This document shows positions 1 through 64,000 of a DNA stretch of 64,000 bases, in pieces. Numbering within the stretch: position 1 is the first letter of the stretch; the number at the start of each line of letters is the position of its first letter. A program made the translations under genes and the position numbers. The notes under the pieces are model-generated. The model saw only the letters and a program-made list of their open reading frames with translations. It was not told where the DNA came from and did no database searches. The DNA is from Hexactinellida sp. DTS-2022. Lineage: Eukaryota; Porifera; Hexactinellida. The stretch lies in assembly GCA_028753945.1 (NCBI GenBank), contig JAPNXP010000014.1:4588001-4652000 (forward strand). Reading direction: 5' to 3'.

Positions 1-960
1 AAAATGCAAATTTTTAAAATTGGTAATTCATGCCATAAATGGGGGTTGAAATTTCTTTGTTTACTGACACTTCAGTTCAACTGAAAGTGTTGAATCTAAT
101 TCTATTGTTTCAACTTGTGATTATTATATTGATTCAACTTGTGAGATCGAGTAGGCTTCTATTTTCCAATTGAAAACTAAGATTCTACATTCCATAACAA
201 AGACAGATTATTTGATTATATTTATTTCTGCTTAGAATATTCTTGCACAATGGATACATGACATATTTAATTCTAATTAATTCGCTCTGTGTTTAACTTA
301 TAGAGACGGTTCCAATTGGATTATTGGGGTTATCGAGTACGTGGAATTCAAATATGATAATGAAATTCAATTTAAATTAATAATCATTGCAAATAATTGA
401 ACTTAATTTATTTTGATGTAAATAATATTGGTATTAAATTATCTTAGATTAATTAAATATTTATACTAATTATCTAAATTTCATTAATCTCAGAAATGAT
501 ACAAGATAGAAACAAACTTTAAATTTATCAATTGGTCCTTTTGGCACGTACCACCTATACAAGTGGATCTTGACACCTTAAGGTGATGATGACATCGTCA
601 AAAAAATGTATTTTTACAATTTTGTGAATTAAATAATTCGCATGGGTTGGTTGGAGTTGGGTTAACACCCAACACGCACTTAGAAAATGCTGAGTCATCA
701 CAGATTATATTCTACTGAAACTTGAATATCTCTCAAATGAAGTGAGCTAAATGGAAACTTCCAACTCACTAAGGGTTGTTGCCTTTTGAAACACCTTTCT
801 GAAATAATTAACACCTTCATAGTGATGATGACATGGCAAAAAAATCCAAAATTGCACCTGTGCTGACAGCATGTTCTTTTGGAGGCACTATCAATAAACC
901 ACCACCAAAATATAGTGCCACCAAAGGAACATGCGTAGGCACAGCTGCAATTTTGGATTT

Positions 961-1095
961 TTTTTTATTACTGTGCCGACTATACTATAGTATGGTAGCC
1001 CAGTATTGATCTTACTGCCTTTATTATTTTTACTGGCCGACTATACTATAGTATAGTGGCCCAGTATTGGAATCACTGCCTTTATTTTTTTCTAT
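961..1095. repeat. Short tandem repeat of the family terminus
   Basis: Two tandem units of about 60 bp carry the palindrome CTATACTATAGTATAG with GTGGCCCAGTATTG. They mirror the longer array at 6660-7066. Confidence 0.75.
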
Positions 1096-1699
1096 ATTTT
1101 TTCTCCGTAGACGGTGCCCTGGACAGAGCTTTATAGTTGTTGGGCTGAAACTTGGCATGTAGGGGCGATGGGACCGTCTAATTTGCACCTGCTCTTACAA
1201 TTTTTGATTAACAAATTTTGGACACATTTTTAACACCTTTTAAAGAATCTTTGGTCCATAACTCAAAAAGTGTTATACTAAACCGTCAATTTTTATTTTA
1301 CCATTGGATTCACCATAAAATTCTGCGTCTGATGGGAGAAGAAAACTTTTAATAACACGTTTAATTTCCGCCATAAAAAGGGGTTGAAATTTCTTTGTTT
1401 ACTCACACTCCAATTTCAATAAAACTGTTAATTCCATTGTTTCAACTTGCGATAATTATATTGATTTAACTTGTTAAATCTTTCACTATTGTTCAACTTG
1501 CGATAATTAAATTGATTCAACTTATAAATTCCAGCTGGCTTCTATTTAATTGTAGTGTTACTATACAATGGATTAAATAAAATAAAATAATATATGAAAT
1601 TTGTTGACTTTACTCAACTCACCGTGGATAACATTGCTAAAATAAATAACGAATAATATAATATATTATCAATACATAATGAATGAATGGCTTTAAACA

Positions 1700-4600
1700 C
1701 AAGATGGTTTATGATAGAAACAAACTTCAAATTTATCTACCGTTCCTTGTGACTTGGACGAATTAACAAATGGTTCTTGACATCTTGAGGCGTTGATGAC
1801 TTTGCGAAAAAAAATCCAAAATTGCAGCTTGTGCCGACAGCATGATCATTCGGAGGCACTATCAATAAACAACCAACAAAATATAGTGTCACCAAAGGAA
1901 CATGCGTCGGCACAGGCTGCAATTTTGGATTTTTTATTTATCCGTAGCCACTCCACAGAACAGAGTTTTATCAACTAAGAGCCCAAATTTTTAGGATGGG
2001 TGTCTCATGGGTTACAGATGTGCACCTGGGGTTACGATTTTTGATTAACAAATTTTGGACACATTTTTACACCTGTTTAATGTTTGAAAGGGATCAATAA
2101 ATGGTGCCCGGATATTTAATTTATTTGCATTCGATAGAGAATTAAATTCTACACCTTTTCACAGTGCACAAATTTTCAAATTGTGCTTAGTTTGTGCCAC
2201 AATTGAGTTGCAAGTTTCCTTTGTTTACTAACACTTCAGTTCAATTGAAAGTGTTAAATCTAAAATTATATTGTTTCAACTCGTTATTATAATATTGATT
2301 CATCTTGTGAGATCGAGTAGGCTTCTATTTTCCAATTGAAAACTAAGATGATATATTTCATAACAACGACAGATTATGTGATTATATTTACTTCTGCAAG
2401 AATATTATTGCACTGTTAATATACTGACGTAATTAATTATAATTAATTCAGTCAGTATATGACTTAAATAATATATAGATGCTTCCAATTTGTTTATTAG
2501 GTGTGCGGAATAGAATTTGTATAGCCAAATTAATGAATTTATTATTTATAACAAAATAATTTAACTTAATAATTGTAAGTTGACATTGAAATTGGTGTTA
2601 TATTATAAATAATATCAATAATTATTTATACTAATTAGCTAAATTTCATTAATCTCATAGATTATACAAGATAGAGACAAACTTTCAATTTATCAACTGG
2701 TCCTTATGCCAGGTACCACCTATACAAGTAAGTCTTGACACCTTGAGGTGATCATGACATCGTCAAAAAAAATTGTATTTTTACAATTTTGTGAATTAAA
2801 TAATTCGCATGGGTTGGTTGGAGTTGGGTGAATACCCAACACGCACCTAAAAATGCTGACTCAGAACATATTATATTCTACTGAAACTTAAATATCTCTC
2901 AAATAAAGTGAGCTAAATTGAAACTTCCTCCACTCTAAGGGTCGTAGTCTTCTGAAACACCTTTCTGAAATACTTTAACACCTTTATAGTGATGATGACT
3001 TGGCAAAATAAATTCAAAATTGCAGCCTGTGCCGACAGCTTGTTCCATTGGAGGCACTATCAATAAACCACCAACAAAATATAGTGCCACCAAAGGAACA
3101 TGCGTCGGCACAGGCTGCAATTTTGGATTCTTCTTTGTCCGAGCAGGTGCCCTGACAACACCTGTATACATTGAGGGCTGAAACTTGGCATGTAGTTGCG
3201 GAGTGACCGTCTAATTTGCACCTGGGGTTACGATTTTTTATCAAATGATTTCAACACCTATTTAAACCAATTATGGCTCATAACCTGAAATAATTAATAT
3301 TGAGCTTGATAAAATTTACATGTACGGATAGAGAATTAAATTCTACACCTTTTCACAGTACACGAATTTTTAAATTGGGTTTCGTTAGTGCCACAATAGA
3401 GTTGCAAGTTTCGTTTGTTTACTAACACTTCAGTTCCATTTAAAGTTTTAAATCTAATTCTATTGTTTCAATTTGTAATAAATTTATTGATTTAACTTGT
3501 TAAATCCTACTCTATTGATTCCACTTGCGATAATTAAATTGATTCAACTTATAAATTCCAGCTGGATTCTATTTAATTGTAGCATTACTATACAATGGAT
3601 TAACTTAAATTAATTTACATAAGGAATTTGTTGACATTACTCAACTCACCGTGGATAACATTGCTAAAATATATAACTAATAATATAATTTATTATCAAT
3701 ACATAATGAATGAATGGCATTAAACTCTAGATGGTTTATAATAGAAACAAACTTCAAATTTATCTACCGTTCCTTGTGACTCGGACCAATTAACACCTGG
3801 TTTTTGACACCCTGAGGCGTTGATGACTTGGCGGAAAACATCCAAAATTGCAGCCTGTGCCGACAACATGCTCCTTTGGTTGTACTATATTTTGTTGGTG
3901 GTTTATTGATAGTGCCTCGAATGGAACATGCTGTTGGCACAGGATGCAATTTTGGATTTCTCTTTCGCCAAGTCATCATCACTATAAAGGTGTTAAATTA
4001 TTTCAGAAAGGTGTTTCAGAAGGCTACGAACCGTAGAGTGGTGGAAGTTTCCATTTAGCTCACTTCATTTGAAAGATATTCAAGTTTCAGTAGAATATAA
4101 TATGTTCTGAGTCAGCATTTTTTAGGTGCGTGTTGGGTATTCACCCAACTCCAACCTACCCATGCGAATTATTTAATTCACAAAATTGTAAAACACATTT
4201 ATTTGACGATGTCATCATCACCTCAAGGTGTTAAGACCCATTTGTAGAGGTTGTACGTGGCATAAGGATCAATTGATAAATTGGAAGTTTGTCTCTATCT
4301 TGTATAATCTATGAGATTTATGATATTTAATTAATTAGTATAAATAATTATTGATATTATTTATAATATAACACCAATTTCAATGTCAACTTACAATTAT
4401 TAAGTTAAATTATTTTGTTATAAATAATAAATTCATTAATTTGGCTATAAAAATTCTATTCCGCACACCTAATAAACAAATTGGAAGCATCTATATATTA
4501 TTTAAGTCATATACTGACTGAATTAATTATAATTAATTACGTCAGTATATTAACAGTGCAATAATATTCTTGCAGAAGTAAATATAATCACATAATCTGT

Positions 4601-5270
4601 CGTTGTTATGAAATATATAATCTTAGTTTTCAATTGGAAAATAGAAGCCTACTCGATCTCACAAGATGAATCAATATTATAATAACGAGTTGAAACAATA
4701 TAATTTTAGATTTAACACTTTCAATTGAACTGAAGTGTTAGTAAACAAAGGAAACTTGCAACTCAATTGTGGCACAAACTAAGTACAATTTGAAAATTCG
4801 TGCACTGTGAAAAGGTGTAGAATTTAATTCTCTATCGAATGCAAATAAATTAAATATCCGGGCACCATTTATTGATCCCTTTCAAACATTAAACAGGTGT
4901 AAAAATGTGTCCAAAATTTGTTAATCAAAAATCGTAACCCCAGGGCACATCTGTAACCCATGAGACACCCATCCTAAAAATTTGGGCTCTTAGTTGATAA
5001 AACTCTGTTCTGTGGAGTGGCTACGGATAAATAAAAAATCCAAAATTGCAGCCTGTGCCGACGCATGTTCCTTTGGTGACACTATATTTTGTTGGTTGTT
5101 TATTGATAGTGCCTCCAAATGAACATGCTATCGGCACAACCTCCAATTTTGGATTTTTTTTCCGAAAAGTCATCAACGCCTCAAGGTGTCAAGAACCTTT
5201 TGTTAATTGGTCCGAGTCACAGGAACGGTAGATAAATTTGAAGTTTGTTTCTATCATAAACCATCTTGAG
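1700..5270. repeat. Large inverted repeat, arms about 1.35 kb
   Basis: Positions about 1700-3070 match the reverse complement of about 3900-5270 nearly base for base. For example, the block at 1921-2140 is mirrored at 4810-5050 and the block at 2990-3070 at 3900-3975. The spacer (about 3130-3840) is another unit of the same family. The transcript or single strand could fold into a very long hairpin. Confidence 0.85.
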
Positions 5271-6659
5271 TTTAATGACATATGTATTGATAATGAACTA
5301 TAATATAATGTTTAATTAATTTAGCAATGTTATCCACGGTGATTTGAGTTGAGTCAACAAATTCCTCATATTTGTATATTTTATTTAATCCATTGTATAG
5401 TAATACTACAATTAAATAGAAGCCAGCTTGAATTTATTAGTTAAATCAATATAATTATCGCAAGTTGAATCAATAGAGTAAGATTTAACAAGTTAAATCA
5501 ATAAATTTATTACAAGTTGAAACAATAGAATTAGATATAACACTTTCAATGGAACTGAAGTGTTAGTTAACAAAGGAAATTTGCAACTCAATTGTGGCAC
5601 AATCTAAGCCCAATTTGAAAATTCGTGCACTGTCAAAAGGTGTAGAATTTAATTATCTATCCAAATATGTAAATATTATCAAGTTCACTATTAATTAGTT
5701 CATGTTAAGAGCCATAATTAGCTTAAATAGGTGTTAAAATTATTTGATCAAAGATCGTAACCCCAGGTACAAATTAGACGGTCACTCCGAAGCTACATGC
5801 CAAGTTTCAGCCCTCTATGTATAAAGATGTGCCCAGGGCACCGTCTACGGAGAAAGAATAATAATAATAATAAAAATTGCAGCCTGTGCCGACGCATGTT
5901 CCTTTGGTGGCACTATATATTGTTGGTTGTTTATTGATAGTGCCTCCAAAGGAATATGCTTTCGGCACAGGCTGCAATTTTGGATTTTTTTCGCCAAGTC
6001 ATCAACGCCTCAAGGTGTCAAGAACCATTTGTTAATTGGTCCAAGTCACAAGGAACGGTAGATACTAGATAAATTTGAAGTTTGTTTCTATCATAAACCA
6101 TCTTGAGTTTAAAGCCATTCATTCATTATTTATTGATAATATATTATATTATTCGTTATTTATTTTAGCAATGTTATCCACGGTGAGTTGAGTAAAGTCA
6201 ACAAATTTCATATAGTATTTTATTTTATTTAATCCATTGTATAGTAACACTACAATTAAATAGAAGCCAGCTGGAATTTATAAGTTAAATCAATATAATT
6301 ATTAAAAGTTGAAACAATAGAATTAGATCAACAGTTATACTAAGGTTGAAGTTTGAGTAATAAAAGAAGTTTCAACCCCTTTTTATGGCATGAATTAAAC
6401 TGTTTATATAAAGATTTCTTCTCCCATCAAACGCAGAATCTTATGATGAATCCAAATGTGAAATAAAATTTTGGGGTTTAGTATAACATTTTTTCAGTTA
6501 TGGACCAGACAAATTTTGAAAGGTGTTAAAGATGTGTCCAAAATCTGAAAATCGTAACCCCAGGTGCAAATTAGACAGTCCATCCCCACCTACATGCCCA
6601 GTATCACCCCATTAAGATCTGTCAACGTTACGAAGAAAACATAATAAAAATAAAAATAT

Positions 6660-7066
6660 AGGCAGTGATTTCAATACTGGGCCACTATACTAAAGTCTAG
6701 CCGGCACTGTAATAATAATAAAGGCAGTAAGATTAGAACTGCGCCACTATACTAAAGTATAGTCGGCACAGTAATACAATAGTTAATGCAGTGATTTCAA
6801 TAGGGCCACTATACTAAAGTATAGTCGGCACAGTAATACAATAGTTAATGCAGTGATTTCAATAGGGCCACTATACTAAAGTATAGTCGGCACCAGTGGC
6901 GTAGCCAGGACCGGGCCTGGGGGGCATATGCCCGGGCAACTTCTCTCTGTGCCCGGGCAATCACTCGGTGCTGGCTACGCCACTGATCGGCACAGTAATA
7001 ATAATATACAATAAAGGCAGTGATTTCAATACTGGGCCACTTTACTATAGTATAGTCGGCACAGTA
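6660..7066. repeat. Tandem array (about 61-bp unit), five units
   Basis: Units start near 6663, 6723, 6788, 6849 and 7017 and carry GCAGTGATTTCAATA then GCCACTATACTAAAGTATAG and GTCGGCACAGTAAT. One unit is interrupted by the small element at 6894-6985. Confidence 0.8.
6894..6985. mobile_element. 92-bp hAT-like MITE
   Basis: The termini CAGTGGCGTAGCCAG and CTGGCTACGCCACTG are exact inverted repeats. Flanks gtcggcac (6886-6893) and atcggcac (6986-6993) are a 7/8 target duplication. The insertion sits inside a tandem unit. Confidence 0.85.
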
Positions 7067-7301
7067 TTGAGTAACAAATATCATCATAAGACAGAACTTA
7101 AACCTTAGATGAATAAATTACTTAATTTCGTAATTTCTGTATATATATGTTAGAAGGATACGAAATTCCATTTATCGTCTTATTAATAGGAAGCTAATCT
7201 AAGTGTAATAAATAAACAATGCATCAGGGAAGTTAAGGTAATAAATCCCATGGTCAATTTTCCATTATTAATTTATTAGACTTGGACATTTCAATTTGAA
7301 T

Positions 7302-7505
7302 TTATTTTTTAAGTAAATTCTTTAGTGTTTTATTAAAACTTTCGATTTGCCCTTGAGATGTAGGAGAGTATGGCGAACCATTTATCAATTTGATTCCAAG
7401 TTTAGGCATTACAAACTTGATTATGTTCGATATAAACTCCCCTCCATTGTCACTTTGCAAAATCGTTGGAACACCTTCTTTGTGAAACAAATCACAGAGT
7501 ATCCT
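7302..7505 (-). mobile_element. Fossil integrase-core fragment (retroelement or integrase-bearing element)
   Basis: The minus strand encodes part of a retroviral-type integrase core: an LQSDNGGEF segment followed by an SPTSQGQIESFNK segment, typical of the DDE integrases of Gypsy-type retroelements and related integrase-bearing DNA elements. No gag, protease, reverse transcriptase or terminal repeat was seen nearby. It is a short broken relic and cannot be placed in a family. A neighbouring younger repeat cuts it on its upstream side. Confidence 0.7.
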
Positions 7506-7983
7506 ACAGACAGTAGCGAAACTAGATAGGGACGATGGGGGCACGTGCCCCCAGCGGCACGCTTTGGGGGCGGCATTTTGACATTTTCTTCCATTTTTTT
7601 TATCACAATTGCACGAATTACATGGTAATAAATATCTCTTTGAACCATTTCAAGTTAATTTTCCAGGTTTTTTCTTAACGATTGCAGTTGTCATCCGATA
7701 CAATAATATTTTTTGAATAATTCAGGAATACATTTAGATATGAACTCAAAACGTTCAAAAGGTCGCGACCGGCTGAGCGGGGCTGGCATATAATTTATAC
7801 TGCAAATGAATTAGATAACACAGGTTGCAATATATTAGCTGTGTACTTCATTTAAAAATACGTCTCCTGGATAAGTATATAAGCAAATATTTATGCTTTG
7901 TTTGTATATAAACTACATGTAATTAGCGTTTTTTGTCTGTGGGGCGGCGGCGGCGTTTTTGATGCTTGACCCAGCGGCACCCT
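7506..7983. other. Repeat-like DNA between integrase relic and OATP duplication
   Basis: It begins CAGTAGCGAAACTAG and carries a G/C-run segment (gggggcacgtgccccc), as hAT-like elements in this window do. A clean matching terminus and target duplication were not found. No gene seen. Confidence 0.4.
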
Positions 7984-10260
7984 ATGAAACTACCAAATAT
8001 GTAAACATCATGAACAACAAAAAATAAAGGTAATAAAACTATTTAAAGAAATACATAAAAAGGAAAGAAACACAAGAGTATATAGATAGCATTAGCATAC
8101 CTAAAGTAATTCCTAAATCAAGATTTAATCACTTTGTCTTGTTTTTTCATTGTCTTCGGGTATATTGTATTTCCATGAGAGCCAAGCCAACAGGAAAAAT
8201 ATATTGTTGATAGCAACTCCAGCCAACAAAAATCCCACAAATGAATACTTCAGAGATTCTGTGTTATACTCCAAACAGGCCCCACGGGTACCACATCCAG
8301 TTTCTTGCCAGAGGATACAATTCAAATCGAAAATGCCACCAACGACTAACGGGCCAGGCAATTGTCCGAATAACCGAACTATCAATGATTGGATTCCTAA
8401 CGCAACAGTACGGTCTTTGTCTGCTACACTTCTCAGAGTTAATTTGATGAATGGAATGTTATTAAAGAACAACAAGACAACGCCAATAAAGAGCAATACA
8501 AGAGCGATGATTATTGTGACAGTACAGAAATCAGAGCATTTCCCATCTGATGCGAGAGATCCGTTGGTGAGACAAGAACATTCTGAATATGTACCGTTTG
8601 GATTGGCCTGCTCGGGACAACCAGCAACACAAGGAGAAAAATACGTCACACCCTCAGAACATATTGGTTGGAAAAAGTTAGACCTGCAGTCACAGCTGGA
8701 AAAGCAACCAACGTTCTGATCACGAATTCTAAAGTTTGTTCTTGTTGTAGAGTTTGCATAGTCAACATTGACCCCAGCGATTCGAGGATATGCACAGGTA
8801 ATCAATAATATTGGAGGGGTTAGTACCTCTAGCAAGCTTAGGATTAGAACCATTAATGCCAACCTCTCAACAGAGATCTTTTTAAGGAAGAATAGAGTAA
8901 TCCCTCCTAAGAATATTCCAATTGAAGCAGCAGGAATGATGCTCCCCCCAATCAAGAAGGAAGCTATACTGGGAGATACAGAAAATTGAACTTCCACATA
9001 TTTAGCCATAAATGCTATTGTACCCCCGACAACAAACGCACCAACGGCAACACCAATCGTAACAAATAGAAAGGTTAGGTTTTTCAGAATTCTGAACACG
9101 TAGAATGGGTACTCCTTGATCAATGTGAGAATTGGTATGTTGTGATCATCCTGGAATGCACCTCCTTGATTCTGTATTGGTTGCTGTTCCTTCCTCAACT
9201 CGTCATACTCTTTAGAGCCTTTGAGACGTCTGGGATAGAGGAAGAACTGTAACGACAATAGAATGCTCAGAACGCCTGTGATCACAAATCCAATCCACCA
9301 AGCACCTACCCACTGAGGGTCTGTGCTAGTCAGTGTAGTTGGTGTAAGTGGATCCACGAAGAAGGATAAGAAGAGCCCACCAAACCCGAATCCTAGCGCT
9401 GGGCCAAAAATTCCTACGGTGTAAAAAACACTGAGATATATTGAAGAATACCTTGGGTGAGTGCTATCATCAATGAACCCTGTACCAACTGTAAATATCG
9501 TGCTAGCCCCACATCCAATTATCATGTTACCGATAACAAAGAGAGGATAAAAATATATGAGCGGAGAACCACAGTCAGGTTGGAACATAGACGTGTTAGT
9601 GCATATCTCCGCTGAAGAAGTAGAATTAAAACTGTATGCACCACTGAAGTATTGAGGAGACGCGAATATCAAACTCCCTACCCCCAATGTGAAGAGAGAT
9701 ACTCCTAACACTCGAGGCTTGTTGCTTCTTCCACCAAAGTAGCTGCTGAATGGAAGAGCCAATATCACTCCCAGTTCGAAAGAGATGACAACGAATGCAG
9801 CGAGTGTACTAGATAGATTGTAACGACGTTCAATGCTGGAGAGTCCAACAGAAATAAATCCTGTAGCGACAGTACCTTCTAGTACAACGAAACAACAGAG
9901 AGAAAATAGAAACATTTTGGGATTGTTGAATATTTGGAACCATTTCGGAGAACATTTGTAGATACCGCATTTCCCATCATAGTACCCAGGTTGTTCTTTT
10001 TCTTCTTTTGTAACTGGACGATCGGCTGTTGGGCCAGCGTTACTTTTAGTGTCCGTTTGACTGGTAGGTGGCACCAGATCAATATCATTCATCCTCAAAT
10101 ACAAATCTGTTGTAACTATTTGTATACAAATTTTCAAAAATCTAGTTTTTATTACATATTAAAAATATATACAATAGTCTTGAGTTTACTAAGAATTGTA
10201 ATAAGTGGGATTACTTTTGATAACAGTAAATATTATTTCTTAATCATAACCAAGGCCGGG
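7984..10260. repeat. Segmental duplication unit A carrying an OATP gene
   Basis: Homology to 34683-36867 starts abruptly at CTATGAAAC (about 7983) and runs through the 3' flank, the whole coding region and the 5' flank. The 5' flank homology resumes at about 37413 in the other copy, after an inserted repeat. The duplication therefore copied gene plus flanks, not an mRNA. Confidence 0.8.
8125..10092 (-). CDS. Organic anion transporting polypeptide (OATP/SLCO family), copy 1
   Basis: Single-exon gene of 655 residues, the usual OATP size. OATPs are plasma-membrane carriers that exchange amphipathic organic anions. Seen: a cytoplasmic N terminus, about 12 hydrophobic segments (first near residues 58-80), the family signature DPQWVGAWWIGF at about 256-270, and a large extracellular loop near 460-520 with a cysteine-rich Kazal-like module (CFSSCDC...CVAGCPEQ...CSCL) before transmembrane segment 10. 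N-x-S/T sites lie in that loop. The ATG at 10092 gives MNDIDL, shared with copy 2; the frame stays open upstream but has no earlier ATG. Copy 2 differs at only about 30 residues, so both look recently duplicated and intact. Substrate cannot be told from sequence. Confidence 0.92.
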   Translation of the reverse strand: MNDIDLVPPTSQTDTKSNAGPTADRPVTKEEKEQPGYYDGKCGIYKCSPKWFQIFNNPKMFLFSLCCFVVLEGTVATGFISVGLSSIERRYNLSSTLAAFVVISFELGVILALPFSSYFGGRSNKPRVLGVSLFTLGVGSLIFASPQYFSGAYSFNSTSSAEICTNTSMFQPDCGSPLIYFYPLFVIGNMIIGCGASTIFTVGTGFIDDSTHPRYSSIYLSVFYTVGIFGPALGFGFGGLFLSFFVDPLTPTTLTSTDPQWVGAWWIGFVITGVLSILLSLQFFLYPRRLKGSKEYDELRKEQQPIQNQGGAFQDDHNIPILTLIKEYPFYVFRILKNLTFLFVTIGVAVGAFVVGGTIAFMAKYVEVQFSVSPSIASFLIGGSIIPAASIGIFLGGITLFFLKKISVERLALMVLILSLLEVLTPPILLITCAYPRIAGVNVDYANSTTRTNFRIRDQNVGCFSSCDCRSNFFQPICSEGVTYFSPCVAGCPEQANPNGTYSECSCLTNGSLASDGKCSDFCTVTIIIALVLLFIGVVLLFFNNIPFIKLTLRSVADKDRTVALGIQSLIVRLFGQLPGPLVVGGIFDLNCILWQETGCGTRGACLEYNTESLKYSFVGFLLAGVAINNIFFLLAWLSWKYNIPEDNEKTRQSD

Positions 10261-10352
10261 GGAAGCAGTTATAAAGCGGCCAGCCGATGGCTTTACCGGC
10301 ATATCTAGCGACGTAAGAGTGGCCAGGCCATGGCCTGACCACTTCCGACGGC
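10249..10352. mobile_element. MITE, short copy of the 11498-11655 family
   Basis: Starts AGGCCGGGGGAAGCAG and ends CACTTCCGACGGCCTG, with inner GGCCAGGCCATGGCCTGACC. This matches the family at 11.5 kb. Target duplication not clear. Confidence 0.6.
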
Positions 10353-10895
10353 CTGATAACAAATGAAGCAACCATGAGTTTTTGATGTTGATATTTTTAA
10401 GTAAATTGTTTTCGTCCAGGGTGTAAATTTCGATTATTTTCTTTCTACAGAACAAAGTTTTCAGGCCTACCCTATACAGTAGGGTGCGTCAATTGCCCCT
10501 TTAAATGGAAACAATTAATGTTCTCAGGTACAATAATTTCTACCGTAAATTGAGTAGTTGGGGATTGTTTTGTATCTGCTAATAATACCATTTGACACGT
10601 ATGGTGAACGGTTTAGGATAGATTACAATATGAGAATATTCTTAGCAGTCCATCGTATCATCCGAATCATACATAATACCTGTCTGAAATATCAAAATGT
10701 ATTATTAGCATAAATGAACCAAACTGTTAAAAAGAGAAAATATCTATATTATTATACATAATATAAAAGGGTGAGTTAAAAAACCTTCACAAAGGTGTTT
10801 TGGTAGGTAACAATCCTTTATCGCGTCAGAGGTTCCTTCTACGCCACTTAATTTCATGGATATTTGAGATTGATGAGTCAGCAATTATTCTTTAC
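10353..10895. other. No gene recognised
   Basis: AT-rich sequence with a possible solo element end (TACAGTAGGGTGCGTC, 10476). Nothing else supported. Confidence 0.4.
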
Positions 10896-10903
10896 ATGTT
10901 GGG

Positions 10904-11830
10904 CAGTGGCGGAGCTAGGATTATAATTTACCTGGGGCACACCTGGGGCCTACTTAAAGATACACTACTAATGCACACCTGGGAGCTAGGTCGGTAGCAA
11001 GCTCCTGAATAGTTGTGAATAGTGTTGACTATATGCATTTACTGTATTAAGTATTGTAAGCTTGTTTTACACTCAACGGCATTAAGTTATTAAAAGTTGG
11101 TGCCTTTTAATCTTCAGTAGGGGATCCAGAAAACTTTTTGTTATCAGCTGCGTAATTTCTCCTGAAGAGATAGGTTCACTAGAAAACGGTATCTCTTCCT
11201 TGGGGACGAAGCCTTTGGAAATTTAAAATTATGAACACCGAGCGAGCGAGAATTTTTAGGCCTTCTAGCCCTCTAGAAATTTTGATTATCCGAACTCCCC
11301 ACGGCTCCAATTCCTATACATTACATAGTGGCCAATCTATAGCGAATTTCGATAATCCGAATCTTTGTGACTTGTTCCAACGAGTCCGGATAATCAAAGA
11401 TTGCATTGATTAATTAAAAATTAACAGAAAGCTCGAAAAATATAGATAGTATGGAGATATTAAGTATGTAGTTATGATTGAACAATAATAGAGCAGTCAG
11501 GGGCGGCGGAAGCGGTCTGGCCGGTCTGGCCGGTCTGGCCATGGCCTGACCATTTTTATCAAGTATCCAGGCCAATAGCTTGACCACACTTACGTCACTA
11601 GTTAGGCCGGTCAAGCCATAGCCTGACCACTTTGCAACTGCTTCCGACGGCCCTGGTAGTAAAGTAGAGGTATCCTTTAGAAAAATATGTTTGCACAATT
11701 CACTCAATACTTGGGATGGATCCGCCGTTGCAGGACAAAATTGAAATAAGGGGAGGGCCCCATCCTAGGTTCAACAACTGGGGCCTCAGCTGCGCCATCC
11801 GGGGCCTGGCCCCAGCTGGCCCCGCCACTG
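10904..11830. mobile_element. 927-bp hAT-like non-autonomous element with nested MITE
   Basis: Ends CAGTGGCGGAGCTAG and TGGCCCCGCCACTG are inverted repeats. The perfect 8-bp target duplication ATGTTGGG lies at 10896-10903 and 11831-11838. No transposase frame. It contains the MITE at 11498-11655. Confidence 0.88.
11498..11655. mobile_element. 158-bp MITE nested in the 10904 element
   Basis: Termini CAGGGGCGGCGGAAGC and GCTTCCGACGGCCCTG are inverted. Internal GGTCTGGCC triplication and GGCCATGGCCTGACCA palindromes are present. Exact target duplication not seen. Confidence 0.75.
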
Positions 11831-12151
11831 ATGTTGGGTAAACTCTAAACAACGACAATTAATTTGTAATACATGTACTCGAATTCCCAAATTGTAAAAA
11901 CATATTATTTAACGATGTTACCAACACCTCAAGGTGTAAACACTAATTTGTAGAGGTGTTACGTGTCATAAGGAACAATTGATAATTTGGGAGTTTGTTT
12001 TTATCATAGAACATCTTTGAGATCAATAATTTTTATTTAATTTTATTAATTAATTTGTAAATTTTAGTTATATCTCCACTATTAATGGTATTATTGTTTC
12101 AGCTCCACACAAAGTTTATCTGAGTATGCGGGCGAGCGGCATAATTAATAA

Positions 12152-12673
12152 CTAGCGCGCTTCGCTTGCTAGGTCGCTTCGCGGCAGAACACAACCACAC
12201 ACCAACCGCGAAGCGATTGGTGTGTGGTTTATATACTCCTAATATTGATTATAAAGCGTAAATAGGCTTAAATAGTAAAATTTAACAATGTGAAATTTTA
12301 GTGATTACGTCATCATGCGATAATGAGTTAGCATAGTGGCGATCTGGTGCGACCAACGTGTCAGCATCATTAATCTACATGTTCTATTAAATTTTCAGAT
12401 TTTTATCTCTTAAAGGGCGCGAATTATGTGCGATTATGTGAATTTTCAGGGTTCTCTAAATGTGACAATGACGTCATAACTTTTCGAGGTGTGAGAAATT
12501 TTGAGTGGAAACCTCAACTTGTTGGCGGGTGCCAAAAGTTACCCCTATATGCCAAAAATCACATTTGGAAACCGTCCACTTTCTTCAATCAACTCGTAAC
12601 ATACAAACAAATATATATATATACACACCCACATATACTCCCAGGCTTGTGTTTTAAATTTTAATAGTATAGA
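12152..12673 (-). mobile_element. Non-autonomous Helitron-like element, family A
   Basis: Read on the minus strand it starts TCTATACTATTAAAA after an A and ends GCGCGCTAG before a T: the TC...CTAG ends and A/T target of Helitrons. A subterminal stem CACACACCAA/TTGGTGTGTG with an 11-nt loop lies at 12201-12231. No coding capacity. Copies: 15356-15835, 15836-17099 and 41642-42168. The hairpin is further from the 3' end than is usual for Helitrons, so the class call is good but not certain. Confidence 0.7.
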
Positions 12674-13554
12674 TTATCTGAGCAAATATTCTAATTTGTG
12701 ATTGGCATATTGATAAAATATGTAATCGTTGGATAATAATGCTTGTCATAGTTTCTGCTTTTGTCAAGATAATAATAAAATATATCCGGACGGACGGGGA
12801 TGATAAACAAGTTATTTATTTTATAAGGCATAATTAGACAAAAGTACTTATTATCCGAGAGTACGTCTTACGCCGAGCACGTTTAAGCGAGTTTCACTGA
12901 TATACTAATCACATAATCTGCCGTTGTTATTGAATATAATATTTTAAATCTATACTATTAAAACACAAACCTGTATATATTATATATACGATCCCCTCGG
13001 TCTCGGTCGCTTTGCGACGGTTCGGCGCTTCACGCCTCAATTGACAACCGCTGCGCGGCCTTACTACTCCTTGAAAGAAATCATTTAGGAATATACTACA
13101 TCTCTGTGGTGTATTAAATATATTCCTCATAAAGTCCCCTTAATAAATGCTACACAATTTAATTGGTTTGGAAAATTCAAATACTTCTATTAGTAGCAGA
13201 AATAAATTTGAATTGCACGATAAGGATAGCTCGAATCCAAATAATACTAAAATAAAAACATGCAATAGATATAGACAAATTATTGATTGGTTAATTGAAT
13301 TTATTTTCAATCAATTAGATTGCAGCCTCAGAAAATATTTACATTATGCACATATGTATTTTTAATCCATACTAACAAACCCTCGAATTTAATTGGCTAA
13401 CAAATATTGTCACCTTCAAATGTGAATATTTATCTTCAAAAACCAATAGATCGTTGTCGCAGTACAAAATTACCCCTGTATACAATTTTTCAGCTTTTTG
13501 GGACTGGTAGTCTTTCCAATTAATTCTGGACAAAAAAACACACACACAAACACA

Positions 13555-14728
13555 CTGGGCCGGATTTACAAGGTGGAGGCCCTGGGGCAACCAGTGTTGT
13601 GGAGGCTCCTAACCAGGGACGTTGCTAGGATTTTTCACATAGGGGGGCATAGAAATTGCCAGGGAGCCAAACATTATATTGGTGTTAGATCTAGCAGTTG
13701 ACGTTACCAAAATGTAGGCGATAAAGACGAAGTTTTCTATTTAAAAGTCCTGCAAAGTATGAAAAGTAGCCTACAAAAATCAATACATTAACAAGAATTT
13801 TGCAACCCAAAGCACAAATTACAGCTTAAGTACTAATAATGACAGTAATAAAAAGTCAATTTTGACAGGTAACAGGTCTAAAGTAAAAGGTGTATTGGGT
13901 TTGTAAAGAGTTTATTAGAAATTAGAACAAAAAATGCCAAAATAACTAGAATTATCCTACAAGGCGTATCTAGATTACTAACAGTCCATTCCTGCCAACC
14001 GACAGGGATTACAACCATTTTGGATTTTCTGTACAGGCGTATGGGATGTAATAAAATTGTATATGGATTACTAGCTTGGATAAATTATTGATTGTTTGTC
14101 GAATAATACATAAAAAATGCTGAAGCCTAAAATGTAGCATTTTGTTTTGTATAATTTAATAGACTATTCAAGCGTACAGCAATTCTCTGTACAACTATAT
14201 ATTTCAATATTATCTGCGTTCCTAAGTGATTATTTTGATTTATGTCAAACTTAATAAGAATAAATAACATGTTCTTATGTATATTTTGGCACACATAATA
14301 AAATGCTTTGGGGTCAGTGTAATTCGTTTCAATAAAGTGTAGATTTACATTTTAGAGGAGCGCGAGCGTGCGAAGCGAGCGAGAAAATTTTTTGAGGTGT
14401 CTAGGGATCTTGACCAATGTACAGGGGAAAATTGGAGCCTCCTACAGGCATATGACTCAAATGGATTGGAAAGTGTGAACTCATTAAATTGAATTCAATA
14501 GCATCAATGAATCAGAGGAATAAAATGGTTCAATATATTTTAGCAGAAGAGCATTGCCCTGGGGCGAGGATTTCTACCAGGGGGGAATTTCCCCCCTATG
14601 CCCCCCTGTGGTGACGTCCCTGCCCCTAACTCCTTCCACTACAATTGTCTATGAGAAATGAAGTACAAACTTGGTGGTGGAGGCCCCGGGGCAGTTGCCC
14701 CGGTTGCCCATGGGTTAATCCGGCCCTG
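13555..14728. mobile_element. hAT-like element with nested second hAT-like element
   Basis: Ends CTGGGCCGGATTTAC and GGTTAATCCGGCCCTG are inverted repeats. The perfect 8-bp duplication CAAACACA is at 13547-13554 and 14729-14736. Most of its length is the inner element at 13614-14622. Confidence 0.88.
13614..14622. mobile_element. 1009-bp hAT-like element, relative of the 48656/52585 pair
   Basis: Starts CAGGGACGTTGCTAGG and ends GTGGTGACGTCCCTG. Flanks ctcctaac (13606-13613) and cccctaac (14623-14630) are a 7/8 duplication. G/C runs just inside each end match the elements that flank OATP copy 3. Confidence 0.82.
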
Positions 14729-14763
14729 CAAACACACAACAATTTCGCTTTTAATAAATAGAT

Positions 14764-15355
14764 ATATGTTATGTCGATTTTGTCAAATAGTCGATTTTAC
14801 AAAATCAACATCCAAAATGTCGATTTTGTAAAATCAACATACAAACTTAAGTTAAATTTTTTAATAGTTGATTTTATAAAATAGAGATTTTTAATTGGTT
14901 GATTTAGTAAAACGACATTTCAGAATGTCGATTTTATAAAATCAACATTTTAATTATTTGATTTTGTAAAATCGACAATCTGAAATGAAGATTTTGTAAA
15001 ATCGACATTTCAGAATGTCGATTTTACAAAATCAACTAATTAGAAATGTCGATTTTACAAAATCAACTAATAAAAAATGTTGATTTTATAAAATCAACTT
15101 ATTTTAATCGTTGATTTTGCAAAATCACCCTGGAATATTTTCTCATTATAGTAAAATATTTTCTTCATACAAGTGTATACTTAGGTATATACTTGGATGA
15201 AGCGAATTCTGAACAAAATGCAATAAAAATAAGGCCTATCCCAGTAATATAGCAAAAGTCGTTGACTTGTTTTAGTTTCAGTTGATTCATGTTGATTTTT
15301 AAAAATCGACATGTTGATTTTGTAAATCAACATTTGACAAAATCGACATAACATA
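14764..15355. mobile_element. Tc1/mariner-like element made of GTCGATTTTGTAAAATCAAC palindromes
   Basis: The ends TATGTTATGTCGATTTTGTC and its complement lie next to TA. The interior is about fifteen imperfect copies of a 20-bp palindrome in near-tandem order plus a unique block (15130-15260). Copies: 38204-38748 and a split copy at 18573-21727. Confidence 0.75.
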
Positions 15356-15835
15356 CCAGCGCGCTTCGCTTGCGAGGGCGCTTCGCGGCAGAACATAACC
15401 ACACACACCAACCGCTTCGCGGTTGGAATGTGTAGTTCATATACGTCTCTAACAATGTTTAAAAAGCGCTAAATAGGCCTAAAATAATCAAATTTAATAA
15501 CAATGTGAAATTTTAGTGATTGCGTCATCATGCGATAATGAGTAGCCATATTGGCAATCTGGTGTGATCCACGTGTCCGCATCATTAATGTACATCTTCT
15601 ATTAAATTTTCAGAATCCTATCTCTTAGAGGGCGGGAATTATGTGCGATTAAGTGAATTTTCATGCTTCTCGAAATGTGACAATGACATAAAAACTTGGC
15701 GAGGTGTGATAAATTTTGAATGGACATCCTGGTGCCAAAAGTTACACCTATATGTCAAAAATCACATTTGGAAACTGTCAGTTTCTTCAATAAACTCGGA
15801 ACTTACAAACAAATATATATAAACATATCTACGTA
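15356..15835 (-). mobile_element. Helitron-like family A, 3' part, opposite orientation to its neighbour
   Basis: Homologous to 12152-12673 along its length, with the GCGCGCTGG end at 15357 and the stem around CACACACCAACCGC. It meets the next copy head to head at about 15836, so its 5' TC end is not separable. Confidence 0.6.
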
Positions 15836-17099
15836 TACTATAAAACACAAAGGTGGGTGGGTCACGGCATAAATGGTCCGCCGCCATAATAGGTCCTACC
15901 GGACCATCCATGGCAGCCGTGGATGGTCCCCCTTATTAATATTGAATAAAAAATTTGACTAAGATTTACTGCGAGCTACCTCCTGAAAATTCTTAGAATA
16001 GTACCACTTCGTGTTAGTCTTGTTAGTAATATAGGGGTAGCGTAGACAGTTCAATTGTGCTCAGTCAATAGAGACTTGTGCCTCCCAAGTTCAATAGTAC
16101 CACTTTGTAGTAGTTTTGATAATTCTCTATAATTTGACAAATGAGGGTAAGCAAGACGCATCAATTGTCTAGAGATGAACTTGCGGCGCCGAAGAATATC
16201 CGGAGGTATATCATTACACGGCAGATTAGAGTCAGAGCACCCAGAATGGTTCCGGGGGACATACGTATACCGCGCCATAGATTGTCCGGGGGTCCATGCA
16301 CGGCAAATGGATGGTCCGGAAGAACCTTATTTGGCGGAAGGGGACGATCCACGGCATCGTACATGGTCCGGCCGGACCATCGATGGCGCAGTACATGCAG
16401 TGCTGGCTTTAGCTCTTTCGGCGCCCCAAGCAAAAAGTATCCAGGCGCCCCGCGTTTTCCATCAAATACTAATTGAATATGTAATTTTTCGCCCCCTAAA
16501 TAATGGTGCCCCACGCGGTTGCTTGTGTTGCGTGTGCCTAAAGCCGGCCCTGAGTACATGGTCCCCGGAACAACCATGGCGCCATGGATGGTCCGGCCTG
16601 ACTAACCGTTGGGGTACCATAAATGGCATGACAGGTGTCTGTGTGACGTGTGTGTATATATTTGTTTGTATGTTCCGAGTTGATTGAAGAAACTGGACGG
16701 TTTCCAAATGTGATTTTTGGCAAATAGGGGTAACTTTGGGCACCCGCCAACAAGTTGAAGTGTCCACTGAAAGTTTATCACACCTCGACAAGTCATGACG
16801 CGGTTGACGCCATTGTCACATTTCGAGATCCCTGAAAGTTCACTTAATTGCACATAATTCCCGCCCTCTAAGAGATAGAAACTTAAAATTTAATAGACAT
16901 GTACATTAATGATGCGGACACGTTGGACACACCAGATTGCCAATATACCTACTCACTATCGCATGATGACGCAATCACAAAAATTTCACATTGTTAAATT
17001 TTACTATTTTAGGCCTATTTACGCTTTATAATCAATGTTAGAGACGTATATAAACCACACAGCAACCCGCGAAGCGACCTAGCAAACGAAGCGCGCTAG
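15836..17099 (+). mobile_element. Helitron-like family A with enlarged variable centre
   Basis: It starts about TATACTATAAAACACAAAGG and ends GCGCGCTAG before T at 17100. The 3' 450 bp match the other copies. The 5' 750 bp (15855-16620) are specific to this copy and rich in palindromic GGTCCGGCCGGACCATC units; they hold the MITE at 16398. The centre may be captured or expanded DNA. Confidence 0.62.
16398..16552. mobile_element. 155-bp hAT-like MITE inside the Helitron-like element
   Basis: Ends CAGTGCTGGCTTTAGC and CTAAAGCCGGCCCTG; perfect 8-bp duplication AGTACATG at 16390-16397 and 16553-16560. Confidence 0.9.
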
Positions 17100-17188
17100 T
17101 TAGAAAATAGAAGCCTACTCGACCACACAAGTAGAATAATAGAAATAGATTTAACACATTCAATTCAACAAGGAGAGTACAAAGGAAA

Positions 17189-18530
17189 TTTTCAACATTA
17201 AATAGGTATAAATAGGTGTCCAAAATATGTAATAATAAAATCATGACCCCAAGTGCAAATCTGTAATACATCACAGGGCTTTTTTTAAGGGCGATCTTGG
17301 TGTTAAAATTACACCACGAATTTTTGCGAGCTAAACACGATTCGGCAGCGGGGGAAAAAAATTCGGTGGTTACACCGCGATTATGCTGAGTTGTACTAAG
17401 GACCCATGAAATACCTATCCTCAAAATCTGGGATGTTAGTGACTCAAACTCTGTTCTGTGGAGAGGATACGAACTAATATAAGTAGTCGGCACAGTAATT
17501 ATAGTAAACTACATAAATAAATGACATTGATTCGTAGTTATATACTACATCATAGACTACTATTTAATATTATAGTAGTCTATGACTACATATATCTACT
17601 AGTTATAGTTGTAAGTGTCGCTACCACAAGAGATACTAAGAAGTTTTCTATTTTAAAATTACTCTGATAAGATAAATACGATTTTACTAAATAGATATCT
17701 CCTGATTTGATTGCAAAAATATAAATTAGACGCCTCTTAAATTAAATATATAAATCATAGAATTAATTAAAAACATAATTGAATATTAATTCTAATACAG
17801 TGCAACCTCTATAAGTGGGGTCTCTATAAATGGGGAACCTCCATAAGTGTGGAATTTTTTTACAATATTCGTATATATCCATACAAATGAACCTCTATAA
17901 GCGGGGAAGTGGGCAATGGGAGACCATAAATTTCAAGGAGTTTTTTATCTCCATACAAAACAACCTCCATAAATGGGGGGAATGGACAAATCCTAACATG
18001 ATTCTTATAAAATAATACAATATTTCCAATAAATCGACTCTAAAGTTTTACAGAAAAAATATTTTCGATTGATCTACTCTGATGTTTTTAGAAGAAATCA
18101 CCTAGTGTAGATCAACAGTTAACTAAATTGTCATAATATACAAATAATAACTATAACGTGCATTAATGTGTGTGTTATATGAATACTTTGTATAATATAG
18201 CATATATAATGCTTTTCCAATTGAATTTTATAACCGGGGAATGGGGGGCAATTGAAATTTTCCCCGTCCCATGCTCCCCCACTTATAGAGGTTCCACTGT
18301 ATTAATATATTAGTTTCAAGATTATTAACCAAAATATTGATAAATTATTAGGATGTTTAGGGAAGAATAATTGAGCCACCATATGATCAGAAATAAATTA
18401 TCGTTTTTACTCAAATCACCCACATTTTTCACTAAACCTTAATATTCATTTTGATACAAGTGTTGAATTTGCTTATACGTACATTCAAAAATCCAACTCG
18501 TTATCTAGTATAGTATCGAATTAATAACGA
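17189..18530. repeat. Paralogous block A (partner of 40476-41520)
   Basis: Collinear with 40.48-41.52 kb apart from insertions. Both copies share the repeat-family tail, a MITE (17273-17404 here, 40538-40683 there), the GTCGGCACAGTAAT end and about 700 bp beyond. Block A alone holds the 17798-18299 element. No gene seen. Confidence 0.8.
17798..18299. mobile_element. 502-bp Tc1/mariner-like MITE with an empty paralogous site
   Basis: Ends CAGTGCAACCTCTATAAG and CTTATAGAGGTTCCACTG flanked by TA (17796-17797, 18300-18301). Inner degenerate repeats of the end (CCTCTATAAGCGGGG, CCTCCATAAATGGGG). The paralogous block has an uninterrupted TCTAATATTAAT at about 41052-41063. Confidence 0.9.
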
Positions 18531-19345
18531 TACCATCAAAAAATTCTGCTACTCTCTAGCTCTCCAGCCAAGTATATGTTATGTCGATTTTGTCAAATAG
18601 TCGATTTTACAAAATCAACATATTCTATTCGTTGATTTCGCAAAATCACCCTGGAATATTTTTACTGTACCGACTATACTATAGTATAGTGGCCCAGTAT
18701 TGGTCTTAGTGCTTTGGTATATAATTAGTCCGTAGCCTCTCCACAGAACAGAGTTTTATTAACTAAGAACTGAAATTTCAGGATAGGTGTCTCATGGGTT
18801 ACAGATGTGCGCCTGGAGTCACGATTTATTAATTTCGACTTGGGAAGATTTTTAATGGGACTTTTAGCTTTTTGTCCCATGAGAAAATACATGCAATAAC
18901 AAGAAAAAAATTAGAATTATTATTGTCAAAAAAGTATTTTGCAACTGATAGCTCTTCACGATTTTTTAATCTGTCCTCATTTTCCTGATAATTAGGCTCA
19001 AAGTTGCCACAATTCACCCTTAACTTTCTAAAATCGTAAATTCATTAATATTCAGTTATGCAATTATTTCGTGGTTTCGATAAATATCTACTATTCATGA
19101 ATAATTCAATTAAAATTCAGTGTTATTTCGATTCAAGTTATTGTTGATATCATAATTACAATAAAGAATTCTAGTATATATGAATAATTAATTTACATCA
19201 ATAGCTATTATTATACAAATCAATTTCTGATACCATAGTTACAATAAAGTATTCTATTTATATGAATAATTCAATTTGATTCAATAGCTGCTACTATATA
19301 AATCGATTTCTAATACAATAGTTGTATTAAAGTTTTCTCCGATTA

Positions 19346-20234
19346 GTGGGGTCAAAAATTAAGGTTCCGTGACCAACCTCTGGCTAGTTAAGTTTTATGG
19401 CTGATTCTGATACTTTAGGATATAACTCGCGATTTAAGCTCCCATGCCGCTCTGGAAAGTTTGGGCAAACTTTTTTATAGCGACAAATTCAAAGGGCCTC
19501 TGGCAATAATTTTGAAAAATTAAGGTCCCTCTCTGAACATTTCATAAATTGAGATTAGAGTATTTTTGAACAGTATACAATAAGCTATGTAGTATGTCTC
19601 CATGTAAATCTCGGTAATAGACCTAAATTTACCACTTTGACTATACAAAAATTAAAAAATCCAGTCAATTGACGTCAAAATTGTGATAATTATATATATA
19701 AAGTGGGCGAATAAAACGATTATGGGTCATTTTTTTTGCTTCGTCACCCCCATGTGAGATCCCCAGAAGAGTCAAAGTGGTAAATTTAGGTCTATTACCG
19801 AGATTTACATGGAGACATACTACATAGCGAGTTAAAAGGTTATTGCATGTATATAGGATAAGATATGCTTCAAATCCCTTAAAAAAATAGCTTAAAAAGG
19901 GACCTCCCATGGTGATAAATGACGTAAGAATCTTCAAAAGGTTATTACAGTAAAAGTATAGTCCCGATTGAGTTGAAATTTTCAGTGCAGCTACTACTTA
20001 TTGTATACTGTTCAAAAATACTCTAATCTCAATTTATGAAATGTTCAGAGAGGGACCTTAATTTTCAAAATTATTGCCAGAGGCCCTTTGAATTTGTCGC
20101 TATAAAAAAGTTTGCCCAAACTTTCCAGAGCGGCATGGGAGCTTAAATCGCGAGTTATATCCTAAAGTATCAGAATCAGCAATAAAACTTAACTAGCCAG
20201 AGGTTGGTCACGGAACCTTAATTTTTGACCCCAC
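19346..20234. mobile_element. 889-bp foldback element with about 245-bp inverted arms
   Basis: Arms 19346-19590 and 19990-20234 are almost exact inverted repeats, starting GTGGGGTCAAAAATTAAGG, flanked by TA on both sides. The centre contains a second inverted pair (19582-19643 and 19769-19830), so the element is a palindrome inside a palindrome. No coding sequence. Confidence 0.88.
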
Positions 20235-20823
20235 TATATATGAAAATTCAATTTCACTTAACAGTTATTCAATTTCAGAACGATTTCTGATATTCAAACA
20301 ATGGATTAATGAGATGGAATATCTATTTGTATAAATATTTGTCTATGTGTGTGCTTGGTGCCCGAAATGTATTAGAGTGTAAGGGAGGTTTATATCGCAT
20401 TAATAATAGAAATATAAACTTAACGCCTTATGTCATTCTAAATAAACAAGTATGCTGATTTCAATTTCAAAACGTTAACTGATATATAAACAATGGATTA
20501 TTGAGATGGAATTTCTAGGTTATTACTATTCGTTTGTGTGCTTGTTTGGTGCCCCAATTGTATACGAGTTATAGGAGGTCTAAAACGCATTTATAATGGA
20601 ATATAAACTTAAACTCAAGATGGTTTAAGATAGAAAGAAGCATGAAATTTATTAAACGTTCCTTTGTCCCGTAACAAATTGATAAATTAGTGTGAACACC
20701 ATGTGACGTTCATGACATGGCGAAAAAAATCAAATTTGCAGCCTGTGTCGACTTCATTTTTGATTTTTTAATTCTGGTAAAAATTCATTTTGGTAAAAAA
20801 ATTCTTCAAATAAGTCGGTTACA

Positions 20824-21574
20824 CAGGGTTTACACGCCTTAATTTTTTTACTCGCCATAAGCCTTGTTTTTTTTTTATTTTTATAAAAAATAGTATAGCG
20901 AGTATGATAAATGAAAAAAGCGAAATATAAAAATTAAGGCGAGTAAAATTATTCATTGGGTGCCAGAAAAAAAATTAAGGCTAGTAAATAAATTTATTAG
21001 ATGGAAAAAAATTAAGGCGTGTAAAACTTAAGGAAAGTAAATTAAGGCGTGTAAAATTTGGTGAACAATAGATATTCGAAACAAGTGCTTTTTTGAACCC
21101 TTAATAAATTAACCCAATTAGTGGCAAAGGTGTAATATTTTATTAAAAATCTCCAATAAGGATAAAACTAATAATGGTGTTTTACATATAGTAAACAGTA
21201 ATTCTGCAAAGTATAATTTGAAAAATTGTGGCTAATCAACATTTATTCATAATTAAATGGATTAAAGGTTGTTATATGATGAGTAAAGCAATTGGGCTAT
21301 GACTGAAAAAAAAATTAAGGCGAGTAAACCAATTGGGGTATGACCGAAAAAAAGTAAGGCGAGTAAACCAATTGGGGTAGGATCGGAAAAAACTAAGGCG
21401 AGTAAACCTAGAGGGGTAGGATCGAAAAAAAACTAAGGCGAGTAAATCTAGAGGGGTAATTCTGAAAAAAAGGCTAATAAATCAATTGGAGCTCGGACGA
21501 AAAAAATATGGCAAGTAGATATGAATGACCAAAATTAAGGTGCCTTAATTTTACACTCATTTTTTAGAACCCTG
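20824..21574. repeat. Element with an AAGGCGAGTAAA minisatellite
   Basis: It begins CAGGGTTTACACGCCTTAA and ends with a block ending AACCCTG. The interior has many copies of AATTAAGGCGAGTAAA, spaced about 40 bp at 21300-21500 with AACCAATTGGGGTA between. Target duplication not seen. Confidence 0.6.
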
Positions 21575-22069
21575 AGTCAATATACTTGGATGAAACGGAT
21601 TCTGAACAAAATGCAATAAAACCTAGGCCTATCCGAGTAATATAGCCAAAGTCGAACACTGGATTTAGTTCTGTTGATTTATATTGATTTTGTAAATCAA
21701 CATTTGGCAAAATCGACCTAACATATATAATAATAAGCAATTTGTATGCTGTTGAAATCACTTCTTAGATTCCCAATTTGTAGAATAATTAATTAAACCG
21801 ATTGAGAATATCTCACATTAATTAATTAATACAAATGTTTTCAAATATATCACATTAATTGAATAACTAATGAAATATTCATGGTGTTAATTAATTAGTA
21901 AGTCATTGGACTGTAATAGGAAGGGTATAAGAGATCTAACAATTATATTAGCAGTGTTGGCACAAAATTTCTGTGTTAAAGCCTTTTAAAACTTTTGTCT
22001 TTTGACATTTGTTTTATCAAACTTGTTTTTGCATCTATGGGGACAAAATCAAAACAAATTCGCCCTTAC

Positions 22070-22650
22070 TTACTTTTCGCACTCTTTAGTATTGAAAGGA
22101 AAATAGTTAAGTTTTACAAACGGTTTTGCTGGAATTATTGTTATTTTGACTGTGACTAGAAATCTGATTGTCCCATAAGACCAGAGTATAGCATGGAATA
22201 ACTCTTCATTTTCACTTAAGCTACAATGCACTATTCTGCTATCAGCAAGAACAATATCATACGAGACGCAAGTCTCTTTGAATAGACCGTATATATGCGA
22301 GGAGGTTTCTATTCCTACTCCCATTATGAGGCCCCCTACAGTGAGATCATCTAGCTCAGGCAGAACTGGAAGCGTGTAGCCTAAGGTAATTAGAGATGCG
22401 GATATTTGTCCCATGGTTACCAACGGTTCAACTTGGCATGTTCTATTTCCGGTATCTATATTTAGAATGTCATGAAGGTTAACTGGTACTTTCCAATGAG
22501 CGTCTTTATACGCGCTATCTTCATAGAAACTGTTAGGAACGTAAGTCTTGCTGTACACATTTTGCTAACGCTACCTTCTAATTTCCATCTTTTCACACAT
22601 TCCTGTATTTCTATAACGCGCTTATTAATGTTATTATGGTTCGCAAGCGC
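22070..22650 (-). pseudogene. Partial DHCR24 (delta24-sterol reductase) homologue, one frameshift
   Basis: The minus strand encodes the FAD-binding (PCMH-type) part of 24-dehydrocholesterol reductase, an ER flavoprotein of sterol synthesis. VEPLVTMGQ, LPVLPELDDLTVGGLIMG and an IIPAK segment match the family closely. The first part (about 22650-22497; IQECVKRWKLEG, MCTARLTFLTVS) is in another frame than the rest (about 22496-22075), so a frameshift is needed. The usual WSCGTLGFL reads WSYGTIRFL. The match stops at GAAAAGTAAGTAAGG, a good splice-donor shape, suggesting a duplicated genomic exon rather than an mRNA copy. N terminus and C-terminal half are not in the window. Confidence 0.8.
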
Positions 22651-22679
22651 GCGCTATGTAATCGCATGATAATGCTATT

Positions 22680-23638
22680 CCGCATATAAAAGTATATTTC
22701 GTATAGAAATTAGAAAGGAAAGGCGAAGTAGGAAGAAACAAACGAACACCCATCTATGTTTAGTTAGTATGTACTCGAATTTGAAATAGAGGAAGAGAAG
22801 ATTTGCGATTAATATTGAGGGAAATAATAAACCAAATTCGACATTTGATATCTGTAACTGGGCTAATGAGTTTATTATATTTAATAATTTTTTTAATAAA
22901 ATTTGTAAAATTCCACAATCACAAATTCCACAATTTCTTAAAGCGAAGCGTCAAAATTTGAATGATTTAATCAGCTAATACCATTTCTAATTAAATATTA
23001 ATTGCAGTCATTCTTAAACAACATAAATTCACTTTTGTGCTCCGGGGATTATTGAAAGGTGTTTGGCCGTTGTATAATTACTGTGGTGTTCGCTTTGGTT
23101 GCAGGCGAACTTGCTATTATAACCGGACCACCGATTGGAAACTTGATTATGATGGATATGATTGTAAACCAAATTCAGGTGGACAAATAGAGAAGTGGAC
23201 AATTAAAGTACTAAAAATAATTAGCAACAATTGCGCTAAAATAATATTATCCAAGTAAACAGCGAAGAACGAACGTGGAAAATTACAAGCTGGAATACTA
23301 CAGTAGACTCTCATTAATTAATGGAACACCGGGGGACAGTCAATATTAGTTAGCTATATCCGGAATTTCGTACTAACCGAGTCACTCGCATGCATTTGTA
23401 GAGGCTAGGGGAATTAAACTTTGTACTGCTTAATAAGTAGATAATGTATCTAATTCCAATTGACATTATGGTTGCTATGCAATCAGCCACGTGTAACCAA
23501 AAAACTTTCCCTAACTTTTAAGTTATTTCCATAACAACCAATAAGTTACTATGGTATGCTCAGGTTACAAAGTATTTAATAGAATCTGCAGAATCTAAAA
23601 TAAATTACTTGAACAAACTAACTTCATACAACAATCAA
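22680..23638. other. Intergenic and putative promoter of the NHL gene
   Basis: A solo mariner-like end (CAGTAGACTCTCATTAATTA) lies near 23300. Just upstream of the NHL gene are ACAACCAATAAG (CCAAT-like, 23533-23544) and a weak TATA-like TATTTAATAG (23573-23582). Nothing else is supported. Confidence 0.4.
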
Positions 23639-24880
23639 ATGGCCACCAATCTGCCACCAAATGTGCCACTAAACACATTCGCACAGTTCGATGCTGTTGC
23701 CATAGAAATAGCCCAAACCTTTGACCCTCTTATCGCACAGCTGATCGCGAGGAGGGATGCTCTCCTACTCGAACTGTCCCAGCTCCGAGAGGACTACACC
23801 ATCAAGGAGACCACGCGTAAGGCTGCCATTCAGGAACTGGAACTAACTCGTCAACAGTTGCAGCTGATGAGTCTCAAAGTGAATACGAACATTCCTATTC
23901 ACCAACAGGCCACTGAGCTGTACCAACAGGGCCTAGAGGGTCTGTCGACACCTACCAAACTCCCGTACCCTCTCTTCGACTGTCCGACTCTCCAAACGCT
24001 ACGGAGAGTAATCTCAGGATTCGGGGAGCTGTCAGCTTGTGAGGTACCCGACTATTCCAAAAAAATGGAACCGACACTAACAGCTGGGAAGAAAGGGAAA
24101 GGTGCCAAACAACTCCTTGCAACTGGCCTCTCGATTGATGAAGCAAGCAAGCTAATCTACGTAGCTGATAGTGACAACTCCCGAATACAAGTGGTGTCAT
24201 TTGAAGGGAAGTTCGTAACAAGCTTCGGACAAGGAATACTCAGGGGACCATGGGGCATAGCTGTGACAGACGAACACATATTAGTTACGGACACAACACA
24301 CCACTCTCTGTTCCAGTTCGTTAAGAAAGATCTGAAACTAAAGAACAGAACTGGAACTGAAGGGAGTCAAGAAGGACAGCTGCATAACCCATGCGGTCTC
24401 TCCATCGACACAAATGGAGATGTGTTTGTTGTAGATAGCGGCAATAGGAGAATAGCAAAGTACTCCAAAATGCTTCGATACAAAATGTGTTTCACAACTA
24501 TCCAATTCCACATCCCACAAGATGTGGAACTGACTAAGTATTGTGTCGTGGTGCTGGACTGGAGTCCCAATGGTGTTATCAAGTTATTTTCAAGGAATGG
24601 ATCCCTCCTCAGTTCCTGTATTTCTTTTGGAGAGGGACGGGATTGTTTGGTGAACTACCCTTTCTTCTTCTGTGTGGATCCAGCTGGGAATATCATCATT
24701 AGCGACACTAGCCACCATGCAATAAAGATATTCTCGAAAAGCGGACAGCACATCCATACCATTGGGAAGGAAGGAAACAAAATAGGAGAGTTGATTAGAC
24801 CATTTGGTATTTGCATATCTCAAAAAGGAATTATATTTGTTGTGTCTCAGAATCCTAATTACTCACTACAATGTTTCTAA
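23639..24880 (+). CDS. Coiled-coil NHL-repeat (beta-propeller) protein, RING-less TRIM-NHL-like
   Basis: Single-exon gene of 413 residues. The ATG at 23639 (caaATGG context) is the first in frame. Residues about 15-85 are a helical coiled-coil stretch rich in Leu, Arg, Gln and Glu. From about residue 155 come six NHL-type blades with the repeated pattern P-x-G-hydrophobic then VADSDNSRIQVV, VTDTTHHSLFQF, VVDSGNRRIAKY, VLDWSPNGVIKLF, ISDTSHHAIKIF and the last VVSQNPNYSLQCF. NHL propellers bind protein or RNA. No RING or B-box precedes it, so ubiquitin-ligase activity is not supported. A polyadenylation signal AATAAA is at 24904-24909. Exact function unknown. Confidence 0.88.
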   Translation: MATNLPPNVPLNTFAQFDAVAIEIAQTFDPLIAQLIARRDALLLELSQLREDYTIKETTRKAAIQELELTRQQLQLMSLKVNTNIPIHQQATELYQQGLEGLSTPTKLPYPLFDCPTLQTLRRVISGFGELSACEVPDYSKKMEPTLTAGKKGKGAKQLLATGLSIDEASKLIYVADSDNSRIQVVSFEGKFVTSFGQGILRGPWGIAVTDEHILVTDTTHHSLFQFVKKDLKLKNRTGTEGSQEGQLHNPCGLSIDTNGDVFVVDSGNRRIAKYSKMLRYKMCFTTIQFHIPQDVELTKYCVVVLDWSPNGVIKLFSRNGSLLSSCISFGEGRDCLVNYPFFFCVDPAGNIIISDTSHHAIKIFSKSGQHIHTIGKEGNKIGELIRPFGICISQKGIIFVVSQNPNYSLQCF

Positions 24881-24926
24881 TTTATGTTTGTTTGAAGTTT
24901 GCTAATAAAATAGTATATACCTATTA

Positions 24927-25183
24927 CAGTAGAAGCTCGCAAAACGGGGCACCTTGGCGTTTCTGAAATATGCCCCACTTTGGGAGAGTGCCCCGGTTTG
25001 CGAGCTTATCTACAAATCTAAATATTATTACAAATATGAAAACAAAGTAACAAATCAATGAAAAAGAGTGCAAAGGTTTGCGAGCTTTGCCCCGGTTCGA
25101 GAGCGGAATTTATATATGATAAAACCAAATTCGGAAGTAACTGCCCCGGTTTGGGAGGTGCCCCGGTTTGCGAGCATCTACTG
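24927..25183. mobile_element. 257-bp Tc1/pogo-like MITE
   Basis: Ends CAGTAGAAGCTCGCAAAAC and GTTTGCGAGCATCTACTG flanked by TA (24925-24926, 25184-25185). Repeated GCCCCGGTTTGCGAGC motifs are inside. Confidence 0.88.
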
Positions 25184-25421
25184 TAGTATATAGATTCTTC
25201 CTATATAGCTATACTCGCGTAATTGCAAGTCGCATTTTGCATGAAATTTGCTTGCAAATATGCAAACTTGCAATTAGAGGAACAGAATTAACATTAATGC
25301 TCGCTTGGGGACTGAAATAATAGAGCAATTGCAATTACACGAACATCACGAAACTATCAGACCAATTTTTAATTTTTGTATTATTCTTTCTATAGCTAGT
25401 ATCTGTATAGCAAATCGCTTT

Positions 25422-25616
25422 ATGAGCGTTTGGGAACGATTTGGTGTAGTGAGATCCTGGGCAGTTTGCTTTCTACTTGGATTCGCGATTGAATTATTTA
25501 TGATAAAAGTCCGAATCGGGAAAGAAACATTTTACGAGACGGCTTTACGTAAACAGACAGAAAGAAGGAAAAATAGAATTATCCGCCAATACAACATACT
25601 ATTTCCCAAGAACTAA
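25422..25616 (+). CDS. UQCC5: UQCC5 (SMIM4) homologue, complex III assembly microprotein
   Basis: 64-residue protein with one membrane segment (about residues 13-30). The core RFGVVR, then FLLGFAIELFMIKVRIGKET and FYETALRKQTERR, matches human SMIM4/UQCC5, whose conserved part reads RFGIYR...EWIMIKVRVGQETFYD...RKASERQ. In human cells this inner-membrane mitochondrial microprotein acts in early cytochrome b and complex III biogenesis with UQCC6. The ATG at 25422 gives a length like the human protein (70). The frame is open upstream to about 25278 without an ATG. The stop TAA (25614-25616) is followed after 2 nt by the UQCC6 ATG. A small upstream frame (ATG 25297, stop 25318-25320) precedes it. 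Confidence 0.88.
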   Translation: MSVWERFGVVRSWAVCFLLGFAIELFMIKVRIGKETFYETALRKQTERRKNRIIRQYNILFPKN

Positions 25617-25618
25617 TA

Positions 25619-25867
25619 ATGCCATTTGGAATGTCAAAAAGTAGATACTTTATACTGATAGCTGGTGGAATTATATCAGCGTTATTTGGCGGCTCAATAG
25701 TGAATAGAATATACAGACCTAATATGGTACTGAATTTGGAACCTGAAATAATTGAGATGGAAAGAGAAATCGAAAAATTCAAACGTGAAAGTTCAATCAA
25801 AACAATTTTAGATCGAATTAACCCTCGTCTGGCTAGGAATGTAAAATTGAAACTGAAAGTTAATTGA
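25619..25867 (+). CDS. UQCC6: UQCC6 (BRAWNIN, DUF4516) homologue, complex III assembly microprotein
   Basis: 82-residue protein. The N terminus MPFGMSKSRYF, a hydrophobic segment ending in GG, and SIVNRIYRP match the BRAWNIN/C12orf73 pattern (MPAG...Y...AGAEVVHRYYRPDL). A charged helix follows (EIIEMEREIEKFKRE). BRAWNIN is an inner-membrane microprotein needed for complex III assembly. The ATG is 2 nt after the UQCC5 stop, in another frame. There is no room for a promoter between them. A splice-acceptor-like ACTATTTCCCAAG ends at 25610, inside the last UQCC5 codons, so a separately spliced UQCC6 mRNA is possible. No AATAAA seen directly after; a MITE starts 50 bp downstream. Confidence 0.85.
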   Translation: MPFGMSKSRYFILIAGGIISALFGGSIVNRIYRPNMVLNLEPEIIEMEREIEKFKRESSIKTILDRINPRLARNVKLKLKVN

Positions 25868-25917
25868 ATTTCAATTGAAAGTGAAAGTGGGGTTTTTCTA
25901 TTTATACCTTTTACCCC

Positions 25918-26117
25918 CAGGCACGTAGCTACGGGGGGGCGAGGGGGGGCAACTGCCCCCCCAAAAGTACTTCTCGCCCCCCCTCCCAAGAGAATTTAGG
26001 AAGTGTTCGTTATAGTAAATAGAGTGATTCGTCCCCCCTTGCCCCCCCGACTCCCTGCACTTGCCCCCCCAACATAAAATTTGCCCCCCTGAATTACATA
26101 CTCTAGCTACGTGCCTG
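25918..26117. mobile_element. 200-bp hAT-like MITE with G/C runs
   Basis: Ends CAGGCACGTAGCTACGGG and CTAGCTACGTGCCTG; perfect 8-bp duplication TTTACCCC at 25910-25917 and 26118-26125. Lies just after UQCC6. Confidence 0.92.
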
Positions 26118-26334
26118 TTTACCCCAAGCCAGCCGAGGGTTAAAAAGGATTAATTTTATACTATTTACTTCTATTATTAATAATTAAATTGTATAATACA
26201 GTCAACTCCCGTTATAACGAAGTGCTCGGAACCGTAGTTTCATTTCTTTAAACCGGAGTTCGTTATAAGCAGAATTCGTTATAACCGGAGTTCGTTATAA
26301 CCGGAGTAAATGAATAGATTAGAGCAGGCCTTCC

Positions 26335-26758
26335 CAAATAGCGGCGTGCGCGCCATTTGTGGCGCGCGGAACGGAAGCGCCCCGGGATTCCCCCCCCACC
26401 AGAAATTTGGAAAGTATGATGTTAACATTAAGATGTAGCAGCAGTTAGAATAGCTTTCCTAGTGTAAACTTAGTACATAACAATAATAATACTCCACAAC
26501 TCTATTCTGTAAAACTCTATAGCACTCTATTGTTTCTGGCTTCCAGAGGCGAAGCCCCTGGACCCGACTGGGGGCCTACAACGTGGATCCACAAACATTC
26601 CCCCCCAGAAACAAATTCTCTATGAAACCCTGGAAAGGGAAAATTTATTGGAGTTGTAAGTCAAAATTCATTATTTACGAGAAGTTCAAGGTAGTGGCGC
26701 TTCGAACATTCCCATTAAAGGTATATGGCGCTCCATCCAATATAATTGGGAAGCCCTG
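26335..26758. mobile_element. 424-bp hAT-like MITE
   Basis: Ends CAGGCCTTCCCAA and TTGGGAAGCCCTG; perfect 8-bp duplication GATTAGAG at 26327-26334 and 26759-26766. Confidence 0.92.
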
Positions 26759-26793
26759 GATTAGAGGCGCCTCTAATCCCATATAGCCTAGGC

Positions 26794-26938
26794 CAAGGGT
26801 GCTCAAACGGTGGCCCGCGAGACCATTCGCTGTGGCCCGCGGATAATACTAAAGCCAGAGGCGATCTATGATTTGTGGCCCGTAAGGCGGAGCCTAATTT
26901 TTAAAGTGGCCCGTAGATTTAAAGTTTGAGCACCCCTG
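26794..26938. mobile_element. 145-bp hAT-like MITE in a palindromic target
   Basis: Ends CAAGGGTGCTCAAAC and GTTTGAGCACCCCTG; perfect 8-bp duplication GCCTAGGC, itself a palindrome, at 26786-26793 and 26939-26946. Confidence 0.92.
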
Positions 26939-27226
26939 GCCTAGGCTATATGGGATTTAAATGACTTCGTTATATCCATATCGTTGTAACCGAAGTTTTA
27001 ATAATGTAATAAGATAGAAGGATTTCCGGACCATAGAACAACTTCGTTATAAGCAGGTACTTCGTTATATCCGACTTGGTTATAATGGGAGTTGGCTGTA
27101 GTATTAATTAATTATTAGTTATTATAGGAATTTTTTATTTAATATGATTTTCTAAATTTATTGACAATACAAATACAATCAAAAAGCAATCAAAATATAA
27201 AATTACAAATAACAATTAAACAGAAT

Positions 27227-27903
27227 TTAAATGAAACAACGCAATTTCCTTTCTGATATATGTTTAATCGGAACCATATAGAAATAAGTCCCAGTATTAA
27301 CATACACATAGGTACCAGGGATAGGGTTATATAACCCAGCAAAGAATGGATTAGATAAATACATAACAATTTGAACAGGGAAAAATTGACCACCATGAGT
27401 GTGTCCACCTAATATTAACTCTACTCCCCATTCTATTGCTTCTCGCATTGCACTATGTTGATGGGCTATTGGAATTTAGAATAGTAGCGCGGCTTTTATC
27501 ACGGCCTGATAAAGCAGCATGTATGTCTATCAAATGGTTTTTGTCACCTAAACTACGAGTGACAATATCTTCAATTCCAGCTAAATAAAACCAATCTTTC
27601 GAATCGGTTTTGGACACAATTTGAGCACGTCCGTTTAGCAAAGATATAACATGTAGAGATCTGAGGTTGAAATAAGATTATTCATATCGAGTATATAATA
27701 GTCGTGATTTAAGATTCTTTAACGGATCCATTGCAAGCCCCCCTCTAACTACTGGTTAAATCTACGCTAATAACGATTAAATCTGGGTTCAATTTGTTTA
27801 CCAATTCAACTACTTCGTTCACTTCTTCTACTCCTATTATGGGACCAATGTGTATATCTGAAATGTGTGCTAAAGTAAACCCATTTAATTCCTTACGTCC
27901 ACC
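27227..27903 (-). pseudogene. Calcineurin-like metallophosphoesterase (TMPPE/YkuE-like), decayed
   Basis: Three pieces in order on the minus strand fit one metallophosphoesterase: LAHISDIHIGP with IVISVDL (27903-27745; normal family GD box altered to VD), then FYLAGIEDI and HAALSGRD (about 27641-27453), then GVELILGGHTHGGQFFP (about 27448-27227). The metal-binding D-x-H and GHTHGGQ boxes are visible. The GNHE box between first and second piece is missing and the pieces need at least two frame changes, so it cannot make an active enzyme. No intron signals were evident. Confidence 0.8.
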
Positions 27904-28065
27904 ATACACAATGCAACAAAGTTGCTTGCAACTTTGTTGCATCGTGTATGTTAAATTTACATGCAAAAAAGTTGCACCGTGTATGTTGACTGTTGCACGC
28001 AATATAGTTGCATGGAAATTGGACATTTTAATTTTCTTGCAACTTTGTTGCACGAAAATATGGAA
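27904..28065. repeat. GCAACAAAGTTGC palindrome cluster
   Basis: A hairpin with arms CACAATGCAACAAAGTTGC (about 27908-27946) is followed by three degenerate copies to about 28054. It abuts the metallophosphoesterase relic. Confidence 0.65.
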
Positions 28066-28713
28066 ATTCAGTACATATTTTTCAGATTATTTTCGTTTGC
28101 ATTTTTTCACCTACCCAAAACAATTGAAAAATTCACATGTTCTTTCTAGTGTACCTATTTAATTTACTACTTACTTTCTCAGTACCCTTAATCTGGGACT
28201 TCTGTAATATAGGGACTGTAAACTTCGTTTTACGGTAAATTAGCGTAGGCCGAAAACAGTATTGTGTCTTATTGATATCCCGTAATCCGCTAATGCTAGA
28301 CGCAGGAAATGTATTATTGTCGTATAGGAAGTCATATTTTGGAAGTCCAACGGTCATATTGGTTTATCGAAAATATGTGTGGAATGTAAGTTACGCGATG
28401 TTCACACCTTTCCATATATGGTTATATTGTTAAAATCTCGAGATCAGTTAACTTTATGCAAATTAAATATATTATTGGCGAATGGGAAATGGGAATTCAT
28501 ATTTAGGGAATCAGTAGATCACATTGATTTACCTAAGGCGTTTCCCTTAACCTATATTATTATTTGGCACTCATCACAAAAAGGTTGTCAGCCCCTGTTT
28601 TGTAGTTTAGCATCTTCTTACTCCTCAGATATCTATAATTATATTGTTTATTAGAAAAATTCGAATTAGATATGCCTCGAAAATGTTGTACATTTATGAT
28701 GAGTCCCTCTAAA

Positions 28714-30000
28714 TAGAGATGCACCGGATCCATTTTTTGAGATCCGGCCGGAATCGGATCTCAGCGGTTCCGTTCCGCTTTGAGCCGAAATACCGAAATA
28801 TAGAGCAGGTAGCTAAGAATACATGGTATATAGATACGCATTACAATCAGGGACGTCGCCAGGATTTTTATCTAGGAGGGTATATAAATAACTAGAGGGG
28901 GGGAACGTTTATTGATGCTAGAGCTTACAGTGACTCTATAGGGCTGGATCCCGAGAGTGATAGTGGGTGGAGTTATGAGATTTTTTCCTAAATTATCATA
29001 AATTACCTAGGCTTTGGCGATTCTAGGATTTTCTAGAAGGGGGTGTAGTATTCTAAACAATTACATTACCAACTGGGAGTCTGGGGCGCTGTAAGCCTCC
29101 AGTAGGGTCCAAGAGCAAAGCCCTTTGAAGCCAGAAACAATTGAGTGCCATCTGCCCAAAATTTCAATCCTACAGATGCGATTCGGATCGTCAGTATATT
29201 ATTCTTTAAAACGTGAGCATAGGTAAAGTAAATATATACAATTCATCAATCATCACTAATCCAAATGTTATATTTACATTGTACGCTTCTCTGTATAAGG
29301 AACCCTCTACAGTTATCTTTCTTTACCTGAAACTGACTCTCAATATACCGCAATTTATGTTAACTATAATTTTATTGTGTAACAAAAATATATTTTCCGC
29401 ATATTACCTTTTAATGTTTAGATATGTATGTACAGTACGTGGCACCGTGACAGCTGAACTAGATTAGTAGCAAATGGGAAATTGGGGGGAGTAGCAAATT
29501 TCCCAAAATGGGCGAAATAAAATGTCGAAGTTAAGTCCATATTTCTATTTTACCGGTAAATGGGAGGGCAACTATTGAAAATGTGGGAGGGAGGGTAATA
29601 TCCAAATGCCACTGGTGACAACAGTGAACTGTGACAAATTAATCCCGTGTTCAGTCCAAAAATCATTTGTACTATGTAGTTAGCAATTTGATGTGTTTCA
29701 AATTGAGACTTATGAATAATAGCCTGGGCAGTTCCTTAATTTTGGGAAATCTCGGCCTGGAGTTCCTTACTAGGTGCTCCTTAAAAAAAATGTGTTGTAT
29801 AACGTTCACTGGTCATTGATACTATTTATTTATCATTGAAATTTGATTATATATATTTAATGTTTGGGTAAATATAACCAAATTAACTATTAATTCGTAT
29901 ACGAATCCGGATCCGGTGATTCTCATTCTGGATCCAGCCAGATTCCGGGTCCATCCAAAATTGGGAAAATCCCGCCGGATCCAGGATCCGGGCATCCCTA
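28714..30000. mobile_element. hAT-like element in the loop of the TTAA element
   Basis: Ends TAGAGATGCACCGGATCC and GGATCCGGGCATCCCTA are inverted. Inside, CAGGGACGTCGCCAGG at 28848 is the left end of the 48656-type element; its right end was not located. No gene seen. Confidence 0.6.
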
Positions 30001-30235
30001 TACCTAAATATGACTTCCCATTCGTCAATAATACATTTCAAATGTCTGAAGCTAACTGATGTCGAGATTTTAACAATATTACCATATATGGAAAGGTGTG
30101 AACATCGCGTACTAACATTCCACACATATTTCCGATAACCAATATGACCGTTGGACTCCCAAATATGACTTCCTATACGACAATAATACATTTCCTGCGT
30201 CTAGCATTAGCGGATTACGGGATATCAATAACTTG

Positions 30236-30550
30236 CAGGGCCGCATTTTAATTAATTAAGAGTCGTCTGGGCCCTGGTGCTGTCCAAAATTTCAGGGCCC
30301 CTATTTGTCTTACACTCTCTAGAGGCACGCTATGCGGGGGCCTAATGGGCTCCTCAGGCCCTGGGCCCTGGTGCTGCACAGCTGCAGCACCCATAGCCCC
30401 CCCCCTAATGCGGCCTTGTTTGGGGGGGCTGAGGTGTGGGATTACTTTAGATTATGACCAAAATATAAATTAGTATGATCAATTTGAATTAATAGGATTT
30501 TTTTGGGGGGGGGGCTTAAGCCCCCCCAAGTCCCCCCATGTCTACGGCTA
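30236..30550. mobile_element. G/C-run element breaking the right arm of the TTAA element
   Basis: Starts near CAGGGCCGCATTT, has a mirrored AATGCGGCCTTG at about 30409-30420, then a second G-run segment. The uninterrupted form of the site is seen in the left arm near 28254-28288. Probably two nested hAT-like pieces. Confidence 0.5.
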
Positions 30551-30984
30551 TGATAAGTACACAATAATGTTTTCGGCCTACGCTAATTTTACCGTAAGTC
30601 CCTATATTAAAGAAGTCCCTGATTAATGTTACAAAGTGTAATAGACACAAGTTAACTAAGTATCAGCTAATTTAGGTGGGAATTTATATTTACGATCTCT
30701 CCAAGGCCAAGCTAAACAAAAGTCATGTTGTTGTCCAAAAGTAGACAACGAATATCCGTTTCAATCTAATTTTCGTCCAAACGAATATTCGTTCAATCAT
30801 TTCGAACGAATATTCGGTATATTCGTTTCAGCCCTAATTTTTATTCAACCAACTCATTAAACTCATTCAGAAAAATTAGTTGATTGTAAAACTCATTATG
30901 CCAATATTGCAAAGTAAATATTCAATTGTAATATTAATTGATAAATGGACTGGAGTATAGGGTAAGTAGTTCATTATGATAATA

Positions 30985-31157
30985 CAGTAGATGTCGGATA
31001 TAAGCATACCGGTTATAAGAACATATCGGATATAAGAACACTATGTTGGAAAACGGTTGTTATATACCCCTATAATTTACGTCGGTTATAAGAACATGCC
31101 AGTTATAAGCACTTCATATGCAGTTCCCGACGATGTGCTTATAACCGACATTCACTG
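30985..31157. mobile_element. 173-bp Tc1/mariner-like MITE
   Basis: Ends CAGTAGATGTCGGATATAAG and CTTATAACCGACATTCACTG flanked by TA. A relative is at 40190-40357. Confidence 0.88.
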
Positions 31158-31159
31158 TA

Positions 31160-31440
31160 CTCACTAAAGTATTAAATACTAATAAACTAATTACTAATAT
31201 AATCTTGGTCAAATCTCCAAATGACTTAATCTAGAAAATTAGTTGATTCAACCAACTCACGGTTTGAATAAATTGGACTCACTTCAATTCATTTTCCACT
31301 GCTAACAACTCATTCAACTCATTCATTTTCCATCACCACTCATTCAACTCGTTCATTTTTCCATCACCACTCATTCAACTCGTTTATTTTCCATCACAAA
31401 CTCATTCAAAAAAATGAGTTTTTGTCAACTCAAAATGAGT
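31160..31440. repeat. AACTCATTCAACTCATTCA minisatellite
   Basis: About ten imperfect units of actcattcaactcattcattttccatcac shape, continuing a looser version from 30838. It abuts the end of the Helitron Rep relic. Confidence 0.7.
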
Positions 31441-33970
31441 TGATACAGCCCTACTACGGGCTGCTTCCTCAAAGGTATCACATACGGTTTCATCAGAGAG
31501 AGTGCGGATTTCCTGGTAATTGGTACAGCCCGTGACATGATTGAGAACCATTCTTAAGTAATAACGGTCATCATCATCTGGATGAGCTGAGTAGACACGG
31601 CCTATCACGGTGCCATGCCCTTTAACCCTTTCTTTCCATTCACGGTCAGTCTTATGACTCTTATCCCACACAAATTTATTGGGAAAATGTATGTAAGTAA
31701 CATCCCTTGCACTCGCAAATTTTCGATTAGCAACAACCCACCCAGTGAGAGTAGCGTATCTCTGCCTACTAAAGACATTTTCTATAGAAGCACTTTCAGC
31801 AAATACTACAGGCTGCTGATATTCTAGGTACAAAGTTAGTCTCATCACGTGTAGCAAATTGGCATGGAGATCAAATGCAAAGAGACGATAGCAAGCTTCA
31901 GTAGCAGACACGTATCGAACTTCTAGATAGTTTACAATCTCATCTACGTTCTTAGTCTAACTACTTTTACCACTGTCGGCAGTGTGGAACTCTACTATGA
32001 CTCTATCATGACCCTTGTACACGTATTTGTATAGATATTTAACTGCACTAACTGACTGCAAATCTCAATATTAATATGTGCATTGTATTTCAGAAGTAAA
32101 TAAGGATTGTATGGAACAACCGAGCGATTGTCTAATTCAAAACCGTTTACTTGTACAGTTCGTTTGTTATCACGACGTTGGTATATAGGATAGCTATCGT
32201 TCCCTGTTGTAGTACATTCAGCAATAGCTTTTGGATATGTTTTCGTACATTACCATCGCGTATACAAGGAACGTTTCTCCTTATAGGGGTCACGGACTAT
32301 GCATCAAACAACGCTTAACAATATCGTGAAGTCTGGGATTATGGATTGGGTCGGGAATTTCCGCGCATACAATTTTGACATAGTCTGATGATTCTCTAGG
32401 TTTATCGCTCTGACATAAAATCACCAAAATGTGTGTATGGGGGAATCCCCGTTTTTAGAATTATACTGTATACACATGTGCCAACGGTTTACCTAATACG
32501 TGTTTGTTACAGATATCATTAAGGAATTCTTTCAATTTAATCTTAAACACTCTAACAATTAATCAGGACGATCGGTCGCTTTTTAGATTCCTATAAGTGC
32601 AGAGGATATGTCCTCCCATTTAGGATTGCATGTAAATGTAATGAGTAAGTCTGGCTTACCATATTTCCTGACTATAGACATACTGTCATGGTATAACTCA
32701 AACATTTGTCGAGGAGTCGAGGTACCCGTGAAGGAAGAAGGCAATATTACTTACGTCCCAAATTTCTAGGATTAGAATCAGCAAGGCCACTGTATAGATC
32801 TACTTTAATCTTTAGCTGATTGCACTTAATATAGTTCATTCGATGTTGCTCCACTTTAGTAAACATATCCACCACATCAGACGGGAAGAGTAATATTCCA
32901 ATACAGTCACATCTCCTTTCCCTCTGTTGTGAGGGATTTTCAGATGCCAGCAATTATCTCCTGAGGGGAACAGAAGTACATAATGCAAAGAATCATCGCA
33001 CAATTGCACTCGGTTATACGCTGTAAACCCCGCTGTACGTGCATGTAGCACTATGTCTCAGCTGGCTACGCCTTCTGAATACCCGTATTCGGGCTTGATA
33101 ACGGCTCTTCGGGGGCAGTAGGGGCGTTATAGCGTCTGGGATCTGGGACACCATCAGCTCGGATAATCATCCTAACTTCAGTTCCTCCTTGCGCTCTCAT
33201 TAGCTCTATTCCGTGTCTGAAGTACTGCACTTAAGGATTGGCCTCATGCATTAGGGCAGGGGTCGGCAATTATGTTTCACTATTACCCCATTTCAGTGCT
33301 CAGCACATCACTGTTACCCCGAATCCAGAAACTAATTTGATAAACACAAAGAACAAGCTGTTTCATTTATAGACGAGACAACCGGAGTAGAACTACTAAA
33401 TTTAATTATGTTCATAGCATGTATAATGTCTAAAGTGCACTTGCTACCCTAAATAATATCAGCAAACTCTGGCTGTATTTTTACAGTTCACATCTTATAT
33501 CGCTTTCCGGAAGGTCTCGTTACCCCCAGAAAACCTGAAATTACCCCGATGGGGTAATTTACCCCTAATTTCCGACCACTGCATTAGGGCATGTTGTGCT
33601 TTCAGCTCTGGTAGAGATGCCTCTCCCAGATGCCGTAGGCGGTTTTCTATCTCGCCCTCAGCTGTCCCATCATGGATAGATATCTGGGCAAAGAGGGAGC
33701 CTCTCCCTCTCTCGGTGTCAGCTGTCCGATATAATGGTGTGTAACTCCGTGGATACGGAAAGTGTACACTCCACGTCTGGCGTTAGCAAGTTTACTCCCA
33801 GCAAAGCAAAGGCCAGAGCTGAGTTGTAGACTCGAATCTGATCTCTGAACTCTCTCCCTCGCTTGTCAGCAGCAGTCAACAGTTGCAGCAGCATCTCAGG
33901 CGGTGATGCTAAAGGGGTAGAACCACTTTCCCCTATCCACAACAGAGGGGGAACTTGTTGCATTTCTTAG
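31410..33970 (-). pseudogene. Helitron Rep/helicase gene, N-terminal and Rep part, decayed
   Basis: The minus strand carries the Helitron-like N domain in order: IRVYNSALAFALLGVN with PDVECTLSV (33963-33718), VQLCDDSLHYVLLFPSG with DVTVLEYYSSRLM (33051-32860), then TTGNDSYPIYQRRDNKRTV and NPYLLLKYNAHINIEIC (about 32230-32060), a KGHDRVIVEFHTADSG segment (about 32020-31960) and MSATEACYRLF (31911) continuing to 31410. These are characteristic of rolling-circle Helitron transposases. Several frame changes and stops separate the pieces, the zinc-finger 5' end and the helicase 3' half are missing, and a hAT MITE sits inside. It is inactive. It could be kin to the autonomous partner of family A, but no shared ends were seen. 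Confidence 0.85.
33257..33581. mobile_element. 325-bp hAT-like MITE inside the Helitron gene
   Basis: Ends CAGGGGTCGGCAA and TTTCCGACCACTG; perfect 8-bp duplication CATTAGGG at 33249-33256 and 33582-33589, so it entered the Rep reading frame. Confidence 0.9.
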
Positions 33971-34109
33971 TTCTACTGGAATGCTTTTCGCTATCCCAAA
34001 ACTCCATTGTACCAAATGAATTTCCTTGATTGAATTATCGTTAAATTCAGATATAGGAACGGAACGTGCGATATTGAGATAACTATCATTATTAATTTAT
34101 TACCTTACC

Positions 34110-34435
34110 CGTCGCCAAGCGACCGAGACCGAAGGGCTCGTTTTATTAAAACACGATTGTTGTGTGTTTGGTTGTTTTTTCCGGATTGTATTAAAGTGAT
34201 GGGGGAATAGGAACAGCATTTATAATTGAGATAAAGACTAACAACCAAATGTTATTGTTGGCAAACAAGTATGCTGATTTCGAATTTTGCATTACAAATC
34301 TATAATATGAATATTTATTGTTGTTATTTACAAATTACAACAATAGGGAAACAAATTATTCAAAAATCTAAATGAACCCAGAAGTCAGCTTCCAACGGGT
34401 ATTATAGGTATTAGGTAAACAATTTAAAAGTTTGG
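34110..34435. repeat. Family B fragment
   Basis: Carries AGCGACCGAGACCGAAGGGC then TTTTATTAAAACACG and TTGTTGTGTGTTTGG, then the block ending in GGTAAACAA shared with 59.75-60.34 kb. It separates the Helitron relic from OATP copy 2. Confidence 0.5.
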
Positions 34436-34682
34436 AAAATGGGAGAAAGGGATATATATATAACTAAACATCCTCGACCAAAATCAGAACATTTCACTGA
34501 TCATACTGACCAATGTTATACACGTTTTCAAATTTGTTATTCTACAATTAAGTGGAATCAATATATTAATTTAAGCATCACCTATGATTGTATTATACTT
34601 AGAAGTAACACCATCTCAAGAAATGGCCAGCCCCTAAAGGGTGGAAAAATCAATGAACACTTGGTTCATATTATATCCAGGC

Positions 34683-36867
34683 TATGAAACGAGCAAATAT
34701 GTAAACAATATGAACAACAAAAAATAAAGTAATAATAAGTATTTAAAGAAATACATAAAAAGGAAAGAAACACAGAGTATATAGATAGCATTCGCATATC
34801 TAAAGTAATTCCTAAATCAATATCTAATCACTTTGATTTGTTTTTTCATTGCCTTCGGGTATATTGCTGTATTTCCATGAGAGCCAAGCCAACAGGAAAA
34901 ATATATTGTTGATAGCAACTCCAGCCAACAAAAATCCCACAAATGAATACTTCAGAGATTCTGTGTTATACTCCAAACAGGCCCCACGGGTACCACATCC
35001 AGTTTCTTGCCAGAGGATACAATTCAGATCGAAAATTCCACCAACTACTAACGGGCCAGGCAATTGTCCGAATACTCGGACTATCAATGATTGGATTCCT
35101 AACGCAACAGTACGGTCTTTGTCTGCTACACTTCTCAGAGTTAGTTTGAGGAATGGAATGTTATTCAAGAACAACAAGACAACGCCAATAAAGAGCAATG
35201 AAAGAGCGATTATTATTGTGACTGTACAAAAATCAGAGCATTTCCCATCTGATGCTAGAGATCCGTTGGTGAGACAAGAACATTCTGAATATGTACCGTT
35301 TGGATTGGCCTGCTCGGGACAACCAGCAACACAAGGAGAAAAATACGTCACACCCTCAGAACATATTGGTTGGAAAAAGTTAGACCTGCAGTCACAACTG
35401 GAAAAGCAACCAACATTCTGATCACGAATTCTAAAGTTTGTTCTTGTTGTAGAGTTTGCATAGTCAACATTGACCCCAGCGATTTGAGGATATGCACAGG
35501 TAATCAATAATATTGGAGGGGTTAGTACCTCTAGCAAGCTTAGGATTAGAACCATTAATGCCAACCTTTCAACAGAGATCTTTTTAAGGAAGAATAGAGT
35601 AATCCCTCCCAAGAATATTCCAATTGAAGCTGCAGGAATGATGCTCCCCCCAATCAAGAAGGAAGCTATGCTGGGGGACACAGAAAATTGAACTTGGAAA
35701 TATTTAGCAATAAATGCTATTGTACCCCCGACAACAAACGCACCAACGGCAACACCAATCGTAACAAATAGAAAGGTTAGGTTTTTCAGGATCCTGAACA
35801 CGTAGAATGGGTACTCCTTGATCAATGTGAGAATCGGTATGTTGTGATCATCCTGGAATGCACCTCCTTGATTCTGTATTGGTTGCTGTTCCTTCCTCAA
35901 CTCGTCATACTCCTTAGAGCCTTTGAGACGTCTGGGATAGAGGAAGAACTGAAACGACAATAGAATGCTCAGAACGCCTATGATCACGAATCCAATCCAC
36001 CAAGCACCTACCCACTGAGGGTCTGTGCTAGTCAGTGTAGTTGGTGTCAGTGGATCTACGAAGAAAGATAAGAAGAGCCCACCAAACCCGAATCCTACCG
36101 CAGGACCAACAATAGATACGATGGATAAAACACTGAGGTATATGGAAGAATACCTTGGGTTAGTGCTATCATCAATGAACCCAATACCGACAGTAAAGAG
36201 CGTGCTAGCCCCACTTCCAATTATCATGTTACCGATAATGAAGAGAGGGTAGAAATATATGAGCGATGAACCACAGTCTGGTTGGAACATAGACGTGTTA
36301 GTGCATATCTCCGTTGAAGAAGTAGAATTAAAACTGTATGCACCACTAAAGTATTGAGGAGACGCGAATATCAAACTCCCTACCCCCAATGCGAAGAAAG
36401 ATATTCCTAACACTCGAGGTTTGTGGCTTCTTCCACCAAAGTAGCTGCTGAATGGAAGAGTCAATATCACTCCCAGTTCGAAAGAGATGACAACGAATGC
36501 AGCGAGTGTACTAGATAGGTTGTAACGACGTTCAATGCTGGAGAGTCCAACAGAAATAAATCCTGTAGCGACAGAACCTTCTAGTACAACGAAACAACAG
36601 AGAGAAAATAGAAACATTTTGGGATTGTTGAATATTTGGAACCATTTCGGAGAACATTTGTAGATACCGCATTTGCCATCATAGTACCCAGGTTGTTCTT
36701 TTTCTTCTTTTATTACTGAAGGACGATCGGGTGTTGGGTCAGCGTTACTTTTAGTGTCCGTTTGACTGGTAGGTGGTACCAGATCAATATCATTCATCCT
36801 CAAATACAAATCTGTTGTTAATATTTAAATACAAATTTTCAAAAATAGAAATTTGATTACGTTAATA
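34683..36867. repeat. Segmental duplication unit B carrying an OATP gene
   Basis: Matches 7984-10170 including 3' and 5' flanks. The 5' flank homology resumes at about 37413-37480 (AAGAATTGTAATAAGTGGG), so the 36868-37412 piece is a later insertion. Confidence 0.8.
34824..36797 (-). CDS. Organic anion transporting polypeptide (OATP/SLCO family), copy 2
   Basis: Single-exon gene of 657 residues, intact, close to 95% the same as copy 1 by eye. It keeps the OATP signature DPQWVGAWWIGF, about 12 membrane segments and the Kazal-like cysteine loop (CFSSCDC to CSCL). The start ATG at 36797 gives MNDIDL. Differences cluster in a few membrane segments (for example LSIVSIVGPAVGFGFG here, FYTVGIFGPALGFGFG in copy 1), which could alter substrate handling. 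The C terminus is one residue longer (KYSNIPEGNEK). Its upstream region holds a family B insertion about 70 bp before the ATG, so its promoter differs from copy 1. Confidence 0.92.
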   Translation of the reverse strand: MNDIDLVPPTSQTDTKSNADPTPDRPSVIKEEKEQPGYYDGKCGIYKCSPKWFQIFNNPKMFLFSLCCFVVLEGSVATGFISVGLSSIERRYNLSSTLAAFVVISFELGVILTLPFSSYFGGRSHKPRVLGISFFALGVGSLIFASPQYFSGAYSFNSTSSTEICTNTSMFQPDCGSSLIYFYPLFIIGNMIIGSGASTLFTVGIGFIDDSTNPRYSSIYLSVLSIVSIVGPAVGFGFGGLFLSFFVDPLTPTTLTSTDPQWVGAWWIGFVIIGVLSILLSFQFFLYPRRLKGSKEYDELRKEQQPIQNQGGAFQDDHNIPILTLIKEYPFYVFRILKNLTFLFVTIGVAVGAFVVGGTIAFIAKYFQVQFSVSPSIASFLIGGSIIPAASIGIFLGGITLFFLKKISVERLALMVLILSLLEVLTPPILLITCAYPQIAGVNVDYANSTTRTNFRIRDQNVGCFSSCDCRSNFFQPICSEGVTYFSPCVAGCPEQANPNGTYSECSCLTNGSLASDGKCSDFCTVTIIIALSLLFIGVVLLFLNNIPFLKLTLRSVADKDRTVALGIQSLIVRVFGQLPGPLVVGGIFDLNCILWQETGCGTRGACLEYNTESLKYSFVGFLLAGVAINNIFFLLAWLSWKYSNIPEGNEKTNQSD

Positions 36868-37412
36868 AAATACTAGTCCTACGGTCTCGGTCGCAAGGAT
36901 TACTCTCCAACAAAGATCGTTTCGAGACCTTTTTCCTTCCTGTTACACATTACGCAACACGATTAATGGCGGCTTAGCGGTCTTACCCTCCTCAGTAAGT
37001 TAAAAATATTTATTATTACCAAACTCAAATTTACAGTGATTAAATAGAAAATTAGCTCAATTGTGTAACGCAGTTAGTTCTAGAAAGTGATAAATTTTGG
37101 GAACGATTGAGTGAAAATTGTTGGAGTTATCACTTATCTTGTTATTTCGTGACGTCATGTAACCAATGTGTAAACAGGTGTTTCAGATTGGTTAACCTAT
37201 TGTATGAAATCTATAGTCAATCTGATCAGAATTGAAGGAGTTATGAGCCAAAAATACCTATCTTATTACGTCATAATCCCAAAATTCCGCTTCGAAACCA
37301 ATAGATTGTTGTTGCATAACTACAAAATTACCCCTGGATATACAAATTTTCAGCTTTCTAGGACTCGTAGTCTTTCCAAATAAATATTGACAAACACACA
37401 AAGAAAAATTGT
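36868..37412. mobile_element. Family B element in the OATP copy 2 upstream region
   Basis: Starts with CCTACGGTCTCGGTCGC and ends CAAACACACAAAG then AATTGTGTGATAAT. It contains the AACCAATAGATTGTTG and TACAAAATTACCCCTGG blocks shared with 13440 and 42610. Absent from copy 1 at the matching position. Confidence 0.7.
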
Positions 37413-37684
37413 GTGATAATATTAGTCTTGGGGTTTATTAAGAATTGTAATAAGTGGGCTAAAATTATTTTTAGTTTTCACGTATTCAGACAATCAAAAC
37501 ACTAACTGAGTTCTGCTGATAGTTTTCTAGAGTCCGCACTAACCGAATTTAGATGAATACATTTTATTTAGTTGGAAATATAAATTGGTACGTCTTATCC
37601 GAGTACGTATTAACCGAATTATGTATAATGGATCAGATAGGAGAAAAAAATCGGTCAGGCCAGGTAAAATAAATAAATTGTTTA

Positions 37685-38136
37685 CTAGGGTGCGATCCGT
37701 AAAGCCCGTGGCCCGTGGCCCGCTATTCAAAGCCCGCGCCCGCGGCCCGCTTATTTATTCCGCCACCCCGCGATTAGGAAATTTGTTTATTTTATGGCAC
37801 CGTTGGCTGAATTCGTGAATAAATTCTCTAAGAATTGAGAATTCATATAATTTCCGCGTTATATAATGCGGGAAATCGTATGCGCAAATAGTATCTAAAT
37901 GAAACATTTTATATAGGCAACACTTTGATAGTTTCGTTAGTTATTTCCTTTTTCTTTCTATTAATGGTGGAAGATAGCAGCTTTAGCATCTAGATTCTAG
38001 ACTTTTAGATTTATTAGTTATTGAAAAATTAACAATTGATCTTTTTGACTCTTTTCGGCCCGTTTTGGGCTCGCAGCCTGTGGAAAAAGGCCCGCAGCCC
38101 GTGATTTACAATAAAGCCGCACGGATTGCACCCTAG
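37685..38136. mobile_element. 452-bp hAT-like MITE
   Basis: Ends CTAGGGTGCGATCCG and CGGATTGCACCCTAG; perfect 8-bp duplication ATTGTTTA at 37677-37684 and 38137-38144. Inner GGCCCGTGGCCCGC repeats. Confidence 0.9.
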
Positions 38137-38203
38137 ATTGTTTATCACCCAGATTTTTTAGAATTACGGACGGCGGACGGGAAGGTATTTTAGTAATAAT
38201 ATA

Positions 38204-38748
38204 TATGTTATGTCGAATTTGTCAAATGTTGATTTTACAAAATCAACATGTCGATTGTATAAAATCAACATGAATCAACGGAACTAAAACAAGTATTCGA
38301 CTTTGGCTATATTACTCGGATAAGCCTAGGTTTTACTGCATTTTGTTCAGAATTCGCTTCATCCAAGTATATACCGACTTGTATGAAGAAATTTTTTACC
38401 AAAAATGATTTTTTTTTACTAAAATGAAAAAATATTCCAGGGTGATTTTGCAAAATCAACGGATAAAATATGTCGATTTTATAAAATCAACATTTTTTAT
38501 TTATCTGATTTTACAAAATCAACATTTCAGAATGTCGATTTTACAAAAACAACTGATAAAAAATGTTGATTTTGTAAAATCAACATTCTGAAATGTCGAT
38601 TTTACAAAATCAACTTATAAAAAATGTCGATTTTATAAAATCAACTATTTTACAAATTAAACTTAAGTTTGTATGTTGATTTTACAAGATCGACATTTTG
38701 GATGTTGATTTTGTAAAATCGACTATTTGACAAAATCGACATAACATA
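38204..38748. mobile_element. GTCGATTTTG palindrome element, second full copy
   Basis: The ends TATGTTATGTCGA and CAAAATCGACATAACATA are inverted. The interior is the palindrome array plus the unique block seen at 15130-15260, in opposite orientation to the 14764 copy. Confidence 0.75.
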
Positions 38749-38781
38749 TACATGTACATTAATATGTAAATAACATTGTCC

Positions 38782-39834
38782 GTGACCTACGTTATATAAG
38801 GCCTGTGCACCAACTTTATGAAACTGGACCATGGATTAAAGGAAGGCTATTGATATATAGGTTATTTATCGTTATCTAAATAACTAGTAGTGATAGACCT
38901 CATAAATGTTCTATAACTATATAGGAACATGATATCAAGGTATACATAGCACCCTTCAGAATTGAGCTATGTCATCATTTGATTACGTAATCGCTATTTT
39001 TGGTGGGTATTATGGTGTTTTTATAGCCTGCTTTTAACATAGTTAGACACGTTATAAATCTTCAAGATTTGAACATGATGATGCCCAGGACTTGTTAAAA
39101 GAAATATATTGAAATTATAAATGGAATGTTGACACATTCCTCAGTTGCCATGGATATGTATATTTCCTAAAATGAGCTATAACTTAAAAACTATCGATTT
39201 TATGTAAACTAGGCTATTACTGATCTATCCGCAATTGGTAACTTCCTATTCGTTAACAATAATTTTTGAGATAATAAGATAATTAGCACTTAATTCTTTA
39301 TATGGTAATAATCTCATTATCTCAAATATTATTGAAGTTAGGCCTAGATAATGTATTATCAACGAATAGGAAGTTACCAATTGCGGATAGATCAGTAATA
39401 GCCTAGTTTACATAAAATCGATAGTTTTTAAGTTATAGCTCATTTTAGGAAATATACATATCCATGGCAACTGAGGAATGTGTCAACATTCCATTTATAA
39501 TTTCAATATATTTCTTTTAACAAGTCCTGGGCATCATCATGTTCAAATCTTGAAGATTTATAACGTGTCTAACTATGTTAAAAGCAGGCTATAAAAACAC
39601 CATAATACCCACCAAAAATAGCGATTACGTAATCAAATGATGACATAGCTCAATTCTGAAGGGTGCTATGTATACCTTGATATCATGTTCCTATATAGTT
39701 ATAGAACATTTATGAGGTCTATCACTACTAGTTATTTAGATAACGATAAATAACCTATATATCAATAGCCTTCCTTTAATCCATGGTCCAGTTTCATAAA
39801 GTTGGTGCACAGGCCTTATATAACGTAGGTCACG
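38782..39834. mobile_element. 1053-bp foldback element, arms about 480 bp and nearly perfect
   Basis: The arms (38782-39262 and 39363-39834) start GTGACCTACGTTATATAAGG and I found almost no mismatch by eye. A 100-bp AT-rich spacer contains a weaker inverted pair. The 8-bp duplication CATTGTCC lies at 38774-38781 and 39835-39842. No coding sequence. The near-perfect arms suggest a young insertion or arm-to-arm conversion. Confidence 0.9.
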
Positions 39835-40189
39835 CATTGTCCTATTCCAAACAATACATATTAATATTTAACTTAATTATAAAATAGCATGATAATGCTT
39901 AATTAAATAATTATTTAATCTTAAAATACAAGACATAAAAATTGATGCATTAGGAGTACTTTATACAAGTTATAGCTAATAATTTGTATCATTATGTTCA
40001 TATATAATAATAACATATATCCGGACGGAGGGTAAAAATGATAAACTTGTTACGTATTTCTTTTATATGGCCTTATTAGAGAAAAGTACGTACTATCCGA
40101 GGGTCGTATTTAGCCGTGTGCGTTGTAAACGAGTTCCACTATACGTCAGTACTTTAATTCTCCAATAATATTATATGCAGAAGGAAATA

Positions 40190-40357
40190 CAGTGGATGCC
40201 GGTTTAAGCACATCGTCGGGAACTGCACTTAATGTGCTTATAACCGGCATGTGCTTATAACCGAAATAAATTATATAGGATATATGGCAAACGTTTTCAA
40301 GTGTTTTTATATCCGATATGTTCCTATAACCGGTGTGCTTATATCCGACATCTACTG
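40190..40357. mobile_element. 168-bp Tc1/mariner-like MITE
   Basis: Ends CAGTGGATGCCGG and GCTTATATCCGACATCTACTG, flanked by TA. A truncated second copy follows at about 40366-40470. Confidence 0.82.
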
Positions 40358-40537
40358 TATATCAAAGTAGATGCCGGATATAAGAATATGCCGGATATAA
40401 GAACATTCTACTGGAAAATGGCTGCCATATATCCTAGCAAATTTATGCCGGTTTTAAGAACATACCGGTTATTTTTTTTAAAGTGTCCAAAAATATTAAT
40501 AAAATCATGACCCCAAGTGCAAATCTGTAACCCATGA

Positions 40538-40683
40538 CAGGGTTTTTTTAGGGCGATCTTGGTGTAAAATTACACAACAATTTTGGGAGCTATAACACGA
40601 TTCGGCAGCGTGGGGAAAAAAATCGGTGGTTACACCGCGATTAAGCTGAGTTGTACTAAGGTCTCAACCTTTAAAAAACCCTG
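40538..40683. mobile_element. 146-bp hAT-like MITE
   Basis: Ends CAGGGTTTTTTTAG and TTTAAAAAACCCTG; perfect 8-bp duplication ACCCATGA at 40530-40537 and 40684-40691. A copy with an eroded right end is at 17273-17404 at the same relative place, so it predates the block duplication. Confidence 0.9.
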
Positions 40684-41251
40684 ACCCATGAAATACCTAT
40701 CCTCAAAATCTGGGATGTTAGTGACTCAAACTCTGTTCTGTTGGAGAGGATACAAACAAATAAAAGTAGTCGGCACAGTAATTATAGTAACATAAATAAA
40801 TGACACTGATTTATAGACTACTATATACTATTTATATATAGTAGTCTATGACTACAGCTACTAGTTATAGTTGTAAGTGTCGCTACCGCAAGAGGTACTA
40901 ATAAGTTTTCTATTTTACAGTACTCTTGATAAGATAAATACGATTTTACTAAATAGATATCTCCTTGATTCGATTGCAAAAATATAAATTAGACGCCTCT
41001 TAAATTAAATATAGAAATCATAGAATAAATTAAAAACATAATTAAATATGAATTCTAATATTAATAAATTCGTTTTAAGATTATTAACCAAAATATTGAT
41101 AAATTATGTCTAAGAATGTTCAGGGAAGAATAATTGAGCCACCATATGATCAGAAAATAAATTATCGTTTTTACTCTAATCACCCACAGTATTCACTAAA
41201 CCTTAATATTCATTTTGATACGAAGTGTTGGAATTTGCTTATACGTACATC

Positions 41252-41446
41252 CAGGGGCGCCCGCAGGTTAAAAATTAATGTACGCACAATATGTTTTTTC
41301 AGGAAATTTGTGTATCCAATTTCCAAACTCATGAGTCTTGTGACTAATTTCAAAAAATCTTAGCACAAAAGAGTGTTAAAATTAATTAACAGATAAAATT
41401 TACTATACGCACGTGCGTATAGTGCGTATGCCTGCGGGCGCCCCTG
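41252..41446. mobile_element. 195-bp hAT-like MITE with an empty paralogous site
   Basis: Ends CAGGGGCGCCCGCAGG and CCTGCGGGCGCCCCTG; perfect 8-bp duplication CGTACATC at 41244-41251 and 41447-41454. Block A has an uninterrupted CGTACATTCAAAAATCC at about 18478-18494. Confidence 0.93.
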
Positions 41447-41641
41447 CGTACATCAAAAATCCAACTTGTTATTAGTATAGTATCGAATTAATAACGATAC
41501 CATCAAAACATTCTGTTACTCTCAGTATATAATAATAAGCTTAGATTCCCAATTTGTAGAATAATTAATTATAAACCTGTGACTGTAAATACACTTACTC
41601 GATTCATTATGCTGCTATGGCCATATGGGAGTCAAGTAGTA

Positions 41642-42168
41642 TCTATAATACTATTAATTAAAACACAAGGCTGGGTATATGTGGGCTATATTTGTTTGTA
41701 AGTTACGAGTTGATTGAAGAAAGTGGACGGTTTCCAAATGTGATTTTTGGCATATAGGGGTAACTTTTGGCATCCGCCAACAAGTTGAGGTTTTCACTCG
41801 AAATTTCTCACACCTCGACAAGTTATGACGTCATTTTCACATTTCGATAACCCTGAAAATTCACTTAACCGCACATAATTCCCGGCCTCTAAAGATAAAA
41901 ATCTGAAAAATTAATAGAACATGGACATTAATGATGCGGACACGTTGGTTTCACCAGATTTCCAGTATGCTTACTCATTATCGCATAATGACGTAATCAC
42001 AAAAATTTTACATTGTTAAATTTGACTATTTAGGCCTATTTAGTATTTACGCTACACATAATCAATATTAGGAGTATATAAAGTATTATAAACCACACAT
42101 CCACCCGCGAAGCGGTTGGTGTGGTTGTGTTCTGTCGCGAAGCGGACCTAGCAAGCGAAGCGCGCTAG
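41642..42168 (+). mobile_element. Helitron-like family A, complete copy
   Basis: Starts TCTATAATACTATTAATTAA after A and ends GCGCGCTAG before T, with the subterminal stem CCACCCGCGAAGCGGTTGG. Homologous along its length to 12152-12673. Confidence 0.75.
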
Positions 42169-42174
42169 TAATTA

Positions 42175-42752
42175 ATTAAAATGCTATTTACTAACCCAAG
42201 GAATTAAGCTCCTGCATAATAAATTGTTTTATTAGGCCACTGTTAGTTGGAATCTTGTTTCAGCTCCACCGCCCGCGTCAGATATTACTCCCGCACATTA
42301 TTGTAATTATTGTTTGTTAATGCCTGGCGCAGATTTAATGTGAAATAATAAAAATTTGTAGAGACATACAAATTGATACAATACAATCTATTATATAATT
42401 GACAAAATTGTATGTCGATTGAATCAAAATTGTAAGAGCTGAATGCAAAATTAGTTCCTATGTGACGTCATAATCCCATAAATCGGTATACGTGTGTCTC
42501 ATTGTATGTCGTCTTGCCATGTAAAATTGTGGGAATTTCGGGTAAAAACTGAAAAGAGTTATTCCCAAATATGTGCCTATATAACGTCATAATTCCGTTA
42601 TTTCGTTTAGAAAACCAATAGATCGTTGTCAACTTGTTTTAAATTACCCCTGCATGCCAATTTTCAGAATTCTAGAGCATATGGTATTTCCTATTAATTC
42701 TGAACAAACACTCAAACAAACACACAACAATTGTGCTTTTAATATATAGATA
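42175..42752. repeat. Family B fragment
   Basis: Contains AACCAATAGATCGTTGTC, AAATTACCCCTGCATG and the end ACAATTGTGCTTTTAATATA. No gene seen. Confidence 0.5.
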
Positions 42753-43596
42753 GAGGGGTTGACTTGTAGGGTTTCATTTGGGGGGGTCCCCCCAATTTAG
42801 GGAGGGACCCCCCCAAATCAGCTAATTTTCAAATATATTTGGGGGAGTCCCCCCAAATTAGCCAACTTTCGTTTCACTTGGGGGGATCCCCCCAAATTTG
42901 GGGGGGACCCCCCAAGTCTGCGAATTATCAAATTCATTTGGGGGGGACCCCCCCAAGTTTGGGGGTGACTTCCCCAAATCTATCAATTTTTCCAGTACTT
43001 TTGGGACTTCGTATAACCGACGAAATTGCATTTATGATCCTACAAGCTTTCCGACTTGGTACGCAGGGCGTTGACTGTAGATAATATTGTTGATGATATT
43101 ATTTTAAGTCAGTATACTCGATTCACAAGGCAGAATCAAGGGGAACTCAAGGGAAGTTCATTCTCTTTCAAATTGAGAGTACAGGCGAAATCGTCCCCCC
43201 CCCCCTAAATGCATGGGAAAAGAGGCAAAACCCCGATAGGCAAAACAATTCGATTTCAACTGTACGTATATGAATTGTGTTATGGATAAACAAGTATGTG
43301 CAAGGGGGCAAATAACCGGGGAGGAAAAAACACCCGAATCGACTGTACCTAAGGATCAAAGCTTTGGTATCAGTCAATGTACATTATTATAGGTAAATTT
43401 ATCCCACTCAAAGGCTGAAAGTTCTATGTGAACAACCCAGATAGTGGAAGCAAACGAATTGTGCAAATTGTGTATAAATCCCAGTACCGCTAAAGAAATG
43501 AATGCATACATAGAATGAATATTTATTATTGTAAAGGAATCTCATTATGAATGATTTGTCTCTACTCTCTAGAACTAAATGAAATGATGATAGAAT

Positions 43597-44369
43597 CTAC
43601 TTTGACATCTCTTTTCTCACAACTGATATTATGGGTTCATAATGTGAGGCCTCATTTCCAAGATAAATTGCTTGGTCGCTTGGATTATTTCTTCCTACTT
43701 TGGGGTTAAACCCTTTGAAAGAAAATTTGTCCCATGTATTATTTATGTACACAAATACATCTGTTTTTAGCCATATTGCCATACAAAATATCTCAACATC
43801 ACTCCCCCATACGGTTGAAATCATAGTATTATTTTGTGTTAGATATTCTTCCATAGATTGATTCGTCTTATTATCAACATATTTTTTACATTTGGGAGAT
43901 GATTCCATAAATTGAACAAGTTTGGTCCGAATTAAGCCATGAAAATCCTGTGTATCAGTCAACCACCAACTAAAGGCTCTGTAGAGGCAATTTCCATCCG
44001 GAATAATTGAAACTTTCATTTTTGGAGAGCAATTTCTTAACTTTATATATGCTGTTTTAACTATTTCTGGTGGATCTTCCAATTTAGTTTTCAGGAGTAA
44101 TATGTCTTGATTAATTCTCTGTCGCCACTTGAATGTGATGGGCTTGAACAAATCTTCTGTGTAATTTCTATTATAACAGTCAGTTTTCAATTTCTTGGTA
44201 TTTATTTTTTGTGACATGTCTGTTGGTTTCAACGATTCATTTTCATATTTCGGCCGATCGTCTTCCAGAGAATATTGACCATTGTCAGATTGATACTCTT
44301 GCCCTTGCATGGCTGAGAATAAATCATCATCCACTTCACTCAATGGTACATCTTCTGTAAATCTGCAAT
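43597..44369 (-). CDS. OTU-domain cysteine protease, probable last exon
   Basis: The open frame encodes about 255 residues. An acidic, low-complexity N part is followed by an OTU domain with the nucleophile box IIPDGNCLYRAFSWWL (residues about 118-133 of the ATG-less frame), a WGSDVEIFCMA segment, and the catalytic histidine in NEASHYEPI near the C terminus. OTU proteases cleave ubiquitin or related chains. The key D-G-N-C and H residues are present, so activity is plausible. There is no ATG at the domain's natural N end. The frame runs back to an acceptor-like GATATTGCAG at about 44370, so an upstream exon is likely. A TTTATT (AATAAA on the minus strand) is at 43522-43527. OTU genes are often carried by mobile elements, and this one lies between TIRs. 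Confidence 0.85.
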
Positions 44370-44827
44370 ATCATGTTTGTTTTTTAATAGAAATATACGT
44401 ATATAATTAATTCACGCAATACGTAAAATGATATCGAAATATACAAAGCCATTTAGTAGTGTGATAATTACTTGTTCACTTTAGTCATTTACTTCGAGTC
44501 ATAATTCATTGAGCAATTAATTGGAAGTGTTGCAAGTCAGATTGACGAAATTATATGAAGTCTTACATAATCTCATGTTAATACAATGTATAACGACCCG
44601 CTCGCTTGCTCGCGTTAGATAAATAATTAATAACAACAACAAAAATTCACAATATGTTGTCTACAATATCATATTTGGAATCAGCGTACCCAATTACTCC
44701 AATATAGCTGTTGGAACCACGTTTCTGGGACTATTTTGAAATTTGTAGACTGGGGAATCATGTCACGAATTGTATGTAGTATTCCTAAAGATTTGTATTA
44801 GTAAATAATTATTAGTATCATTTGATA
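44370..44827. other. Possible intron or upstream region of the OTU gene
   Basis: AT-rich, no second coding exon recognised. Confidence 0.35.
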
Positions 44828-45012
44828 CATTGGAGTCTCCCAAAACGGACACTCCGAGAAGCGGACAACCCCTACAACATCCTAGAACGGAATGAATAAC
44901 ATCGCGTCGCCATATATACATGTAATACTTAAGTAGTGTCCGAGAAGCCGACAACTCTCCATAACAGACAGATTCCATGCCACATTGTGTCCGTTATTTG
45001 GAAACTCCACAG
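44828..45012. mobile_element. 185-bp Tc1/pogo-like MITE
   Basis: Ends CATTGGAGTCTCCCAAAAC and TTTGGAAACTCCACAG flanked by TA, with inner CGAGAAGCGGACAAC repeats. Confidence 0.75.
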
Positions 45013-45160
45013 TAGTTATCTAATATTTATAACAACACGACAAGAGTATTAGATATCTAATTTCCATTCTTGAATTGAGTATTACTTGCGTGAATTATCG
45101 ACAGACAATACACTTTTTAAATACTGCATCTTTATGAATTTTGGAGTTATGTAGTAAAGA

Positions 45161-45357
45161 CATACTTGCCAACTGCCCCGATTTTTTGGACGTGTGTTAA
45201 CTGTTAAGTTCAATGCCCCGCCAAAACTTGGCAAAAACGTGATTTGTCCCGATATATTGTACGTCAGACTAGTGCATATATGCCACATGCGAAATTATCC
45301 TATGTCCCGCTAAACTTCAATCGTCCCGCTTTTTTTTCAGTCAGGTTGGCAAGTATG
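45161..45357. mobile_element. 197-bp hAT-like MITE
   Basis: Ends CATACTTGCCAACTG and CAGGTTGGCAAGTATG are inverted. The 8-bp duplication is not clear. Confidence 0.7.
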
Positions 45358-45762
45358 TAAAGGACCAGATGGAATTTGTAGATCACGAAAATGTTAGTTA
45401 CGCAAACAACCTGATTAAAGATTAAATTATTATAAATTCCATAACCAAAGTGAAAATGCATCTTAACAGTTAACACGTATATAAATTGTGACAGTTAACA
45501 CGTATATGAAATCTTTCGAATCTAGTTTTGCTGATTATATAATCAATAGAAAATTTTCTGTAGTTTAAGGTGACATGATTTTGTTTGGATAAATTTCCCT
45601 TAAAAAGCAACAAGAAAGAGATATTTATGGAATTTAGAAAGTTTAAGTACTTCTGTAGCCATCATATAATAGTTTGATGTTAATGCACGATGTGGTAATT
45701 TTTCTCTAATTGTTCTATATTTATTTTACACAGGGCAACAAATCTGTTACCACCTTCTAGGC

Positions 45763-45896
45763 CAGTGGTTCCCAACCTGGGGTCCATGGACCCCTTGGGG
45801 GTCCACAGGATGTATTACGGACAATGGGAGGGGGTCCACAGAATGTCTAATATTTACTATAGGGGGTCCACGGTTGAAAAAGGTTGGGAATCGCTG
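45763..45896. mobile_element. 134-bp hAT-like MITE
   Basis: Ends CAGTGGTTCCCAACCT and AGGTTGGGAATCGCTG; perfect 8-bp duplication TTCTAGGC at 45755-45762 and 45897-45904. Confidence 0.93.
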
Positions 45897-45966
45897 TTCT
45901 AGGCATTTAAACAAAATTTACTTGCATATAACAAGAACATCCCTTATTATGAGAGCTTACTAAAGT

Positions 45967-46134
45967 CATAGTTGCCAACCTGGTGTCTCACTAAGCCGTG
46001 AGATTTCTTCTTAAAAGGCGTGAGATTTGGAATTTCTGCATCAAAATGTACTGATGAGTAGTAAAATGTCGTGAGATTGGATTTTCGAAAAACCATGAGT
46101 CTACCAGCTAACCCGTAAGAGTTGGCATCTCTGT
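45967..46134. mobile_element. 168-bp probable hAT-like MITE
   Basis: Starts CATAGTTGCCAACCTGG and ends GTTGGCATCTCTG, with repeated GTGAGATTTG blocks. The target duplication is only partial (taaagt). Confidence 0.6.
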
Positions 46135-47036
46135 AAAGTAATAAACATAAATTTGAATCAAAATATAGTAAATGTAAAAAACAACAAGTACAAGTTCATT
46201 TATCGAAGCTGGGGTATAATGGAGGGGAACCACCCTCAAATGTAGCTGAGGCTTCATGAAGTCATCCCAAAAGTACTGGAAAAATTGATAGATTTGGGGA
46301 AGTCACCCCCAAGCTTGGGGGGGTCCCCCCCAAATGAATTTGATAATTCGCAGACTTGGGGGGTCCCCCCAAATTTGGGGGGATCCCCCCAAGTGAAACG
46401 AAAGTTGGCTAATTTGGGGGGGTCCCCCCTAATTTGGGGGGACCCCCCCAAATATATTTGAAAATTAGCTGATTTGGGGGGGTCCCTCCCTAAATTGGGG
46501 GGACCCCCCCAAATGAAACCCTACATGACTGAATAGTGGAATCTAGTGGAATCTAGGATGACTGAATGGTGGAATCTATTGGAATTACTAAATTTTAGTG
46601 GAATTGACTGAACGGTGGAATCGAGTCGATTTTCTAAAAACCGACTGAACAGTGGAATCGAGTGGAATTTGACTGGATAGTGGAATCGAGTGGAATTTGA
46701 TTAAATTGTTAAACACTACGTATATGCTATAAGCTACGTGTGTATCATATTACGTTAATTTTCGCTCATGTAAAATTGTTTGCAACGAGTAAACTAGTGT
46801 TGTGCATGATTTATTAGTTAGGCTTTGTTACCATGTTATTTAAACACATCTTATTAACATTATTTATCAACAATTCCTTATCAAATCCAGTTGGTATTCA
46901 ATAGAGATGATTAATAAGAATACTAATATAGTATCATATTGTGCCACTTCATGCACAACACTAGTTTAATCGTTGCAAACAATTTTATATGGGCGAAAAT
47001 TAACCTAAATGATACACAGGTAGCTTATAGCATATA

Positions 47037-47212
47037 CAGTTGAAACCGGATATTTTTAACACATTCTTTACACGAAAATTTGTTAAAAATATCCGATTGT
47101 TAAAAATACCCGATTTTATAACAACAACAATAATTAAGTATTTACAAGAAAATGTGTTAAAAATATCCGATTGTTAAAAATATCCGGTGTTAAAAATATC
47201 CGGTTTCAACTG
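47037..47212. mobile_element. 176-bp Tc1/mariner-like MITE with an empty site in the other arm
   Basis: Ends CAGTTGAAACCGGATATTTT and its complement, flanked by TA. The other arm of the surrounding foldback (46713-46740) carries the site without the insertion. Confidence 0.88.
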
Positions 47213-47692
47213 TACGTAGTGTTTAACAATTTAATCAAATTCCACTCGATTCCACTATTCAGTCAAATTCCACTCGATTCCACTATTCAGTCAAATTCCA
47301 CTCGATTCCACTATTCAGTCAAATTCCTCTCGATTCCACTATTCAGTCAAAAGATTCCACTCGATTCCACTGTTCAGTCGGTTTTAAGAAAATCCACTCG
47401 ATTCCACCGTTCAGTCAATTCCACTAAAATTTAGTAATTCAACTAGATTCCACTAGATTCCACCATTCAGTCACCCTAGATTCCACTAGATTCCACTATT
47501 CAGTCAGCCCCTAGATATTCTTCCCAATAGCTCGCCCTTCATAATATTGTGTTATGCGTCTGAAAAAGTTCTAGTTGTGTAAAAATATGTTGATAAAGTG
47601 GTTAATCACTTTGAAAACCAATAAATCCATGTCGCTATGACAAACTTCACCTAATTACTAAATTTCATCTTTCTAGGTAGGATGGCAAGGTT

Positions 47693-47995
47693 GCCGTGGT
47701 GCGTGGAAATGGGAATTGTGTGGAAATTCTTTATTTTCCTGTGAGAATACCAGGGTTTCCGTGGGTATGGGAATGGGAAGTTTTTTATAGCCTATGGGAA
47801 TCCCCACATGTGGGAATCCTGTGTAAAATTGTAAAGCTATTGGATTTCTCACATGTGGGAATCCTATGGGAATTCCCACAGAAATCCTGTGGGAATGGGA
47901 ATGAAAATTCCCTTCCCACGGCAACCCTGGAGAATACTGCTAGGAATTTATCTTCTCACGGCACCCATTATCTAAATATCTTCCCACGGCAACGA
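47693..47995. repeat. CCCACATGTGGG-rich element
   Basis: Bounded by AAGGTTGCCGTGG and CCACGGCAACGATG, filled with repeats such as GGGAATTCCCACA. Target duplication not seen. Confidence 0.5.
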
Positions 47996-48232
47996 TGCCG
48001 TATCATAGGATATTTTCAATTAATCCGGAAAACACCAAAATAATTATTGTGTTCATAATAAGCAATCAAATAATTTAACCTTCTTATTGCATTATTGTAT
48101 ACCAATACATCAAATCAACCAAGTAGTTTAAATTAAAACGCAATTTAACTAACAACTTAAAGAAAATACAGTGCTTAATATGTGAAACTTTGAAAAAGGT
48201 GTACTCCTGTTGGCTGTTGCATACTTATACAG

Positions 48233-48607
48233 TGAACTCCCGTTATAACGAAGTCGGATATAACGAAATAACCGCTACTAACAAACATGGGCGCCGAAAC
48301 TCTCAAACGCTAGGGGGGGTGTGACGTAATATTCAAATGTGAAAGTTCAGAAAACAATGCGTATGGGGATAAAATCAATGTTGGATGGGCTTAATTGTAA
48401 AGATATATATATCATCAACTGAAATGTATACAAACTCAAAAAGGAAACAATTATTTTCTATTTTTCTTCCCTGACTTCTCCTCGGCCAGGGGGGGTGACA
48501 CCCTCCCTGACCCCCCCACTTTCGGCGCCTATGCTAACAAATATCCGGATATAACGAAATAACCGCTAATAACAAATATCCGGATATAACGAAGGAATTT
48601 ACAGGTC
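48233..48607. mobile_element. Left part of a Tc1/mariner-like MITE, other end moved to about 52243
   Basis: Starts CAGTGAACTCCCGTTATAAC beside TA and holds GGATATAACGAAATAACCGC repeats. Its other end, GTAAACTCTCGTTATACGAAG, lies at about 52246-52270 in direct rather than inverted order, as expected if the DNA between was inverted. Contains the MITE at 48286-48533. Confidence 0.7.
48286..48533. mobile_element. 248-bp hAT-like MITE
   Basis: Ends CATGGGCGCCGAAAC and CTTTCGGCGCCTATG; perfect 8-bp duplication CTAACAAA at 48278-48285 and 48534-48541. Confidence 0.92.
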
Positions 48608-48655
48608 TGTGACGATACAGACAGTATCTAGAGCTGTGGCTGCTAGTACTGATAT
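48608..48655. mobile_element. Detached terminal repeat of the ribozyme-bearing element
   Basis: TGTGACGATACAGACAGTAT through GCTAGTACTGATAT is the same 48 bases as 52276-52323. It stops exactly at the hAT-like copy at 48656. See the inversion finding. Confidence 0.8.
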
Positions 48656-49561
48656 CAGGCACGTCGCCAGGATTTTTCATCTAGGGGGGGCGGCGAAATT
48701 ATCAGGGGGGGCATGCCCCCCCTCCCCCCCCCCCCCTCACAAAATTCGTATCAACGAGAGTCGATCATAATATGAAATTATCAAGTTTCTATCTTATATT
48801 AAATCTAAATGGTTTGTTTTTTGTTTGTTGTTTGTTTGTTCGGAATTGATTAAGAAACAGGGTAAGAGCTATAGACTTGAAATTTGGCAGGGAGGTGGGT
48901 AACTACGTATCTAGAAACAAGTTATAATATCTAAGAAAAATATTCACATCTTCAATCTCAAGAGGTAACAAAACCTTTAGCCAATTAAATTCGAGCGTGG
49001 CACAGTATGGATTAGCAGCTAGCATTCAATTAGTATAAATTGATTTAGTGTCTCTAACATTTGTTAAGCGTGCATTATAGAATGCCAATCTGAAACTGCA
49101 ATTTAATTGGGCGAGAGAAAAATAATAAATCCAATCAATTATTTGTAATTTACATATTTTAAAGGGTCGTGGCCGCCTACTTCTAACGACTATATATGGA
49201 GTAATTAAGTAAGCTGATTCCAAATATGATGTTGATACAACCCATGTTTATATATTTGTTGTTTAGATGTAGACGTTTTAAGGAATTTACAAACGTTACT
49301 TCTGTTATTTGTTGGTTGGGATATATGAGGCACCAGAAGGGTGCTTTCTGAAGCCGCGCAGCGAAAGCAAGCGAAGCGGGCTTGTATACATAATAATAAT
49401 AATAATAATAATAATACACCTACAACGTTATTTGGCAATAATTTAGCAGGGGGGTATGTCCCGGGGCACGAAATTTTACCAGGGGGGGCATTGCCCCGGG
49501 GCGAGGATTTCTACCAGGGGGGGCATTGCCCCCCTATGCCCCCCCCGTGGCGACGTCCCTG
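48656..49561. mobile_element. 906-bp hAT-like element, left copy of an inverted pair
   Basis: Starts CAGGCACGTCGCCAGG and ends CCGTGGCGACGTCCCTG, with G/C runs inside each end and an (AAT)n tract. Flanks are ACTGATAT (48648-48655) on the left and TCACCAAG (49562-49569) on the right, so its own duplication is not matched. The partner at 52585-53490 carries the complements. No transposase. Confidence 0.92.
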
Positions 49562-51516
49562 TCACCAAGTGGTCAAACGATCTCCAAATTTATCATCAAT
49601 GACTCCGTTGATTATTTTTCAGTTCCCAGTGAAAAAGAGGAAGAACAATCGGCGTTTTATAACGGAAAATGTGGAATTTACAAATGTTCCCCGAAATGGC
49701 TCCAAATATTCAATAGCCCTAAAATTTTTCTTTTTTCTCTTTCTTGTTTCATTGTTCTTCAAGGATCAGTAGGTACAGGATTTATTTCTGTTGGACTCTC
49801 CAGCATTGAACGTCGCTACAACCTATCTAGTACACTCGCTGCATTCGCTTACACCTCTTTCGAACTGGGCGTTATACTGACTCTTCCATTCAGCAGCTAC
49901 TTTGGTGGAAGAAGCCACAAACCTCGAGTATTAGGAATATCTCTCTTCACATTGGGGGTAGGGAGTTTGATATTCGCGTCACCTCAATACTTCAGTGGTG
50001 CATACAGTTTTAATTCTACTTCTTCAACGGAGATATGCACTAACACGTCTATGTTCCAACCTGACTGTGGATCACCGCTCATATATTTCTATCCTCTCTT
50101 CATTATCGGTAACATGATAATTGGATGTGGGGCTAGCACTCTTTATACTGTGGGTGTTGGGTTCATTGATGATAGCACTCACCCAAGGTATTCTTCCTTA
50201 TACCTCAGTGTTTTTTACATTGTGACTGTTCTTGGCCCAGCGCTAGGATTCGCTTTTGGTGGCCTCTTCTTATCCTTCTTCGTAGATCCACTGCACCAAC
50301 TACACTGACTAGCACAGACCCTCAGTGGGTAGGTGCTTGGTGGCTTGGATTCGTGATCACAGGCGTTCTGAGCATTCTATTGTCGCTACAGTTCTTCCTC
50401 TATCCCAGACGTCTCAAAGGCTCTAATGAGTATGACGAGTTGAGGAAGGAACAGCAACCAATACAGAATCAAGGAGGTGCATTCCAGGATGATCACAACA
50501 TACCGATTCTCACATTGATCAAGGAGTACCCATTCTACGTGTTCAGAATTCTGAAAAACCTAACCTTTATTTTCGTAACTATGGGAATTACCGCTGGTGC
50601 GTTTACCCTTACAGGAATAGTATCATTTCTCCCTAAATACTTAGAAAATCAATACTCAATTACACCCAGCATAGCTTCTTACATGATTGGTGGAATCAGC
50701 ATTCCCGCTGGTTGTATTGGAATATTCTTAGGAGGATTTACTCTATTCTTCTTTAAAAAGCTATCAGTTGAAAAATTAGCATTAATGGTTTTAGTTTTAA
50801 GTTTTCTAGAATTTCTAACACCTCCAATATTATTGATTAGCTGTGCCAATCCTCGAATCGCTGGGGTCAATGTTGACTATGCAAACTCTACAGCAAAAAC
50901 AAATTTTAGAGTTCGTGATCAGAATGTTAGTTGCTTTTCCAGCTGTGACTGCAGGTCTAACTTTTTCCAACCAATATGTTCAGAGGGTGTGACGTATTTT
51001 TCTTCTTGTGTTGCTGGTTGTCCCGAGCAGGCCAATCCAAACGGTACCTATTCAGAATGTTCTTGTCTCACCAACGGTTCTCTCGCATCAGATGGGAAAT
51101 GCTCTGATTTCTGTACTACGACAACTATTATCGTTGGTTTACTGCTGTTCTTTGGAATACTCATGTTGCTCTATAATAACATTCCATTCCTCAAACTAAC
51201 TTTGAGATGTGTAGCAGACAAAGACCGTACTGTTGCTTTAGGAATCCAATCGTTTATATATCGAATATTCGGACAAATGCCTGGTCCGTTAGTCCTTGGG
51301 GGAATTTTCGATTTGAATTGTATTCTCTGGCAAGAAACTGGATGTGGTACTCGTGGGGCTTGTTTGGAGTATAACACAGAAACTCTGAGGTATTCATTTG
51401 TAGGGTTTTGGTTTTTCGGGGTTACTCTTAGCAACATTTTCGTCTTTTTGGCTTGGATCTCTTGGAAATACAGAAAGATACCAGGCGAAAATGAAAATAA
51501 TAATGGGGATGATTAA
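49562..51516 (+). pseudogene. OATP copy 3, decapitated by hAT insertion and inversion, plus one frameshift
   Basis: Clearly the same family as copies 1 and 2 (signature DPQWVGAWWLGF, Kazal-like CFSSCDC loop, 12 membrane segments) but more diverged, so an older duplicate. The first coding bases here are TCACCAAGT, inside codons 8-10. There is no ATG upstream because the left hAT-like copy begins there. The true start codon lies at 53517-53519 on the other strand. A one-base net loss near 50293 (GATCCACTGCACC against GATCCACTTACACC in copy 1) shifts the frame until about 50310-50353, after which the frame is open to the stop at 51516. It cannot make a full transporter now. Confidence 0.9.
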
Positions 51517-51669
51517 AAAAACATATTTTTTCTGAATTAATTACAGAGAAAGTGTCAACATCCCTTTATGCTATATTATTCCTTTTCAATATTATATTTA
51601 GTGTAATTATTTACGTATTTAAGTGTAGTTAAATAAGTTATGAAAAATATTTAATACATCATACTAGTA

Positions 51670-52070
51670 CCGTAAACTGGGTGACTTAGGTCTTTAAGGT
51701 TGGCTTTGGCCCAAACTAGGTTAATGTATGTAAACAGACATTGACTGATTGATGAGGTTAAGATGATCAGATAAATATAGTTTTGTTTCTCTTCTGAACA
51801 TTGAAATTAGAATGCCTTATCTGTGAATAGATATTTATAATATTGATAATGCATTTGGCTCAATGGTCGAAACAATATAGCAAATAACTCTTGCTTGAAA
51901 TTTCGGTGTTTTAAATGAGCTCAAAATGCCTATAGAAGTATCGTTATAGAATCTTAAATATCTTATCAATTCATATTGTACTATGTATATGATTAATCTA
52001 AATAATTTCCTGAATTTACAATTCCTTCGGCCAGAGTAAACCCATAGGCCTAACTCACCCCAGTTTACGG
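51670..52070. mobile_element. 401-bp TA-flanked MITE
   Basis: Ends CCGTAAACTGGGTGACTTAG and CTCACCCCAGTTTACGG flanked by TA. Located just after OATP copy 3. Confidence 0.87.
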
Positions 52071-52275
52071 TATGTGCATTGTTAATTACATCGGCATTAA
52101 GAACTTTGTTGTCACTGTATGCAGTCTGTCATACTAACAAGGATTTATAGGTTTTCTATGCTAAGTAGTGAGGTTATGACATCACATGGTAACTTTTCCA
52201 TAATACCATTACAAATTGACTCGATTAATTTTTAAAATATGTAGTAAACTCTCGTTATACGAAGTGATTGGGACC

Positions 52276-52584
52276 TGTGACGATACAGACAGTATCTAGA
52301 GCTGTGGCTGCTAGTACTGATATCGTCTACTCTACAGGGGTGCACACTGGGATATGTGTGTAGCGGCAGTACGGTGTAGTGTTAGGAAGACAATGTGGCA
52401 CGGCAGTACGGTAGTAGCTAACCAATAGCGTGGTCGAGGGTTACCCTCCTGATGAGTCCTTGTGATAGGACGAAACCACACATACAATATGTTATATCCT
52501 GTAAGGTGGAGGCTGGCTCATGGACGTAAGGTCCGGAGGCTAAGCTCCTATCTTACAATATAATTATTCCACGACGATATCAGT
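52276..52584. mobile_element. TIR element containing a hammerhead ribozyme
   Basis: Left TIR 52276-52327 begins TGTGACGATACAGACAGTAT and ends ACTGATATCGTC. The body has GGCAGTACGGT repeats (52364, 52402) and the hammerhead. The inner edge of the right TIR, GACGATATCAGT, is at 52573-52584, and the rest is at 48608-48655 because a hAT-like copy entered the TIR and the segment was then inverted. The outermost flanks read GGTC on both sides, a possible 4-bp duplication. No coding sequence. Confidence 0.75.
52430..52479 (+). ncRNA. Hammerhead ribozyme, type III
   Basis: All conserved core parts are in order: stem III strand GUGG, cleavage triplet GUC (cut predicted after C52435), stem I GAGGG-UUA-CCCUC (52436-52448), CUGAUGA (52449-52455), stem II GUCC...GGAC with an 8-nt loop (52456-52471), GAAA (52472-52475), stem III strand CCAC (52476-52479). 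The four stem III pairs plus the U-A closing pair match. Hammerheads self-cleave RNA at the triplet. In animals they occur in retroelements and small repeats. Stem III is short, so activity may need a dimer or be weak. No assay is available here. Confidence 0.8.
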
Positions 52585-53490
52585 CAGGGACGTCGCCACG
52601 GGGGGGGCATAGGGGGGCAATGCCCCCCCTGGTAGAAATCCTCGCCCCGGGGCAATGCCCCCCCTGGTAAAATTTCGTGCCCCGGGACATACCCCCCTGC
52701 TAAATTATTGCCAAATAACGTTGTAGGTGTATTATTATTATTATTATTATTATTATGTATACAAGCCCGCTTCGCTTGCTTTCGCTGCGCGGCTTCAGAA
52801 AGCACCCTTCTGGTGCCTCATATATCCCAACCAACAAATAACAGAAGTAACGTTTGTAAATTCCTTAAAACGTCTACATCTAAACAACAAATATATAAAC
52901 ATGGGTTGTATCAACATCATATTTGGAATCAGCTTACTTAATTACTCCATATATAGTCGTTAGAAGTAGGCGGCCACGACCCTTTAAAATATGTAAATTA
53001 CAAATAATTGATTGGATTTATTATTTTTCTCTCGCCCAATTAAATTGCAGTTTCAGATTGGCATTCTATAATGCACGCTTAACAAATGTTAGAGACACTA
53101 AATCAATTTATACTAATTGAATGCTAGCTGCTAATCCATACTGTGCCACGCTCGAATTTAATTGGCTAAAGGTTTTGTTACCTCTTGAGATTGAAGATGT
53201 GAATATTTTTCTTAGATATTATAACTTGTTTCTAGATACGTAGTTACCCACCTCCCTGCCAAATTTCAAGTCTATAGCTCTTACCCTGTTTCTTAATCAA
53301 TTCCGAACAAACAAACAACAAACAAAAAACAAACCATTTAGATTTAATATAAGATAGAAACTTGATAATTTCATATTATGATCGACTCTCGTTGATACGA
53401 ATTTTGTGAGGGGGGGGGGGGGAGGGGGGGCATGCCCCCCCTGATAATTTCGCCGCTCCCCCTAGATGAAAAATCCTGGCGACGTGCCTG
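52585..53490. mobile_element. 906-bp hAT-like element, right copy of the inverted pair
   Basis: Exact length match to 48656-49561 and nearly identical in reverse complement (one visible substitution near its right end). Flanks ATATCAGT (52577-52584) and CTTGGTGA (53491-53498) are the complements of the flanks of the left copy, in crossed order. Confidence 0.92.
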
Positions 53491-53519
53491 CTTGGTGATA
53501 CCTGATCGATATCAGTCAT
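53491..53519 (-). pseudogene. Orphaned first codons of OATP copy 3
   Basis: On the minus strand ATG (53519-53517) begins MTDIDQVSP, then the sequence meets the hAT-like copy at TCACCAAG. Read on into 49562, this gives MTDIDQVSPSGQT, aligning with MNDIDLVPPTSQT of copy 1 in the same frame. This is the missing start of the gene at 49562, now 4 kb away on the opposite strand. Confidence 0.88.
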
Positions 53520-55294
53520 TTTTAATTATTTAAAAGCAATCTACCTCTGAAATAGTATATATCCCTCTTGTTCTAAAACTAATATTATCTAATAGATCTA
53601 TTTGGTCTGTACATATCTATCTTATATTAATTAATAACGGCACATGAGCTGTTTAAAACATATCCTATTACTTCTTAACACTTCGTGGGTGTTCTGATTT
53701 GTTTGGTTAACAGAAGATTATAATAAGTTTATCAGTATTACTTAGTATTTATTTTAAATCTTTCTATTAGAGTATCATCAATCAAAGATAACTTTCCCAC
53801 GTTTTTATTTTACAGAATAAATGGTTAAATGAGTTTCACTTTGGCTTTCTTATTACATCATATTGTCGAAGTTAAGTGTGTGATTAATTAAATATAGGGA
53901 ATTTAACTGGCACAAGTTTAACTTATAATTATTTTGAAGGAATAATGTCGCGAAGCGGAGTGATAGAGAGATTCGTCGCAAAGAAAACGAGACCGATTAA
54001 GGTTTGAGATATGCTTAAGTGATATTTTAGAGATTAACTTTTACTAAATATTCATTTAGATTATTAATGCGTTGTAGTGATCCCAAGGCACTATCTAGCA
54101 CTTCACACTAACACCTATCAAATCATTATTATTTACCCTATAAGTTAGTACTTTAATAGTCCCATTAATCGCATAAATAGTTAAACTAAACCTTTCAAAC
54201 TTCAAATTTCATTCCACCTTATAAACTCTTCATTTCCAAACTTTTGATTAATTAATCAATTAGATTTCAGATTTGCTACTCATAAACCCGAAAAAGATTA
54301 TTTGTCAGTTAAGAATAATTTTCGTATCAATGACTTTTTAGCAAGAATTAACGTATTAATTTACCGAGAATCATGAGCATATATTATTATGATTTAGTCT
54401 AAAAGTTTGAGCTGTTTACTTTCTTTCTGAAGTAACAAAATTGTCTAATCTAATTAAGGAATCAAATTGTTGTAAATACACGCGAGGGCCGAAGGCTCGA
54501 GAATAAGTTGTGAGAACGCGCGTACCGCGGTCGATCAGCTTAAATATACTGCTTAGGGGCCACAGCTCAATAAGGTTGGGATCTGCTACCTACATACTGT
54601 ATAGTAGAATCTGCTAAAGGTTACTCTATAGTCTATACAACGGTCATTTGTACATAGGCTAGCGGCCAGCTATTATAATTCCTAAAATGATTTCCCGTAA
54701 TATAATAGATAGATAGATAGATAAACTTTATTTAGAGAGGATAGCCCATTCACACAAAGTGATCTTCCATGGGAATGTCACAGATCGTATTTTTTATTCC
54801 AAAATGGCAAAAAAACTTGACGTAAGGAAAGGGATGTATAATTTTCGTTAAATTTCCGTTACATTCCACAGTATTTAAATACAACCGGCATAACATTTGA
54901 AAAGGTATTTGCCATGAATACAAACGAGGGCCCCAGGCCCGAGTGCAAGTTGTAAGAACGCGCGTGGCGCGGACGAGCAGATTGTTAATAATTTAACACC
55001 AATTTCAATGTCAACTTACATTTATTAAGTTTAATTTTACTGTGCCGACTACTATGTAGTGGGCCAGTAAAAAATCACAACCTTGATGCAGAACATATGG
55101 TATATTATTTAGATCAAGTTGAAGTGAATAAACCAGAATTTAATGTTTAGAATTAACAAGTGTCTAGCCCTAACTCTTGTTCAGCATAAACAAGCTGGAT
55201 TTGAAATGGGAACAATTTGCGAATTCCTAGTACTCAAGAATTAACGGAATTGGTGCAGTTAGGCCATCTTCCTTTTCTCGAAGCTTTTCCCAAA
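53520..55294. other. AT-rich DNA, no gene; repeat remnants
   Basis: A family B-like piece (GTCGCGAAGCGGAGTG) is at about 53947. Two copies of a GC-rich motif (GCGAGGGCCGAAGGCTCGAG ... AACGCGCG at 54482-54540, and a copy at 54926-54985) stand out. At 54708-54745, GATAGATAGATAAACTTTAT is the complement of a typical AATAAAG plus (ATCT)n retroposon tail. A solo 1-7-kb-family end (GTGCCGACTACTATG) is at 55041. Confidence 0.5.
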
Positions 55295-55954
55295 GTCTTC
55301 ACGCATGTGTATATTTTGATAGAATTTTATGTAGAACTTTGATCGAATTTTCTAATGTCGAACTTTGATCGAATGATGAAAAGTGCCAATTTCGATCAAA
55401 GTTCTTCCAAAATGTCATGAGTCGAACTTTGATTGAAGATATGTCGAACTTTGATATAAAAAAGAGACCTTTGATCGAAAAGGAGAACTTTGATAGAAAA
55501 GGAGAACTTTGCTAGAAAAAAGAGACCTTTGATCGAAAAGGAGAACTTTGATAGAAAGATGAGAACTATGATCGAAAATCTGACACTTCAACAAAAGTAA
55601 GAACTTTGATCGAAAAGGTACAACTTTGATAGAAAATTTGATTGAAAAGGTAGAACTTTGATAGAAAATTTGATCGAAAAGTGAGAACTTTGATGGAATT
55701 TAATCTTTTACAGAAAAATACAGTATTCAGTGAGATTTGTAATCTGTAAACTTTTTGGGAGGTCAAACACCTAATGTAAATGTTAGCTTCATCTGATGGA
55801 GATTGCTATTTTCCTACCTGATATGTCTCCCAGATAGTATATTAATCATTTTAAAAAAAGGATTGTCAACCTTTCTTTTAGTCTTTGTGATTCCGAACCG
55901 ATAATTGTAATTTTACTTGTTATACACGAATTCGAACCTATTATTTTAGAAATC

Positions 55955-57689
55955 ATGGAGTATAAAATAATTGAAGGCAAGAAGTTGGGCTCTCGAAATT
56001 TTGAATGCGAAGGTTACCGGTATACGCTATCTAGTCAACCGAAACATCCATCTATTTGAGATGTACACTTTGGAGGTGTAGAGAAAGATTTTGTCACGGT
56101 ACTGGACGAATCGATCGTCTTTTAAATCTATTATATATTAAACAGATACATAATCACACTGAAGCTGCATACAAGTCGAATATCATTGCTCTAAATAACA
56201 GACTCAAGCGCGCAGCTGAAACTTCAACAGACAACCTTCGACATGTTTTTGACGATGTAACCTCTACAGATCAGGCTTGTGCTTTAGTAACATATAAAGA
56301 CGTTCGCAATACGATGGTAAAACGGAGACGGTTGGAATTACCAGGGAATCCAAAGACAGCTGAAGAATTTGAAAACATGATCATGCAAACCCGTTTTTCA
56401 AAGATTTTCGGTCGATGATCATTCTAACAGATGGATTCTCTGAAATATTTTGGTCAGATCGCATGTTTGAATATCTGAAAACATGTGACCTCATCAATTA
56501 TGATGGAACATTCTATGTAGTGCCCAAATTGTTCTACCAGTTGTTTACCATATTCATTCAGGAGAGTCATCATGCCATACCAGCCATACATGTCTTGATG
56601 TCTAAAAAGAATGAACTTCTTTACGAGGCTGTGCTGCAGAAAATTGCTAATATGATACCCCATTTTAAGCCAAAATTAGCCATAGGTGACTTTGAGAAAG
56701 TATCCCGAAATTCCTTTCGACCATCTTCAGTACAATAGAAGTTTCGGGCTGTCTATTCCATTATACCCAAGCAATTTGGAAGAAAGTGAAAAAGTTTCAG
56801 CTTTCATCTGCGTATACTCAAAATTCACATCTTAACAAGTGGATTAGGTCAATAATGGCTCTTCCCATGATACCAAAAGAAGAAATAGCTTCAGTTTATC
56901 AATTTCTAGCGGATTCACCACCTCCTGAACTCACCTCTATTGAAATGAAACTTTTTCGAAAACTTCGTTCTTACATAAAAAAGGAATGGATTGTGAGAAA
57001 TGATATGTCAGTGTACAATTCATTGCAAAAAACTAACAATTGTTGTGAAGTTTATCACAGAAGTTTGAAGTCACTTATTCGTGTGAAAAAGCCGAACATA
57101 TGGGCGTTTATAGAGTGTTTCGAAAATAATCTGATAAAGTATGACTTAGACTTTCAGAGATTGAAAAATGGGTTGGAAATCGGTGGACGATCGAAAAAGG
57201 ATGTCGATAGCGAGAGACAAAGGCTGATCTGCAGAGATAAGCTTCAGAATAGAGACTATTCGATACTTGAATATCTGAACAAAATTTCGGATACTATTGG
57301 TAGCCCCCAATATTATGGTTACTCTCAAAGTACGCTTTCAGACGAAAGTTGCAATGATGACTCGAATCATTCTGATGATGATATTGTGTCCAATCCCTGT
57401 GTGATATGTTTGATGAGTAGAGCGGCTACATTCGTGATGTTACCATGTGGACATGCACAGATATGCGGGAACTGTGAAGGAAATTTAATGAAGGCGATAG
57501 ATGTCCTCAAGGGCGTAGCCAGCCTAAGCCAGGCCAAAATCTAGGGGGGGCAAATGTACAACTTGCGAGCGTAGCGAGCTACTTAAAGGAGGTCTGGGTC
57601 TGAAAATGGCTGAGCTAGGGGGGGGGGGAAACTGCCCCCCCTGACCCCCCCGCCCCACGCCCATGGATGTCCTACTTGCCGATCAATAA
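55955..57689 (+). pseudogene. MULE transposase with FLYWCH zinc finger and C-terminal partial RING
   Basis: From the ATG at 55955: a FLYWCH domain (FECEGYRYTL, then LRCTLWRCRERFCHG and HNHTEAAY), then the MULE DDE core (LINYDGTFYVVPKLFYQLF, AIPAIHVLM, PKLAIGDFEKV), then an FHYTQAIW-type region, then a long C part ending in NPCVICL...LPCGHAQICGNC, a RING-like C2HC2 core without the last zinc ligands. Frame changes are needed near 56050, 56415 and 56710, so this copy is dead. A hAT MITE at 57508 sits near the end; past its target repeat the frame closes at 57687-57689. The DDE domain cuts and joins DNA; a RING tail is unusual. Confidence 0.85.
57508..57665. mobile_element. 158-bp hAT-like MITE in the MULE gene
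   Basis: Ends CAAGGGCGTAGCCAGC and GCCCCACGCCCATG; perfect 8-bp duplication GATGTCCT at 57500-57507 and 57666-57673. Carries G/C runs. Confidence 0.9.
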
Positions 57690-58730
57690 TATCAACCAAA
57701 CTACAGATTTCCAGTAATTAGAAACATATAGGATTCGTTAGGAATCACTCAGCTTATTTACTCTCCGATCTCCACAAATGGAACTGCAAGCTAACACTAT
57801 CATTATAGGTATTATATAGCCATATGTTAGTCCTTTAACATATAGTATATGTCATAACACATTCGTTATATTATTTAGGGATCAAAATAAGACATCATTG
57901 GTAATTGCACATCATCGAACATTTTTTCTTAATAGCAGGCAATATGGTTAGACTTGTCTATAACAGCCACATAAGGGGGTAAAGGGACTAGGTAAATAAT
58001 TTCTATATACTGTTGACCGCTTTGAGAGTCCGAAATTTATACAGTGGTGGTTGTTAAGAATGTTTAACTGTATAGTGTATACCTAGTACCTTGTACTAAC
58101 AAAAGGGGTCATTTCTTAGTATAAGGCACAATAAATTAACATGTCATTTTTCATAAATAGAAGAACTTTTAACCATTATTCAGATAGTTTGTGACTCAAT
58201 TTATCACGTATTTCAAATATTTACCGTTTTATTAAAGACCCAAGTGAACTTACCTCGGAGTTCACACATTTACAAAGTCAACGTCAAAACTCCAACCTTA
58301 TTCAATATTTCATTTTTCAGTTAGTGGTCACATTTTCGATCAAATTTTCTATAAAAGTTCTCACTTTTCGATCAAATTTTCTATCAAAGTTCTATCTTTT
58401 CGATCAAATTTTCTATCAAAGTTCTACCTTTTCGATCAAAGTTCTTACTTTTGTTGAAGTGTCAGATTTTCGATCATAGTTCTCATCTTTCTATCAAAGT
58501 TCTCATTTTCGATCAAAGGTCTCTTTTTTCTAGCAAATTTCTCCTTTTCGATCAAAGGTCTCTTTTTTATATCAAAGTTCGACATATCTTCGATCAAAGT
58601 TCGACTCAGGACATTTTGGAAGAACTTTGATCGAATTGGCACTTTTCATCATTCGATCAAAGTTTGACATCAGAAAATTCGATCAAAGTTCTACATAAAA
58701 TTCTATCAAAATATACACATGCGTCTTCAC

Positions 58731-59744
58731 ATGGTAAAATTTCTCTTATTTTTGTTTTTTTATGCAGAAAATCAAACAGCGAAAAGCTAAAGCGTCACTG
58801 GTTAGTATTCAGTCAAAGTCTCAATTCTTTCTTTTCTCTGCCATGTCGTTTATTTTCACATACAAGTATTCAGTCATAAGCTATAATCCCTACTAGCAAC
58901 CAAATCCGGTTATTTTGCCAATTCAAATTGAGAAATTTTATGATAAAATACCTGAAGATGAGCGGAGTAATTCTCACAAATAATTATTGCTACTTGAAAG
59001 GGCGCGAACTTTAATACGCTTAAATAATAATTGTACTAGTATTGATGATCAGATCATCGAACAACTCAGGTTCAATACACAACGGTGGATAAAATTGCTT
59101 CCTAGGGGAAAGGGGACTCCCTTTGCGATGATTGTCATTATCTTTCATGGAAATCATAGAATGAATTCGTCGGGTTTGTGGAGATTTAGTTCGTGCTAAT
59201 GTTTTGGACGAACGTCAACTTTTTACACTAATGCCCGATGGAATACAAGATTCTGCTCATTTTGAACAGACACTGTCATTTTACGATATCTTATTCCTGA
59301 GGAATATCATGAATATTCCATTCAAGAGAGGTTTCCTCAAATAATCAAATTCGTTAATTGAAATGATAAGACAGGACTACAAATTTCGAAAATTATTTAC
59401 AAACCTTGAATGACAACAATATTATTTTCGGATTGTCGTGGTCATGGTTATGACAATGCGCTCAACATGTTCGGGTGTTACAAATTCAGTGAATCTTTGT
59501 GGAGTTGATTCTGCGAGTGCTCGAATTTATTTAAACCATAAAAAATCATTTCACTAATTGGACACTTTAAATCTATAATTGCGAAATTGGCGCAATTATT
59601 ATGCAATTAAAATTGCTGATACCCAACAATTGCGAAATTGGTTTAATTAATATGATACTTGGTAAACTAATTGTAAATTAAGCAAATACGTACTTAGTTT
59701 TATTCAAGTAAAATACTTAATAATCATTATTAAAATTTATATTC
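58731..59744. other. Unrecognised DNA to the right of the MULE
   Basis: Short open frames (for example 58987-59199) show no family I recognise. The region may be the rest of an older element or gene into which the MULE inserted. Confidence 0.35.
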
Positions 59745-60336
59745 TTAAAACTCGATAGTTGTGTGTTTGTGTGTTTGTTTGTTTATTTGTTTGTTTTTGT
59801 TTTTTTTGTTTTTTTTTGTTTGTTTGTTTGTTTGTTTGTTTGTTTCTTTGTTTCTTTGTCCGGATTGCATTAAATAGATGGGAGAATAGAAACAGCAATT
59901 ATATTTGAGATAGAGACTAATTTCAAAATGTTCTAAGAGGTCAACAAGTATGCTGATTTTGATTTTCGCATTTATAAATATATAACAAGAATATTTATTG
60001 TTATTGTTTACAAAAATATGTGAACAAAATATTTAAAATTCAAAATGAATCTAAAGGCTAGCTTCCAATAGGTAATATATTATAGATAAACTAATATGTT
60101 GATTTCTAATTTGACATTTATATATTCTAATATGAATATATATTGTTGTTGTTTACAGAAAGAGGTAAACAAATCTATTAGAATTCAGGATGAACTTAGA
60201 GAATAACTTCCAAATGTTAGATAAGGTAAACAAGTATGCTGATTACGAATTCAATTTTTTCAAATTTTTGATGTAAATATTAAATCTTAATTGTCAATTG
60301 AACAAAGCGAGTGCGAGACCGAAGGCCTCGTGTAAT
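59745..60336. mobile_element. Family B-related element with a (TTTG)n tract
   Basis: Starts TTAAAACTCGATAGTTGTGT and a simple TTTG run (59757-59860), has repeated blocks with CAAGTATGCTGATT (59945, 60093, 60233), and ends GCGAGACCGAAGGCCTCG. Shared with 34.1 and 63.2 kb. Confidence 0.6.
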
Positions 60337-60415
60337 ATAATGTTGGTTTATAAATTATAATATAACATCCCTCGTTTTTTTGATGAGGCAATGACTGCTC
60401 GCATTTCAGTTATGT

Positions 60416-60470
60416 AGGTCGTTTCGTTCCATCTCAGGGACTCATCAGAAGGGTAACCCTCGACCATAAT
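60416..60470 (-). ncRNA. Degenerate hammerhead-like motif
   Basis: On the minus strand GGUC-GAGGG-UUA-CCCUU-CUGAUGA-GUCCC...GGAAC-GAAAC repeats the order of the 52430 ribozyme, including the same stem I hairpin. Stem II has one mismatch and stem III pairs poorly (only G-C next to the U-A), so activity is doubtful. It shows that the motif belongs to a repeat family. Confidence 0.55.
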
Positions 60471-60499
60471 GGTACCAGCCGTAAGGCAGACTCATCTAC

Positions 60500-61660
60500 A
60501 TTCTGTAAGTAGTGTCCCATATTGCCGCCAAATCGCTTCAAATTACTAGAATTCCTTGGGATCAAAGTGATTCATAACACCTCTATTACAATAGTAAAAT
60601 GTTAATTGATGGACAATTCAAATCGCGAAAGCACTTATCATTCATTAGGATAAGCGGAGAATAGAATCTTAACTACCATATTATTATAATATTATTTCTT
60701 AAACAGGTATTTCGGTCGCCGTTTAAACGGACCTAATATATTATATGTAGTTTGATAAATTATTGTATACAGAAAACTCCCGTTATAACGAAGTAAGATA
60801 CGTACAACGAAATACCCACTATAAACAAAATAAATTGTCGCCATGTTAAAGAGTCACTGGATCAGAACACAAATTACGATATAACTGACGAACAAAGACA
60901 ACATTGATACTTCAGGCTTCGAGGTGATCATCTCTAGGAAATTATCTATCCCAGTCTAAATTTCAAATCTCTATCCCCAATGCTATAGTCAGGCCATCGC
61001 GTACGGCTGGACTGCCGGCCAGAACTCCATCAGAACGAATTCAATAGTGTGCAGTGCACTTATAGTATAAACTATAGAGGATCTACTATAACGTTGTTTA
61101 CTAAGAGAAGCACACTAAAAAACCGACAGTTAGAAAAAACCGATGGAAAATACTAGTAAAGTTGGATTTTCTTACAAAAGATTGTATCACTAATAGTTAG
61201 AATAAACCGATAAGCTAGAATGACCCGCGTTAGAATAAACCAGTTTCGATAATTAATATTAATTATACTCAAGTAGCTGAGAGGAGTCAAAAGGGGGATC
61301 ACTCGATTGGGTAGGGACACAATTTGAGAATGGAATGTTTTCACATTCCTAATAAAATTCCAGCGTTTCTATGGTGTTTTCTAAATTATGGTCAGTTTGG
61401 GCGGACCACTTTAACTGTTTGGCCGGAGACTTTTGAGAGCCGTGCGACGCCACTGATACGAGATAAATAATAATAACTTAGTAATTCATGCATATGCTAA
61501 ATAGATAGTGATGACTCATTGATTCATTAAACATATATATTGCAGATTCTAAACGTGGATCAGTAAATTTAAAAAATTAACTTTACTCTCCAGTCTCCAA
61601 CTCCCTTATAAAGTAATAATGTCAAAATAGGTTTTAATAACTAAACGATGTATCAGAGAA
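60500..61660. other. No gene; element remnants
   Basis: A mariner-like left end (CAGAAAACTCCCGTTATAAC, about 60770) and a hAT-like right end (CGACGCCACTG, 61445-61455) are visible without clear partners. Confidence 0.4.
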
Positions 61661-61664
61661 ACTC

Positions 61665-62040
61665 TTGAATAAAATGCTGAGGCGACAATCATATTCATAT
61701 GTGCATTTTGATAACAGTAGCTTATGTCTGTTAATTTGGATCATGAAATTGCGCAGTGTAGAAAATTATCTCTTGAATAAAATGCTGAGAAATGTAATTT
61801 GATATTTTGATAACAGTAGCTTATGCCTGTTAAATTTGATCAAGCAATTGCGCAGGAAGTAGAAAAAACAACTATTTAATAAAATGCTGAGGCGACAATC
61901 AAATTCATAAGTATATTTTATATAGTAGCTAGCTTCTGTCTGCTAAATTTGATCATGTAATTGCGTAAGAATTACATTTTTCAAACACTTTAAACATCCC
62001 AAATCAATGTTTGAAAAGAAAAATGCTTCGTCGACAAATA
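61665..62040. promoter_or_regulatory. Tandem repeats of about 105 bp upstream of a TATA box
   Basis: Three units start near 61665, 61774 and 61875 and share AATAAAATGCTGAGGCGACA, GATAACAGTAGCTTATG and GATCATGAAATTGCG; a fourth partial copy (AAAATGCTTCGTCGACAAA) starts near 62020. They end just before the TATA box of the next gene, so they may act as repeated enhancer units. Confidence 0.6.
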
Positions 62041-62061
62041 TTGTCTATAGCATGAACTAGT

Positions 62062-62069
62062 TATATAAA
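62062..62069 (+). promoter_or_regulatory. TATA box
   Basis: TATATAAA, followed by G, lies 69-76 bases before the ATG at 62138. This places a start site near 62092-62100 and leaves a 5' leader of about 40 bases. Confidence 0.65.
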
Positions 62070-62137
62070 GCTATTAAAAATCAGAATAATTATTCAAAAT
62101 TGTATTATTATTAATAATATTATTAGTATTCTTCAAC

Positions 62138-62214
62138 ATGAAACGTTTTTTAAAATTCATTGTGTTGATCCTGGCATTTCTTCAATTGCACTCACTAATC
62201 AACGCTCAAAGTAC
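62138..62214 (+). CDS. Signal-peptide first exon of an unidentified secreted protein (partial)
   Basis: The ATG begins MKRFLKF, a hydrophobic core IVLILAFLQLH and a likely cleavage site after LINA. This gives 25 codons plus two bases before a strong donor AC/GTAAGT at 62215. The basic start, hydrophobic core and small residue at the cut fit a classic signal peptide. The rest of the protein must be spliced from further right; no second exon was recognised before 64000, and a 788-bp hAT-like element lies in the intron. The TATA box and tandem repeats upstream support it being a real, tightly controlled gene. Confidence 0.65.
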
Positions 62215-62315
62215 GTAAGTGTTGTTATTCATACTATCTATACTACACTTATTATTAATATTATTATTATCAACCAGTATTAGTAAAACACACTAGTAAT
62301 CTGTATTTATATCCT

Positions 62316-63103
62316 CAGGGCCGTCGAGAGCGCGAGCGGGCCCCGGGTGAAAATTTTGGAATCGGGCCCCCTCTGATATTTAGTTCCGTTATCGTGAAGT
62401 GAATAAACTAAACGCAAACTATCGTATTCGATTATATATATTTTAATTATTAAATAAATTAAATCCTATTTACTCTTATTTTTTATGAATTTTCAAATAA
62501 CCTTTAGCTATATAGCTATAGAGTTTAGGATATACTATTTTTTTTGCACCATATCTATGTTAATAAGAGGACATCGCAGGTTGTGACTTATTATTCTAAA
62601 CAGTCAAAGAAACAAAAAGGTTGTTAGCCAGGGTATCATCCAGGTGTGCGCGACGCGCCTCTAGGCGCGAAATTTTGAAAGAGAAATTTTCTAGGTGCGC
62701 GAAAATCGAGAGGTGCTACCATAGCGTTATACAAATTAAGTATTTTAGGCGCTTGTGAGCGAGCTCAAACTTAATCTAGGCGCGCAGAAATTTTTTCCTG
62801 GATGAAAGCCTGTGTTAGCCTATTTATGCGTTGCTGTCGTTTGGATCGGATCCCGTAACTGAGTTAGTTATGGAAAATTAAATAACTGTTACAAAGTAAG
62901 TCTGGCTTGGTTTTCTAGGAAGGATTAAATAACTAAGGTATTACTCTACCCAGCGATGTCTTTATTTCCCCCTTGACTTGTCTGCTTAATTAATACAGCC
63001 AATAAAGCCCGAGCATACCTACACAGACAGAATTTCCCGGGCCCCTTCGGGCCCCGGGCCCCGGGGTAATTACCCCGGCTACCCCCCCCTCTCGACGGCC
63101 CTG
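62316..63103. mobile_element. 788-bp hAT-like element
   Basis: Ends CAGGGCCGTCGAGAG and CTCTCGACGGCCCTG; flanks tatatcct and tatatcgt agree at 6 of 8. Lies in the putative intron of the signal-peptide gene and contains the MITE at 62629. Confidence 0.82.
62629..62812. mobile_element. 184-bp nested hAT-like MITE
   Basis: Ends CAGGGTATCATCCAGG and CCTGGATGAAAGCCTG, with TGTTAGC repeated at 62622-62628 and 62813-62819. Confidence 0.85.
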
Positions 63104-63186
63104 TATATCGTACAATGGAATTCGCGGATTAGCAATTCGTCTAATAGAAATATTCGCCTAATAGCAAGTTACTTTTCATTCCTAAG

Positions 63187-64000
63187 AGAGCATATACGAG
63201 CCCTTCGGTCTCGGTCGCTTCAGAGCGGATCACTCAAACGCCACGCGATCTCACTCTTTTCAATATTTACATCCAAAATAAATAGAAATTAATTCGTAAT
63301 CAGTATACTTGTTTACCTATTATAACATTTGTAAGTTTGTCTCTATCTCAAATATAAATGCGGTTAATTTTACCCCATATCTTTAATACCTTCCGGATAA
63401 ACATACAACAATCGAGTTTTAATAATACGAGCCCTTCGGTCTCGGTCGCTTCGCGACGGACCATTCTCTCACAAAGGTCGCTTCGCGACCTTTGTTTGTT
63501 CGTATTAGACACTACGCAAAACAATTAACGGCCGCTTCGCGGCCTTACTCTCCTCAAATATAACTCATATTAAATAAGTTAAGCCTGTGACTGGTAAAAT
63601 TACACGTACTCAATTCAGTATGCTGCTATTTGGGACCCCAGTATGACAAGTAATTAATTAATTAATTCATGTTATTTACTAACTCAGGATTTTAACAGCA
63701 TAGTAGTAAATTGTTTGTAAATAGTTGAATTACTTTGATAGTAATATTATGCTTATGTGATTGACGTAAGCTAAATACATCACGAATAGAAATAAACTGA
63801 TGGAAGCCAAACTGGATTAATCAAGTATGGAATTTCGGAAATAATGTAGGTGAGATTAAAACATCAAACCTCAATATGTGCAATGACGCAGCAATTGTAG
63901 GTTACATTTTTGTTATTGCCTGGCTCAGATTAAATGCGAAAATTATAAAAATTTCTAGAGACATGCAACACATTCTGTTTTATAACGTGACAAAATTATT
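63187..64000. repeat. Family B elements, one inverted and one running on
   Basis: The first spans about 63187-63426 (GAGCCCTTCGGTCTCGGTCG to CAATCGAGTTTTAATAAT). A second starts at 63427 with the same GGTCTCGGTCGC block and palindromes TCGCTTCGCGACC and GGCCGCTTCGCGGCC, continuing toward the window end. The last 400 bases resemble 42180-42420. No gene seen. Confidence 0.55.

Follow-up and report, generated by a model that had tools for sequence, protein, structure and literature searches.

Two small open reading frames, ORF1 and ORF2, lie on one strand of the hexactinellid DNA and are separated by only 2 nt, exactly where an earlier sequence-only reading had placed them. ORF1 is a homologue of UQCC5 (SMIM4, Sloth1), and ORF2 very probably one of UQCC6 (BRAWNIN, Sloth2; C12orf73 in humans). 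The features of the pair and of its flanks are collected in Table 1, in which positions are counted along the window, that is, the whole 64-kb stretch of DNA that was analysed.

Table 1. Coordinates of the two reading frames and of the features that adjoin them (positions in the window)
Feature	Position	Strand	Remark
AUG-free stretch directly 5′ of ORF1, probable 5′ leader	25298..25421 (124 bases)	+	nearest upstream AUG at 25297
Possible 3′ splice site (pyrimidine tract, AG), tentative	25371..25395	+	ends 26 nt before ORF1 AUG
ORF1, UQCC5/SMIM4/Sloth1 homologue, 64 aa	25422..25616	+	stop TAA
Intercistronic gap TA, two bases	25617..25618	+	ORF2 in frame +2 relative to ORF1
ORF2, probable UQCC6/BRAWNIN/Sloth2 homologue, 82 aa	25619..25867	+	stop TGA
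Outer inverted-repeat element, probable piggyBac-type MITE	25818..26143	.	overlaps ORF2 3′ end
Nested inner element, probable hAT-type MITE (class inferred)	25918..26117	.	inside 25818-26143
ATTAAA, candidate polyadenylation signal 3′ of ORF2	26183..26188	+	

In a Pfam profile search, ORF1 matched PF15114 (UPF0640) with an E value of 7.9e-11 and 42.1 bits, above the cut-off of 27, and the match covers positions 17-62 of the 67 in the profile, leaving the first 16 unmatched. A local alignment with human SMIM4 contains 23 identical columns out of 48, and its score was equalled in 0 of 2000 shuffles. Judged by these comparisons, chance is excluded as the source of the family match, which bears out the earlier identification of the first frame as SMIM4. 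The predicted protein also has a hydrophobic stretch of membrane-spanning length, the best 19-residue segment of which (mean hydropathy 1.97) begins at residue 14. No second copy of ORF1 was found in the window by tblastn, where the best other match had an E value of 0.23, and a comparison of ORF1 with solved structures gave no match. Scans for relatives of ORF1 returned 12 pattern stretches in viral contigs and 110 in genome contigs, with 0 confirmed in either set, the outcome expected for a eukaryotic gene.

Residues 1-39 of ORF2 align with positions 1-39 of the 46 in PF14990 (DUF4516), at an E value of 2.8e-5 and 24.1 bits, 3 bits below the curated cut-off of 27. Its local alignment with human C12orf73 is identical in 15 of 52 columns, and no shuffle among 2000 equalled the score. 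A chance origin of this match appears very unlikely, and less likely still because the alignment begins at residue 1, immediately after the known partner ORF1; the naming of the second frame as BRAWNIN is thus supported by a profile match slightly under the cut-off and by the shuffles. We take PF15114 to represent the UQCC5/SMIM4 family and PF14990 the UQCC6/BRAWNIN (C12orf73) family, and, as a control on this correspondence, the human SMIM4 and C12orf73 sequences scored 116.8 and 79.3 bits against PF15114 and PF14990, respectively. Up to an E value of 10, no other Pfam family was matched by ORF1 or ORF2. The N-terminal part of ORF2 is hydrophobic and could span a membrane (best 19-residue mean hydropathy 2.05, from residue 10). 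Its best other tblastn match in the window had an E value of 3.8, giving no second copy, and four matches to solved structures were obtained, the best with an E value of 0.21; no complex III assembly factor was named among them.

The AUG of ORF1 has U at −3 and A at +4, and that of ORF2 has A at −3 and C at +4, G at +4 being absent from both. The polarity is that of a weaker ORF1 start and a stronger ORF2 start, as published for the fly gene discussed below, on a scale of strength that may differ for this species. Only one further AUG precedes ORF2, at 25500, in frame with ORF1 and with U at −3. Out-of-frame AUGs number 0 in ORF1, against 1.15 expected, and 1 in ORF2; in four longer frames of the window that served as controls, they number 13, 22, 20, and 15, against recoded means of 8.5, 19.0, 16.9, and 14.0. 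Since 4674 of 20000 synonymous recodings of ORF1 were also without any, the depletion is not significant and was dropped as evidence for leaky scanning; the absence is required by such a mechanism, yet it proves nothing.

Upstream of the putative leader, eight AUGs begin within 24881-25297, so that an unspliced transcript starting far upstream would carry upstream ORFs. The tentative acceptor within the leader has 14 pyrimidines in 18 positions and is equalled or exceeded in score by 38 of 657 comparable YAG sites (plus strand, without AG in the preceding 18 bases); no GTRAGT donor was seen in 24881-25421. An NHL-repeat frame ends at 24880, upstream of the pair. On the 3′ side, the candidate polyadenylation signal is the sole AATAAA or ATTAAA in 25422-26400, and neither hexamer occurs inside ORF1 or ORF2. 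A tRNA scan found none.

The 3′ end of ORF2 runs into an inverted-repeat element with 20-bp arms that are 90% complementary and with TTAA at both outer ends, on account of which it is provisionally assigned to the piggyBac type. No other copy carrying the arm pattern with ≤3 mismatches was found in the window (shuffle mean 0.03), and two further blastn matches of the region fall within the nested inner element. The latter ends on either side in CAGGCACGTAGCTA, the two copies being inverted relative to each other, and is flanked by direct 8-base copies of TTTACCCC at 25910 and 26118, an octamer that also occurs at 33558 and 63369. Just upstream of the pair, at 24912-25198, there is a further inverted repeat, whose arms of 43 bp are 84% complementary and which carries repeated GCCCCGGTTTGCGAGC-like units; it is probably another small mobile element.

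The final 50 bases of ORF2, including the stop codon, lie inside the outer element, from which the frame seems to draw its last 15 codons, and the matched family core (residues 1-39) is untouched by it. At 82 aa, ORF2 is longer than its human and fly counterparts (71 aa, PMC10199267, and 61 aa, PMC9681215, as given there). When the element is removed and one TTAA is left, the frame ends at 70 aa, close to the human length, so a basic tail of 15 residues seems to have taken the place of three residues through the insertion. We put at about even the chances that a small TTAA-type transposon landed in the 3′ end of ORF2 and was exonised, replacing the last three residues by the 15-residue basic tail while the bicistronic arrangement was kept. 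If so, a complex III assembly factor that is conserved in its other parts would carry an element-derived basic tail.

The sequence-only reading knew of no description of this pairing, and the idea that the pairing is novel is rejected, as the bicistronic UQCC5-UQCC6 gene of Drosophila was described in 2022 under the name sloth1/sloth2 (CG32736/CG42308). In the account of Bosch et al. (PMC9681215), the fly pair is expressed from one bicistronic transcript with a 5-nt gap, GCAAA, and loss of either peptide is lethal. Luciferase reporters are described there in which translation of the downstream frame goes up when that of sloth1 is impaired and down when the sloth1 start is made better, results that the authors interpreted as leaky scanning, and their evidence suggests that both peptides act within a single complex and contribute to the assembly of complex III. 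The same article describes similar bicistronic architecture in a choanoflagellate (Salpingoeca urceolata), a sea squirt, and a lamprey, such links being termed candidate bicistronic or adjacent transcripts in a figure legend, and places the pair on separate chromosomes in jawed vertebrates (3 and 12 in humans), with the proposal that it became unlinked on the way to this group. Human SMIM4 and C12ORF73 are reported to be mutually dependent, and UQCC1, UQCC2, and newly synthesised cytochrome b are recovered together with them (PMC8719881). Among reviews, one from 2024 restates the bicistronic gene (PMC11475943), and one from 2023 includes both human microproteins, with the words "bicistronic" and "sloth" absent from its main text (PMC10199267).

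Set against the published fly gene, the sponge locus is alike in both families, in gene order, in the tiny gap, and in the succession of a weaker and a stronger start context. The gaps of 2 nt here and 5 nt in the fly also give an equal relative reading frame, a single and weak coincidence. The two differ in the gap itself (TA here, GCAAA in the fly), in the lengths of the products (64 aa versus 79 for the first, 82 aa versus 61 for the second), and in the tail of ORF2, which here apparently comes from a mobile element. The likeness to the choanoflagellate, sea squirt, and lamprey loci concerns bicistronic architecture as described in PMC9681215. Compared with humans, the families are the same and the human products act jointly in early complex III assembly (PMC8719881), but the genes adjoin here and are on separate chromosomes there (PMC9681215). 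The locus adds a genome to those in which this gene arrangement is known; it has the gene order and the relative frame of the fly gene and, like it, almost no gap, which fits an old arrangement kept in several lineages. It is a usable data point on how a eukaryotic two-protein transcript is kept and opens no new question.

Sloth1 and Sloth2 have been proposed to be distant paralogues (Bosch et al., PMC9681215). Pairwise alignment of ORF1 with ORF2 was matched or bettered by 1545 of 2000 shuffles, and that of ORF1 with residues 1-68 of ORF2 by 1307 of 2000. With the human sequences, the corresponding counts were 924 for SMIM4 against C12orf73, 1748 for ORF1 against C12orf73, and 401 for ORF2 against SMIM4, each out of 2000. 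These five pairwise comparisons give no support for paralogy, and a very old paralogy would be compatible with them.

It is likely, in our judgement, that the locus is orthologous to the bicistronic sloth1/sloth2 gene of Drosophila and that leaky scanning on its transcript gives balanced complex III assembly proteins. The direct evidence in this genome consists of the two frames, their families, the gap, and the AUG contexts; what we infer is that the pair is transcribed as one unit, that ORF2 is reached by scanning, and that the proteins have the same role in the sponge. A single mRNA would carry both the UQCC5 (SMIM4) and the UQCC6 (BRAWNIN) frames; some ribosomes would initiate at the weak-context AUG of ORF1, and others would scan past it and reach the AUG of ORF2, a course that the two contexts appear to fit. 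The outcome would be balanced amounts of two small inner-membrane proteins, which may act with UQCC1 and UQCC2 on freshly synthesised cytochrome b at an early step in the assembly of complex III. The suggestion of the sequence-only reading that one transcript would give matched expression agrees with the published fly model.

The same bicistronic mRNA could instead yield ORF2 by termination and reinitiation at the adjoining stop and start codons, for which the distance of just 2 nt between them speaks. In animals, however, ribosomes reinitiate inefficiently after an ORF of 64 codons when almost no spacer follows it. The fly reporters also behaved, as reported, in a way opposite to its prediction, downstream output rising when sloth1 was impaired and falling when its start was improved, and the AUG contexts here suit leaky scanning, so that this route seems improbable. 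Still less probable are two separate mRNAs, arising from a promoter internal to ORF1 or from operon-type trans-splicing before the ORF2 AUG. Trans-spliced operons are present in some animals, and a short run rich in pyrimidines, closing with AAG, can be seen by eye just ahead of the ORF1 stop; against this, there is no space between the ORFs, the polyadenylation hexamers are missing from both, and the fly pair is described as a single transcript (PMC9681215).

It is equally doubtful that the real gene lies elsewhere in the genome and that what is seen here is an inactive copy of it, such as a retrocopy. Two points speak for such a copy, the inverted-repeat elements that crowd its 3′ side and the lack of an intron in the two frames, but both frames are also complete and open, the ORF2 match still begins at profile position 1, and no poly(A) tract was seen by eye 3′ of ORF2.

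The window as a whole is eukaryotic and has the look of animal DNA. Elsewhere in it, a FAD_binding_4 frame and an OTU frame are present. An OATP-type frame at 8125-10155 on the minus strand, in a region extending to 10158, spans the whole OATP profile (PF03137), and two regions that are very similar to it by eye lie at 34824-36824 and 49442-51516, the latter divided between two overlapping frames. Most of this last region is enclosed by a 906-bp inverted repeat (48656-49561 and 52585-53490; 99.9% identical) whose outer ends both bear CAGGCACGTCGCCA; inspection by eye showed no pair of matching 8-base direct flanks, and a 50-bp direct repeat pairs 48607-48656 with 52275-52324. The structure is possibly a transposon with a captured transporter gene, or else an assembly palindrome. 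A Type III hammerhead ribozyme was detected at 52428-52481 on the plus strand (61.1 bits against an Rfam gathering threshold of 48.5), and a 49-bp copy, 88% identical and not among the Rfam matches at that threshold, lies on the minus strand at 60418-60466; type I is described as the hammerhead form frequent in animals (PMC7229834). Finally, 55301-58724 holds a MULE transposase frame that is overlapped by a second frame, which encodes a C3HC4 RING finger (56373-57544); on either side lie inverted repeats of ~400 bp with 92% identity that contain short tandem repeats.
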